From: Deltaproteobacteria bacterium
GTDB taxonomy: Bacteria; Desulfobacterota; GWC2-55-46
Length of the DNA stretch: 40,103 nt
Reading direction: 5' to 3'
NCBI GenBank assembly: GCA_016182655.1
Contig: JACPGB010000044.1
Coordinates: 1 to 40,103, forward strand
In this document: piece by piece, positions 1 to 40,103 of the stretch
Layout of the letters: every line of letters starts with the position of its first letter
How positions within the stretch are numbered: the stretch's first letter is position 1
The notes under the pieces: model-generated
Databases searched by the model: none
What the model was told of the DNA's origin: nothing
What the model saw: the letters and a program-made list of their open reading frames with translations, nothing else
Position numbers and translations under genes: made by a program

Positions 1-212
1 TGGGGCAGGAGCTCGTCGAACAACGCCTGGTTCGCTTCTATCGTTGCCTTCGCCTCCTCCGGCTTTCTGTCCTTGAAGAAGGTCGCGACGAACCTGCCGT
101 AAGGCGATATCTCGTACCTCGTCAACAGCCAGAGGATGAGCGAAAAGACGAAAAAGAAAAAGATGTTGCCCGCGAAGAACGCCGCGAATATCCGTAACCG
201 TTTCGATACCAT
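1..212 (-). CDS. Membrane-anchored hypothetical protein (3' part outside window)
   Basis: The first 70 codons of a gene running off the left edge. The start is ATG at 210-212, preceded by a GAGG ribosome-binding site and lying 8 nt past the cobU stop, so the two are probably co-transcribed. The N-terminus MVSKRLRIF is followed by one strongly hydrophobic segment (about residues 9-31, rich in Phe, Leu and Ile), then a charged region with KDRKPEEAK. This suggests a single-pass anchor with a soluble or periplasmic remainder. It does not resemble the start of cobS or cobC, and I do not recognise the family. Position after cobU hints at a link to cobalamin metabolism, but that is context only. Confidence 0.6.
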   Translation of the reverse strand, partial: MVSKRLRIFAAFFAGNIFFFFVFSLILWLLTRYEISPYGRFVATFFKDRKPEEAKATIEANQALFDELLP

Positions 213-219
213 GTTTACC

Positions 220-732
220 TCATTTCATTTTAAGCGGTATGCCCGCCGCCACAAACCAGACTTCTGTTGCGCGCTCCGCCATCAACCTGTTCGTTGCGCC
301 GGATAAGTCCCGGAACCTCCTGGCAAGGGCGCTCTCGGGGACTATCCCGAGCCCGACTTCGTTAGATACGGCTATCACCCTCGCGCCCGCTGACGATGAG
401 GCGAGGGCGAGAGCGTCGGCCCTCTTTATAATCTCTTTGTCATCGAGGCCCGCGAAGAGCAGGTTCGAGATCCAGAGCGTGAGGCAATCAAGGAGCAGGA
501 CCCCTTCGGCCCTGTCTATTATGGGGACTATGTCCCGCGGCTCCTCTATCGTATGCCAGCCGTCCCCGCGCTCCTCCCTGTGCCTGCCTATCCGGAGCGC
601 CATCTCCTCGTCGCCAGCCTGGCCCGTGGCGAGATAGACCTTAGGCCCGGCTAAGGCCCCTCCGAGCTTCAACGCGAACGCGCTTTTGCCCGACCGCGCG
701 CCGCCGAGGACGAGTGTAAGGCCGTTGCTCAT
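220..732 (-). CDS. cobU: Adenosylcobinamide kinase / adenosylcobinamide-phosphate guanylyltransferase
   Basis: Bifunctional enzyme of late cobalamin assembly: it phosphorylates adenosylcobinamide and then attaches GMP to give adenosylcobinamide-GDP in the cytoplasm. The 170 residues match the family length. Visible motifs are the P-loop GGARSGKS at residues 10-17, the Arg/His-rich GRHREER around 48-54 that includes the region of the guanylylated His, the Walker-B-like LLLDCLT around 79-85, and SNEVG around 123-127. The start follows the ATG opening MSNGLTLVLGGARSGKS. It lies downstream of cobO on the same strand, across a 343-bp repeat-filled gap, and directly upstream of the membrane gene at the window edge. 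The family is secure; whether it shares the cobO riboswitch transcript is inference. Confidence 0.95.
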   Translation of the reverse strand: MSNGLTLVLGGARSGKSAFALKLGGALAGPKVYLATGQAGDEEMALRIGRHREERGDGWHTIEEPRDIVPIIDRAEGVLLLDCLTLWISNLLFAGLDDKEIIKRADALALASSSAGARVIAVSNEVGLGIVPESALARRFRDLSGATNRLMAERATEVWFVAAGIPLKMK

Positions 733-1075
733 TCAAGTACCTCTCGACAATGTAGCGGCGAGGGTGAAATCTTTTTCACCCCCACCCTGACCCTCCCCCG
801 TCAAGGGGGAGGGGGCTAAAGGCTATGTCTCTCACCTTGAAAAAGGAGAGGTTGATATTCCATGTCTGTCATTCCCGAATACTTTTATCGGGAATCCAGG
901 TCTTGTTGTTATCAAGCATGGGAAAACTGGATTCCAGCTTGCGCGGGAATGACAACCTTTACAAGGTGGGTGAATCTCCCTCATACCTCCCCTCCCTTGA
1001 CGGGAGAGGAATGAGGGGAGGGTGGATATTTGCCACCTCCAGGAAACAACTGCAATAGCTTTTGCGCAAATATCT
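733..1075. repeat. Gene-free gap made of dispersed palindromic repeats
   Basis: The gap between cobO and cobU holds no convincing gene. At 774-813 there is a CCCTCCC/GGGAGGG-type hairpin (CCTCCCCCGTCAAGGGGGAGG). At 866-955 two arms of the common TCATTCCCG...CGGGAATGACA element face each other: TGTCATTCCCG near 867 and GCGGGAATGACAA near 941, with GGAATCCAG and CTGGATTCC inside. At 984-1024 there is another hairpin of the CTCCCTTGACGGGAG family. These are noncoding repeats that may act as hairpins in the cob transcript; no promoter was evident. Confidence 0.7.
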
Positions 1076-1597
1076 TTAGTACTCGATCCCCTTCCTCGCC
1101 TTTACTCCCGCGTCAAAGGGGTGCTTTATCTTAAGCATCTCGGTGACATAGTCGGACACCTGCTGTAGCTCGACGGGCGCGTCCCTGCCTGTCAAGACTA
1201 CCTCAAGGTGCGGCGGCCTGTCTTTGAGAAATGTCATGAGGTCTTCTGATTCTATCCAGCCGCCGTTCACGCACGACATGACCTCATCGAGCACGAGCAG
1301 ATCTAAGGCAGAAGACTTCTCCTTCGCGAGCCTGTAGGTATCCTCTATCGCCCTCTTTACCTTCCCCTCATCCGTGTTCTTCGTGAATATCGGGTGCCTG
1401 CAGTTCGACCTTACAAGCTCGACCCCGAGCTTCCTTAGGATATCCTTCTCCCCCGAAGACGCCGAGTCCTCCTTGAAGAACTGGACGAAGAGCACCTGCA
1501 AGCCCTGCCCGACGGCGCGGACCGCAAGCCCGACGGAGGCTGTCGTCTTGCCCTTTCCGTCGCCGGTATAGATGTGTATGCGCCCGGTCTTTTCCAT
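1076..1597 (-). CDS. cobO: Corrinoid adenosyltransferase CobO/BtuR/CobA type
   Basis: ATP:corrinoid adenosyltransferase, which transfers the 5'-deoxyadenosyl group of ATP to reduced Co(I) corrinoids. It has 173 residues, normal for the family. The P-loop TGDGKGKTTA lies at residues 11-20, a Walker-B-like LLVLDEVM around 100-107, VLTGRDAP around 134-141, and the characteristic C-terminal KHPFDAGVKARKGIEY ends the protein. The start at 1595-1597 has a GAGG site at 1603-1606. The gene lies directly behind a cobalamin riboswitch and its terminator hairpin, so expression should fall when cobalamin is plentiful. It precedes cobU on the same strand. The assignment is by motif and is firm. Confidence 0.95.
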   Translation of the reverse strand: MEKTGRIHIYTGDGKGKTTASVGLAVRAVGQGLQVLFVQFFKEDSASSGEKDILRKLGVELVRSNCRHPIFTKNTDEGKVKRAIEDTYRLAKEKSSALDLLVLDEVMSCVNGGWIESEDLMTFLKDRPPHLEVVLTGRDAPVELQQVSDYVTEMLKIKHPFDAGVKARKGIEY

Positions 1598-1611
1598 GTC
1601 AACCTCAAAAC

Positions 1612-1637
1612 AAAAAACCCATCCCTTAAGGGATGGG
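1612..1637 (-). terminator. Intrinsic terminator, expression platform of the cobalamin riboswitch
   Basis: Read on the minus strand this is a perfect 10-bp stem, CCCATCCCTT/AAGGGATGGG, followed by six Ts. It ends 15 nt before the cobO ATG. Upstream on the transcript are a stem AAGCCCCC/GGGGGCTT (1678-1700) and a T8 run in the loop of a GGCGC/GCGCC stem (1650-1673), so two tandem hairpins separate the aptamer from cobO. This fits transcription attenuation. Confidence 0.75.
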
Positions 1638-1711
1638 TGGGTCGGATCTCCCGGCGCAAAAAAAACATGCGCCCAAGCCCCCTCCCTCGGGGGGCTTTAA
1701 TAAGGCGCTCA

Positions 1712-1905
1712 GGGCAGGTCTCCTGGCTTACGGGTCGTCCTACTCTCTTATCCTTCCCGGCTCGAAGCCAGTGGACAAGCTAAGATTTCGTCGCCGCTTA
1801 CAGTTGCGGGGCAGCTCCCGTCTCTAACGGGATTCCCTATTGCCCTTGCGGGCAACCCTGAACGCAATAAAGAGGAGTATAGGCTAACAGGTTCCGAAAC
1901 CTATC
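1712..1905 (-). promoter_or_regulatory. Cobalamin (B12) riboswitch upstream of cobO
   Basis: Read on the minus strand, the conserved pieces occur in order: GGTTTCGGAACC-type P1 pairing near 1893-1905, a GGGAATCCCG stem, GAGCTGCCCCGCAACTGTAA (the B12 core), CCACTGGCTTCGAGCCGGGAAGG, and the B12 box AAGCCAGGAGACCTGCC at 1713-1729. Aptamer length, element order and position before cobO all match the AdoCbl family. The downstream terminator at 1612-1637 provides the off switch. Ligand preference among cobalamins cannot be told from sequence. Confidence 0.95.
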
Positions 1906-2136
1906 GTCAAGCTTTTTGTGGCAGAACAAGATCAACGGGCATCTCACAAAAAATCTCCCCTCCCTTGACGGGAGGGGATTAAGGGGAGGGTGAAATATTT
2001 TATGCCCCCTCACCCTGGCCCTCTCCCACAAGGGGAGAGGGGACTTTACTAACTTTGCCCGCCCGGCGAGGGCTACTTGGCGCAGGGCCAGATGTATCCG
2101 GAGTTATAATCTTGTGTACCCAGCCTCTGCCGTGGG
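1906..2136. repeat. Repeat block between the cbiR-like gene and the riboswitch
   Basis: Contains two CCCTCCC/GGGAGGG-type hairpins (1958-1993 and 2003-2044) and the TTTGCCCGCCCGGCGAGGG element at about 2053-2091, with a second half-copy starting near 2143 inside the end of the adjoining gene. A related arrangement recurs at 10675-10790. No gene is seen here; the promoter for the riboswitch transcript should lie here but no clear -35/-10 pair was found. Confidence 0.6.
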
Positions 2137-2952
2137 TTACGAACTTTGCCCGTCCGGCGAGGACTCCGGCGAGGGCCGCCCTTCGAGGAACCTTGTTATG
2201 GCCTCTACCCCTCGCTCTATGGCCCCTTCTCCGTGGGGTTCTATGGTGTAGACCGGGTCAGGGGCGTATTTTTCGATTAATGTAACGAGCCTCCCGAAGT
2301 CTATCGAGCCTTCACCTACGGGGAGGTGTTCGTCGGCGTTGCCCGTGTTGTCGTGGAGGTGGACTTCGGCAAGATAGGGCCCGAGCGCGGAGACCCATTC
2401 GTCCATGTCGCCCCTCGCGAATGCGCTTAAGTGGCCGGAGTCGAGGCAGAGCCTTAGGTTGGGCGAGTTTATCGTCTCGACGAGCGTCGTAAGCGTATCG
2501 GTGGACCTCTCGAAAATATTTTCAACGGCGATCGTCACGCCGAGCCTTTCGGCTTCAGAGACGAACTCGGGCCATGTCTTCATCGATTGCGCGAGCCAGA
2601 GGGATGCGTTACCGTGGTATTTTCTCGGGTGGTATCCGGCGTGGAGGACGATGTTTATGGGTTTGAGGTATGCGGCGGCCTTGAAGACCTTCCTGTATTG
2701 TTCGACGGTCTTAAGCCGCACCTCTTCGTCGATGGCGCCGGGGTTTATCTCAAGGTACGGCCCGTGTATGGTTATGGAGAGGCCTTTTCCACCGAAGCTC
2801 TCCCTTATGCGCGCAAGGTCGTAGGGGGTGGCGTTATCGAGCGCGTCGCCGTCGAGGAGTACCTCGGGGTTGATATTTTTCCCGAGGAGCTCGTCGAACC
2901 GCTCCAAAAGAACGCCGTAAGGCACATGGACCTGTACCGTCTTTTTCGCCAT
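2137..2952 (-). CDS. AP-endonuclease-2/xylose-isomerase-like TIM barrel; candidate cobamide-remodelling hydrolase CbiR
   Basis: A 271-residue TIM-barrel protein of the sugar phosphate isomerase/epimerase (AP endonuclease 2) superfamily. Metal-ligand motifs typical of that fold are visible: HGPY (about 63-66), LHAGYH (about 102-107), AVENIFE (about 140-146), CLDSGHLS (about 168-175), VHLHDN (about 196-201) and TIEPHG (about 239-244). The start has AAAGGA 7 nt upstream. Its place in a cobalamin block next to a B12 riboswitch, cobO and cobU suggests CbiR, the pseudocobamide-specific alpha-ribazole phosphodiesterase described from Akkermansia, which belongs to the same superfamily. That role is inference; a plain sugar isomerase is possible. 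The last roughly 10 codons, rich in Ser/Pro, and the stop come from a dispersed repeat. Confidence 0.8.
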   Translation of the reverse strand: MAKKTVQVHVPYGVLLERFDELLGKNINPEVLLDGDALDNATPYDLARIRESFGGKGLSITIHGPYLEINPGAIDEEVRLKTVEQYRKVFKAAAYLKPINIVLHAGYHPRKYHGNASLWLAQSMKTWPEFVSEAERLGVTIAVENIFERSTDTLTTLVETINSPNLRLCLDSGHLSAFARGDMDEWVSALGPYLAEVHLHDNTGNADEHLPVGEGSIDFGRLVTLIEKYAPDPVYTIEPHGEGAIERGVEAITRFLEGRPSPESSPDGQSS

Positions 2953-3050
2953 TGGTTTTTCCTTTGCTGTAATTAAAGCTTAAAAAAGGGCTGGGTTCAA
3001 GGGGAAAACGAAGGTGAGCCGGAAAGGAAAAATGAAAGCAAGCTTATTCT

Positions 3051-3090
3051 TCCCCTCCCTTGACGGGAGGGGATTGAGGGGAGGGTGAAC
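3051..3090. repeat. CCCTCCC/GGGAGGG dispersed hairpin repeat
   Basis: CCCCTCCCTTGACGGGAGGG followed by GATTGAGGGGAGGGTGAA. It is near-identical to the copy at 1958-1993 and closely related to those at 984-1024 and 10592-10630. Looser relatives occur at 774, 2003, 10784, 28350, 32693, 32826, 37877 and 39161, all in intergenic sequence. Confidence 0.7.
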
Positions 3091-3183
3091 TTGATATGAC
3101 GCTGAGCCATTGGTGTCAGGCAAAGGAAAATATTCGTCTTCTAAAGGCCCTGCCTTTTGTGTTACAATATATTAAGTGGCTCT

Positions 3184-3189
3184 TTGACA
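3184..3189 (+). promoter_or_regulatory. Candidate -35 element of the tmRNA promoter
   Basis: TTGACA lies 29 bp before the mature tmRNA 5' end, followed by AT-rich sequence (TTATTATAAACAAT, 3197-3210) in which the -10 element is not sharply defined. Weak, but it is the best candidate upstream of ssrA. Confidence 0.35.
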
Positions 3190-3217
3190 TACCCATTTAT
3201 TATAAACAATGAAGAAT

Positions 3218-3572
3218 GGGGGCGACCGGCTTCGACGGGACGAACTGATGCCGAGGGAAGCATACCGAGGTCCTGCCGCCTCGTTAAAAAGGTAGAAAAT
3301 AATAGTCGGCAACGACTATAACTACGCCCTGGCTGCCTAAAAGTCAGCCAGCGTCTGTCCTGCCTGCTCCCGCGGGGCTTGACGGACGTCACTTAGCGGG
3401 ATAGCTTTCGGGGCTCTGTCCGAAGGACCTGAAAGCGATACTCAACCGGGCTGGTCCTCACTGCTTGTTGCCTGTAATGGGCATGAGGACGAGACTCTAA
3501 TTACGGGCTAAGTATGTAGATGCCCCGGCTAAGCGTTTCCGGACGTGGGTTCGATTCCCACCGCCTCCACCA
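3218..3572 (+). ncRNA. ssrA: tmRNA (transfer-messenger RNA)
   Basis: Rescues ribosomes stalled on non-stop messages. The 5' end GGGGGCGACCGGCTTCGACG and 3' end GGGTTCGATTCCCACC...ACCA are diagnostic. The acceptor stem pairs GGGGGCG with CGCCTCC (one G-U pair), the T-arm GTGGGTTCGATTCCCAC is intact, and CCA is encoded. The resume codon is GGC at 3308-3310, and the tag reads GNDYNYALAA followed by TAA at 3338-3340, so the full tag on a rescued protein would be Ala plus that sequence. Length is about 355 nt, one-piece type. It begins with Gly rather than the Ala of E. coli. A strong hairpin follows at 3574-3621, and a partial copy of the 3' end lies 198 bp downstream. Confidence 0.97.
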
Positions 3573-3770
3573 ATTTAAAACTAAAGGGGTCACCGTACCT
3601 GTTGACCCCTTTAGTTTTAAAACATATGGGCATGGAATCGAACGGCAACCGAGCGCCGAGCGAATAGCGAGGAAGAGGCCGCAGGACGCGGCCGGAAGCG
3701 AGGATGACCGGCGTCTGAGCGATAAGACAGGATGTCTTTGAGCGAAGACCGATTCCCACCGCCTCCACCA
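3552..3770 (+). repeat. Direct repeat of the tmRNA 3' end (att-like), with spacer
   Basis: The last 21 nt of tmRNA (3552-3572: T-arm 3' side, acceptor strand and CCA) recur exactly at 3750-3770. The 177-bp spacer holds the first terminator, a GGCCGC/GCGGCC hairpin (3677-3693) and no integrase or gene. The second copy has no tRNA- or tmRNA-like 5' half. The 3' end of ssrA is a classical tyrosine-integrase attachment site, so the pair looks like attL/attR of a deleted or very small element. The spacer itself resembles noncoding filler. Confidence 0.6.
3574..3621 (+). terminator. Strong hairpin terminator directly after tmRNA
   Basis: A 19-bp perfect inverted repeat, arms 3574-3592 and 3603-3621, with core AAAGGGGTCA/TGACCCCTTT and a 10-nt loop. 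The arms are AT-rich on the outside, so the 3' arm ends in a T-rich run. It starts 2 nt after the encoded CCA. Confidence 0.8.
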
Positions 3771-3779
3771 AATTTCACG

Positions 3780-3813
3780 AAGAAAAGGGTTGGCATATGC
3801 CAACCCTTTTCTT
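3780..3813. terminator. 34-bp perfect palindrome after the second tmRNA end
   Basis: AAGAAAAGGGTTGGCAT and its exact complement abut, giving a stem that ends in CCCTTTTCTT in both directions. It can terminate on either strand. It probably was the original ssrA terminator if the intervening 198 bp are an insertion (inference). Confidence 0.75.
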
Positions 3814-3864
3814 GTACCATGAAGAAACGAACGACCAGTCCTGGATGGGAATATTGTATTATTT

Positions 3865-3909
3865 TATATTTGCGTTGGGTTACGCTTCGCTAACCCAACC
3901 TACCCTCTG
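3865..3909. repeat. GTTGGGTTACGC palindromic repeat, copy 1
   Basis: Consists of TTTGCGTTGGGTTACGC, TTCG and CTAACCCAACCTACCCTCT; the arms GTTGGGTTA and TAACCCAAC pair. The same unit recurs inverted at 5725-5755, direct at 5908-5945, and degenerate at 7316-7356. Copies 1 and 2 flank the AAA ATPase gene in opposite orientation. Confidence 0.75.
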
Positions 3910-3972
3910 GGCGTTCATAGAGATAGATGATCCGTGGAACGCGCAGAATGCAATCAGAAGGGGTATATCCGT

Positions 3973-5700
3973 ATGTTGACGCGCATCAAAATCCGCAACT
4001 TCAAACGCTTTGAGGACGTCGATATCGAGCTCGGTAAGGCCGTTGTTTTAATCGGGCCAAATAATTCTGGCAAGACGACCGCATTGCAGGCCCTTGCCCT
4101 GTGGGACATTGGCGTCAGGCGCTGGAATGAAAAAAGGAAGGGGAAACCATCCCCGGAGAAAAAGTCAGGTGTCCCCATCAACCGGCTCGATCTGTTTTCG
4201 ACCCCTGTCCCAAGTGCCAACCTTTTGTGGCGCGATTTGCATGTGCGTGATGTGACTCGCGTTGAGAGAAACGGCAAGCCGTCCACCAAGACTCAGAACG
4301 TCCGGGTCGAAGTTGTCGTAGAAGGCGTCACACAGGATAAGGCTTGGTCATGCGGTCTCGAATTCGACTACAACAGCGAGGAATCTTTTTATTGTCGGCC
4401 GTTGCGCGTTGACAGTGGCCGTATGCCAGTCCCTGACGAAGTGGGGAGTGCGCGTGTTGCGTTCCTCCCCCCCATGTCTGGCTTGGCGGACCGGGAGTTT
4501 ATCAAGCAATCGGGTGAAATCGGCGTACTTATCGGCCAGGGGCAAACAGCCCAGGTTCTGCGCAACCTCTGTGTCCAAATCCATCAAAAGGAAAATAATG
4601 ATTGGAATGGTTTGGTAAAACACATCAAAGAGTTGTTTGGTGTGGAACTTTTGCCACCTCAGTATATCGCTGAACGCAGCGAAATCACTATGGCCTACAA
4701 GGACGAGCGAAATAATAAACTCGACCTTTCTTCATCTGGGCGAGGACTGCAACAAACACTGCTCTTGCTCGCTCATCTTTATGCCAATCCCGGGGCGGTG
4801 CTACTCTTAGATGAGCCGGATGCCCACCTGGAGATTCTGCGCCAGCGCCAAACCTACAACCTCCTGCTCCAGATCGCCGAACAGCAAGGCTCGCAGATCA
4901 TCGCAGCAAGCCACTCCGAGGTGGTCCTCAACGAGGCTGCCGGAAGGGATACTGTGATCGCGTTTGTTGGCAAGCCCCATCCAATTGAAGAGCGTGGTTC
5001 CCATGTGTTGAAAGCTCTGCGGGACATTGGTTTTGACCAATACTACCAAGCGGAAGAAACCGGATGGGTGCTGTATTTGGAAAATGCCACCGATCTTGCC
5101 ATTCTACAGAAATTTGCCGAATTACTCGATCACCAAGCTCAGCAGCTTCTTGCGCGGCCGTTCGTGAAGTATGTTGAAACCAACTTACCTCAGAGAGCGC
5201 GCGACCATTTTAATGGGTTGAGGGAAGCCAAGAATGATCTTGTGGGTATAGCCATCTTTGACCGTCTTGATAGAAAATTGCAAACTAACGATTCGCTTAC
5301 TGAAATAATGTGGAGTCGTAGGGAGATTGAAAACTATTTCTGCATGGAAGGGGTGCTACTTGCCTATGCCAAGCATGACTTACCGGATGATCTTTTCGGA
5401 AGAGCAGAGAGCCAAAATCGAGAGAAGGCTATGGTAGAGGCGATTGCAGAAGTCACCACGGCTCTGAAAACACTGAATAGGCCCGACCCATGGTCTGTTG
5501 ATATCAAGGCAAGCGACGAATTTCTTGATCCGCTATTCAAGAAATTCTTTGAGAAGCTCAAGCTCCCGCTTCAACTGCGAAAATCCGATTATCACATTCT
5601 CGCAGGTCTGGTGCCGAAAGAACGCCTGGACACGGAAATCACCAAGAAGCTTGACGCCATTGTGGCCGTAGCCAATAAATCAAAACCGAGGACGATGTAA
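3973..5700 (+). CDS. OLD-like AAA/ABC-type ATPase with degenerate TOPRIM-like C-terminus
   Basis: 575 residues starting at ATG 3973 (AGAAGGGG ribosome site at 3956-3963); an earlier ATG at 3934 lacks one. N-terminal SMC/ABC-like ATPase: Walker A GPNNSGKTT at residues 28-36, signature SSSGRG around 253-258, Walker B VLLLDEPDAH around 276-285 and the H-loop His at 314 in AASHSE. The C-terminal part has LYLENATD (Glu 370), AIFDRLDR (Asp 430) and SRREIENY (about 448-455), resembling the acidic positions of TOPRIM/DUF4435-type domains in OLD-family nucleases. The DNA is clearly less GC-rich than its neighbours and the gene stands alone between repeats beside a tmRNA att-like scar, so it is probably acquired. 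A role in phage or plasmid defence is inferred from family and context. Confidence 0.85.
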   Translation: MLTRIKIRNFKRFEDVDIELGKAVVLIGPNNSGKTTALQALALWDIGVRRWNEKRKGKPSPEKKSGVPINRLDLFSTPVPSANLLWRDLHVRDVTRVERNGKPSTKTQNVRVEVVVEGVTQDKAWSCGLEFDYNSEESFYCRPLRVDSGRMPVPDEVGSARVAFLPPMSGLADREFIKQSGEIGVLIGQGQTAQVLRNLCVQIHQKENNDWNGLVKHIKELFGVELLPPQYIAERSEITMAYKDERNNKLDLSSSGRGLQQTLLLLAHLYANPGAVLLLDEPDAHLEILRQRQTYNLLLQIAEQQGSQIIAASHSEVVLNEAAGRDTVIAFVGKPHPIEERGSHVLKALRDIGFDQYYQAEETGWVLYLENATDLAILQKFAELLDHQAQQLLARPFVKYVETNLPQRARDHFNGLREAKNDLVGIAIFDRLDRKLQTNDSLTEIMWSRREIENYFCMEGVLLAYAKHDLPDDLFGRAESQNREKAMVEAIAEVTTALKTLNRPDPWSVDIKASDEFLDPLFKKFFEKLKLPLQLRKSDYHILAGLVPKERLDTEITKKLDAIVAVANKSKPRTM

Positions 5701-6034
5701 GTGCCCTTCCCCCGATTTAGTCGCGTAGGCTGGGTTAGCGAAGCGTAACCCAACAAATCCGTATCTATCCCGCCCCACGCTCTCCTCAAATATTTTTTCG
5801 CGCTCCGCGCCCCAGCCCCTTGGTCATATATGCCCAGTCTACATATTCTGCGAAAGCTTGAGTAAGGCCACTTTTTCGGTGACCTGCGGTATCACATATC
5901 TTATGTTTGCGTTGGGTTACGCTTCGCTAACCCAACCTACCCTCTCAAAAAATCTTCGAATGGTGCGCTCGGCTCACCCTACTGCCTACCCTCTCTACTA
6001 CCTCCAACATGAATATTTATGATATAACAGCGCC
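5701..6034. repeat. Repeat-containing gap after the AAA ATPase gene
   Basis: Holds the inverted copy of the GTTGGGTTACGC repeat (5725-5755) and a direct copy with the extended left flank TATCTTATGTTTGCGT (5899-5945). The sequence between (5756-5898) shows no gene. A TATGAT at 6018-6023 may be the -10 element for the flavoprotein gene at 6035. Confidence 0.6.
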
Positions 6035-7276
6035 ATGAAATACGACGTTGTCATAATCGGCGGAGGGCCGGCAGGGATGATCGCCGCCGGAAGGGCGGGC
6101 GAGCGCGGCGCTCGCGTGCTTCTGCTCGAAAAGAACGACAGGCTCGGGGTCAAGCTCCTCATAACAGGGCACGGGCGGTGCAACATCACCAACAAGATCG
6201 ACTCGCCGCGTGAGATGGCGGAAAAATTCGGCAGGAACGGCAAGTTTCTCATATCCGCGTTCTCAAGGTTCGGGGTCCGGGAGGTCATAGGCTTTTTCGA
6301 AAGCAGAGGCGTAAAGACAAAGGTCGAGAAAAACAACAGGGTCATAGCCGAGAGCGACAGGGCCGAGGATGTGCTTGACGCCCTCATCGATTACATGGAG
6401 AAGGCAAAAGTCGAAGTAAGATCAAACGCGGAAGTAAGGTCGATTGAAAAGTCAGGCAACAGGATCGAGAAGGTCGTGCTCTCTTCCGGCGAAGAGGTCT
6501 TTGCCGACAGGTTCGTCATATGCACCGGCGGCAAATCATATCCGGCGACCGGCTCCACCGGCGACGGGTTCGGATGGGCAAAGGCCCTGGGGCATAAAGT
6601 GGTTCGACCCGCGCCGTCGCTCACACCTGTCATTCTAAAAGATGCGTTCGTAAAAGAGCTTGAAGGATTGAGCCTCCGTGATGTCAGAATATCCGCATAT
6701 AAGGACAACAAAAAGTTCGACTCCGGCGTCGGCGAGGCCGTCTTTACGGCCAAGGGGATGAGCGGGCCGTTGATCATAAACATGAGCAAGGGTATAGGCA
6801 AGGAGCTTCCCGGAGAAGTCGCGCTGAAGATAGACCTTGTGCCTGACCTTGATTTTACGGAGCTCGACGCGAGGGTCCGAAAGGACCTTCAGGAAGGGCC
6901 TCACAGGCAGATCAAAAACTGCCTTGATATGCTTCTGCCGCAGAAACTCGTCCCCGTCATCACAAGGATCGCAGGCATCGATCCCGGGAAAAAAGCCAAT
7001 TGCATCACAAAGGAAGAAAGAAAGAAGCTGGTCCACCTTATGAAGGAATTCGGGGTCCATGTGGCCGGGCTTCCGGGCTTTGAGAGGGCCGTCATTACCG
7101 CGGGCGGCGTAGAACTCGGCGAAGTCGACTCGAAGACCATGAGGTCAAAGCTGATCGAGAACCTGTATTTCGCGGGCGAGGTCCTGGACCTCGACGGTCC
7201 TACCGGCGGGTATAATCTGCAGGTATGTTGGTCCACCGGTTATTGCGCCGGAGAAGCGGCGGCCGTGCGCCCCTGA
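6035..7276 (+). CDS. FAD-dependent oxidoreductase of the HI0933/YhiN (BaiN-like) family
   Basis: 413-residue flavoprotein, full length for the family. The N-terminal dinucleotide-binding motif VVIIGGGPAGMIAAGRA spans residues 5-21, followed by the acidic LLLEKN that ends the Rossmann beta2 strand, and the family signature KLLITGHGRCNITN at about 46-59. Further family marks are CTGGKSYPATGSTGDG around 163-178, FTAKGMSGPLIINMS around 237-251, and the C-terminal FAD contact LYFAGEVLDLDGPTGGYNLQ. Members include putative aminoacetone oxidases and bile-acid dehydroxylation enzymes, but the substrate here is unknown. No ribosome-binding site is evident. The stop codon lies in a hairpin (GCCCCTGAGC/GCTCAGGGGGC, 7269-7294) that may stabilise or end the transcript. 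Confidence 0.9.
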   Translation: MKYDVVIIGGGPAGMIAAGRAGERGARVLLLEKNDRLGVKLLITGHGRCNITNKIDSPREMAEKFGRNGKFLISAFSRFGVREVIGFFESRGVKTKVEKNNRVIAESDRAEDVLDALIDYMEKAKVEVRSNAEVRSIEKSGNRIEKVVLSSGEEVFADRFVICTGGKSYPATGSTGDGFGWAKALGHKVVRPAPSLTPVILKDAFVKELEGLSLRDVRISAYKDNKKFDSGVGEAVFTAKGMSGPLIINMSKGIGKELPGEVALKIDLVPDLDFTELDARVRKDLQEGPHRQIKNCLDMLLPQKLVPVITRIAGIDPGKKANCITKEERKKLVHLMKEFGVHVAGLPGFERAVITAGGVELGEVDSKTMRSKLIENLYFAGEVLDLDGPTGGYNLQVCWSTGYCAGEAAAVRP

Positions 7277-7315
7277 GCACACGGCTCAGGGGGCGATTAT
7301 GGCTTTCCTTATCTT

Positions 7316-7356
7316 ATGTTTGCGTCGGGTTACGCCCCCGCTAATCCAACCTGCCG
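7316..7356. repeat. Degenerate GTTGGGTTACGC repeat copy
   Basis: GCGTCGGGTTACGCCCCCGC then TAATCCAACCTGCC, with the left flank TATCTTATGTTT shared with the copy at 5908-5945. The arms no longer pair perfectly, so this is a decayed copy. Confidence 0.55.
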
Positions 7357-7364
7357 TCCCACGC

Positions 7365-7392
7365 AAAAAAAACGGGAGGCAGTTTGCCTCCC
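7365..7392 (-). terminator. Intrinsic terminator of the small basic protein gene
   Basis: On the minus strand GGGAGGCA/TGCCTCCC with a 3-nt loop, then C and eight Ts. It lies 20 bp beyond the stop of the gene at 7413-7688. Confidence 0.8.
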
Positions 7393-7412
7393 TCCGTATG
7401 ATCCAAGGCTTT

Positions 7413-7688
7413 TTACCTCTTGCCCGGCTTCTGTTGCTTGAAAAAGACCGGCAACTCGCCCCGTTTTCTCATGCGGGCCCTGCCGACGATCGCCTTGGCC
7501 TTGCCGACGAGCCTCTTTCCCATCGGCCCGAGACCGTGCTCCGTGTCTATAGGCACTGCCTCGAAGGGCCTGTCCGTTGCTTCCTGAATCTCCACATCTC
7601 TCTCCGGCCTGTCATGCGGGTAAAGTACCTTGGAAGAGGTGCCTGTAGAGTCTAACTCCCCCTCGGCCTTCTCCTTTTTCCTCGCCAT
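7413..7688 (-). CDS. Small charged hypothetical protein
   Basis: 91 residues with no recognised domain. The start MARKKEKAEGELD has a good ribosome-binding site (GGAAAGGTGA) 6-7 nt upstream and a strong terminator follows the stop, which argues that it is a real gene. The ends are Lys/Arg rich (VGKAKAIVGRARMRKRGE near residues 62-79; QQKPGKR at the C-terminus), with an acidic middle. There is no signal peptide or membrane segment. The basic ends could bind nucleic acid, but this is a guess. Confidence 0.6.
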   Translation of the reverse strand: MARKKEKAEGELDSTGTSSKVLYPHDRPERDVEIQEATDRPFEAVPIDTEHGLGPMGKRLVGKAKAIVGRARMRKRGELPVFFKQQKPGKR

Positions 7689-7886
7689 TCAAATCACCTT
7701 TCCTTCCTATTTAATAATATTCCCGGCCCAAAACATAGTCAAGTACCCCGTCCCGCAAGAAAACGCGCGCCCCTCTTACCATCCGTCTTTTTTCCTTTAT
7801 ACTTATTTCATGGGACGCACATAACGGACAGCCCCCGATAAAGAGGGCTCCTCCACATTTCTTAACGGAACCGTAAATACAAAGAG

Positions 7887-8354
7887 ATGAGAAGGGCCCT
7901 TTTAACATACCTCATCCCTGCCTTTTTATTTTTTACGGCGGCGGACCCCCCAAACGCCCTGGCCGAGTTTTCGGCCGGCGTCATCCAGGACATCATACAT
8001 TCAAAGGACTCAAACGGTATTGTCCTCCGGTACGATTACAGGCCCTGGAGCATGAACGGGTACGGCGGCGGGCTCGGCCTCTCCGCGTTCGGATGGGACG
8101 CAGGCGGCAACAAAGATTACGACCTGACGGCCGCCTTTTCGCTCGACTACACCCTGAGGGTCGACCTCCTCGACCTGAGCTTCGGAGGGGCTTACATATC
8201 TGACGTGAACAGCATAAACGGGACACATCTCAACTTCCTCCTCGGCGCGGGCGTGAACATCTGGAAGTTCCGCGTCCACTACACCCATTTCTCCAACGCC
8301 CACAACAAGAACAACCAGGGATGGAACTTCATCGGCCTCTCTTTCGTTTTCTGA
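7887..8354 (+). CDS. PagL-like outer-membrane acyloxyacyl hydrolase (lipid A 3-O-deacylase family)
   Basis: 155 residues with a signal peptide (MRRALLTYLIPAFLFF..., likely cleaved near ALA at 24-26) and alternating aromatic beta strands ending in GLSFVF, as in small outer-membrane barrels. The C-terminal HYTHFSNAHNKNNQGWN matches the PagL catalytic HxSNA region, with His134 and Ser136. The family removes the 3-O acyl chain of lipid A from inside the outer membrane. The Glu of the known PagL triad, expected about 12 residues after the Ser, is not there (Asn/Phe instead), so activity is uncertain. A ribosome site AAAGAG lies only 1-2 nt before ATG. A hairpin terminator occurs at 8525-8569. Confidence 0.75.
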   Translation: MRRALLTYLIPAFLFFTAADPPNALAEFSAGVIQDIIHSKDSNGIVLRYDYRPWSMNGYGGGLGLSAFGWDAGGNKDYDLTAAFSLDYTLRVDLLDLSFGGAYISDVNSINGTHLNFLLGAGVNIWKFRVHYTHFSNAHNKNNQGWNFIGLSFVF

Positions 8355-8883
8355 TTCGCGTGCTATACTTACTTGGGACCCGCCGGACCGCCCTGCTTAT
8401 CCATTCTCCGGAGAGGCACAGCCGAGGCACAAATCCCCCTTCAAAAGGCGAACCATCCAGTAATGCGGCAAGGGACAGAGAGGCCTTCTATTAAAAACCC
8501 AAGATAATCCAATAGTTACATGCAACCGGCAACGCATCCGGTTTCCGCGCCGGTCTGCCGGTCTTTTTTAATGTTACCCGTTTAAAAAAACCTTTGAAAT
8601 ACGAAAAAAAATTTTATAAAATTATCCTCACACGTCTTTCGGCCTTGGCAATTTTAAAATCTTGTCTTCTCTCAAGCGTGCTTGAATTGACATACAGGTT
8701 TTAATCTTGTTGTGCGCATCAGCCGCCTTGTCGGCAGGGGCATATTGCCCCGTCTGATCTATTTTTCTTTTTCATAATACTCGCTCCACTACAGATGATA
8801 TGACGCAGAGAAACGCGCCCCTCCGTCCGGGATAGGCTCGTCCTCTCTCAATCCCGGTCAAAAAATGCGAAGGAGGCTTCCAA
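8355..8883. other. Gene-free 529-bp leader region before the radical SAM gene
   Basis: No convincing gene. It contains a terminator at 8525-8569, an AT-rich stretch (8580-8630), a TTGACA at 8687-8692 without a clear -10, a short GGGGCA/TGCCCC hairpin (8737-8751), and a CCGGGAT/ATCCCGG hairpin (8827-8857) ending 13 nt before the AAGGAGG ribosome site. I compared it with cobalamin and c-di-GMP aptamer consensus as I remember them and saw no match. Confidence 0.5.
8525..8569 (+). terminator. Intrinsic terminator downstream of the PagL-like gene
   Basis: ACCGGCA/TGCCGGT outer stem with an inner CCGG/CCGG stem, followed by CTTTTTT. It is 171 bp beyond the PagL-like stop, so it may end that transcript or an unseen small RNA. 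Confidence 0.65.
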
Positions 8884-10581
8884 ATGGAATCGATCTTCCA
8901 GCGTTTTTTCAAATCAGGAGGGGTGGCTGAGACTAACGGCGACCTGCCCTATCTCGTCGATCAGCCCGAAGAGACATACTCAGGAACGAAGATAGAGCCC
9001 ATCAAGTTCGGCCTGCCAAAGGAGATAGACTCCATCTGCCCGGAGTGCATGGAGATAATAAAGGCCACGCTCTACGAGGAGGGCGGCAAGGTCTGGATAT
9101 CCAAGACATGCGCCGAGCACGGGGATTATAAAGACATATTCTACGGCGACGTCAACCTCTACTACAGGTGCGAGGACCTCTGGTTCGGCGACGGCAAGGG
9201 CATAGAGGACCCGGTGATAAAAAAGGCGACCGTCTGCCCGAAGCAGTGTGGGCTCTGCAACATGCACATGAGCCACAGTGCGCTCCCCATCATGGACCTT
9301 ACCAACAGGTGCAACATGACCTGCCCCGTCTGCTTCGCCAACGCCAACGCATCGGGCTACCTGTACGAGCCCTCGTTTGAGGACGTCATGAAGATGCTCG
9401 ACATGCTCGCGAACCAGAAGCCCGTCCGCGCAAACCGCATACAGTTCTCGGGCGGGGAGCCGACGGTCAGGCCCGATTTCCTCGAGATAGTAAGGCGCGC
9501 CAGGCAGAAGGAGTTCGACTACGTCCAAGTCAACACCAACGGAATAAAGATGGCGGAGTTCGAGTTCGCGCAGGCCGCCAGGGAGGCCGGGGTCGACAAC
9601 CTCTACCTCCAGTTCGACGGCCTGACCGACGACGTCTACAAAAAGACGCGCGCGCGGCCTCTCATCGACGTCAAGATGGCCGCCATAGAGAACTGCAGAA
9701 AATTGAAGATCGGCATAGTGCTCGTCGCCACCCTCGTAAAGGGCTTCAACGACCACCAGGTCGGCGACATCGTCAGGTTCGCGGCGAAAAACAACGACGT
9801 CATAAGCGGCATCGCCTTCCAGCCGGTCTCGTTCGTCGGAAGGTTCAGCCAGAGCCACAGGCTCGAGAGGCGCTACACGCTGGCCGACCTCGCGCACGAC
9901 ATCGAAAGGCAGACCGGCTACATTGACGTCATGCGGGACTGGTTCCCAATAGGCGTGACCTCGGCCATCTCCAAGCTCGCCACATCCTTGAGCGGCAAGC
10001 CCGCCTTCACGCTCTCGCTCCACCCCCACTGCTCGCAGGGCACCTACTTCTACATCGGAGAGGACGGAGCCGTTAAACCCATAAGCGAATTCATCGACAT
10101 GTTCCCGTTCCTCAAGGACTTGATCGAGCTATCCAGGACCGTGAAGCCCTCGAGGTTCGACCTCCTCTCGAAGGTCAAGATACTCTACAGGCTCAAAAAG
10201 CACTTCAAGGAGGATAAGGCCCCAAAGGGGCTGACCTTCGAGAAATTCCTCAAGAGCCTCGAAGGCTACCAGGACAGGAGCCTCAGGAAGACCCAGATGG
10301 ACGATAACGATACCAGGGACCGTTTCCATTCGAACTTCTTCATAGCCGGGATGCACTTCATGGACGGCTACAACTTCAGCGTCGAGCGCGTGATGAGGTG
10401 CGTCATCCATTACCCGGACCCCAAGGGGCGCCTGTACCCGTTCTGCGCCTACAACGGGACCGTTTACAGGAAAAAGGTCGAGAGCAAGTTCAAGCTCTCA
10501 CCCGAGGCGCTGAAAGACAAGATAATAGCCGAGGGCAGGCCGAAGGAGCTTGAGATAATAGCGAAGAAGATGGGGATATGA
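8884..10581 (+). CDS. Radical SAM protein of the Tes (tetraether synthase)/MJ0619 family
   Basis: 565 residues, preceded by a strong AAGGAGG site. The radical SAM cluster is CNMTCPVC (Cys143, 147, 150), in the family context LTNRCNMTCPVCFANANASG. SAM-binding FSGGEPT is at about 188-194. Upstream are two further Cys groups: CPEC (52-55) with KTCAEHGDY (Cys76), and CPKQCGLCNMH (Cys118, 122, 125). Downstream come VQVNTNG, YLQFDG, LVATLVKGFND, FQPVSFVGR and HPHCSQGTY, then late cysteines in MRCVIHYPDPKGRLYPFCAYN. This order matches archaeal Tes, which joins lipid tails into membrane-spanning tetraethers, and bacterial relatives of unknown product. The C-terminal extension departs from my memory of archaeal Tes. 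The PagL-like gene upstream also acts on membrane lipid. The reaction here is inference. Confidence 0.85.
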   Translation: MESIFQRFFKSGGVAETNGDLPYLVDQPEETYSGTKIEPIKFGLPKEIDSICPECMEIIKATLYEEGGKVWISKTCAEHGDYKDIFYGDVNLYYRCEDLWFGDGKGIEDPVIKKATVCPKQCGLCNMHMSHSALPIMDLTNRCNMTCPVCFANANASGYLYEPSFEDVMKMLDMLANQKPVRANRIQFSGGEPTVRPDFLEIVRRARQKEFDYVQVNTNGIKMAEFEFAQAAREAGVDNLYLQFDGLTDDVYKKTRARPLIDVKMAAIENCRKLKIGIVLVATLVKGFNDHQVGDIVRFAAKNNDVISGIAFQPVSFVGRFSQSHRLERRYTLADLAHDIERQTGYIDVMRDWFPIGVTSAISKLATSLSGKPAFTLSLHPHCSQGTYFYIGEDGAVKPISEFIDMFPFLKDLIELSRTVKPSRFDLLSKVKILYRLKKHFKEDKAPKGLTFEKFLKSLEGYQDRSLRKTQMDDNDTRDRFHSNFFIAGMHFMDGYNFSVERVMRCVIHYPDPKGRLYPFCAYNGTVYRKKVESKFKLSPEALKDKIIAEGRPKELEIIAKKMGI

Positions 10582-10865
10582 GAGCGCTTTAACTTCCCTT
10601 CCCTCGACGGGAGGGGATAGAGGGGAGGGAAAATCGGGCGGTTCGGGGGCTCATTAAGCAATACCGCCCGTTGTGATTTTGCCTGCCCGGCAAGGGCTCG
10701 GCGCAGGGCCAAAGCCGGTGCGGAGTCTCCGGGTAATCGCTTCTACTGCCATCCGTTACAAATTTGCCTGCCCGGCAAGGGCCCCCTCACCCTACGCCCT
10801 CTCCCACAAGTGGAGAGGGGACTAAATACAAAGGGCTCTAGCGAGACCGGCCCTTTCATGTCAAC
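10582..10865. repeat. Composite repeat island between convergent genes
   Basis: Almost every base belongs to a repeat: a CCCTCCC/GGGAGGG hairpin (10592-10630), a CGGGCGGT/ACCGCCCG hairpin with a 20-nt loop (10635-10670) that recurs at 32760-32796, the TTTGCCTGCCCGGCAAGGG element (about 10678-10790, with related ends), and a CCCTCTCCC/GGAGAGGGG hairpin (10784-10824). No gene; probably bidirectional termination. Confidence 0.7.
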
Positions 10866-12851
10866 TCATGCCGCCGCCCCCTCCTCCTTCCTCTGGAACT
10901 CGAATGCCGGGAGCCACACGTCAAATGCGGTCCCCCCCTCCGCGACACCGGCCTTCATCTCCCCGCCGTGTCCCTTTATTATCGAGTCCGCTATTGAAAG
11001 CCCGAGGCGCGTGCCGCTCTGCTTGGCCGCGAAAAACGGGTCAAATACGGTATTTAGCACCTCTTCGGGTAAGGGCGGCCCGCTGTCCATCATCGATACC
11101 CTTACAAACTTTCCGGTCCCGAGCCCAGGGAGCTCCCCTTCGCGGAGATCCTCATTACCGCACCTGACCTTTATCCTGCCCCTGCCCTGCATGGATTCGA
11201 CGGAACTCCTGAAGATATTGGCGAAGGCCTGCCTTATCTGCCTCGCGTCTGCCTCGACGAACCATATGGACTCGGGGAAGGACGCGTCGAGCTCCACGGC
11301 AGAGCCTTTGAGCGCCGTCTCCGCGGACTCTCTCACGAGATCGTCTATATAGGTCACTTCCTTCGAGGGCCTCGCCTGCGTGGAGATGATGCGGAGCTCT
11401 TCGGTAAGCTCCATGAGCTTTGATAACGTCTCGTCAGCGGACTTAAGAAGCGAGGAGGCCTCTTTTGGCTGGACCTCTCTGGCAAGCTCGAGCCCGCCGT
11501 GGACCGCGTTGAGCGAATTGTTCATCTCGTGTATCACGCCGCGCGAGAGCGCCTCATGCGCCTTGTCGAGCCCCCCTTCAGCCTCCCGCGCCTCCATGAA
11601 GACCACGACACTCCCCTTTATCTTGCCGGCGGAGTCGGTTATGAGCGCCGCCCTGCCGGCGACCTCCCGCTGGTCCCCTTTCCTCCCCCTGAGGATCAAC
11701 TTCTTCCCGGGAGGCCCCTTCTCATCGGACAGGAGTTTCATCGGGTCGCCTACAGGCGCGCCGGTCGTCTCGCAGAGCACGTTGAAGACCTCGTTAAAAC
11801 CCTTTCCGACGGCCTCCCGGGAGGTCCAGCCGGTGAGCCTCTCCGCCTCGGCGTTCAGGAAGGTCACCTTCCGCGAGTCGTCGAGCGTCATGACCCCCTC
11901 GCCTATGGACCTCATGGTGCCGGAAAGTAGGTCCCGTTCAGAGGCGAGCGCCTCCTCGGCCCTCTTCCTTTCGGCGTCGTAGACCTCTGTCACCGCCAGA
12001 CGGGTCGCGTCCCCGCCCTTTATGGGCGAAACGGACAAGTGGGTCCAGAAGAGCGCGCCGTTCTTCTTCCTGCTACAGACGTCGCCCTGCCATATCTCGC
12101 CGGAACAGACCTTCCCCCACATCTCATCGAAAAACTCCTTCGGGTGCCTGCCCGAGGCGAGAAAACTCGGGTCCTTGCCGATGGCGTACTCCCTTGAATA
12201 TCCGGTAAGCTCGGTGAACCTCCGGTTCACATACTCTATCCTGCACTCCGCGTCCATTATGATAGCCATCGACGGGGACTGCTCTACGAGCATCGACAGC
12301 TTCCGCGCCTCTTCCTCGGCCTTCTTCCGCCGGGTTATGTCCGTGAGGGTGACCCTGTATGCAAAAGCGCCTTCCCTCGATGCCTTGATGATGTGCAGTT
12401 CGGCATCGAACCTGCCGCGGTTAGTGTTCAGGCCCGCCTCCAGCGTAAGCCCGTTGTCCGGGCAACAACGGTCGAGTTCCGCGAGGAAGCGGTTCACATA
12501 TCCCCTGTCGAGGAATTTAAGGAACGACTTGCTTACGAGCTTGCCCCTTTCAACGCCCAGCATGCAGGCGGCCGTAAGGTTCGTCTCCTCTATTATCCCG
12601 CTCTTGCTCAATGTCATATACCCGATAGGCGCGAAGTCATAGAGGTCCGCGTACTTTGAGAGGACCTCCTCTATCCGGTCCCTCGTCTCCTTCAATTCCC
12701 TGTTCTGCATCTCGAGCTCCACCTGATGGACCTGGAGCTCGTGGAGGAGGCGCTCGGGGTCTCCCTTGCCGGCCCTTTCGGCCCGCTCCTCGTCCATTTT
12801 TTCAAGCAGATCGACGAGTTCCTTTTTGGACATGCTCTCGTATCCAGGCAT
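10866..12851 (-). CDS. Multi-PAS sensor histidine kinase
   Basis: 661 residues from ATG 12851, chosen because GGGGG lies 4 nt upstream and a TATAAT promoter sits inside the longer 12878 reading. N-terminal coiled coil (about 10-70, Glu/Lys/Arg rich), then three PAS domains at roughly 65-175, 185-300 and 310-425, the second with the typical FTELTGYSREYAIGKD. The phosphoacceptor is His441 in IHEMNNSLNAVHG. The ATPase region has a weak N box (RQAFANIF), G1 MMDSGPP, FDPFFAAKQSG and G2 TRLGLS. There is no transmembrane segment, so it is a cytoplasmic sensor. No response regulator is adjacent. The signal is unknown. Confidence 0.9.
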   Translation of the reverse strand: MPGYESMSKKELVDLLEKMDEERAERAGKGDPERLLHELQVHQVELEMQNRELKETRDRIEEVLSKYADLYDFAPIGYMTLSKSGIIEETNLTAACMLGVERGKLVSKSFLKFLDRGYVNRFLAELDRCCPDNGLTLEAGLNTNRGRFDAELHIIKASREGAFAYRVTLTDITRRKKAEEEARKLSMLVEQSPSMAIIMDAECRIEYVNRRFTELTGYSREYAIGKDPSFLASGRHPKEFFDEMWGKVCSGEIWQGDVCSRKKNGALFWTHLSVSPIKGGDATRLAVTEVYDAERKRAEEALASERDLLSGTMRSIGEGVMTLDDSRKVTFLNAEAERLTGWTSREAVGKGFNEVFNVLCETTGAPVGDPMKLLSDEKGPPGKKLILRGRKGDQREVAGRAALITDSAGKIKGSVVVFMEAREAEGGLDKAHEALSRGVIHEMNNSLNAVHGGLELAREVQPKEASSLLKSADETLSKLMELTEELRIISTQARPSKEVTYIDDLVRESAETALKGSAVELDASFPESIWFVEADARQIRQAFANIFRSSVESMQGRGRIKVRCGNEDLREGELPGLGTGKFVRVSMMDSGPPLPEEVLNTVFDPFFAAKQSGTRLGLSIADSIIKGHGGEMKAGVAEGGTAFDVWLPAFEFQRKEEGAAA

Positions 12852-12866
12852 AATACCCCCTGTATA

Positions 12867-12894
12867 ATTATACGCCATAAAGGAGAAGCATCAA
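12867..12894 (-). promoter_or_regulatory. Promoter of the PAS kinase gene
   Basis: On the minus strand TTGATG (12889-12894), a 16-bp spacer and a perfect TATAAT (12867-12872). Transcription would begin about 8 nt upstream of the chosen start codon at 12851, giving a very short leader that still contains the GGGGG ribosome site. Confidence 0.65.
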
Positions 12895-12982
12895 CATGCC
12901 TCGGGACGCACGAGGGAGATACCCCGGACAGGGCTGGCTCAAGAAAGAAATGGCTTTGAAGGGGGAAAGGCGGGGCAGACCC

Positions 12983-15223
12983 TTACTTCGTTTTCATGAC
13001 AAAGACGCCGTCCCATTCGGCGGGTAAGGCAACGGCGCGCAGGAGCTCTATCCTTTTGAGGAATGCCTTTGACGGGCCGTCGTCCGGCTTTAGCTCAAGG
13101 CACGAGTCGAAGTACTCAACGGCAACGGTCCAGGCCATTGCCCTGTAGGCCTTGAGCCCTGCCTCGAAGACCTCGGCAATTTCCTTTATGCGGGGCTCTC
13201 CCGCGTACCCCATGAGCTCGTAGATGGCTATGGGTATGTCCTTGCCCTTGACCTTGACAAGGTCGAGCTCCCTGAATACGAAGAAGTCCTTGACCTCCTC
13301 GTAGGTCGGCTTGGGCACGATTATGCGAACGCCGTACTCCTTTGTGAGGCCTTCGAGCCTGGACCCGAGGTTGACGACGTCCCCCATGACCGTATAGTCG
13401 AACCTTGTCGAAGACCCCATGTTGCCGACGACCGCCTTGCCTGTGGACAGCCCTATGCCCGAGACGAGCCTGGGTATGCCGGGCTTGTCCCAGGTCGTCT
13501 GCGTCTCGATAAGGCGGCGCTCCATCTCGAGCGCCGCCTTGCACGCCCTTATCGCGTGGTCCGCTTGCGGGAGCGGCGCGCCCCAGAAGGCCATAATGGC
13601 GTCTCCCATGTATTTATCGACCGTGCCGCCGTTTTTGAGTATCACTTCGGTCATGGGGGTCAGGTAGTCGTTCATGAGTTTCACGAGCGCCTGGGGGATG
13701 AGCTTCTCGGTAATGTTCGTAAAGCCCCTGACGTCGGAGAAGAGCACCGTCAGCACCTTCTCCTCTCCGCCCAGGTTCAGGAGCCCCGGGTTCTTTACTA
13801 TTTCGTTCACGACCGAGCGGTCGACGTAGCGCGAGAACGCCTCCCTTATCTCCTTTTTCTTCCTCTGCTCGGATACGAACTGGAAGACGGTAGTGGATGA
13901 AGAGACGAAGATTATGGTGAATACAGGGTATATGTCTGTCAGCCACAGCTTCAGGTGGACGAAGACATAGTGGTTCGCGTAGATATAGACCGTCGCCATC
14001 ACGATCGTGAAGAGCGCTGTAAAGAGCGCGCTTACCCTCGGGATGACGAGAGAGAGGAGGACGCCGGGGATCAGTATGGAGAGGAGGTCGTATACGTATA
14101 TCCATTCCGGCCTGTATATGAAGTCCCCGCTTATGATCGTGTCTATGGTATTCGCGAGGATCTCGACCCCGGGGAATACGCCGGAGAAGGGCGTCACCCT
14201 CATATCGTATATGCCTATGGCCGTAGCCCCTATGATGATTATCTTCCCCTCTATCGCCTCTCTCGGGACGGCGCCTTCCACGATGTCGGCGGCCGAGTAG
14301 TGCGGGAACGTATGCGGCCCGCCCCGGAAGTTCACGAGGAGGCGGCCGTGCTCGTCCGTCGGGACTATTACGTCCCCGATGTTTATCGAGTCGACCCCGT
14401 AGTCCGCGACGTTCAGTATCAGGTTCGGAAAATCGGCGTACCTCCGGAGCGATTCTATCGAGATGTGCGGATAGTACTCGTCGCCGTACTTTATGACGAG
14501 GTCCACCCACCTGACGGTCCCGTCCATGTCAGGCGCTATATTGAAGTAGCCGAAGCTCTCGGCTGAAGAGGCTATGACCGGGATGTTCCTTGCCACGCCG
14601 CTCGCGTCGAGGACCTTGAACCTCGGCTCGGCCTCGCTTATCTGCCGGACCGACGCGAAACGCGAGGGTATTAGATAGGTTTCCTTTTGCCTGTCCTCTG
14701 GGGCCGAGACCTCGTCGCCGGTGAAGAAAAAGTACCCGAGGACCATCGGGGCCTCGCTCAAGGCATTAGAGAGTATCCTGTCGTTGTCGGCCTTTGCCTC
14801 GGCCTTTTTAACGAGAGAGGCGAGCCTCGGGTCGGAGTTGCCGAACTCCTGGCGGAGCTTTCTCAATACGACGGCCCCCGAGCTCTCGTCAGGCTCCGAG
14901 AAGACGATATCCAGGGCTATTACGGAGGGGTCCATGGCCGAGAGCTTTCTTATAAGCTCGGCCATCCTTGTCCTCGGCCACGGCCATTTGCCGAGCGCGT
15001 CAAGGCTCTTCTCGTCTATGGCGACGATGGCGACCTCGCCCGTCGGCGTAACCGGACCCCGTGTCCTTAAGTGGAAGTCGTAGGCCTTGAGGTCGAATTC
15101 ATCGATGAAGGGTATCTTGTAGGGGGTAAAGCTCGAAAAATATATGAGTATGGCTACGGCGGTGGCGAGGAGGCCGACCTGGAGGCCCGTGATCCTGTTA
15201 AGAAATCGCCATATAGGGTTCAT
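12983..15223 (-). CDS. CHASE2-domain membrane adenylate cyclase (class III)
   Basis: 746 residues. One N-terminal membrane helix (about 14-32), an extracytoplasmic CHASE2 sensor (about 40-370), three membrane helices (about 376-450), a class III cyclase domain (about 485-660) and a C-terminal TPR-like helix pair (about 683-728). All catalytic positions are present: metal Asp497 in FSDVRGF and Asp541 in DKYMGD, adenine-selecting Lys537 and Asp609 (FDYTVMGD), Asn618 and Arg622 in VVNLGSR. Lys/Asp rather than Glu/Cys points to ATP as substrate and cAMP as product. It is the last gene of a three-gene set after the TPR/barrel and FecR proteins, separated from the latter by 102 bp with a strong hairpin. 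The CHASE2 domain presumably reads a periplasmic cue. Confidence 0.93.
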   Translation of the reverse strand: MNPIWRFLNRITGLQVGLLATAVAILIYFSSFTPYKIPFIDEFDLKAYDFHLRTRGPVTPTGEVAIVAIDEKSLDALGKWPWPRTRMAELIRKLSAMDPSVIALDIVFSEPDESSGAVVLRKLRQEFGNSDPRLASLVKKAEAKADNDRILSNALSEAPMVLGYFFFTGDEVSAPEDRQKETYLIPSRFASVRQISEAEPRFKVLDASGVARNIPVIASSAESFGYFNIAPDMDGTVRWVDLVIKYGDEYYPHISIESLRRYADFPNLILNVADYGVDSINIGDVIVPTDEHGRLLVNFRGGPHTFPHYSAADIVEGAVPREAIEGKIIIIGATAIGIYDMRVTPFSGVFPGVEILANTIDTIISGDFIYRPEWIYVYDLLSILIPGVLLSLVIPRVSALFTALFTIVMATVYIYANHYVFVHLKLWLTDIYPVFTIIFVSSSTTVFQFVSEQRKKKEIREAFSRYVDRSVVNEIVKNPGLLNLGGEEKVLTVLFSDVRGFTNITEKLIPQALVKLMNDYLTPMTEVILKNGGTVDKYMGDAIMAFWGAPLPQADHAIRACKAALEMERRLIETQTTWDKPGIPRLVSGIGLSTGKAVVGNMGSSTRFDYTVMGDVVNLGSRLEGLTKEYGVRIIVPKPTYEEVKDFFVFRELDLVKVKGKDIPIAIYELMGYAGEPRIKEIAEVFEAGLKAYRAMAWTVAVEYFDSCLELKPDDGPSKAFLKRIELLRAVALPAEWDGVFVMKTK

Positions 15224-15255
15224 AGGCTCTCAAAACGGTAGGCATGAATACGCGA

Positions 15256-15285
15256 ACAGGCCCTCTTCGGATGAAGAGGGCCTGT
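15256..15285. terminator. 13-bp perfect hairpin between fecR-domain and cyclase genes
   Basis: ACAGGCCCTCTTC/GAAGAGGGCCTGT with a GGAT loop. It has no T run on the minus strand, so it may be an RNA-processing or stability element setting the FecR-protein to cyclase ratio; on the plus strand the following CTTGT is also weak. Confidence 0.45.
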
Positions 15286-15325
15286 CTTGTCCGCCGATAG
15301 ATGGATCTCTTTCACGGGCAGGGTC

Positions 15326-18265
15326 TTAATAAGCGGTCCCGGCCCCGGTGCCGGAGAACGAGCCCGCTGAATAGGTGCCTGCCGCGGCGCCGCCGAAGTT
15401 CACTGAGGAGCCGCTGAGCGTGCCGGTCCCTGAGTATACGCCGGACCCGTTGACGGTGGAAAGCCAGGTGTTCCCCGACCACTGCTTTACTACGAAGCTC
15501 GACGAAAGCCCGTTGCCCGAGAGGGCCACGGAGGTCCCGGCGAGCGGGTCGGTTATATAAGAGCCCGTGATGTTGTTCGTCGCCCAGATCTTGGCGGCCG
15601 CGCCGCTCGAGTAGGCGAAGAAGACGACGTCGTTCATGTTGACGGTAAGGTTGCTGTCGGTGCCCGTGAGGTTGGCTCTCCCCACCTCGGCGTAAGGGAT
15701 ATTGAGCGATGAGAGCGCCGCCTGCCCCTCTGCCGTCTGAGTCATGGCGAGGAACCTGCTTGTCTCTATCCACGCGCCGGTCTGGATCGACTGCCAGGTA
15801 TAGTTCGCGGGGGAAAAGGTCCCGAGCGACTCCCCGGCGCTTATCCACGAAGTAGCCGTGTCCTGCCTTGCGCCATAGCCGAGGAGGTCCCCTTCCAGTA
15901 TGTTGCCCGGCGCGGCGGTAAGCGTGCCGTACGCCCCCGCGATCATGGTAGATGAGTTGAAGCTATCGTCGCGGTAGGTCAGGGTAAAGGAGCCGGAAAC
16001 CGGTCCGGAGCTCGTGTACGAGCCGCCGCCGTTTATCTCCCACACGCCCCAGTCCTGCCCGGCTATGGAGCTTGTGGAGAGGCCCCAGGTCGAACTGCCG
16101 GTGAAGGTGGCCGTGGACCCGGATATCGTCGGATATGCCGGGGCGGCCGAGCTCTGATAGCTTTCGACCGACACGTTGCTCGAGAGGTTTGACGCCGTGT
16201 ACGGGATATCGGCGTCGGCCTTTATCTGTGTCGGGAATATGGTCCCGTCCATGCTCATCATCCCTATGTCGCGGTAGACCTCGCCCGAGAGGGACCCCGT
16301 GAGGACGCCGGCGTTCCCTGAAGGGTCGATGTAGAGCGAGTACATGGCGCCCCTCGCGTAGGGGCCGGAGGCGAGCATCGCCGAGTACCCGAAGAACGCC
16401 CCTCCGTCATACGTCATATAGTTTCCGTTGATGAAGTTCAGGCTGTAGGCGTTCTGGTTCAGCCAGAGCCTCGGCGCGCTCCCCCCAAAATATTTTCCTA
16501 TCATCACCATGGATGCAGGCGAAGACCGGCTTGTGGACCAGATGGAAGAGGTCCCGCCCATGAGCCCGCTCAAAACCCCAGGGCTGTAGGCGACCGTGAC
16601 GAACGAAAGGTCGTCCTCCGCGGCCTGGCCTTCCGCCGAGGCGCTGAACGAGCCGGTTGAGGCATCATAAACGCCGTTCACCGTGCCGCTACCCGAGATG
16701 AGGGACGTCCTCGTCAGGTAGTCGAAGTCCGCGGACCCGGACATGACGACGCCGGAATAACCGCCGAACATGTCGGCTATCCAATACCCGCTCATCGCGC
16801 CGCCGGAGGTGCTGGAGGAGGAGCTTGCCTGTCCCGAACCGCCCATCGTGGTCGTCCAGGGGTTGTCCGGCGCTTCGGCGGCCCACCCCTCGATATCAAA
16901 TTCCCAGGCCCCGGTGTTACCGTAGGACAACAGCGCCGCCGTCCCCGCGACGTCCATTGCCGTATTCGGGTTGTCGATGAAACCGTAGAGGTTCGAGAGC
17001 CTCTGTCCGTAAAACCATTCATATGTAGCGCTGGACGATATGCCCTCTGAATCGATTGCGGTCACCGTTACGGTATGCCAGCCCTCGGCGACGGTGAGCC
17101 CCATAGAATCGTACCCTTCGGAACTGTTCGTATACGCAAGCGTTCCGTCGAGATAATAATATAAATCCGCGGGCTCGCTGGAGCTGACTTCGAAGAGCGC
17201 CGATGAAGAGCTTGCCACCTCGGACGGCGTTGAGAGGAAGGATACTATAGGCGCGCCGGAGGCCCCGAACGCCTCTTCGCTCGTCTCGCTTATCGGCTTG
17301 AGATCGGAGTACTCGGTAGCCTCTTTAAAATCCCCCTCGTCCGAAAGCCCGCGGAAAGAAGATGAATCGAACTCGTCCTCTCCGATAGACCCGGACCCGT
17401 TATCGTCGAAAGAGTCCATGCCGTCATCCCCGGCCTCTCCTATTTCTCCGCCGTCGTCCGAGGAGGCCAGCGCGGTTACAGCCGTGCCTTCCTCGCCCGA
17501 GGCGCGCTCGACCCCGCCCTCGGCCCCGCCGTTTGTCCCGTTGTCATCGCCGTTCTCTATGGTGGTGTCGGATGAGTGCCTCAAGAACTCTATATTGAGC
17601 GCGCGCTTGGGCGGCAGGGGCGGGGCTTCGGGGTTCAGGATGAAGGTCGACTGCCCAGCCCTGATGTCCACCACCTGCCCGGGGACCCTCGGATTGTAGA
17701 CAAAACCGAGCCCCTCGCTGAATACGACGCCGGTCGTGCCCCTCAGATAAAATACGAATAGGTCGGTGCCCCTTACTCCGGCGATAGCCGTGGGCGTCTG
17801 TATGTTGAAGGTCGACTCGTTCAAGGAGACAGGTATAACTTTTTTCTTGAAGCTCGATACCACGCCTCTCACCTTGCCCCTGAAGAGGTATAAAGACGCC
17901 TTTTGCCTGCCGCCGTCCGGGTTGAAGAGGTACTCATCCACCTTTACGCGGGACTCCGGCGCAAGCCTTACTACCGTCTTGTCGTTGAACGTAAGCTCGG
18001 CCTTGGACCCGGCCTTGGTGCGGACGACGTCTCCTACGAAGACCTTGTCGCCGCTATGGACCGGCACTGCCGTCGAAGAACCAGCCCTCGTTATGTCGGC
18101 CTTGCCGTCGAGCTTCGAGAAATAGCCGACGGAGCCTGCGGCCCCTGCTTCCGCGAACGCGCCCTTCGGGAACGCCGAACATATCATCAAAAGGAATACG
18201 GCCCCAAGGACCGCTCCCAACCTGTACGCCAAGGGACCTCTCAAAACCGTCTTTCTCATAAGCAT
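15326..18265 (-). CDS. Large secreted FecR-domain protein
   Basis: 979 residues with a signal peptide (hydrophobic LGAVLGAVFLLMICSAF, cleavage near AFA at about 36-38). A FecR domain follows at about 48-190: VPVHSGDKVFVGDVVRTKAG, RLAPESRVKVDEY and TPTAIAGVRGTDLFV are its usual marks. Residues about 235-325 are acidic and low-complexity (Asp, Glu, Gly, Ser), probably disordered. The remaining roughly 650 residues are Gly/Ser/Thr/Tyr rich with recurrent short beta-strand patterns (for example SGSGTVNGVYDASTGSFS), suggesting a beta-helix or repeat stalk at the cell surface. The ribosome site is GGAAGAGG. It sits between the TPR/barrel gene and the CHASE2 cyclase, a set also seen in other deltaproteobacteria (from memory). 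Ligand unknown. Confidence 0.88.
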   Translation of the reverse strand: MLMRKTVLRGPLAYRLGAVLGAVFLLMICSAFPKGAFAEAGAAGSVGYFSKLDGKADITRAGSSTAVPVHSGDKVFVGDVVRTKAGSKAELTFNDKTVVRLAPESRVKVDEYLFNPDGGRQKASLYLFRGKVRGVVSSFKKKVIPVSLNESTFNIQTPTAIAGVRGTDLFVFYLRGTTGVVFSEGLGFVYNPRVPGQVVDIRAGQSTFILNPEAPPLPPKRALNIEFLRHSSDTTIENGDDNGTNGGAEGGVERASGEEGTAVTALASSDDGGEIGEAGDDGMDSFDDNGSGSIGEDEFDSSSFRGLSDEGDFKEATEYSDLKPISETSEEAFGASGAPIVSFLSTPSEVASSSSALFEVSSSEPADLYYYLDGTLAYTNSSEGYDSMGLTVAEGWHTVTVTAIDSEGISSSATYEWFYGQRLSNLYGFIDNPNTAMDVAGTAALLSYGNTGAWEFDIEGWAAEAPDNPWTTTMGGSGQASSSSSTSGGAMSGYWIADMFGGYSGVVMSGSADFDYLTRTSLISGSGTVNGVYDASTGSFSASAEGQAAEDDLSFVTVAYSPGVLSGLMGGTSSIWSTSRSSPASMVMIGKYFGGSAPRLWLNQNAYSLNFINGNYMTYDGGAFFGYSAMLASGPYARGAMYSLYIDPSGNAGVLTGSLSGEVYRDIGMMSMDGTIFPTQIKADADIPYTASNLSSNVSVESYQSSAAPAYPTISGSTATFTGSSTWGLSTSSIAGQDWGVWEINGGGSYTSSGPVSGSFTLTYRDDSFNSSTMIAGAYGTLTAAPGNILEGDLLGYGARQDTATSWISAGESLGTFSPANYTWQSIQTGAWIETSRFLAMTQTAEGQAALSSLNIPYAEVGRANLTGTDSNLTVNMNDVVFFAYSSGAAAKIWATNNITGSYITDPLAGTSVALSGNGLSSSFVVKQWSGNTWLSTVNGSGVYSGTGTLSGSSVNFGGAAAGTYSAGSFSGTGAGTAY

Positions 18266-18289
18266 GCCGCGACCTCTTCCTTGAAGACC

Positions 18290-19813
18290 TTAGAACCTGT
18301 AATCCACCCCGAACCCGTAGACGTTCTTCGAATAATCGTATATCGAGATGTTCGAATCCCCCCGGATGAACAGGTATTGCGCCTTTATATCAAGGTTGTC
18401 GTAGAGGGGGTATGTAAGGAGCGTATAGAAGGTGAGTGTTGTATCCTCCCTTTCCACGCCGAATGCCGTGTGCGTGTCGGTGAAGCTCTGTATGTACTCC
18501 TCCACGCTGACGTTCAGCCCGAGCTTTTCGGTCACGGGGTAATATACGCCTGCGCCGAATTTATTTCCGTAGTACGTCCAGTTCCGTCCGTCGGTGTCCT
18601 CGTAATTAAAATCGTAACGGGCGTTAAAAAAACCCTTGCCGCCGGAGAGGAGGTAGAACCACGACGCGCCCGCTCCGTAGTCCCGCGAATCCCTGTCCTC
18701 GTCGGCCCCGACGCCGGCCGTGTATTTCAAGTAGTCCTTTGCCTGCCACCTGACCGAGGCCTGGGCGAACTGCCTCTCGTTTATGGGGAGGGTGTAGGTC
18801 GGTGAAAGGGTAAGCGCCTGGAGGTACTTCGTCTCGTCGACAAGGGTGTACGTGTACCCGGCGTACAGGTTCGCCTGCCCCTTGGCCAGGCCCATCCCGG
18901 GGGTCACGGCCAACGAGTGGCTCTGTATGTCATGGGTCTCGAGGGAAGAGTGCCTGTTGGCGTAGAGCGAGTACCCGGCCTTCAAGCTGTAGGGGAGCGA
19001 GGGCTTGAAGTCGTAGTCCGCGCTGAAGGACGCGGCAAAGACGCTGTCGGATTCGTTCGTTATGTCGCCCGCGACAGAGGCGTCATCGGGCTTGAGGAGG
19101 ACGTTGTCGTCGAACTGGTACTCGAGCCCTGCCTTGAGCTTAAGGGGCCGCTCCTCCTTCTGCCTCTTCGAGATCGCGTCGATGTACTCCCTGGCGGATT
19201 CCGCGACGTCGGCGTTGGGGTCTTTCGAGGCGAGGTCCTTGAAAATGTCCTTTGCCTCGCCCAGCCTCCCGGCCTGTACGCTCGCGACGGCTATCTGGTA
19301 GTCGGCCGGGCCTGAGAGAGACTCGTCAAGCGACTTGGCCTTCCTGAAAGCCTCGATCGCCTCCTCGGACCTTTTTACCTTTATGAGGGTAAGTCCCTTA
19401 AGGAACGACGCGCGTCCGGGCTCGATGCCTTCTTTTTCCGCGACCTCTATGGTCGAGAGCGCCTCAATGTACTCCCCGAGCTGATATAAGACGTCCGCGA
19501 GCTCTATTACCGCCTCGCGGACGCGGGGCGTAAGCGTGATAGCATCTTTAAGATGTGGCTTTGCCGAACGGTAGTCCTCGCTCTTCACATAAGCGAGCCC
19601 GAGGTAATAGGCGGCGAGCGACGAGTCCGGGTCCTTCTCCCTTACGGACTTGAAGAACTCCACAGCCTCCTCGTAGTCGCCATCCTTCAGGTCGGCGATG
19701 CCGGGATTAAGGTCGAGTATTTCAGGGAACGCCGCTGGAGGGAAAACCGTCAGGAAGAGGAGCGACGCAAAAAAGCCTGTAAATAGCAGATTTATTCTCT
19801 TCATACGGGCCAT
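18290..19813 (-). CDS. TPR protein with C-terminal outer-membrane beta-barrel
   Basis: 507 residues. A signal peptide (LLFTGFFASLLFLTVFPPAAF) is followed by TPR repeats at about 35-215 (for example DGDYEEAVEFFKSVREKDPD, SSLAAYYLGLAYVKSEDYRS). The C-terminal 280 residues are alternating polar/aromatic beta strands with many Tyr, ending in VYGFGVDYRF, whose terminal Phe is the outer-membrane insertion signal. It resembles TPR-plus-barrel proteins such as the Slam type. It could place or export the giant FecR protein encoded 24 bp downstream, which is inference from order. Two in-frame ATGs (19813, 19804) are possible; neither has a clear ribosome site. Confidence 0.85.
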   Translation of the reverse strand: MARMKRINLLFTGFFASLLFLTVFPPAAFPEILDLNPGIADLKDGDYEEAVEFFKSVREKDPDSSLAAYYLGLAYVKSEDYRSAKPHLKDAITLTPRVREAVIELADVLYQLGEYIEALSTIEVAEKEGIEPGRASFLKGLTLIKVKRSEEAIEAFRKAKSLDESLSGPADYQIAVASVQAGRLGEAKDIFKDLASKDPNADVAESAREYIDAISKRQKEERPLKLKAGLEYQFDDNVLLKPDDASVAGDITNESDSVFAASFSADYDFKPSLPYSLKAGYSLYANRHSSLETHDIQSHSLAVTPGMGLAKGQANLYAGYTYTLVDETKYLQALTLSPTYTLPINERQFAQASVRWQAKDYLKYTAGVGADEDRDSRDYGAGASWFYLLSGGKGFFNARYDFNYEDTDGRNWTYYGNKFGAGVYYPVTEKLGLNVSVEEYIQSFTDTHTAFGVEREDTTLTFYTLLTYPLYDNLDIKAQYLFIRGDSNISIYDYSKNVYGFGVDYRF

Positions 19814-19933
19814 TCGGTAAAAACGGTTTATTTAAATTTCAGGGTTTGTCAGGCGAGGCTATTCTATCTCCAAACTCCTTTTAATGCAACTGAATTCAAC
19901 TTACCCGCGCGCAAGAGAGGTGTTCAAAACACC

Positions 19934-19962
19934 TTGTTTTCAAAAGACTTTAGTATTACAAT
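19934..19962 (+). promoter_or_regulatory. Promoter giving a probably leaderless YkuK-family mRNA
   Basis: TTGTTT (19934-19939), 17-bp spacer, TACAAT (19957-19962). The expected start of transcription falls on the A of the ATG at 19969, and no ribosome-binding site is present. Confidence 0.5.
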
Positions 19963-19968
19963 ATATGA

Positions 19969-20463
19969 ATGCCTCCTTCCACGGAAATAGGCGACGGTTT
20001 CTTAAGTCCGACAAAGGGCTCCGTGAGTTTTGACGAGATGTTCGCGTCGATTATAAGTTACATCGGCGAATCCCCCGGGCAAGCCTATAACCTCATCATC
20101 GGCACCGACTCCTTTCTCAACACCGACACCTTGTTTGTTAGCGCGATAATCGTCCACAAAGTAGGCCACGGCGGCAGGTACTTCTACAAGAAGCTCAAGA
20201 GGCGGAAGATGGACAACCTTCGCCAACGCATCTTCTACGAGACGACCATGTCCATAGAGCTCGCCTCCGTGATCCGCGAGCACCTGAACGAGAACGGATA
20301 TAAAAAGCTCGGGGTCGAGATACACCTCGACGTCGGCATGAACGGCGACACCAGAGAGATAGTGAAGGAGGTCGTCGGCATGGTAAACGGCTCCGGTTAC
20401 GCGGCCGTCACGAAGCCGGACTCCTACGGGGCGTCGAAAGTCGCCGACAGGCACTCCAAATAA
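19969..20463 (+). CDS. RNase H-like YkuK family protein (DUF458)
   Basis: 164 residues matching the DUF458/YkuK family over its full length. Visible marks are IIGTDSF (about 43-49, with the acidic residue of an RNase-H-like first strand), FVSAIIVHKVGHGGRYFY (about 56-73), EIHLDVGMNGDT (about 117-128) and the C-terminal TKPDSYGASKVADRHSK. The biochemical activity of this family has not been settled to my knowledge; an RNase H fold is predicted. It is transcribed divergently from the TPR/barrel gene. The start at 19969 has no ribosome site and coincides with the expected transcription start, suggesting leaderless translation. Confidence 0.9.
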   Translation: MPPSTEIGDGFLSPTKGSVSFDEMFASIISYIGESPGQAYNLIIGTDSFLNTDTLFVSAIIVHKVGHGGRYFYKKLKRRKMDNLRQRIFYETTMSIELASVIREHLNENGYKKLGVEIHLDVGMNGDTREIVKEVVGMVNGSGYAAVTKPDSYGASKVADRHSK

Positions 20464-20584
20464 CACCTTTCGTCAAAACCCGTTCCTCCACGGAATTGGG
20501 TTGACTGATCCGGGACCAAGATATAAAATCTACCCGTCTTAAGGCCTTTCGTTTATCACCCTGACCCGAATCCCCGTTCAAGAG

Positions 20585-21376
20585 ATGAAAATGTACCCTA
20601 AGCCGTCTTCCAGCCGTCTGAAGTTGCGTTACGCTCCGCTCCTCTCAGCCGTTATTTTCGTCGCGGCAAGCACCTTTGCCTTCTCAGCGCCGCCGGACCG
20701 AAGCGCCCTTCTCATCGACGATTTCTCAGCCGAGACCCTGGACGCCGCCCCAACGGGCTGGAAGAAGCTCCTCCTGCCGAGAAAAAAGAAAGAGACCCGT
20801 TATACGGTAGTAAGGGACGGCGAGAACAAGGTACTCAAGGCCGAGAGCTCTGGTGCCGCCTCCGCGGTCTACAAGGAATTCAAGGGCGACGAGTTAAAGG
20901 ACCTTGAGATACTCTCCTGGCGCTGGAAGGTCGGGGGCGTATTGGGGAAAGGCGACGAGACTCGAAAAGACGGCGACGACTATGCCGCGCGCATTTATGT
21001 GACATTCGAGTACGAGCCGGAAAAGACCTCCTCTTTCGATAAATTCAAGTTCAAGCTCCTCGATGCGTTCTACGGGATAAAGGCCCCGGGTAACGCCGTA
21101 AATTACATCTGGGCGAACAAGCTTAAAAAAGGCGAGGCGATCAAAAACCCGTTCACCGACCGCGTGGTCATGGTCGCCGTCGAGAGCGGAGCGGAGCTTA
21201 CCGGGCAGTGGCTGAACGAGGAGCGGAACATATACGAGGACTATAGAAAATTCTTCAAAGACACGCCGCCGAGGATAACAGGCGTCGTCATCATGACCGA
21301 CACGGACAATACGAACGAGAGCGCAGTCGGGTACTACGACGATATAGTCCTCAAACGCGGCTCGGGGATAAAATAA
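20585..21376 (+). CDS. DUF3047 secreted protein
   Basis: 263 residues with a signal peptide (LLSAVIFVAASTFAF, cleavage near FSA at about 33-35). The mature part carries DUF3047 marks: LIDDFSAETLDAAPTGWKK near the N-terminus, ILSWRWKVGGVL (about 108-119), GDDYAARIYVTFEY (about 130-143), NYIWANKL, ERNIYEDYRKFF and MTDTDNTNESAVGYYDDI near the end. The function of the family is unknown; the pattern resembles a carbohydrate-binding-like beta sandwich exported to the periplasm. The stop is 5 nt before the next ATG, so the truncated flavin reductase gene is probably co-transcribed. Confidence 0.85.
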   Translation: MKMYPKPSSSRLKLRYAPLLSAVIFVAASTFAFSAPPDRSALLIDDFSAETLDAAPTGWKKLLLPRKKKETRYTVVRDGENKVLKAESSGAASAVYKEFKGDELKDLEILSWRWKVGGVLGKGDETRKDGDDYAARIYVTFEYEPEKTSSFDKFKFKLLDAFYGIKAPGNAVNYIWANKLKKGEAIKNPFTDRVVMVAVESGAELTGQWLNEERNIYEDYRKFFKDTPPRITGVVIMTDTDNTNESAVGYYDDIVLKRGSGIK

Positions 21377-21381
21377 ACGCA

Positions 21382-21765
21382 ATGACCGCCGCCTGGGTCC
21401 AGCGGGCCTCGTTCGACCCGCCCTTGATAACCGTCGCCGTGGGCAAGACCCGTTTCACGCACGACATGATTATCGAGTCCGGCGTATTCGCGGTAAACGT
21501 CCTCGGAGAGGACGGAAGAGCGACAGGCAAACACTTCGGCCTGAAAACCGGCAGGAAGACCGACAAGTTCGCGGGGATAGAATACGACACCAGGACAACC
21601 GGCTCGCCGATATTGAAGGACTGCATCGCGTGGATGGACTGCCGCGTGCGCTCCCACTTTGATGCCGGAGACCATACGCTTATCATAGGAGAGGTCGTGG
21701 ACGGGGATGTGACGCGGCCCGAGGCAAGGCCGCTTATATATGACAAGGAGGGGTTTTATAAATGA
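21382..21765 (+). pseudogene. 5'-truncated flavin reductase-like domain
   Basis: 127 residues of an FMN-binding flavin reductase (DIM6/NTAB) fold. It opens with MTAAWVQRASFDPPLITVAVG, which in complete members lies about 30-40 residues from the N-terminus, so the first strand and part of the FMN site are missing. Later marks such as SGVFAVNVL, GSPILKDCIAWMDCRV and GDHTLIIGEVVDG are intact. It begins 5 nt after the DUF3047 stop and ends inside the next reading frame. Either the gene was cut by a past rearrangement or it encodes a minimal protein that still folds. The rest of the frame is undamaged, so it may still be translated. Confidence 0.6.
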
Positions 21766-21787
21766 CTCTCTCGTTAACGGAGGCGAA

Positions 21788-22174
21788 ATGAACGACCGTG
21801 AAAAAGAGGTCCGGGAGACCTTGAAGGCCCTCAACAGGGCCTGGACAGAAGGCAGGCCCGAGGAGCTCTCGAAGTATTTTCACAAGGACATGGTTGCGAT
21901 AACCGCAACCGATCGGAAGCGGCTCGAAGGCAGGGACGCCTGCGTGGCGTCATGGACCGCCTTCGCGAACTCGGTCAAGATAACGAGGTGGAAAGAGATC
22001 GACCCGAGGATAGACATGTACGGTGAGACCGCCGTGGTCACGTATTATTTCGACATCGCCTTTGAATCGAACGGCCGGACCATGGAGATAGGCGGACGGG
22101 ACATGTTCGTCTTTGTAAAGGAAGCCGGCAGGTGGTGGGCCGTGGCCGACCAGTTCTCGCCGTATCCGGGGTAA
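21788..22174 (+). CDS. SnoaL/NTF2-like fold protein (DUF4440-type)
   Basis: 128 residues from ATG 21788, chosen for the GGAGG site 4 nt upstream; a longer frame from 21740 overlaps the previous gene. The pattern fits the NTF2-like cone fold: an N-terminal helix (EVRETLKALNRAWTEGRPEE), YFHKDMVAITATDRKRLEGRDA, then strands such as AVVTYYFDIAFESNGRTMEIGGRDMFVFVKEAGRWWAVADQFS. Members are ketosteroid-isomerase-like or ligand-binding proteins; no specific substrate can be named. It lies at the end of a possible operon with the DUF3047 and flavin reductase genes. Confidence 0.8.
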   Translation: MNDREKEVRETLKALNRAWTEGRPEELSKYFHKDMVAITATDRKRLEGRDACVASWTAFANSVKITRWKEIDPRIDMYGETAVVTYYFDIAFESNGRTMEIGGRDMFVFVKEAGRWWAVADQFSPYPG

Positions 22175-22192
22175 AATATCGGGTCGGCTTCT

Positions 22193-22373
22193 CTGTCATT
22201 GCGAGGAGCGCGTCCTCGCCGGACCGGCAAATCCGTATCAAGCGCCTCAGCCCGAAAAAGTTTACACGCGCCCGATTCGGCTTTGACCGCGCTCCGAGCG
22301 CAAGCGACGAAGCAATCTCAAGGCAATCGTTCGGCAAATGATGAGATTGCTTCGCTTCGCTCGCAATGACAGG
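22193..22373. repeat. TGTCATTGCGAGGAGCG-type palindromic element
   Basis: Starts TGTCATTGCGAGGAGCG and ends CTTCGCTCGCAATGACAGG, an inverted pair. Inside are GAAGCAATCTCA (about 22310) and TGAGATTGCTTC (about 22341), another inverted pair. This is the widespread noncoding element found in many bacterial genomes. No gene is inside. Confidence 0.75.
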
Positions 22374-22380
22374 CAGATGG

Positions 22381-22437
22381 CGCGGTTGTCCAAGCCGCGC
22401 CTATCGATTTCGATAGGCGGGACTTTCCAGTCCCGCC
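22381..22437. repeat. REP unit, left of the RAYT gene
   Basis: Successive hairpins: GCGGTTGTCCAAGCCGCGC, then CCTATCGA/TCGATAGG, then GCGGGACT/AGTCCCGC. The RAYT stop codon (22437-22439) abuts the last hairpin. Confidence 0.8.
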
Positions 22438-22898
22438 TAAAAGAGCATCTCTAAATCAGTCTCTTCTTGAAGTCTGAAGGAACTGTATTTGTATTCCTCT
22501 GGTTTTTCTACAAGCCCTTTCCTTACAGGGTTTTCCTCTATGTATCTTATCCTGCTCAAGACCTTTTCTTCTGTATCAAGGATGTGATCAAAAAAACCTC
22601 TTTGCCATAACGAGCCACGGCTTGACAGGAGCGTATTTATTCTCCTTGATGAAAACCCCTTTATGGATTTAACGCACTCGGAAATATTTTTATCTTTCGG
22701 AGTAATTATCATATGCAGGTGATCAGGCATTATGACGAAGGCGAATATATAATACCAACCCTGTTTTCTCCCGAATAATACCGCTTCCAAAAGGATGTCT
22801 GAAGGAGCCGCATCGGCGAATACCAGCCTCCTTTCATGAGTTACAGCCGTCACCATATAGGGATAATGATTTATATGTAGATGTTTCAATGAAGGCAT
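22437..22898 (-). CDS. REP-associated tyrosine transposase (RAYT, Y1/IS200-like)
   Basis: 153 residues from ATG 22898 (a GTG at 22904 would add two). The HUH metal motif is His60 and His62 in IMPDHLHMIIT, and the catalytic Tyr119 is in RYIEENPVRKG, at the place of Tyr115 in E. coli TnpA-REP. LWQRGFFDHIL is the other family mark. All essential residues are present. These enzymes nick single-stranded REP hairpins. The gene is much poorer in GC than its surroundings and is flanked by two direct copies of a REP unit, so it forms a self-contained RAYT/REP module. No clear ribosome site. Confidence 0.93.
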   Translation of the reverse strand: MPSLKHLHINHYPYMVTAVTHERRLVFADAAPSDILLEAVLFGRKQGWYYIFAFVIMPDHLHMIITPKDKNISECVKSIKGFSSRRINTLLSSRGSLWQRGFFDHILDTEEKVLSRIRYIEENPVRKGLVEKPEEYKYSSFRLQEETDLEMLF

Positions 22899-22913
22899 AT
22901 ACACTGTGGTCGA

Positions 22914-22993
22914 CGCGGTTAGAAAACCGCGCCTATCGATTTAATTTCAAATATACGCGTCTCAAATTCGATAGGCGGGACTTTCCAGTCCCG

Positions 22994-22994
<1 letters not shown>
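22914..22994. repeat. REP unit, right of the RAYT gene
   Basis: Same three-part unit as 22381-22437 and in the same orientation, but with about 24 extra bases in the loop of the CCTATCGA/TCGATAGG hairpin. Its last base is the first base of the ligA stop triplet (22994-22996). Confidence 0.8.
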
Positions 22995-25111
<2,117 letters not shown>

Positions 25112-25163
25112 TCACCCCTGTACTTTCGTACAGGTATATTTTCTTAATGATTAATTAAATAAA

Positions 25164-25195
25164 TGTTGATTTTTTTTAATACTGGCACTATAATG
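25164..25195 (+). promoter_or_regulatory. Strong promoter of the cytochrome array
   Basis: TTGATT, 17-bp spacer and a perfect TATAAT (ending about 25195), followed by GGGGGCGAA. It sits in a very AT-rich stretch that differs from the surrounding DNA. Transcription should begin near 25200. Confidence 0.75.
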
Positions 25196-25199
25196 GGGG

Positions 25200-25295
25200 C
25201 GAATTAGCACCTTAAGACTGAAGGCGGTATTAAGGTTCAAAGGCGAAGATTGCCGAAAGGCGTCCGAAAGGACGGCCTCTTCGGCTTTTTTTTTT
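25200..25295 (+). ncRNA. Structured leader RNA with intrinsic terminator ahead of the cytochrome array
   Basis: About 95 nt between the predicted transcription start and a strong terminator. An upstream stem ACCTTAA/TTAAGGT (25209-25215 and 25229-25235) encloses GACTGAAGGCGG. Then GGTTCAAAGGCGAAGATTGCC leads into the terminator: GCCGAA, AGGC, GTCCGAAAGGAC, GCCT and TTCGGC nest into a long stem, followed by T10 (25286-25295). AGGC/GCC pairing just upstream could compete with the terminator base. The layout is that of an attenuator or riboswitch. I could not match it to a class I know, including c-di-GMP-I. The first cytochrome ATG is 26 nt beyond the T run. Confidence 0.55.
25252..25295 (+). 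terminator. Terminator hairpin in the cytochrome leader
   Basis: Stem GCCGAA-AGGC-GTCC with a GAAA tetraloop, closed by GGAC-G-GCCT-C-TTCGGC, followed by ten Ts. A very strong intrinsic terminator placed between promoter and coding region. Confidence 0.85.
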
Positions 25296-25320
25296 GAAAA
25301 AAACACCTTGGGAATTTAGC

Positions 25321-26298
25321 ATGGACAGAATTCTACAGATCACGAAAGGGGCCCTGTCTCTCCTCTCGGCCGTACTCCTCGCCTCGGCCCCGGCCTTCGG
25401 CGCGACAATCGCCGATTATCCGGCTGGTGTCGCCGCAAGCGGTATTGCAGGTACGAGGCACAACATGGGCTCGCTCGGCAGGGTAATAACCTCCACCGCC
25501 ACGTCCGAGATCTGCGTTTTCTGCCACACCCCGCACCACACGAATACGGCCAACGGCCTTAAACCCATGTGGAACAGGGGGACCTCGGCCCCGACGGCTT
25601 ACACCGCCTATGGCGCGACCATCGGCGGCTCGACCATAAACAACACGGACATAGGCTCGACCTCGCTCGCCTGCCTGTCCTGTCACGACGGCGTCACGAC
25701 CTGGGACAACATAGTAAACGCGCCCGGCAAGGGCGGCGTCGTGAACGGCGGCTCGGACAGGGTCTGGCAATTCCAGATGCCGATAGCCAGTTTCGGGATG
25801 CCGTCGTCCGTCATCGACCACTTCTCGACGAGCGTTATGAGTTGCGGCGCCTGCCATACGGCCGCCCTGATTACAAGGCTTAATATAGGCATGGACCTCT
25901 CAAACGACCACCCGGTATCCGTCACCTACAATACGGACCGGGCGGGGTTACGGGCAACGAACACCACAATAAACTCGATAGACCTGACAAGCGAGCTCGC
26001 CTCTTCGGCGGCCACCGCCTTCAACGGCAACCTCTCGCAGAACAGGTGGGCGGTAAAGGGCTTCGTATCCGATACGGCGACTATCGCAGACCTTCTCCGC
26101 GACGGAAAGGTCGAGTGCTCATCATGCCACGATCCGCACTTCAATAACTTAAGCTGGGACGAGGCGGAGTCGACATGGACCGATGCCTGGACCGACTATT
26201 GCGGCAACATCGGCGAGGCCTGCACCGACGGCAACTTCCTCCGCAGGGTCGGCGGAAACACCGGAAGCGGCGTCTGCAGGACATGTCACGAAAAATAA
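25321..26298 (+). CDS. Pentaheme c-type cytochrome, paralogue 1
   Basis: 325 residues from ATG 25321 (GGGA 7 nt upstream); a TTG at 25294 would lie in the terminator T run and is unlikely. Signal peptide with cleavage near AFG-A (about 27). Five CxxCH haem sites: CVFCH (65-69), CLSCH, CGACH, CSSCH and the C-terminal CRTCHEK. Invariant extra His residues (TRHNMG, TPHH, DHFST, DHPVSV, DPHF) could be distal ligands. A Cys pair CGNIGEAC lies before the last haem. It is first of five tandem paralogues, closest to paralogue 5 in the middle region. It is presumably exported and electron-transferring; the family is not one I can name. Confidence 0.9.
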   Translation: MDRILQITKGALSLLSAVLLASAPAFGATIADYPAGVAASGIAGTRHNMGSLGRVITSTATSEICVFCHTPHHTNTANGLKPMWNRGTSAPTAYTAYGATIGGSTINNTDIGSTSLACLSCHDGVTTWDNIVNAPGKGGVVNGGSDRVWQFQMPIASFGMPSSVIDHFSTSVMSCGACHTAALITRLNIGMDLSNDHPVSVTYNTDRAGLRATNTTINSIDLTSELASSAATAFNGNLSQNRWAVKGFVSDTATIADLLRDGKVECSSCHDPHFNNLSWDEAESTWTDAWTDYCGNIGEACTDGNFLRRVGGNTGSGVCRTCHEK

Positions 26299-26316
26299 TC
26301 CGAATTGGAGTTTCTT

Positions 26317-27300
26317 ATGAAAAGGCCGATCAAAACACTCTTCCTTGCCTCCGCGATAGCGCTCATCGCCTCCCCGGCCTTTTCGGCGAGCGTCAACGAC
26401 TACCCGGCGGGGCTCGCGGCGAGCGGCATAGCAGGCTCAAGGCATAACCTGGGCTCCATGGGAAAGGTAATCAGAACTACGGCCACGACCGAAATATGCG
26501 TATTCTGCCACACCCCGCACCACGCGAACACGGCGAACGGCCTTAAGCCCATGTGGAACAGGGGGACCTCGGCGCCCACATCGTACACCGCTTACGGCGC
26601 GACCATCGGCGGCACTACCGTAAGCAACACCGACATAGGCTCGACCTCGCTTGCCTGCTTAAGCTGTCACGACGGCGTCATGACCTTCGACAATATAGTC
26701 AACGCCCCAGGCAAGGGCGGCGTCGTAAACGGCGGCTCTGACAGGGGCTGGCTTTTTGCAATGCCCTTCGTCAACGAATTCATCCCCCCGGCCACCTACA
26801 ACCACAAGTTCGATACCAGCGACCCCTGGACATGCGTCGTCTGCCACGGCGTCTCAAGGCCTGCCGAGAGGCTCTCTCTCGGCATGGACCTCTCGAACGA
26901 CCACCCGGTCTCTGTCGCCTATAATTCCGATCGGGCGGGACTCCGGCCCACTAACACCATTATCAACTCAATAGACCTCACAAGCGAGCTCGCGTCATCC
27001 GCCGCAGGCTACGCATCCGGCAACCTCGCCCAGAACAGGTGGGCGGTAAAAGGGTTTGTATCCGACACCGCGACCATCGCCGATCTTCTCCGCGACGGCA
27101 AGGTCGAGTGCTCCTCGTGCCACGACCCTCATTTCAAGAACATGAGCTGGGACGAGGTCGAGGGGACCTACACATGGAACCCCGATCAGAACCTTCCCTG
27201 GACCTGGTGCTCGGGCGAGAACTGCTCTGACGGCCAGTTCCTGAGGCGCGTCGGCGGCAACACCGGCTCGGGTGTATGCAGGACATGCCACGAGAAATAG
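26317..27300 (+). CDS. Pentaheme c-type cytochrome, paralogue 2
   Basis: 327 residues from ATG 26317 (GGAG 7 nt upstream), 18 bp after paralogue 1. Signal peptide MKRPIKTLFLASAIALIASP with cleavage near AFSA at about 22-24. Haem sites at 61-65 (CVFCH), 114-118 (CLSCH), 173-177 (CVVCH), 265-269 (CSSCH) and 321-325 (CRTCH). Candidate distal His: 43, 68, 69, 163, 196 and 272, all conserved across the five copies, enough for bis-His ligation of five haems. Cys298/Cys303 (CSGENC) are a conserved non-haem pair. The copy is closest to paralogue 3; differences cluster around haem III. Confidence 0.92.
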   Translation: MKRPIKTLFLASAIALIASPAFSASVNDYPAGLAASGIAGSRHNLGSMGKVIRTTATTEICVFCHTPHHANTANGLKPMWNRGTSAPTSYTAYGATIGGTTVSNTDIGSTSLACLSCHDGVMTFDNIVNAPGKGGVVNGGSDRGWLFAMPFVNEFIPPATYNHKFDTSDPWTCVVCHGVSRPAERLSLGMDLSNDHPVSVAYNSDRAGLRPTNTIINSIDLTSELASSAAGYASGNLAQNRWAVKGFVSDTATIADLLRDGKVECSSCHDPHFKNMSWDEVEGTYTWNPDQNLPWTWCSGENCSDGQFLRRVGGNTGSGVCRTCHEK

Positions 27301-27309
27301 GGACATCTT

Positions 27310-28293
27310 ATGAAAAAACCGATTAGAACACTCTTGCTGGCTTCCGCGATAGCGCTCATAGCCTCCCCGGCCCTCTCAGCGAGCGTCAACGACTACCCGG
27401 CAGGGCTCGCCGCGAGCGGGATCTCAGGCTCCAGGCACAACCTGGGCTCCATGGGTAAGGTCTTAAGATCGACCGCCACGACCGAGATCTGCGTCTTCTG
27501 CCATACCCCGCATCACTCGAACACAGCGAACGGCCTGAAACCGATGTGGAACAGGGGCACCTCCGCGCCTACGTCGTACACCGCTTACGGAGCGACCATC
27601 GGAGGCACGACGATAAACAATACCGATATCGGCTCCACATCTCTCGCCTGTCTCTCGTGCCATGACGGCGTCATGACCTTCGACAACATCGTGAACGCGC
27701 CGGGAAAAGACGGCGTCGTAAACGGCGGCTCGGACAGGGGCTGGACATTCACCATGCCCATAGTGTGGGAAGGCCTCACGACCTCCCCAACCCTCCATAA
27801 CTTCAATACCTCCAGCCCCATCACATGCATCATCTGCCACACCTACACAAGGCCCGCCGAGAGGCTCTCTCTGGGACTGAACCTCTCGAACGACCACCCG
27901 GTCTCCGTTGCATACAGCGCCGACCGTGCGGGCTTGAGGGCCACGAACACCACCATCAACTCGATAGACCTCGCAAGCGAGCTCGCGTCATCCGCCGCCG
28001 GATACGCATCCGGCAACCTCGCCCAGAACCGCTGGGCGGTAAAAGGCTTTGTCTCCGACACCGCGACCATCGCCGATCTTCTCCGCGACGGCAAGGTCGA
28101 GTGCTCGTCTTGCCACGACCCTCACTTCAAGAACTCGAGCTGGGACGAGGTCGAGGGGACCTATACATGGAACCCGGACATGCTCACGAACTGGACATGG
28201 TGCTCGGGCGAGGACTGCTCTGACGGCCAGTTCCTTAGAAGGATCGGCGGCAATACCGGAAGCGGCGTCTGCCGGACATGCCACCAGAAGTAA
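27310..28293 (+). CDS. Pentaheme c-type cytochrome, paralogue 3
   Basis: 327 residues, 9 bp after paralogue 2 and nearly colinear with it. The signal peptide MKKPIRTLLLASAIALIASP and the haem sites CVFCH, CLSCH, CIICH, CSSCH and CRTCH (ending HQK) are kept. The segment before haem III differs (IVWEGLTTSPTLHNFNTSSP), while the preceding His is retained. The Cys pair is CSGEDC. High similarity to paralogue 2, including the signal peptide, suggests the most recent duplication of the array. A 127-bp gap with a composite repeat follows. Confidence 0.92.
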   Translation: MKKPIRTLLLASAIALIASPALSASVNDYPAGLAASGISGSRHNLGSMGKVLRSTATTEICVFCHTPHHSNTANGLKPMWNRGTSAPTSYTAYGATIGGTTINNTDIGSTSLACLSCHDGVMTFDNIVNAPGKDGVVNGGSDRGWTFTMPIVWEGLTTSPTLHNFNTSSPITCIICHTYTRPAERLSLGLNLSNDHPVSVAYSADRAGLRATNTTINSIDLASELASSAAGYASGNLAQNRWAVKGFVSDTATIADLLRDGKVECSSCHDPHFKNSSWDEVEGTYTWNPDMLTNWTWCSGEDCSDGQFLRRIGGNTGSGVCRTCHQK

Positions 28294-28420
28294 TCTCCGG
28301 CAGGGGGAAAGTGATGGTCCACATGAACCACCGCGCAGGGTATCTCCCCTGTCCCTACACCCATCAAGGAGGAGGGGATTAAAGACGCGGCAAGCCGCGG
28401 TATCAGCCCCTAAAGAGTGA
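28294..28420. repeat. Composite repeat between cytochrome paralogues 3 and 4
   Basis: A G-rich unit (CACCCATCAAGGAGGAGGGG) followed by ACGCGGCAAGCCGCGG, TATCAG and CCCCTAAAGAG. The same order recurs on the opposite strand at about 32660-32735. It divides the array and may weaken read-through into paralogue 4. Confidence 0.55.
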
Positions 28421-29422
28421 ATGAAGAACGCGCTCAGAATATTATTATTGGCCGGTGTTTTTACCATCGCCTGCGCCGAAGCCCATGCGGCTGCAGTCTC
28501 CGATTACCCTGCTGGCCTTGCCGCGAGCGGGATAGCCTCTTCAAGACACAACCTCGGCGGCTTCGGCAAGGTGCTCCACACTAACGCGACAACGGAGATC
28601 TGCGTCTTCTGCCACACACCGCACCATTCAAACGCAGGGCCCGGCTCAGGGCCCCTCTGGAACAGGTCCAACTCGTCATCGGCCTCATACTCGGGATACG
28701 GCGCGACGATCGGCGGCTCAAGTGTCGGCGCCCCTGGCGGCGCGACCCTCGCATGTCTCAGTTGCCACGACGGCGTAACGACATTCGATAACATCGTGAA
28801 CGCCCCTGGCAAGGGCGGCCTCTCCGCTACGCCTGGCGTGGGCGAGAACAAGACATGGATATTCAGGATGCCTATAGAGACCATGGGAGCGGCCTCACAG
28901 AATCATGACTTTTTCAACACCGCTCTCAGCGGCCCCGGCACATGCGCAAACTGCCATAGCGGCGATAACCCGGCGGTAAGGCTCTCTCTCGGGACCGAGC
29001 TTTCAAACGACCACCCGGTCTCGGTCGCCTACAGCACGGACAGGGCGGGCCTCCGGCCCACTAACACCACCATCAACGCTATCGACCTCACAAGCGAGCT
29101 CGCCTCGTCCGCCGGAGCCTACGCCTCCGGCAACCTCGCCCAGAACCGCTGGGCGGTGAAGGGCTTCATATCCGACACGGCGACAATAGCCGACCTCCTC
29201 CGGGACGGCAAGGTCGAGTGCACAAGCTGTCATGACCCGCACTTCAGGAACTTAAGCTGGGACGAGGTCGAGAGTTCCTGGACCTCTTATTGGGACGATG
29301 GCCAGATGATGCAGGTGGCGTACATGTACTGCACAGGCGAGGCCTGCACGGACGGCAACTTCCTCCGGAGAGTCGGCGGCAACACCGGAAGCGGTGTGTG
29401 CCGGACCTGCCACGAAAAATAA
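28421..29422 (+). CDS. Pentaheme c-type cytochrome, paralogue 4 (most divergent)
   Basis: 333 residues with signal peptide MKNALRILLLAGVFTIACAEA and AHA-A cleavage. The haem sites are CVFCH, CLSCH, CANCH, CTSCH and CRTCH. It differs from its siblings in the region between haems I and II (GPGSGPLWNRSNSSSASYSG) and in the longer haem II-III loop, and carries MMQVAYMYCTGEAC before haem V. Invariant His residues (SRHNLG, TPHH, NHDFF, DHPVSV, DPHF) remain. It starts after a 127-bp repeat gap and may have its own expression level. The C-terminal half is as conserved as in the others. Confidence 0.92.
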   Translation: MKNALRILLLAGVFTIACAEAHAAAVSDYPAGLAASGIASSRHNLGGFGKVLHTNATTEICVFCHTPHHSNAGPGSGPLWNRSNSSSASYSGYGATIGGSSVGAPGGATLACLSCHDGVTTFDNIVNAPGKGGLSATPGVGENKTWIFRMPIETMGAASQNHDFFNTALSGPGTCANCHSGDNPAVRLSLGTELSNDHPVSVAYSTDRAGLRPTNTTINAIDLTSELASSAGAYASGNLAQNRWAVKGFISDTATIADLLRDGKVECTSCHDPHFRNLSWDEVESSWTSYWDDGQMMQVAYMYCTGEACTDGNFLRRVGGNTGSGVCRTCHEK

Positions 29423-29441
29423 GTCGGATTAGAAACATCTT

Positions 29442-30434
29442 ATGAAAAGGTCTATTAAAACACTCTTTCTGGCGTCCGCGTTGGCGCTCATCTCCACACC
29501 GTCCTTCTCCGCAGGGGTAAACGACTACCCGGCTGGAGTCGCGGCAAGCGGGATAGCGGCCACCAGGCACAACATGGGGTCTCTCGGCTGGGTCATAAGG
29601 ACCACGGCCACGACCGAGATATGCGTATTCTGCCATACCCCGCACCACACGAATACGGCCAACGGCCTCAAACCCATGTGGAACAGGGGGACGGCCGCGC
29701 CGACATCCTACACGGCTTACGGCACGACCATCGGCGGCACGACTATAAGCAACACCGACATCGGCTCGACCACGCTCGCCTGCCTTTCATGCCATGACGG
29801 CGTCACGACCTTCGACAACATCGTCAACACCCCGGGAAAGGGCGGAGTCGTCAACGGCGGCTCGGACAGGGGCTGGCTCTTTGCAATGCCTCTCGCAAAT
29901 GAATTCGCCTGGGCACCCGCTACATGGATGCACAACTTCAATGCTGCGCCAGGGGCGTGTGGGTCATGCCACACGGCTGACCAGATCACGAGGCTTACCA
30001 TAGGCACCAGCCTTTCCGACGACCACCCTGTATCGGTTACATATAATGCCGACAGGGCGGGGTTGAGGGCGACAAATACCACTATAAACTCGATAGACCT
30101 GACAAGCGAGCTCGCCTCATCGGCGGCCTCGGCCTACAACAGCAACCTCTCCCAGAACAGGTGGGCCGTCAAAGGGTTCATTTCCGATTCTGCAACGATA
30201 GCCGACCTCTTGAAAGACGGCAAGGTCGAGTGCTCCTCCTGCCACGACCCGCACTTCAACAACTTAAGCTGGGATGAGGCCGAGCCCACATGGGGCGAGA
30301 TTATGTCCCCGCTTTCCGGTGACCAGGCCACCTGGTGCGGCAATAATGGAGAGGATTGCACCGACGGCAACTTCCTCCGGAGAGTCGGAGGCAACACCGG
30401 TTCAGGCGTCTGCAGGACATGCCACCAGAAATAA
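29442..30434 (+). CDS. Pentaheme c-type cytochrome, paralogue 5
   Basis: 330 residues with signal peptide MKRSIKTLFLASALALISTP. The haem sites are CVFCH, CLSCH, CGSCH, CSSCH and CRTCH. The haem III segment GSCHTADQITRL and the NNLSWDEAE block match paralogue 1, whereas the signal peptide matches paralogue 2, so copies seem to have exchanged parts or diverged unevenly. The Cys pair is CGNNGEDC. It is the last gene of the array; the next gene is ribosomal and has its own promoter. Confidence 0.92.
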   Translation: MKRSIKTLFLASALALISTPSFSAGVNDYPAGVAASGIAATRHNMGSLGWVIRTTATTEICVFCHTPHHTNTANGLKPMWNRGTAAPTSYTAYGTTIGGTTISNTDIGSTTLACLSCHDGVTTFDNIVNTPGKGGVVNGGSDRGWLFAMPLANEFAWAPATWMHNFNAAPGACGSCHTADQITRLTIGTSLSDDHPVSVTYNADRAGLRATNTTINSIDLTSELASSAASAYNSNLSQNRWAVKGFISDSATIADLLKDGKVECSSCHDPHFNNLSWDEAEPTWGEIMSPLSGDQATWCGNNGEDCTDGNFLRRVGGNTGSGVCRTCHQK

Positions 30435-30464
30435 CCCCGCCTCCGAAGCCTCTCCAGAAATGCC

Positions 30465-30493
30465 TTGACAATATCCCGAAAATCATATATTTT
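30465..30493 (+). promoter_or_regulatory. Promoter of rplM-rpsI
   Basis: TTGACA (30465-30470) followed by TATATTTT (30486-30493) at 15-17 bp spacing, in AT-rich sequence, about 35 bp before the rplM start. Confidence 0.6.
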
Positions 30494-30525
30494 TGTATAT
30501 TCAAAATAAAGCTGGGGACTTATAG

Positions 30526-30954
30526 ATGAAGACATTTATTCCGAAAATCGAAGTTAACGCAAAGAAGTGGTACCTCGTGGACGTAAACGGCAAGACCCTC
30601 GGTAGGGTCGCGACACAGATAGCCGCGATACTTCGCGGCAAGCACAAGCCGACTTTCACCCCGCACCTCGACACCGGCGACTTCGTAGTCGTCGTGAACG
30701 CCGAAAAGGTCGGTTTCACGGGGAACAAATCCACTGACAAGATATACTACCACCACACAATGTACCCGAACGGCCTCAAGGCCAAGTCGCTCGGCAAGGT
30801 CCTCGAGGATACGCCCGAAGACGCCCTTAAAAAGGCGGTCTGGGGCATGCTCCCCAAGGGCAGGCTCGGCAGGGACATGTACAAGAAGCTCAAGGTATAC
30901 ACCGGGACGGCGCATCCGCACAAGGCGCAGTCGCCCGAGACGATTTCCTTATAA
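30526..30954 (+). CDS. rplM: Ribosomal protein L13
   Basis: 142 residues, the standard length, of the large-subunit protein that binds 23S rRNA early in assembly. Clear marks are WYLVDVNGKTLGRVAT, HLDTGDFVVVVNAEKVGFTG, KIYYHHTMYPNG and AVWGMLPKGRLGRDMYKKLKVY. The ribosome site GGGGA lies about 8 nt upstream. It is followed 33 bp later by rpsI, the usual bacterial pair. Confidence 0.98.
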   Translation: MKTFIPKIEVNAKKWYLVDVNGKTLGRVATQIAAILRGKHKPTFTPHLDTGDFVVVVNAEKVGFTGNKSTDKIYYHHTMYPNGLKAKSLGKVLEDTPEDALKKAVWGMLPKGRLGRDMYKKLKVYTGTAHPHKAQSPETISL

Positions 30955-30987
30955 TCCGATTTCACCATTATTGGGGGTTACAAAGCA

Positions 30988-31377
30988 ATGGCAGACGTAT
31001 TCAGCGCAGTAGGAAGACGCAAGACATCGGTTGCGAGGGTAAGGTTGCTACCCGGCGCGGGCGAGATAACCGTTAACGAAAAGGCCTACTCGGCCTTCTT
31101 CAGCCGCGAGACCTTGAGGGGCATCGTAAGACAGCCCCTTGAGCTCACCAACAATGTCGGCAAGTTCAACGTCGTCGCGAACGTCGACGGCGGCGGGGAA
31201 AGCGGCCAGGCAGGGGCCGTAAGGCACGGGATCGCGAGAGCCCTCCTCGTATCGGACGCGTCCTTGAGGGGCGTCCTCAAGAAGGCCGGGCTTCTGACCA
31301 GGGACCCGAGGATGAAGGAAAGAAAGAAGTACGGGCAGAAGGGCGCAAGGAAGAGGTTCCAGTTCTCCAAGAGGTAA
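30988..31377 (+). CDS. rpsI: Ribosomal protein S9
   Basis: 129 residues, complete, of the small-subunit protein whose C-terminal tail reaches the P-site tRNA. Marks: [20 protein letters not shown] at the N-terminus, [20 protein letters not shown] in the middle, and the basic tail [25 protein letters not shown] with the conserved Lys-Arg end. Co-transcribed with rplM; a GNRA-loop terminator follows at 31510-31537. Confidence 0.98.
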
Positions 31378-31509
31378 TCTCTTGGGGCGGGCTCCGGCCA
31401 GTCATCTGGACTTCGCTCTTGACATGACAGATCAACGACCCGACTGGGCAGTGTGTGCAGGCCGAATGCGTGACAGGATGTCCAGGCCGTCGAAAATCAA
31501 GAAATCCAA

Positions 31510-31537
31510 GGGGAGGCCGCGAGGTCTCCCCTTTTTT
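31510..31537 (+). terminator. Terminator after rplM-rpsI
   Basis: GGGGAGGCC, GCGA tetraloop, GGTCTCCCC, then TTTTTT. It lies 133 bp beyond the rpsI stop and 29 bp before argC. Confidence 0.85.
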
Positions 31538-31565
31538 ATTTTGTCTCCCTTAAAGGAGGTCCAAG

Positions 31566-32600
31566 ATGCTTAAGGTAGCGATAGTAGGCGGGAGCGGTTA
31601 CACGGGGTTCGAGCTCCTGAGGCTCCTTGCCCTGCACCCGGATACCATGGTAACCGACGTCACCTCGCGCCAGTACAAGGGAAAGGCCGTGACCGGGATA
31701 TTTCCGTCCCTCGCGGGCTTTTACGACGGCCTCAAGTTCAGCGACCCTGAGGAATTAAAGGGTATCCAGGCCGACATCGCCTTCAGCGCGCTCCCGCACG
31801 GCGCGTCCCAGGCGGCAGTCCCTGCTCTGCTTAAATCTTGCCGCGTGATAGACTTGAGCGCGGATTTTCGCATCCACGACCTCTCCGTCTACAAGGTCTG
31901 GTACGGCGAGCACACGAGCCCCGCGCTCCTTACTGAAGCCGTCTACGGCCTCCCTGAGCTCCGGAGGAAAGAAATAAAAGCGGCGAAGCTCGTCGCCAAC
32001 CCAGGGTGCTATCCGACGAGCGCGATACTTGCGCTCGCCCCGCTCCTCAAGGAGAGACTCGCGGACGCATCCTCCATAATCGTGGACTCCAAGAGCGGCG
32101 TATCAGGCGCCGGGAGGCAAGCGGCCATAGAGACCTCTTTCGTCGAGGTCTCCCCGGGCTTCAAGGCCTACAAGCTAGGCTCGCACAGGCATACGCCGGA
32201 AATAGAGCAGGAGCTCGGCGCGATAGCCGGGGCGCAAATATCCATCACATTCACCCCTCACCTCCTGCCGGTCTCAAGGGGCATACTCTCGACCGTTTAC
32301 GCAAACCTCGCAAGGGGTGTTTCGATGAAAGAGGTCTACTCCCTGTACAGGGCCTTCTATGAAAGGGAGCCCTTTGTGCGCGTCATGGGCGAGGGGCTGT
32401 TCCCGGACATAAGCCAGGTGCGTACCTCCAACTACTGCGACATAGGCGTATTCGTCGATGAGAAGAAAAAAAAGGCGATAATCGTATCCGCCATTGACAA
32501 CCTCGTCAAAGGCGCCTCAGGCCAGGCCATTCAGAACATGAACATCATGGCAGGCATACCCGAGACGACGGGCCTCATCGCCCCGCCCGTCTCGATATAA
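31566..32600 (+). CDS. argC: N-acetyl-gamma-glutamyl-phosphate reductase
   Basis: Third step of arginine synthesis: NADPH-dependent reduction of N-acetylglutamyl phosphate to the semialdehyde. 344 residues, full length. The dinucleotide-binding VAIVGGSGYTGFELLRLL is at residues 4-21, the catalytic Cys148 is in VANPGCYPTSA, and the His-containing KLGSHRHTPEIEQ is at about 203-215. ALPHGAS and VIDLSADFRI are also family marks. A very good ribosome site (AAAGGAGG) precedes the ATG. No other arg gene is adjacent. A strong terminator follows at 32618-32650. Confidence 0.97.
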   Translation: MLKVAIVGGSGYTGFELLRLLALHPDTMVTDVTSRQYKGKAVTGIFPSLAGFYDGLKFSDPEELKGIQADIAFSALPHGASQAAVPALLKSCRVIDLSADFRIHDLSVYKVWYGEHTSPALLTEAVYGLPELRRKEIKAAKLVANPGCYPTSAILALAPLLKERLADASSIIVDSKSGVSGAGRQAAIETSFVEVSPGFKAYKLGSHRHTPEIEQELGAIAGAQISITFTPHLLPVSRGILSTVYANLARGVSMKEVYSLYRAFYEREPFVRVMGEGLFPDISQVRTSNYCDIGVFVDEKKKKAIIVSAIDNLVKGASGQAIQNMNIMAGIPETTGLIAPPVSI

Positions 32601-32617
32601 TCCGGCCGATACTCCGG

Positions 32618-32650
32618 GCGCGGCCCCTTTCAGGGGCCGCGCGGTTTTTA
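32618..32650 (+). terminator. argC terminator
   Basis: GCGCGGCCCCT, TTC loop, AGGGGCCGCGC, then GGTTTTTATT. Confidence 0.85.
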
Positions 32651-33015
32651 TTCCTCTTAGGGTCGAATACCCCGCGGCTTGCCGCGTTTTTTCACTCCCT
32701 CCCCCTTGATGGGGGAGGGCCGGGGTGGGGGTGAAGCGTGCCGGGCGGCAAAATCACAACGGACGGCATTGCGTCAATGAGCCACCGAGCCGTCCGATTT
32801 GAAATTGGTCCTGCGCCGAGCAATCACCCTCCCCTTGTCCCCTCCCATCGAGGGAGGGGACGTATTAGAAGATACCCCTGCTTCGGCGGGGTAAGTTCAT
32901 TTCATCCCCTCCAAATCGCTCCTCTTACGGTTCAAACCATCTCGCGCTTTTGACAACCGGCTGAAGGGGCCTTGCTTTATAACCTTGCCGCCTTCCAGCT
33001 CCCGCCCTACACGCC
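32651..33015. repeat. Repeat-filled gap after argC
   Basis: Contains the inverted composite repeat (CGCGGCTTGCCGCG and CCCTCCC-type hairpin, about 32660-32735), the covarying hairpin CGGACGGC/GCCGTCCG (32760-32796) with its CCTGCGCCGAGC tail (about 32810-32820), and another CCCTCCC/GAGGGAGG hairpin (32826-32862). No gene is seen in 32863-33015. Confidence 0.6.
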
Positions 33016-33041
33016 AAAAAAAAACCCCGCATTACGCGGGG
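33016..33041 (-). terminator. Terminator of the glycine-zipper protein gene
   Basis: Minus strand CCCCGC/GCGGGG stem with a short GTAAT loop, followed by nine Ts. Confidence 0.85.
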
Positions 33042-33065
33042 CCTTCAAACGATTTTTATAATATT

Positions 33066-33461
33066 TCAGAACTTGACCCTTATGAGATCGACCTGCTCGA
33101 TATCTTCGTACCTGTTCGCTATCTCGTCGTATATCTTTTCCTTTTTGATCGTCGGCATGTTGAAGGTGATCTTTCCGTCCTCGACCTCGGCGGCTGAAGA
33201 GGTGATCATCATCCCCGAGGTGGCGACCCCGTAGGCCGCGCCCGCGAGGATGCCTATGCCCGCGCCGGTCGGGATGTAGTTCAAATGGTCGTCCGGGTTG
33301 TCGGTAAGAAGAAGAACCGCCGCGCCGATGAGCGCCCCGGCAACGCCGCCGTAGAGCGCGTCCCTCATAGTCTGCTGCATTACGTCCTCGGCCCTGGCCA
33401 CAGAGAAGGTAAGGAAGGTGAAAATCAGGGCAAGTGCTGAAATCCTCTTGATTTTTTGCAT
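33066..33461 (-). CDS. Exported glycine-zipper-like hypothetical protein
   Basis: 131 residues. Signal peptide MQKIKRISALALIFTFLTFS with cleavage near ARA-E at about 24. The middle (about 34-85) is rich in small residues with zipper-like spacing (ALYGGVAGALIGAAVLLL, GAGIGILAGAAYGVA), typical of small glycine-zipper envelope proteins that insert in or associate with membranes. The C-terminus is charged (IKKEKIYDEIANRYEDIEQV). A strong terminator follows the stop. No specific function can be assigned. It is divergent from the DUF948 gene across a palindrome-rich 403-bp gap. Confidence 0.75.
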   Translation of the reverse strand: MQKIKRISALALIFTFLTFSVARAEDVMQQTMRDALYGGVAGALIGAAVLLLTDNPDDHLNYIPTGAGIGILAGAAYGVATSGMMITSSAAEVEDGKITFNMPTIKKEKIYDEIANRYEDIEQVDLIRVKF

Positions 33462-33822
33462 TTTCCCAGTCCCCTTCTTTATGGTGCTCGTTAGACCTGC
33501 CGATAGAATCGGGATACCCCTTTACCGCACTTGATCAAATGCGGCGTCCTTATAAGGATAACCTAAGTACCTGACATATGTCAACTGAAAAAGTTGACGG
33601 TATTGGTGGGTCTTTATCCTCAAACAGGCCTAAAATCAACAAAATATTAATAAAACCCCTTGAATTTCCGAAGTATAGGAATATACTTATGCTGGGCTTA
33701 AGCCCCCGGGCGGTCACAATCGCTCTCCATAAGCCCGGGAATCTGGACGGGGGGGGTCTTATGGCGGCCTCCTAACCACTCGGATTTAAAATGTTTTCAG
33801 ACGCGCCCTGTCTTTACGCGCC
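33462..33822. promoter_or_regulatory. Palindrome-dense intergenic region between divergent genes
   Basis: No gene supported. It holds five separate inverted repeats: CCGCACTTGATCAAATGCGG (33525-33544), TCCTTATAAGGA (33547-33558), TGACATATGTCA (33572-33583), GTCAAC...GTTGAC (33580-33598) and AAGTATA-GGAA-TATACTT (33671-33688). These have operator-like size and lie between two divergent envelope or stress genes. Confidence 0.5.
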
Positions 33823-33850
33823 TTGACAGGTATATATAACAAGCTATACT
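33823..33850 (+). promoter_or_regulatory. Promoter of the DUF948-YtxH pair
   Basis: Perfect TTGACA (33823-33828), 16-bp spacer, TATACT (33845-33850); the message starts just before the GGAGGGAAG site of the gene at 33865. Confidence 0.75.
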
Positions 33851-33864
33851 CAAATGGAGGGAAG

Positions 33865-34251
33865 ATGACATTTACTGCGGACATTTCGGACATTGCGATC
33901 CTCATCATCGCGCTCGCCTTTCTCATATTCGTGCTCGCGGTAGTACCGGCCCTCCTTCAGCTGAAAAGGACCTTCCAGGCCGTCGAGGAGCTTACGGCCG
34001 AGAGCAGGAGGACGATAGAGTCGATCAATGTGATAGTAAAAAAGGCCGGAGACCAGTTGGGCGAGGTCGAAGAGCTCGTTACAAAGGTAAAGGACGTCGG
34101 GCTTAAGGTCACCGGACTCGCGGAGATGATCGTGGACAATGTAAGGAACCCGCTGATCGGAATAATAAGCTTTTTTTTCGGGGCCGAAGAGGGGTTCAAA
34201 CGGTTTTTCAGGAGAGAAAAAAAAGGAGGTGGCGACGATGGGAACCAATAA
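33865..34251 (+). CDS. DUF948 membrane protein
   Basis: 128 residues from ATG 33865, which has GGAGGGAAG upstream; the longer frame from 33823 would begin inside the promoter. A single N-terminal membrane helix (IAILIIALAFLIFVLAVVPALLQL, about 9-32) is followed by a long heptad-like helix (QAVEELTAESRRTIESINVIVKKAGDQ...) typical of DUF948 proteins, and a basic, Gly-rich tail. The family is linked to general stress and often pairs with YtxH proteins, as here: the next gene overlaps by 14 bp. Likely an inner-membrane coiled-coil protein. Confidence 0.85.
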   Translation: MTFTADISDIAILIIALAFLIFVLAVVPALLQLKRTFQAVEELTAESRRTIESINVIVKKAGDQLGEVEELVTKVKDVGLKVTGLAEMIVDNVRNPLIGIISFFFGAEEGFKRFFRREKKGGGDDGNQ

Positions 34252-34546
34252 AGGGAGCGCGCTCTTCGCTTTTTTGCTGGGTGGGGTCGTCGGTGCGGGC
34301 ATAGCCCTCCTATACGCGCCGGGATCAGGGGCTGACACCAGGAGACGGATAAGGGAAGGCGCCGAGGACGCAGGAGACTGGGCAAAGGACAAGTACCAGG
34401 ACGCCAGATATAAAGTTTCCGATTCTGCCGGGAGGGTCAGGCAGATGATCAATGAAAAAAAAGACGACCTCCAGTCGGCTATTGAAGCGGGCAAGGAGGC
34501 CTATTACAAGGGCAAGGAGCGGCTTTCCAGGGAAACCGGCACATAA
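34238..34546 (+). CDS. YtxH-domain protein
   Basis: 102 residues from ATG 34238 (AAGGAGG 9 nt upstream, inside the previous gene). The YtxH mark is at the start: a Gly-rich membrane helix (FAFLLGGVVGAGIALLYAPGSG, about 9-30) followed directly by TRRRIREGAEDAG and a long amphipathic helix. Related to general-stress and desiccation-type membrane proteins; exact role unknown. It overlaps the DUF948 gene by 14 bp, so translation is coupled, and is followed by a terminator at 34569-34604. Confidence 0.85.
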   Translation: MGTNKGSALFAFLLGGVVGAGIALLYAPGSGADTRRRIREGAEDAGDWAKDKYQDARYKVSDSAGRVRQMINEKKDDLQSAIEAGKEAYYKGKERLSRETGT

Positions 34547-34568
34547 ACCCACATGACAGGCTCGAACG

Positions 34569-34604
34569 GTGCGGCTTTATTTACTTTAAGCCGCACTTTT
34601 ATTA
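34569..34604 (+). terminator. Terminator after the DUF948-YtxH pair
   Basis: GTGCGGCTT/AAGCCGCAC followed by TTTTATTAT. A second 12-bp hairpin, GTGAGGGGCCGG/CCGGCCCCTCAC (34608-34638), follows at once but lacks a T run. Confidence 0.8.
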
Positions 34605-34754
34605 TCCGTGAGGGGCCGGCTCAAGACCGGCCCCTCACTTCTTGAAAAACATTCCTGGCTCAGCTGGATTCAAGTCCTTGCGCTTGCCGCTTATCCGCCG
34701 CGCATGGCTCAACCTGGAAGCTGTAAGGCCTGGGCGGTTAAGGAGACCTGAAGG

Positions 34755-35855
34755 ATGGCAGGGGCATCAAAGCTGACGCTTAGCGTCTTCACCGCCGACA
34801 TAGGCGGCTTCGTCGGGCACATAAGCTCCCACCCGGAAGTACTCGACACGGCCAAGGAGCGGCTCTACAACTCGCGGGAAAAGGGGCTCATCGAGGACTT
34901 CCATGTGCTCCGTTGCGGCGACGACATCGAGCTAATCGTTACGCACAGGAACGGGGTAAACGACAGGGAGACGCACGAGCTTGTCTGGAACACGCTCGTC
35001 GCCTGCAGGGAAGAGTCGGCCGGCTTGAAGCTCTATGCCGCGGAGCAGGGGCTCTCCAGAGAGGCCTTCACGGGGTCCTTAAGGGGCATGGGCCCCGGCG
35101 CCGCGGAGATGGAGTTTGTCGAGAGGCCGAGCGAGCCCGTCGTAATCCTCATGTCGAACAAGGCCTCAATAGGTTCCTGGAACCTGCCCCTTTACAAGAT
35201 CTTCGCCGACCCGTTCAATACCTCGGGGCTCGTCCTCGACCCGACCATGATCGAGGGCTTCTCCTTCAAGGTGCATGTGCGCGGAGAAGGAAGGGAGATA
35301 GTGCTGTCGGCCCCAAAGGAGACCTACGTTCTCCTTGCGCTCATCGGCTCCACAGGCAAGTACATCGTCAACGCCGTATTCAGGAACTCGGACTGTGACG
35401 TCTCGGCCGTCATCTCCTCTCCGAAGTTCAGGATAAAGGGCGGGGGCACTATTGAGGAGGCTACCCCGGCGGCGATATTCAGATGCCAGGCGGGTTTTCC
35501 GGCCACAGGGGAGGTCATGGAGGCGCTCTCGTTCCCCCATCTCGTCGAGGGATGGATGAGGAACTCGCACAACGGGCCGCTCATGCCCGTCCCTTTCTAC
35601 GAGGCGAACCCGACCCGCTTCGACGGCCCCCCGAGGGTCATAGCCGCTGGGTTCCAGATAACCAACGGCAAGCTCATAGGACCGCACGACATGTTCGACG
35701 ACCCGGCCTTTGACGGCGCCAGAAGGCTTGCCGGGGAGGTCACGGAATATTTAAGGAGGCACGGCCCCTTCCAGCCTCACTTGAGCATGAGACCCGACTA
35801 CACTTCTGTCCCGTTCATAATGGACAGATTAAAGGACAGGTTCAAAAAAATATGA
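34755..35855 (+). CDS. Divergent class V FBPase (FBP aldolase/phosphatase) homologue, active site altered
   Basis: 366 residues with full-length similarity to the archaeal-type bifunctional fructose-1,6-bisphosphate aldolase/phosphatase. Family blocks: SVFTADIGGFVGH (10-22), CGDDIELIVTHRNG (54-67), LYKIFADPFNTSGLVLDPTM (146-165), SFPHLVEGWMRNSHNGPLMPV (259-279), FDGPPRV and GPHDMFDDPAFDGARRLA. Metal positions Asp15, His22, Asp56, Asp57 and Gln98 are kept, but the usual Asp132 is Asn135 and the YVGKDDP block that carries the Schiff-base Lys232, Tyr229 and Asp233/234 reads TIEEATP (232-238). Aldolase activity is therefore unlikely and the phosphatase doubtful. The numbering rests on recalled family sequences. 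It overlaps the next gene by 4 bp (ATGA). Confidence 0.85.
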   Translation: MAGASKLTLSVFTADIGGFVGHISSHPEVLDTAKERLYNSREKGLIEDFHVLRCGDDIELIVTHRNGVNDRETHELVWNTLVACREESAGLKLYAAEQGLSREAFTGSLRGMGPGAAEMEFVERPSEPVVILMSNKASIGSWNLPLYKIFADPFNTSGLVLDPTMIEGFSFKVHVRGEGREIVLSAPKETYVLLALIGSTGKYIVNAVFRNSDCDVSAVISSPKFRIKGGGTIEEATPAAIFRCQAGFPATGEVMEALSFPHLVEGWMRNSHNGPLMPVPFYEANPTRFDGPPRVIAAGFQITNGKLIGPHDMFDDPAFDGARRLAGEVTEYLRRHGPFQPHLSMRPDYTSVPFIMDRLKDRFKKI

Positions 35856-36391
35856 CAAAAAAGGCGCTCAAACCAAAGGCAGGGACCAGGTCGAAGACGG
35901 GCGGCGCGCGGATCGGGAAGCGCAAGAGGATAAACACCGCGACCGACCCCTATCTCCTGAAAGAAGATTACCCGGACGCCTCCGAGTGCAAAAAGTGCCG
36001 CTCGGTGTACCATGACAAGAGGTGGATGCATCCGAACAACGTCCCGGTCGAGGCCGAAGGGGTCCCCAGGGAAAAGGTCCTCTGCCCGGCATGCCTGAAA
36101 ATAAAGGACAATTACGCCGAGGGGTTCGTGACCCTCGAGGGCGAGTTCCTCTCCGAGCACAAAGAAGAGATCTTGAATCTCATAAGGAACAAGGAAGAGC
36201 TTGCCGCGCACATAAACCCCCTGGAGAGGATAATCGAGATAAAGGATAAGAAGGGCGTCATAGAGATCAGCACGACGACCGAAAAGCTCGCCGAGCGCAT
36301 AGGCCAGATCTTGAAAAAGGCCTATCACGGCACTGTCGATTACAAATGGAGCTCTGATACGAAGCTCGCAAGGGTAGTATGGATGCGCTGA
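35852..36391 (+). CDS. BCAM0308-like zinc-binding protein (NMD3-like)
   Basis: 179 residues. A very basic N-terminus (TKKALKPKAGTRSKTGGARIGKRKRI) is followed by two Cys pairs, CKKC (about 46-49) and CPAC (about 78-81), that should form one zinc site with RWMHPNN between them. The C-terminal half (about 90-179) has the NMD3-like pattern KDNYAEGFVTLEGEF, EISTTTEKLAERIGQILKKAYHG and ends ARVVWMR. The function of the bacterial family is unknown; the basic tail and zinc site suggest RNA or ribosome binding (inference). The start ATG overlaps the previous stop as ATGA, so it is translated together with the FBPase-like gene. Confidence 0.75.
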   Translation: MTKKALKPKAGTRSKTGGARIGKRKRINTATDPYLLKEDYPDASECKKCRSVYHDKRWMHPNNVPVEAEGVPREKVLCPACLKIKDNYAEGFVTLEGEFLSEHKEEILNLIRNKEELAAHINPLERIIEIKDKKGVIEISTTTEKLAERIGQILKKAYHGTVDYKWSSDTKLARVVWMR

Positions 36392-36461
36392 GCCTTTTTG
36401 TGCCGGGTAAGGGCCGGGCCAGGGAGAGACGGCCCGGAAACGCGCTCCAGCAAGGGACCGC

Positions 36462-37472
36462 ATGAAGGAAGCCCGGCTCTACAGGCCCGCTACAGGCGGG
36501 TACGTCGATTGCTTCCTCTGCGAGTTCCGGTGCCACATAGCCGACGGGAAGCGAGGGGTCTGCGGGGTGCGCGAGAACACGGGCGGCACCCTATATACGC
36601 TGATCTACGGGCGGCTCATCGCCGAGCACGTCGACCCCATCGAAAAAAAGCCGTTCTTCCACTTCCAGCCGGGCTCGACCTCTTATTCGATAGCCACCGT
36701 CGGTTGCAACTTCAGGTGCCTCCATTGCCAGAACGCCGAGATTTCCCAGATGCCCCGCGACCAGAAACGGATACTCGGCGAGGAAGTCTCCGCGGAAGAA
36801 GTCGTCTCGGAGGCCGTTGAGACCGGGTGCTCGTCCGTCTCATACACCTACACCGAGCCGACGATTTTCTTCGAATACGCGTACGATGTAGCCGTGCTCG
36901 CCCGGGAAAAAGGCCTTAAGAACGTCTTCGTCACAAACGGGTATATGACGCCTGAGTGCCTTGACGAGATGAAGGGGCTCCTTGACGCGGCGAATGTCGA
37001 TGTGAAATCGTTCTCCGAGCAGTTTTATAAGAAGGTCTGCGGGGCCACGCTCGCGCCGGTATTGAAGGCCGTGGAATACATGCGCTCCTTCGGGATATGG
37101 GTGGAGATAACGACGCTCGTGATACCCGGGATGAACGACAGCGACGACGAGCTCCGCTCCATCGCCAAATGGATGGCCGGGGTCGACAGGACCATGCCCT
37201 GGCACATAAGCGCCTTCCACCCGGCGTACAAGCTCCACGATCTGCCTCCGACCCCGAGGGAGACGATAGCGCGGGCAAGGGAGATAGGGATAGCGGAAGG
37301 TCTCAGGTATGTCTATACGGGCAACATCCCGGGAGAGAAGGGGGAGTCGACCTTCTGCCACAAGTGCGGGAAGCTTATAATCGAGAGATACGGTTTTACG
37401 GTAAAGAAGAACAGCCTCAAGGAATCCGCCTGTCCGTTTTGCGGGGCTTTTATCGACGGTGTCGACCTTTAG
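36462..37472 (+). CDS. amrS: AmmeMemoRadiSam system radical SAM enzyme
   Basis: 336 residues. The N-terminal Cys group CFLCEFRC...GVCGV (Cys17, 20, 24, 34) and the radical SAM cluster VGCNFRCLHCQN (Cys82, 86, 89) with SYTYTEPTIFFEYAYD match the AmrS branch related to pyruvate-formate-lyase activators. Further marks are VDVKSFSEQFYKKVCG, TTLVIPGMNDSDDE and WHISAFHPAYK. The C-terminus has a zinc-ribbon pair, CHKC and CPFC. AmrS usually works with AMMECR1 and Memo proteins, which are not in this window. The reaction is not defined. Start at ATG 36462. It follows the BCAM0308-like gene by 70 bp and precedes the MTH1187 gene. Confidence 0.92.
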   Translation: MKEARLYRPATGGYVDCFLCEFRCHIADGKRGVCGVRENTGGTLYTLIYGRLIAEHVDPIEKKPFFHFQPGSTSYSIATVGCNFRCLHCQNAEISQMPRDQKRILGEEVSAEEVVSEAVETGCSSVSYTYTEPTIFFEYAYDVAVLAREKGLKNVFVTNGYMTPECLDEMKGLLDAANVDVKSFSEQFYKKVCGATLAPVLKAVEYMRSFGIWVEITTLVIPGMNDSDDELRSIAKWMAGVDRTMPWHISAFHPAYKLHDLPPTPRETIARAREIGIAEGLRYVYTGNIPGEKGESTFCHKCGKLIIERYGFTVKKNSLKESACPFCGAFIDGVDL

Positions 37473-37490
37473 CCTGAAAGGAGGCGTCCA

Positions 37491-37799
37491 ATGCTCGTGG
37501 AATTCAGCATAGTTCCTGTCGGGTCCGGCGAATCAATGGGGGAGGCGATTGCGAGTGTCGTGAAGCTCGTTGACGAGAGCGGCATCCCCTACAAGGCGAA
37601 CGCCATGGGGACGATAATCGAGGGTGCCTGGGACGACTGCATGAACCTCATCAAGAAGTGCCACGAGGAGGTCATGAAAAAGGCCCCGAGGGCGGTCTCG
37701 CACATACAGATAGACTTGCGGCCCTCCAAACCGCTCGACCGCCTGAATGAAAAGATGAAGAGTGTGGAGAAGAGGCTTGGGAGGAAAATAAAAGGCTGA
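37491..37799 (+). CDS. MTH1187 family thiamine-binding protein (YqgV/DUF77)
   Basis: 102 residues with the complete family pattern: VEFSIVPVGSGESMGEAIA (3-21), YKANAMGTIIEGAWDDCMNLIKKCHE (about 33-58) and SHIQIDLRPSKPLDRLNEKMKSVEKRLG. Members form ferredoxin-like tetramers and some bind thiamine. AAGGAGG precedes the ATG. It lies 18 bp after amrS, so the two are probably in one operon. Confidence 0.93.
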   Translation: MLVEFSIVPVGSGESMGEAIASVVKLVDESGIPYKANAMGTIIEGAWDDCMNLIKKCHEEVMKKAPRAVSHIQIDLRPSKPLDRLNEKMKSVEKRLGRKIKG

Positions 37800-38108
37800 C
37801 GTCCGAACGCAAGAAATGGCTTTATACTGCGTTGGCACCAGTTATTCGACGAGAGGGACCGAGGGGGCGGAGTTTTTCACCCCCACCCCGGCCCTCCCCC
37901 GTCGAGGGGGATGGGATAAAGTTTCGTACAAGCCACAGAAATATAACGAAGTATAAAGACATTTATTGCGTTCCACCATTGCCGCGAACGCAAGAAATGG
38001 ACTTTAGACGAGGCGCGCGACGAGGAAAACCGCAGGCGTACTTGTTGTGTACGTCGAGGATTTTCCGAGGAGCGCAACACAGTATAAAGACATTTATTGC
38101 GTTCGCTT
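37800..38108. repeat. AACGCAA-ended palindromic repeat cluster
   Basis: Four alternating copies of an AACGCAAGAAATGgCTTTATACT-type arm: forward at 37806-37830, reverse at 37952-37974, forward at 37987-38006 and reverse at 38082-38103. The right half is a large imperfect hairpin with inner arms GACGAGGAAAACCGC and GGATTTTCCGAGGAGCGC. The left half holds a CCCTCCC/GAGGGGGA hairpin (37877-37913). The cluster runs into the 5' end of rtcA. No gene inside. Confidence 0.7.
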
Positions 38109-39143
38109 ATTGAAATAGATGGGAGCTTCGGCGAGGGCGGCGGCCAGATGCTCCGCACCGCCTTAACGCTCTCCTGCGTTTTGGGCCGTCCCTTCCGCAT
38201 CTTCAATATCAGAAAAAACCGGCGCGAGCCGGGCTTGAAGCCCCAGCACCTGGCCGCCATAAAGGCCGCCACGGCCATAACAGGCGCAAAGGCCCTCGGA
38301 GCCCATATCGGCTCAAGCGAACTCGCCTTCGGCCCCGAAACGATAAGGCCGGGCGTCTACTCCTTCGATGTCGCCGAGGAGAGGGGGAGCGCCGGGTCCG
38401 CGCTCCTCGTATTCCAGACGGTATCCATCCCGTTATTATTTTGCGAGACACCTTCAAGGGTATCGGTCAGGGGCGGCACGCATGTGCCGTGGGCCCCTGT
38501 CGCCGACTTCATCAAAGAGGTCTATCTCCCGGCGCTCTCGCGCTTCGGCGCGAGCATCGACTTCAAATGCCCGCTTGCGGGTTTTTATCCCGCAGGCGGC
38601 GGCGTGATAGAGTGGAGGAGCGAGCCGTCCGGCGCTCTCTCGCCCGTAAATCTCCCCGGTCGCGGAGCAATGCTCCGCCTCACGGTCACCTCATCGGTTT
38701 CAAACCTCCCCGATGAAATAGCCAGAAGACAGCTCAAGAGCGCATCCGTTCGGCTTAAAGGCTACCCGGTCGAGGGTCGGGTCATCTCCACCCCCTCGCC
38801 GGGCCAGGGGACATTTATTTTCATACTCGCCGAGTTCGAAAATATCAGGGCCGGTTTTTCCGCGCTCGGCGCGCGGGGAAAAAGGGCCGAAGTCGTCGGC
38901 AATGAGGCGGCAGAGGCGTTCCTTAAGTACATGGAAAGCGGCTCGCCAATCGACAAACACCTTGCCGACCAGATCCTCATCCCCATGGCGCTTGCGCGCG
39001 GCCCGTCCGCCATGACCGTCGAAGAGGTATCGGGACACCTCGAGACGAACATCCATGTAATCGAAAAGTTCCTTCCCGTGAGGTTCGATATAGACGGCAG
39101 GACGGTGTCTATCGAAGGGGCCGGGGTCGGCAGGGGCGGGTAG
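38097..39143 (+). CDS. rtcA: RNA 3'-terminal phosphate cyclase
   Basis: Converts RNA 3'-phosphate ends to 2',3'-cyclic phosphate using ATP, in RNA repair. 348 residues. Marks: EIDGSFGEGGGQMLRTALTL (6-25), RREPGLKPQHLAAIKA (about 42-57), GGTHVPWAPVADF, PAGGGVIEW, and HLADQILIPMALA, where His288 is the adenylated nucleophile. The only standard in-frame start is TTG at 38097, which lies inside the terminal arm of the upstream repeat and has no ribosome site; homologues begin about four residues later, at the equivalent of Ile5-Glu6, where there is only ATT. The repeat seems to have replaced the natural start, so expression is doubtful. No rtcB or rtcR is nearby. Confidence 0.88.
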   Translation: MRSLIEIDGSFGEGGGQMLRTALTLSCVLGRPFRIFNIRKNRREPGLKPQHLAAIKAATAITGAKALGAHIGSSELAFGPETIRPGVYSFDVAEERGSAGSALLVFQTVSIPLLFCETPSRVSVRGGTHVPWAPVADFIKEVYLPALSRFGASIDFKCPLAGFYPAGGGVIEWRSEPSGALSPVNLPGRGAMLRLTVTSSVSNLPDEIARRQLKSASVRLKGYPVEGRVISTPSPGQGTFIFILAEFENIRAGFSALGARGKRAEVVGNEAAEAFLKYMESGSPIDKHLADQILIPMALARGPSAMTVEEVSGHLETNIHVIEKFLPVRFDIDGRTVSIEGAGVGRGG

Positions 39144-39157
39144 CAATGACGGTATTA

Positions 39158-39236
39158 CATTCCCCCTCACCCCTGCCCTCTCCCACAAGGGGAGAGGGAG
39201 TTTTTTTCATCCCCTCCCTGGTAAGGAGGGGAGAAC
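39158..39236. repeat. Two CCCTCCC/GGGAGGG-type hairpins between rtcA and marC
   Basis: CCCTCTCCC...GGGGAGAGGG followed by a T run (39168-39210), and CCCCTCCCTGGTAAGGAGGGG (39211-39233). The first could act as a terminator for rtcA. Confidence 0.6.
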
Positions 39237-39311
39237 GACTCATAAACTCCTTTTCCTTGACAAGGGCCGGTCCCTATTGACTCTCTTCCCTTAAAAAGGC
39301 AAACTCAATAC

Positions 39312-39914
39312 ATGGAAGTCTTGTTGGAAAACCTAAGCCCTTTTTCCCTCGCCTTTCTCCCGCTCTTCGTGGCGATGGAGCCGATAGGCGTGCTCCCCAT
39401 CTATTTTTCCATGACGAGGAAGATGGAGGCGCACGAAAAGAGGGTAGTCCTATTCTATTCGATGCTTACGGCGACGGCGATAACCGTCGCGTTCCTCGCG
39501 GCCGGCAGACTCCTCTTCCTCGTCCTCGGCATTACCATTTCAGACTTCCAGGTAGCCGGCGGGCTCATACTCCTCTCCATCGCCATAAGCGACATCGTCG
39601 TGGCCGCGCGCGCTATCCCGGAGGTGAAGCATCCCGCCGGCGTGGGCATAGTCCCCATAGGCACCCCGCTCATCGCGGGACCGGCGGCGCTTACGACACT
39701 CCTCATGTTGAGCGACCTCTACGGCTTCACGGTCACCTTCGCGGCGCTGGTTGTAAACCTCTTCATCGTCTGGTTCGCGTTCCAGTCCTCGGACAGGATC
39801 ATAAACGCCATAGGCGAAAAGGGCGCTCTCGGCATCTCGAAGGTCATATCGCTCCTCCTTGCCGCCATAGCCGTCATGATGATAAGGCGCGGCATACAGA
39901 GCTTCCTCATGTAA
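39312..39914 (+). CDS. MarC family (UPF0056) inner-membrane protein
   Basis: 200 residues, full length, with about six hydrophobic segments. The first block LFVAMEPIGVLPIYFSMT matches the family's LFxxxNPxGxxPxF pattern with Glu in place of Asn; later GGLILLSIAISDI, VGIVPIGTPLIAGPAAL (about 115-131) and NLFIVWFAF follow. Function is unresolved: MarC was once linked to antibiotic resistance, and relatives are proposed transporters. A TTGACT lies upstream without a clear -10, and the ribosome site is weak. Confidence 0.9.
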   Translation: MEVLLENLSPFSLAFLPLFVAMEPIGVLPIYFSMTRKMEAHEKRVVLFYSMLTATAITVAFLAAGRLLFLVLGITISDFQVAGGLILLSIAISDIVVAARAIPEVKHPAGVGIVPIGTPLIAGPAALTTLLMLSDLYGFTVTFAALVVNLFIVWFAFQSSDRIINAIGEKGALGISKVISLLLAAIAVMMIRRGIQSFLM

Positions 39915-40029
39915 CTGCCCCGGCATTTACCATGTCTGCGGGTTCCCGCTTTTAAAAAGACGCGAAATGTCATATAATCCGAGGGCCCGAAGACTGATTT
40001 AGGTCATATATGGGCAGAAGCCCCAGGGG

Positions 40030-40035
40030 TATAAT
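40030..40035 (+). promoter_or_regulatory. -10 element of the last, partial gene
   Basis: TATAAT 41 bp before the AAGGAGG-linked ATG at 40076. No good -35 at standard distance was found. Confidence 0.35.
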
Positions 40036-40075
40036 AGCTTACGGGGCCTGGAAGGCCCGCTCAAGGAGGTAAAGG

Positions 40076-40103
40076 ATGGTTTTAAAGGTCGCACTATTTC
40101 TGC
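40076..40103 (+). CDS. Start of a gene cut by the window edge
   Basis: Nine codons, MVLKVALFL, after a strong AAGGAGGTAAAGG site (40063-40075). The hydrophobic start suggests a signal peptide or membrane anchor. The product cannot be named. Confidence 0.5.

Follow-up and report, generated by a model that had tools for sequence, protein, structure and literature searches.

Array and probable control of exported OmcE-type cytochromes

Why does one genome carry five tandem genes for exported pentahaem c-type cytochromes, what could their products build, and how is their expression controlled? What cytochrome filaments do physiologically is a matter of dispute (PMC11077965), and both the spread of nanowire-type cytochromes beyond Geobacter and the capacity of such wires to carry side haems are open questions in the field. 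We favour, with a probability of roughly 0.55, an explanation in which the array encodes secreted, filament-forming pentahaem variants of OmcE, and in which its expression would be switched by a transcription-attenuating leader RNA that possibly senses c-di-GMP. The window, i.e. the whole stretch of 40,103 nucleotides that was analysed, is contig C53 of the genome of an uncultured groundwater bacterium (2.9 Mb in 60 contigs, 97.6% complete).

Five tandem pentahaem cytochrome genes

The features of the locus, in order along the window, are:

22994..25078, − strand: ligA, left flank of the syntenic locus, outside the system
25166..25194, + strand: sigma-70-like promoter of the array, TTGATT-17-TATAAT (consensus scan)
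25204..25254, + strand: leader element with P1 stem, P2 hairpin with conserved loop, and GGC(GAAGATT)GCC (covariance model R1, E 4e-8; fold z -3.6)
25250..25291, + strand: intrinsic terminator, TTGCCGAAAGG...CCTCTTCGGC followed by a T run, downstream of the promoter and upstream of copy 1 (sequence, folding)
25321..26298, + strand: copy 1 (B-type), pentahaem OmcE-family cytochrome, 325 aa; insert 25765-25875, haem III motif 25843-25857
26317..27300, + strand: copy 2 (A-type), 327 aa; insert 26749-26868, haem III motif 26833-26847
27310..28293, + strand: copy 3 (A-type), 327 aa; insert 27742-27861, haem III motif 27826-27840
28421..29422, + strand: copy 4 (divergent A-type), 333 aa; insert 28847-28978, haem III motif 28943-28957
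29442..30434, + strand: copy 5 (A-type left, B-type right), 330 aa; insert 29874-29990, haem III motif 29958-29972
30465-30493: promoter-like site before rplM/rpsI (consensus scan)
30526..31377, + strand: rplM and rpsI, right flank of the locus, outside the system

An earlier note on this DNA had described five consecutive exported proteins of 325-333 residues with five CxxCH motifs in matching places, and the reading frames bear this out. All five ORFs are intact and lie in tandem on the forward strand (25321-30434), the motifs are in register in every copy, and each protein begins with a signal sequence, as judged by inspection. No lipobox was found in any of the five copies, which are the sole CxxCH-containing ORFs of at least 60 aa in the window. 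Copies 2, 3, 4 and 5 are 74, 73, 65 and 77% identical to copy 1, respectively, and identities among the copies range from 65 to 86%.

Because pS between copies is approximately 0.3-0.7 and pN stays mostly within 0.04-0.14 for the haem I-II and DHP-haem IV segments, the array genes are evidently old, functional and under purifying selection, with local variability. Recent duplication or gene conversion behind the conserved half was ruled out by the strong divergence of synonymous sites. Variation is concentrated where the earlier note had placed it, namely around haem III (pN 0.34-0.48 in the insert) and, in copy 4, between haems I and II (0.21-0.24, as compared to 0.04-0.09 in the other copies). 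Its description of the second half as nearly invariant was roughly right, but the loop preceding the last haem (residues 285-302) also varies, with a pN of 0.21-0.55. The gaps between most copies are short, and a scan of the array gaps revealed neither a terminator nor a promoter-like site between copies; the five genes are probably co-transcribed. Five probably co-transcribed copies fit dosage or specialised homopolymers as well as the hetero-polymer that is weighed below.

History of the array

The array occupies a constant position, ligA-[pentahaem]n-rplM-rpsI-argC: three sister species have a single copy there (n = 1), a fourth has two and this genome has five. No other array of at least three copies was seen in 30 genomes of the bacterial family and 297 of the phylum, many of them fragmented. 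The gene tree and the inserts suggest two types of copy: copies 2-4 (type A) group with the single genes of loci L026 and L027 and with the first gene of L024, and the insert of copy 1 (type B) is closest to that of the second L024 gene. Copy 5 is A-like on its left and B-like on its right, with a break within the haem III insert at about residue 174 (maximum chi-square 29.8, permutation p 0.0005), and is a recombinant. A mosaic gene also occupies the syntenic place in L025. On these comparisons, the five copies stem from an old expansion that has partly recombined.

An OmcE-type tetrahaem core

The best PDB match of the array proteins was OmcE (7tfs_A; E 2.8e-15 in the sequence search and 8.9e-16 with a profile), and the second best in the sequence search was 9YUQ (3.5e-12). 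Four CxxCH motifs and four distal histidines at OmcE positions (H43, H68, H196 and H272 in copy 2 numbering) are invariant in 92 of 92 family members, which come from several phyla. The same eight elements are present in 7TFS, as established via one family member whose alignment with OmcE is full-length; they make up a complete bis-histidine tetrahaem set. AlphaFold2 gave poor models of copy 2 (mean pLDDT 50 and 53, from alignments of 55 and 69 rows), and the top Foldseek match of such a poor model, 7tfs (E 1.1e-3, probability 0.72), agrees with the sequence match. The likeness to filament-forming cytochromes of the OmcS/OmcE type, on which the earlier note had speculated, holds at the sequence level for OmcE, the best PDB match with its ligand set kept, but not for OmcS, which did not appear among the PDB matches of the sequence search at E up to 10. 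Two other identities were rejected: matches to NrfB-like models fell well below the curated cut-off, and those to TorC/MtrC and other multihaem families were below their cut-offs.

Given the significant colinear similarity, the eight shared ligand elements and export without a lipobox, the array proteins are almost certainly OmcE homologues. OmcE has exactly four haems; because every copy has five CxxCH motifs rather than four, we filed the array proteins as a pentahaem variant and not as OmcE. They differ from OmcE of Geobacter sulfurreducens (7TFS), a tetrahaem extracellular filament, in being about 100 residues longer, in a fifth haem with its own histidine, in an extra cysteine pair and in their tandem arrangement, and any filament of theirs is putative. 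As far as it could be aligned, 9YUQ, a 'putative multiheme cytochrome c' (16 chains, 218 aa), has the same haem and histidine order, but it is tetrahaem and shorter. The PHC/ExtKL cytochromes of cable bacteria and Geobacter (PMC11976967) resemble the array proteins in having five haems and a proposed relation to nanowires; however, they belong to a different family, with no sequence match to the array.

Relatives found by genome scan came from 'Deltaproteobacteria' metagenome bins of groundwater and sediment, e.g. GWB2_55_19, and most of the genomes compared in this study are metagenome bins. An OmcE-related domain also occurs at the N-terminus of an 11-haem protein, in a non-filament context, so that homology by itself is no proof of polymerisation. 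In OmcE and OmcS filaments, one haem is coordinated by a histidine of the neighbouring subunit (PMC9473688). With the OmcE ligand set kept in every copy, we consider it moderately likely that the array proteins form filaments.

The fifth haem motif is carried on an insert

This genome has five further OmcE-family genes, comprising a solo pentahaem gene (C32), two tandem tetrahaem genes (C30) and single tetrahaem genes on C4 and C52. The tetrahaem paralogues lack the segment in which the array copies vary, and in C52 its place is taken by a different insert. Haem III is also absent from OmcE, which aligns with the tetrahaem form. The insert is located between haem II and the DHP histidine. It contains the haem III CxxCH in 29 of 31 pentahaem members, and a histidine within it is found in 28 of the 31 and in none of 61 tetrahaem members; this histidine probably serves as the distal ligand of haem III, with the CxxCH histidine as the proximal one. 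The loop that precedes the last haem has a cysteine pair mostly where a haem-like insert is present (31/35 members with such an insert vs 2/58 without), few of these comparisons being phylogenetically independent. At the haem III place, CX3CH or CX4CH is found in six members, and the haem III label requires about five changes on the family tree.

Thus, the fifth haem is very probably an inserted accessory module of a tetrahaem core. The earlier note had proposed redox tuning around haem III. The variation is indeed located there, and the proposal is sharpened by the finding that haem III appears to be an inserted extra haem on a fast-evolving loop. Whether it is a lateral haem, off the central chain, is close to an even question, and we lean slightly against assuming it. 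The separable fifth-haem module of a pentahaem OmcE variant makes the question of side haems directly testable.

Candidate partners encoded in trans

The earlier note had found no partner gene nearby, which is true of the window, but other parts of the genome encode likely partners. On C30, the tetrahaem pair adjoins genes for a trihaem c7-type lipoprotein, an NHL propeller lipoprotein, a TPR membrane protein, a SurA-type prolyl isomerase, a dihaem-FGE protein, an FGE lipoprotein and a Pfam-less protein of 667 residues that resembles an outer-membrane barrel. The core set of c7, NHL, OmcE-like and PPIase genes recurs across the bacterial family, and three loci (L061, L063 and L075) have penta- and tetrahaem genes next to each other. 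An MtrB-type porin was not found in the genome. From these gene contexts, we infer that the array may use C30-type partners in trans. The omcS/omcT/GSU2501 operon, with its eight-gene OmcS secretion block (PMC12977616), likewise combines tandem filament-type paralogues with nanowire-linked assembly genes. In contrast to the array, its products are hexahaem and have no sequence similarity to the proteins described here, and the array is situated away from assembly genes.

A conserved leader RNA with a terminator precedes the array

The array is preceded by a structured leader that includes a terminator, at 25204-25286, which the earlier note had overlooked, and the same layout of promoter, structured RNA and terminator was observed before the genes on C32, C30 and C4 and before most relatives. 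The covariance model R1 was built from 23 leaders, the window leader among them, and its E-values are rough. In one megabase of loci, R1 matched 59 places at E up to 0.1. An OmcE-family gene was present at most 900 nt downstream in 55 of the 57 matches examined, and this was true of all 32 matches on which R1 had not been trained. The elements typically have a GGC-T6 terminator pattern (50/57) and a -10-like box no more than 60 nt upstream (51/54). R1 matched 27 of the 30 family genomes, the same 27 that hold OmcE-family genes, and the leader precedes nearly every OmcE-family gene of this bacterial family. Matches in G130 and G173, which have no T-run terminator, were taken as chance.

Some pairs of the P2 hairpin are compensated, and its loop region of 9 nt, U-C-A-N-G-R-N-G-G, is nearly invariant. 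P1 was poorly aligned by R1; its strands pair with a mean of -5.5 kcal/mol, as compared to -3.4 when permuted (z -8.3, uncorrected for relatedness and with some imperfect splits). One GCC strand is common to the GGC...GCC segment and the terminator, which has the form of a classical mutually exclusive arrangement, and the terminator fold suggests that the default state is OFF. The element occurs twice in L144 and in L151.

Rfam yielded no gathering-level match: the window leader and one GGDEF leader had no match at E up to 10, and two other leaders gave chance-level matches only. GEMM, cobalamin and other Rfam riboswitches were rejected as the identity of the leader for lack of a match, and the RNA is to all appearances uncatalogued. 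A CsrA site was also rejected, since GGA is not conserved (window, GGCGAAGATTGCC; C32, GGCGATGGTGCC). A conserved structured leader with an expression platform was found here before functionally related genes. It is very likely an attenuating cis-regulatory RNA, and a direct riboswitch is slightly favoured.

The same leader precedes a diguanylate cyclase gene

The remaining R1 matches in the bacterial family point to two other kinds of gene: in six genomes, a PocR-GAF-GGDEF gene with an AAA ATPase gene behind it, and, in one genome, a PilZ gene. A search for the cyclase found the element directly upstream of 17 of 21 PocR-GAF-GGDEF orthologues, including that of this genome (C24; element 46361-46405, gene 46516-48048); P1 is weak or absent in these leaders. 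The GGDEF orthologues are all canonical, with GGEEF, Asp at -26 and RxxD. GGEEF with Asp at -26 indicates a c-di-GMP rather than a cGAMP type of cyclase (PMC6456294), which ruled out a Hypr (cGAMP) enzyme. Because a leader with a terminator precedes both the array and the diguanylate cyclase gene, an RNA sensor probably turns the cell's electron-conducting proteins on and off. A cyclic-dinucleotide riboswitch is proposed since the same leader precedes the diguanylate cyclase gene and, once, a PilZ gene; that c-di-GMP is the ligand is a tentative suggestion.

In Geobacter, GEMM-Ib cGAMP riboswitches, often in tandem, precede omcST and other cytochrome genes (PMC6456294). The leader described here parallels these and the GEMM-I c-di-GMP riboswitches (RF01051) in its terminator-based design, extracellular cytochrome genes, tandem copies and GGDEF link. 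However, its consensus differs (GGYUCANGRNGGGYC and GGCGAUGR-UGCC), it had no Rfam match at E up to 10, and it is not homologous to the Geobacter cGAMP riboswitches as far as tested. No GEMM element was found before the Geobacteraceae OmcE-like loci examined. A classical GEMM-I c-di-GMP riboswitch occurs once or twice elsewhere in 15 of the 30 family genomes. The leader is compact, strongly conserved in 27 of 30 family genomes and tied to cytochromes and a diguanylate cyclase, and it would be a new RNA class that joins second-messenger signalling with extracellular electron transfer. A new, non-GEMM riboswitch class that senses c-di-GMP or a related dinucleotide and controls OmcE-type genes, the five-gene side-haem array and the cyclase is possible, at odds of about one in three.

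Proposed mechanism and alternatives

In the mechanism that we propose, five co-transcribed, exported OmcE-family cytochromes would each keep the four-haem bis-histidine core of OmcE and carry a fifth haem on a fast-evolving inserted loop. They would form extracellular OmcE-like filaments or filament segments, in which haem III would be a side or contact haem and not a link of the central chain, with assembly partners supplied in trans from the tetrahaem operon. The leader would act by transcription attenuation, either letting the terminator form or holding its 5' arm in the alternative GGC...GCC hairpin, and would sense a cyclic dinucleotide, most likely c-di-GMP. The weak or missing P1 of the GGDEF leaders and the GEMM-I riboswitches in half of the family genomes count against this last part.

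The proteins might instead be surface or secreted carriers that do not polymerise, i.e. OmcE relatives that stay monomeric or form small oligomers and serve in electron shuttling or mineral reduction, with the array providing dosage. The OmcE-like domains inside an 11-haem protein are consistent with this, as is the fact that, among several Geobacter OmcS paralogues, only OmcS is known as a wire (PMC12977616). However, every copy keeps all OmcE haem ligands, including the histidine near the N-terminus, and the partner genes are similar in kind to what filament export would be expected to need, and we regard such carriers as rather unlikely. The five copies could also be different subunits of one filament, with the haem III loops as junction or tuning elements. 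Probable co-production, with mostly short gaps and no terminator or promoter-like site between copies, would suit such a hetero-polymer, as would the adjoining penta- and tetrahaem genes of L061, L063 and L075. Yet one or two copies suffice at the same place in sister species, so that five subunits are not required, and the recombinant copy 5 suggests interchangeability over a fixed stoichiometry; this makes a hetero-polymer improbable. Equally or still more doubtful is a haem III loop that is an exposed segment diversifying under phage or protist pressure, with the array as a recombination reservoir rather than a means of redox tuning. High pN is confined to the insert and one other loop, the copy 5 break lies inside the insert, and L025 has its mosaic gene, but the CxxCH and histidine are nearly always kept in pentahaem inserts, which indicates constraint as a haem site.

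As for the leader, a protein-dependent attenuator, governed by an RNA-binding antiterminator or a CsrA-like regulator, is a less likely alternative to the riboswitch. In its favour, some members have GGAU in the loop of the GGC...GCC hairpin, like a CsrA site. That GGA is not conserved, whereas the 9-nt P2 loop region is nearly invariant, argues against such a regulator and is consistent with the riboswitch that we favour, as are the tandem elements of L144 and L151, an arrangement seen in many riboswitches.

OmcE-family relatives of the pentahaem array

At the syntenic place in one sister species, the five tandem pentahaem genes of the array have a single counterpart (L025 2009-2998), which is a mosaic: it combines a copy-1-like signal sequence with sequence resembling the solo pentahaem gene on contig C32 of the window's own genome. 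A pair of pentahaem genes of the same family was observed in another genome (L180 8229-10734, - strand, G289:C26), near genes identified by eye as ResB/CcsA-like cytochrome c biogenesis genes.

The haem III motif varied among family members. In L041, L051, L053, L072, L118 and L121, CxxCH is replaced by CX3CH or CX4CH with the extra Cys pair retained, and in most of these members no distal His was evident on the insert. In a tetrahaem paralogue of the window's own genome (L103 8714-9748, - strand, G000:C52), the haem III position holds a long insert that lacks CxxCH. The leader of this paralogue is terminator-like and of a different kind, and was not matched in the search with R1, the covariance model of the array's leader RNA.

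An OmcE-like domain was also found at the N-terminus of an 11-haem protein (L104 8172-10454, - strand, G000:C6; also L178 and L179). The cluster to which this protein belongs is conserved and also encodes an NHL lipoprotein, a propeller-like protein and further multihaem proteins with 6, 4 and 4 haems. The C30 contig, which carries a tandem tetrahaem pair, encodes a fusion of a dihaem protein with an FGE (sulfatase-modifying factor) domain (L101 6149-7138, - strand, G000:C30). The fusion is kept in the OmcE-like operon, both here and in the relatives L036, L037, L040, L048, L072 and L183, and its neighbours are genes for an FGE lipoprotein and for a barrel-like protein of 667-687 aa that has no Pfam match.

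Other features of the window and its genome

The window also contains:
22437-22904, - strand, Y1_Tnp transposase (IS200-like / RAYT-type), near the array
3218-3572, + strand, tmRNA, away from the array
1696-1875, - strand, cobalamin riboswitch, away from the array

Elsewhere in the genome, a classical GEMM-I c-di-GMP riboswitch (G000:C21 23560-23694, + strand) lies upstream of an ORF of ~600 aa, the product of which is exported and fibronectin-like.
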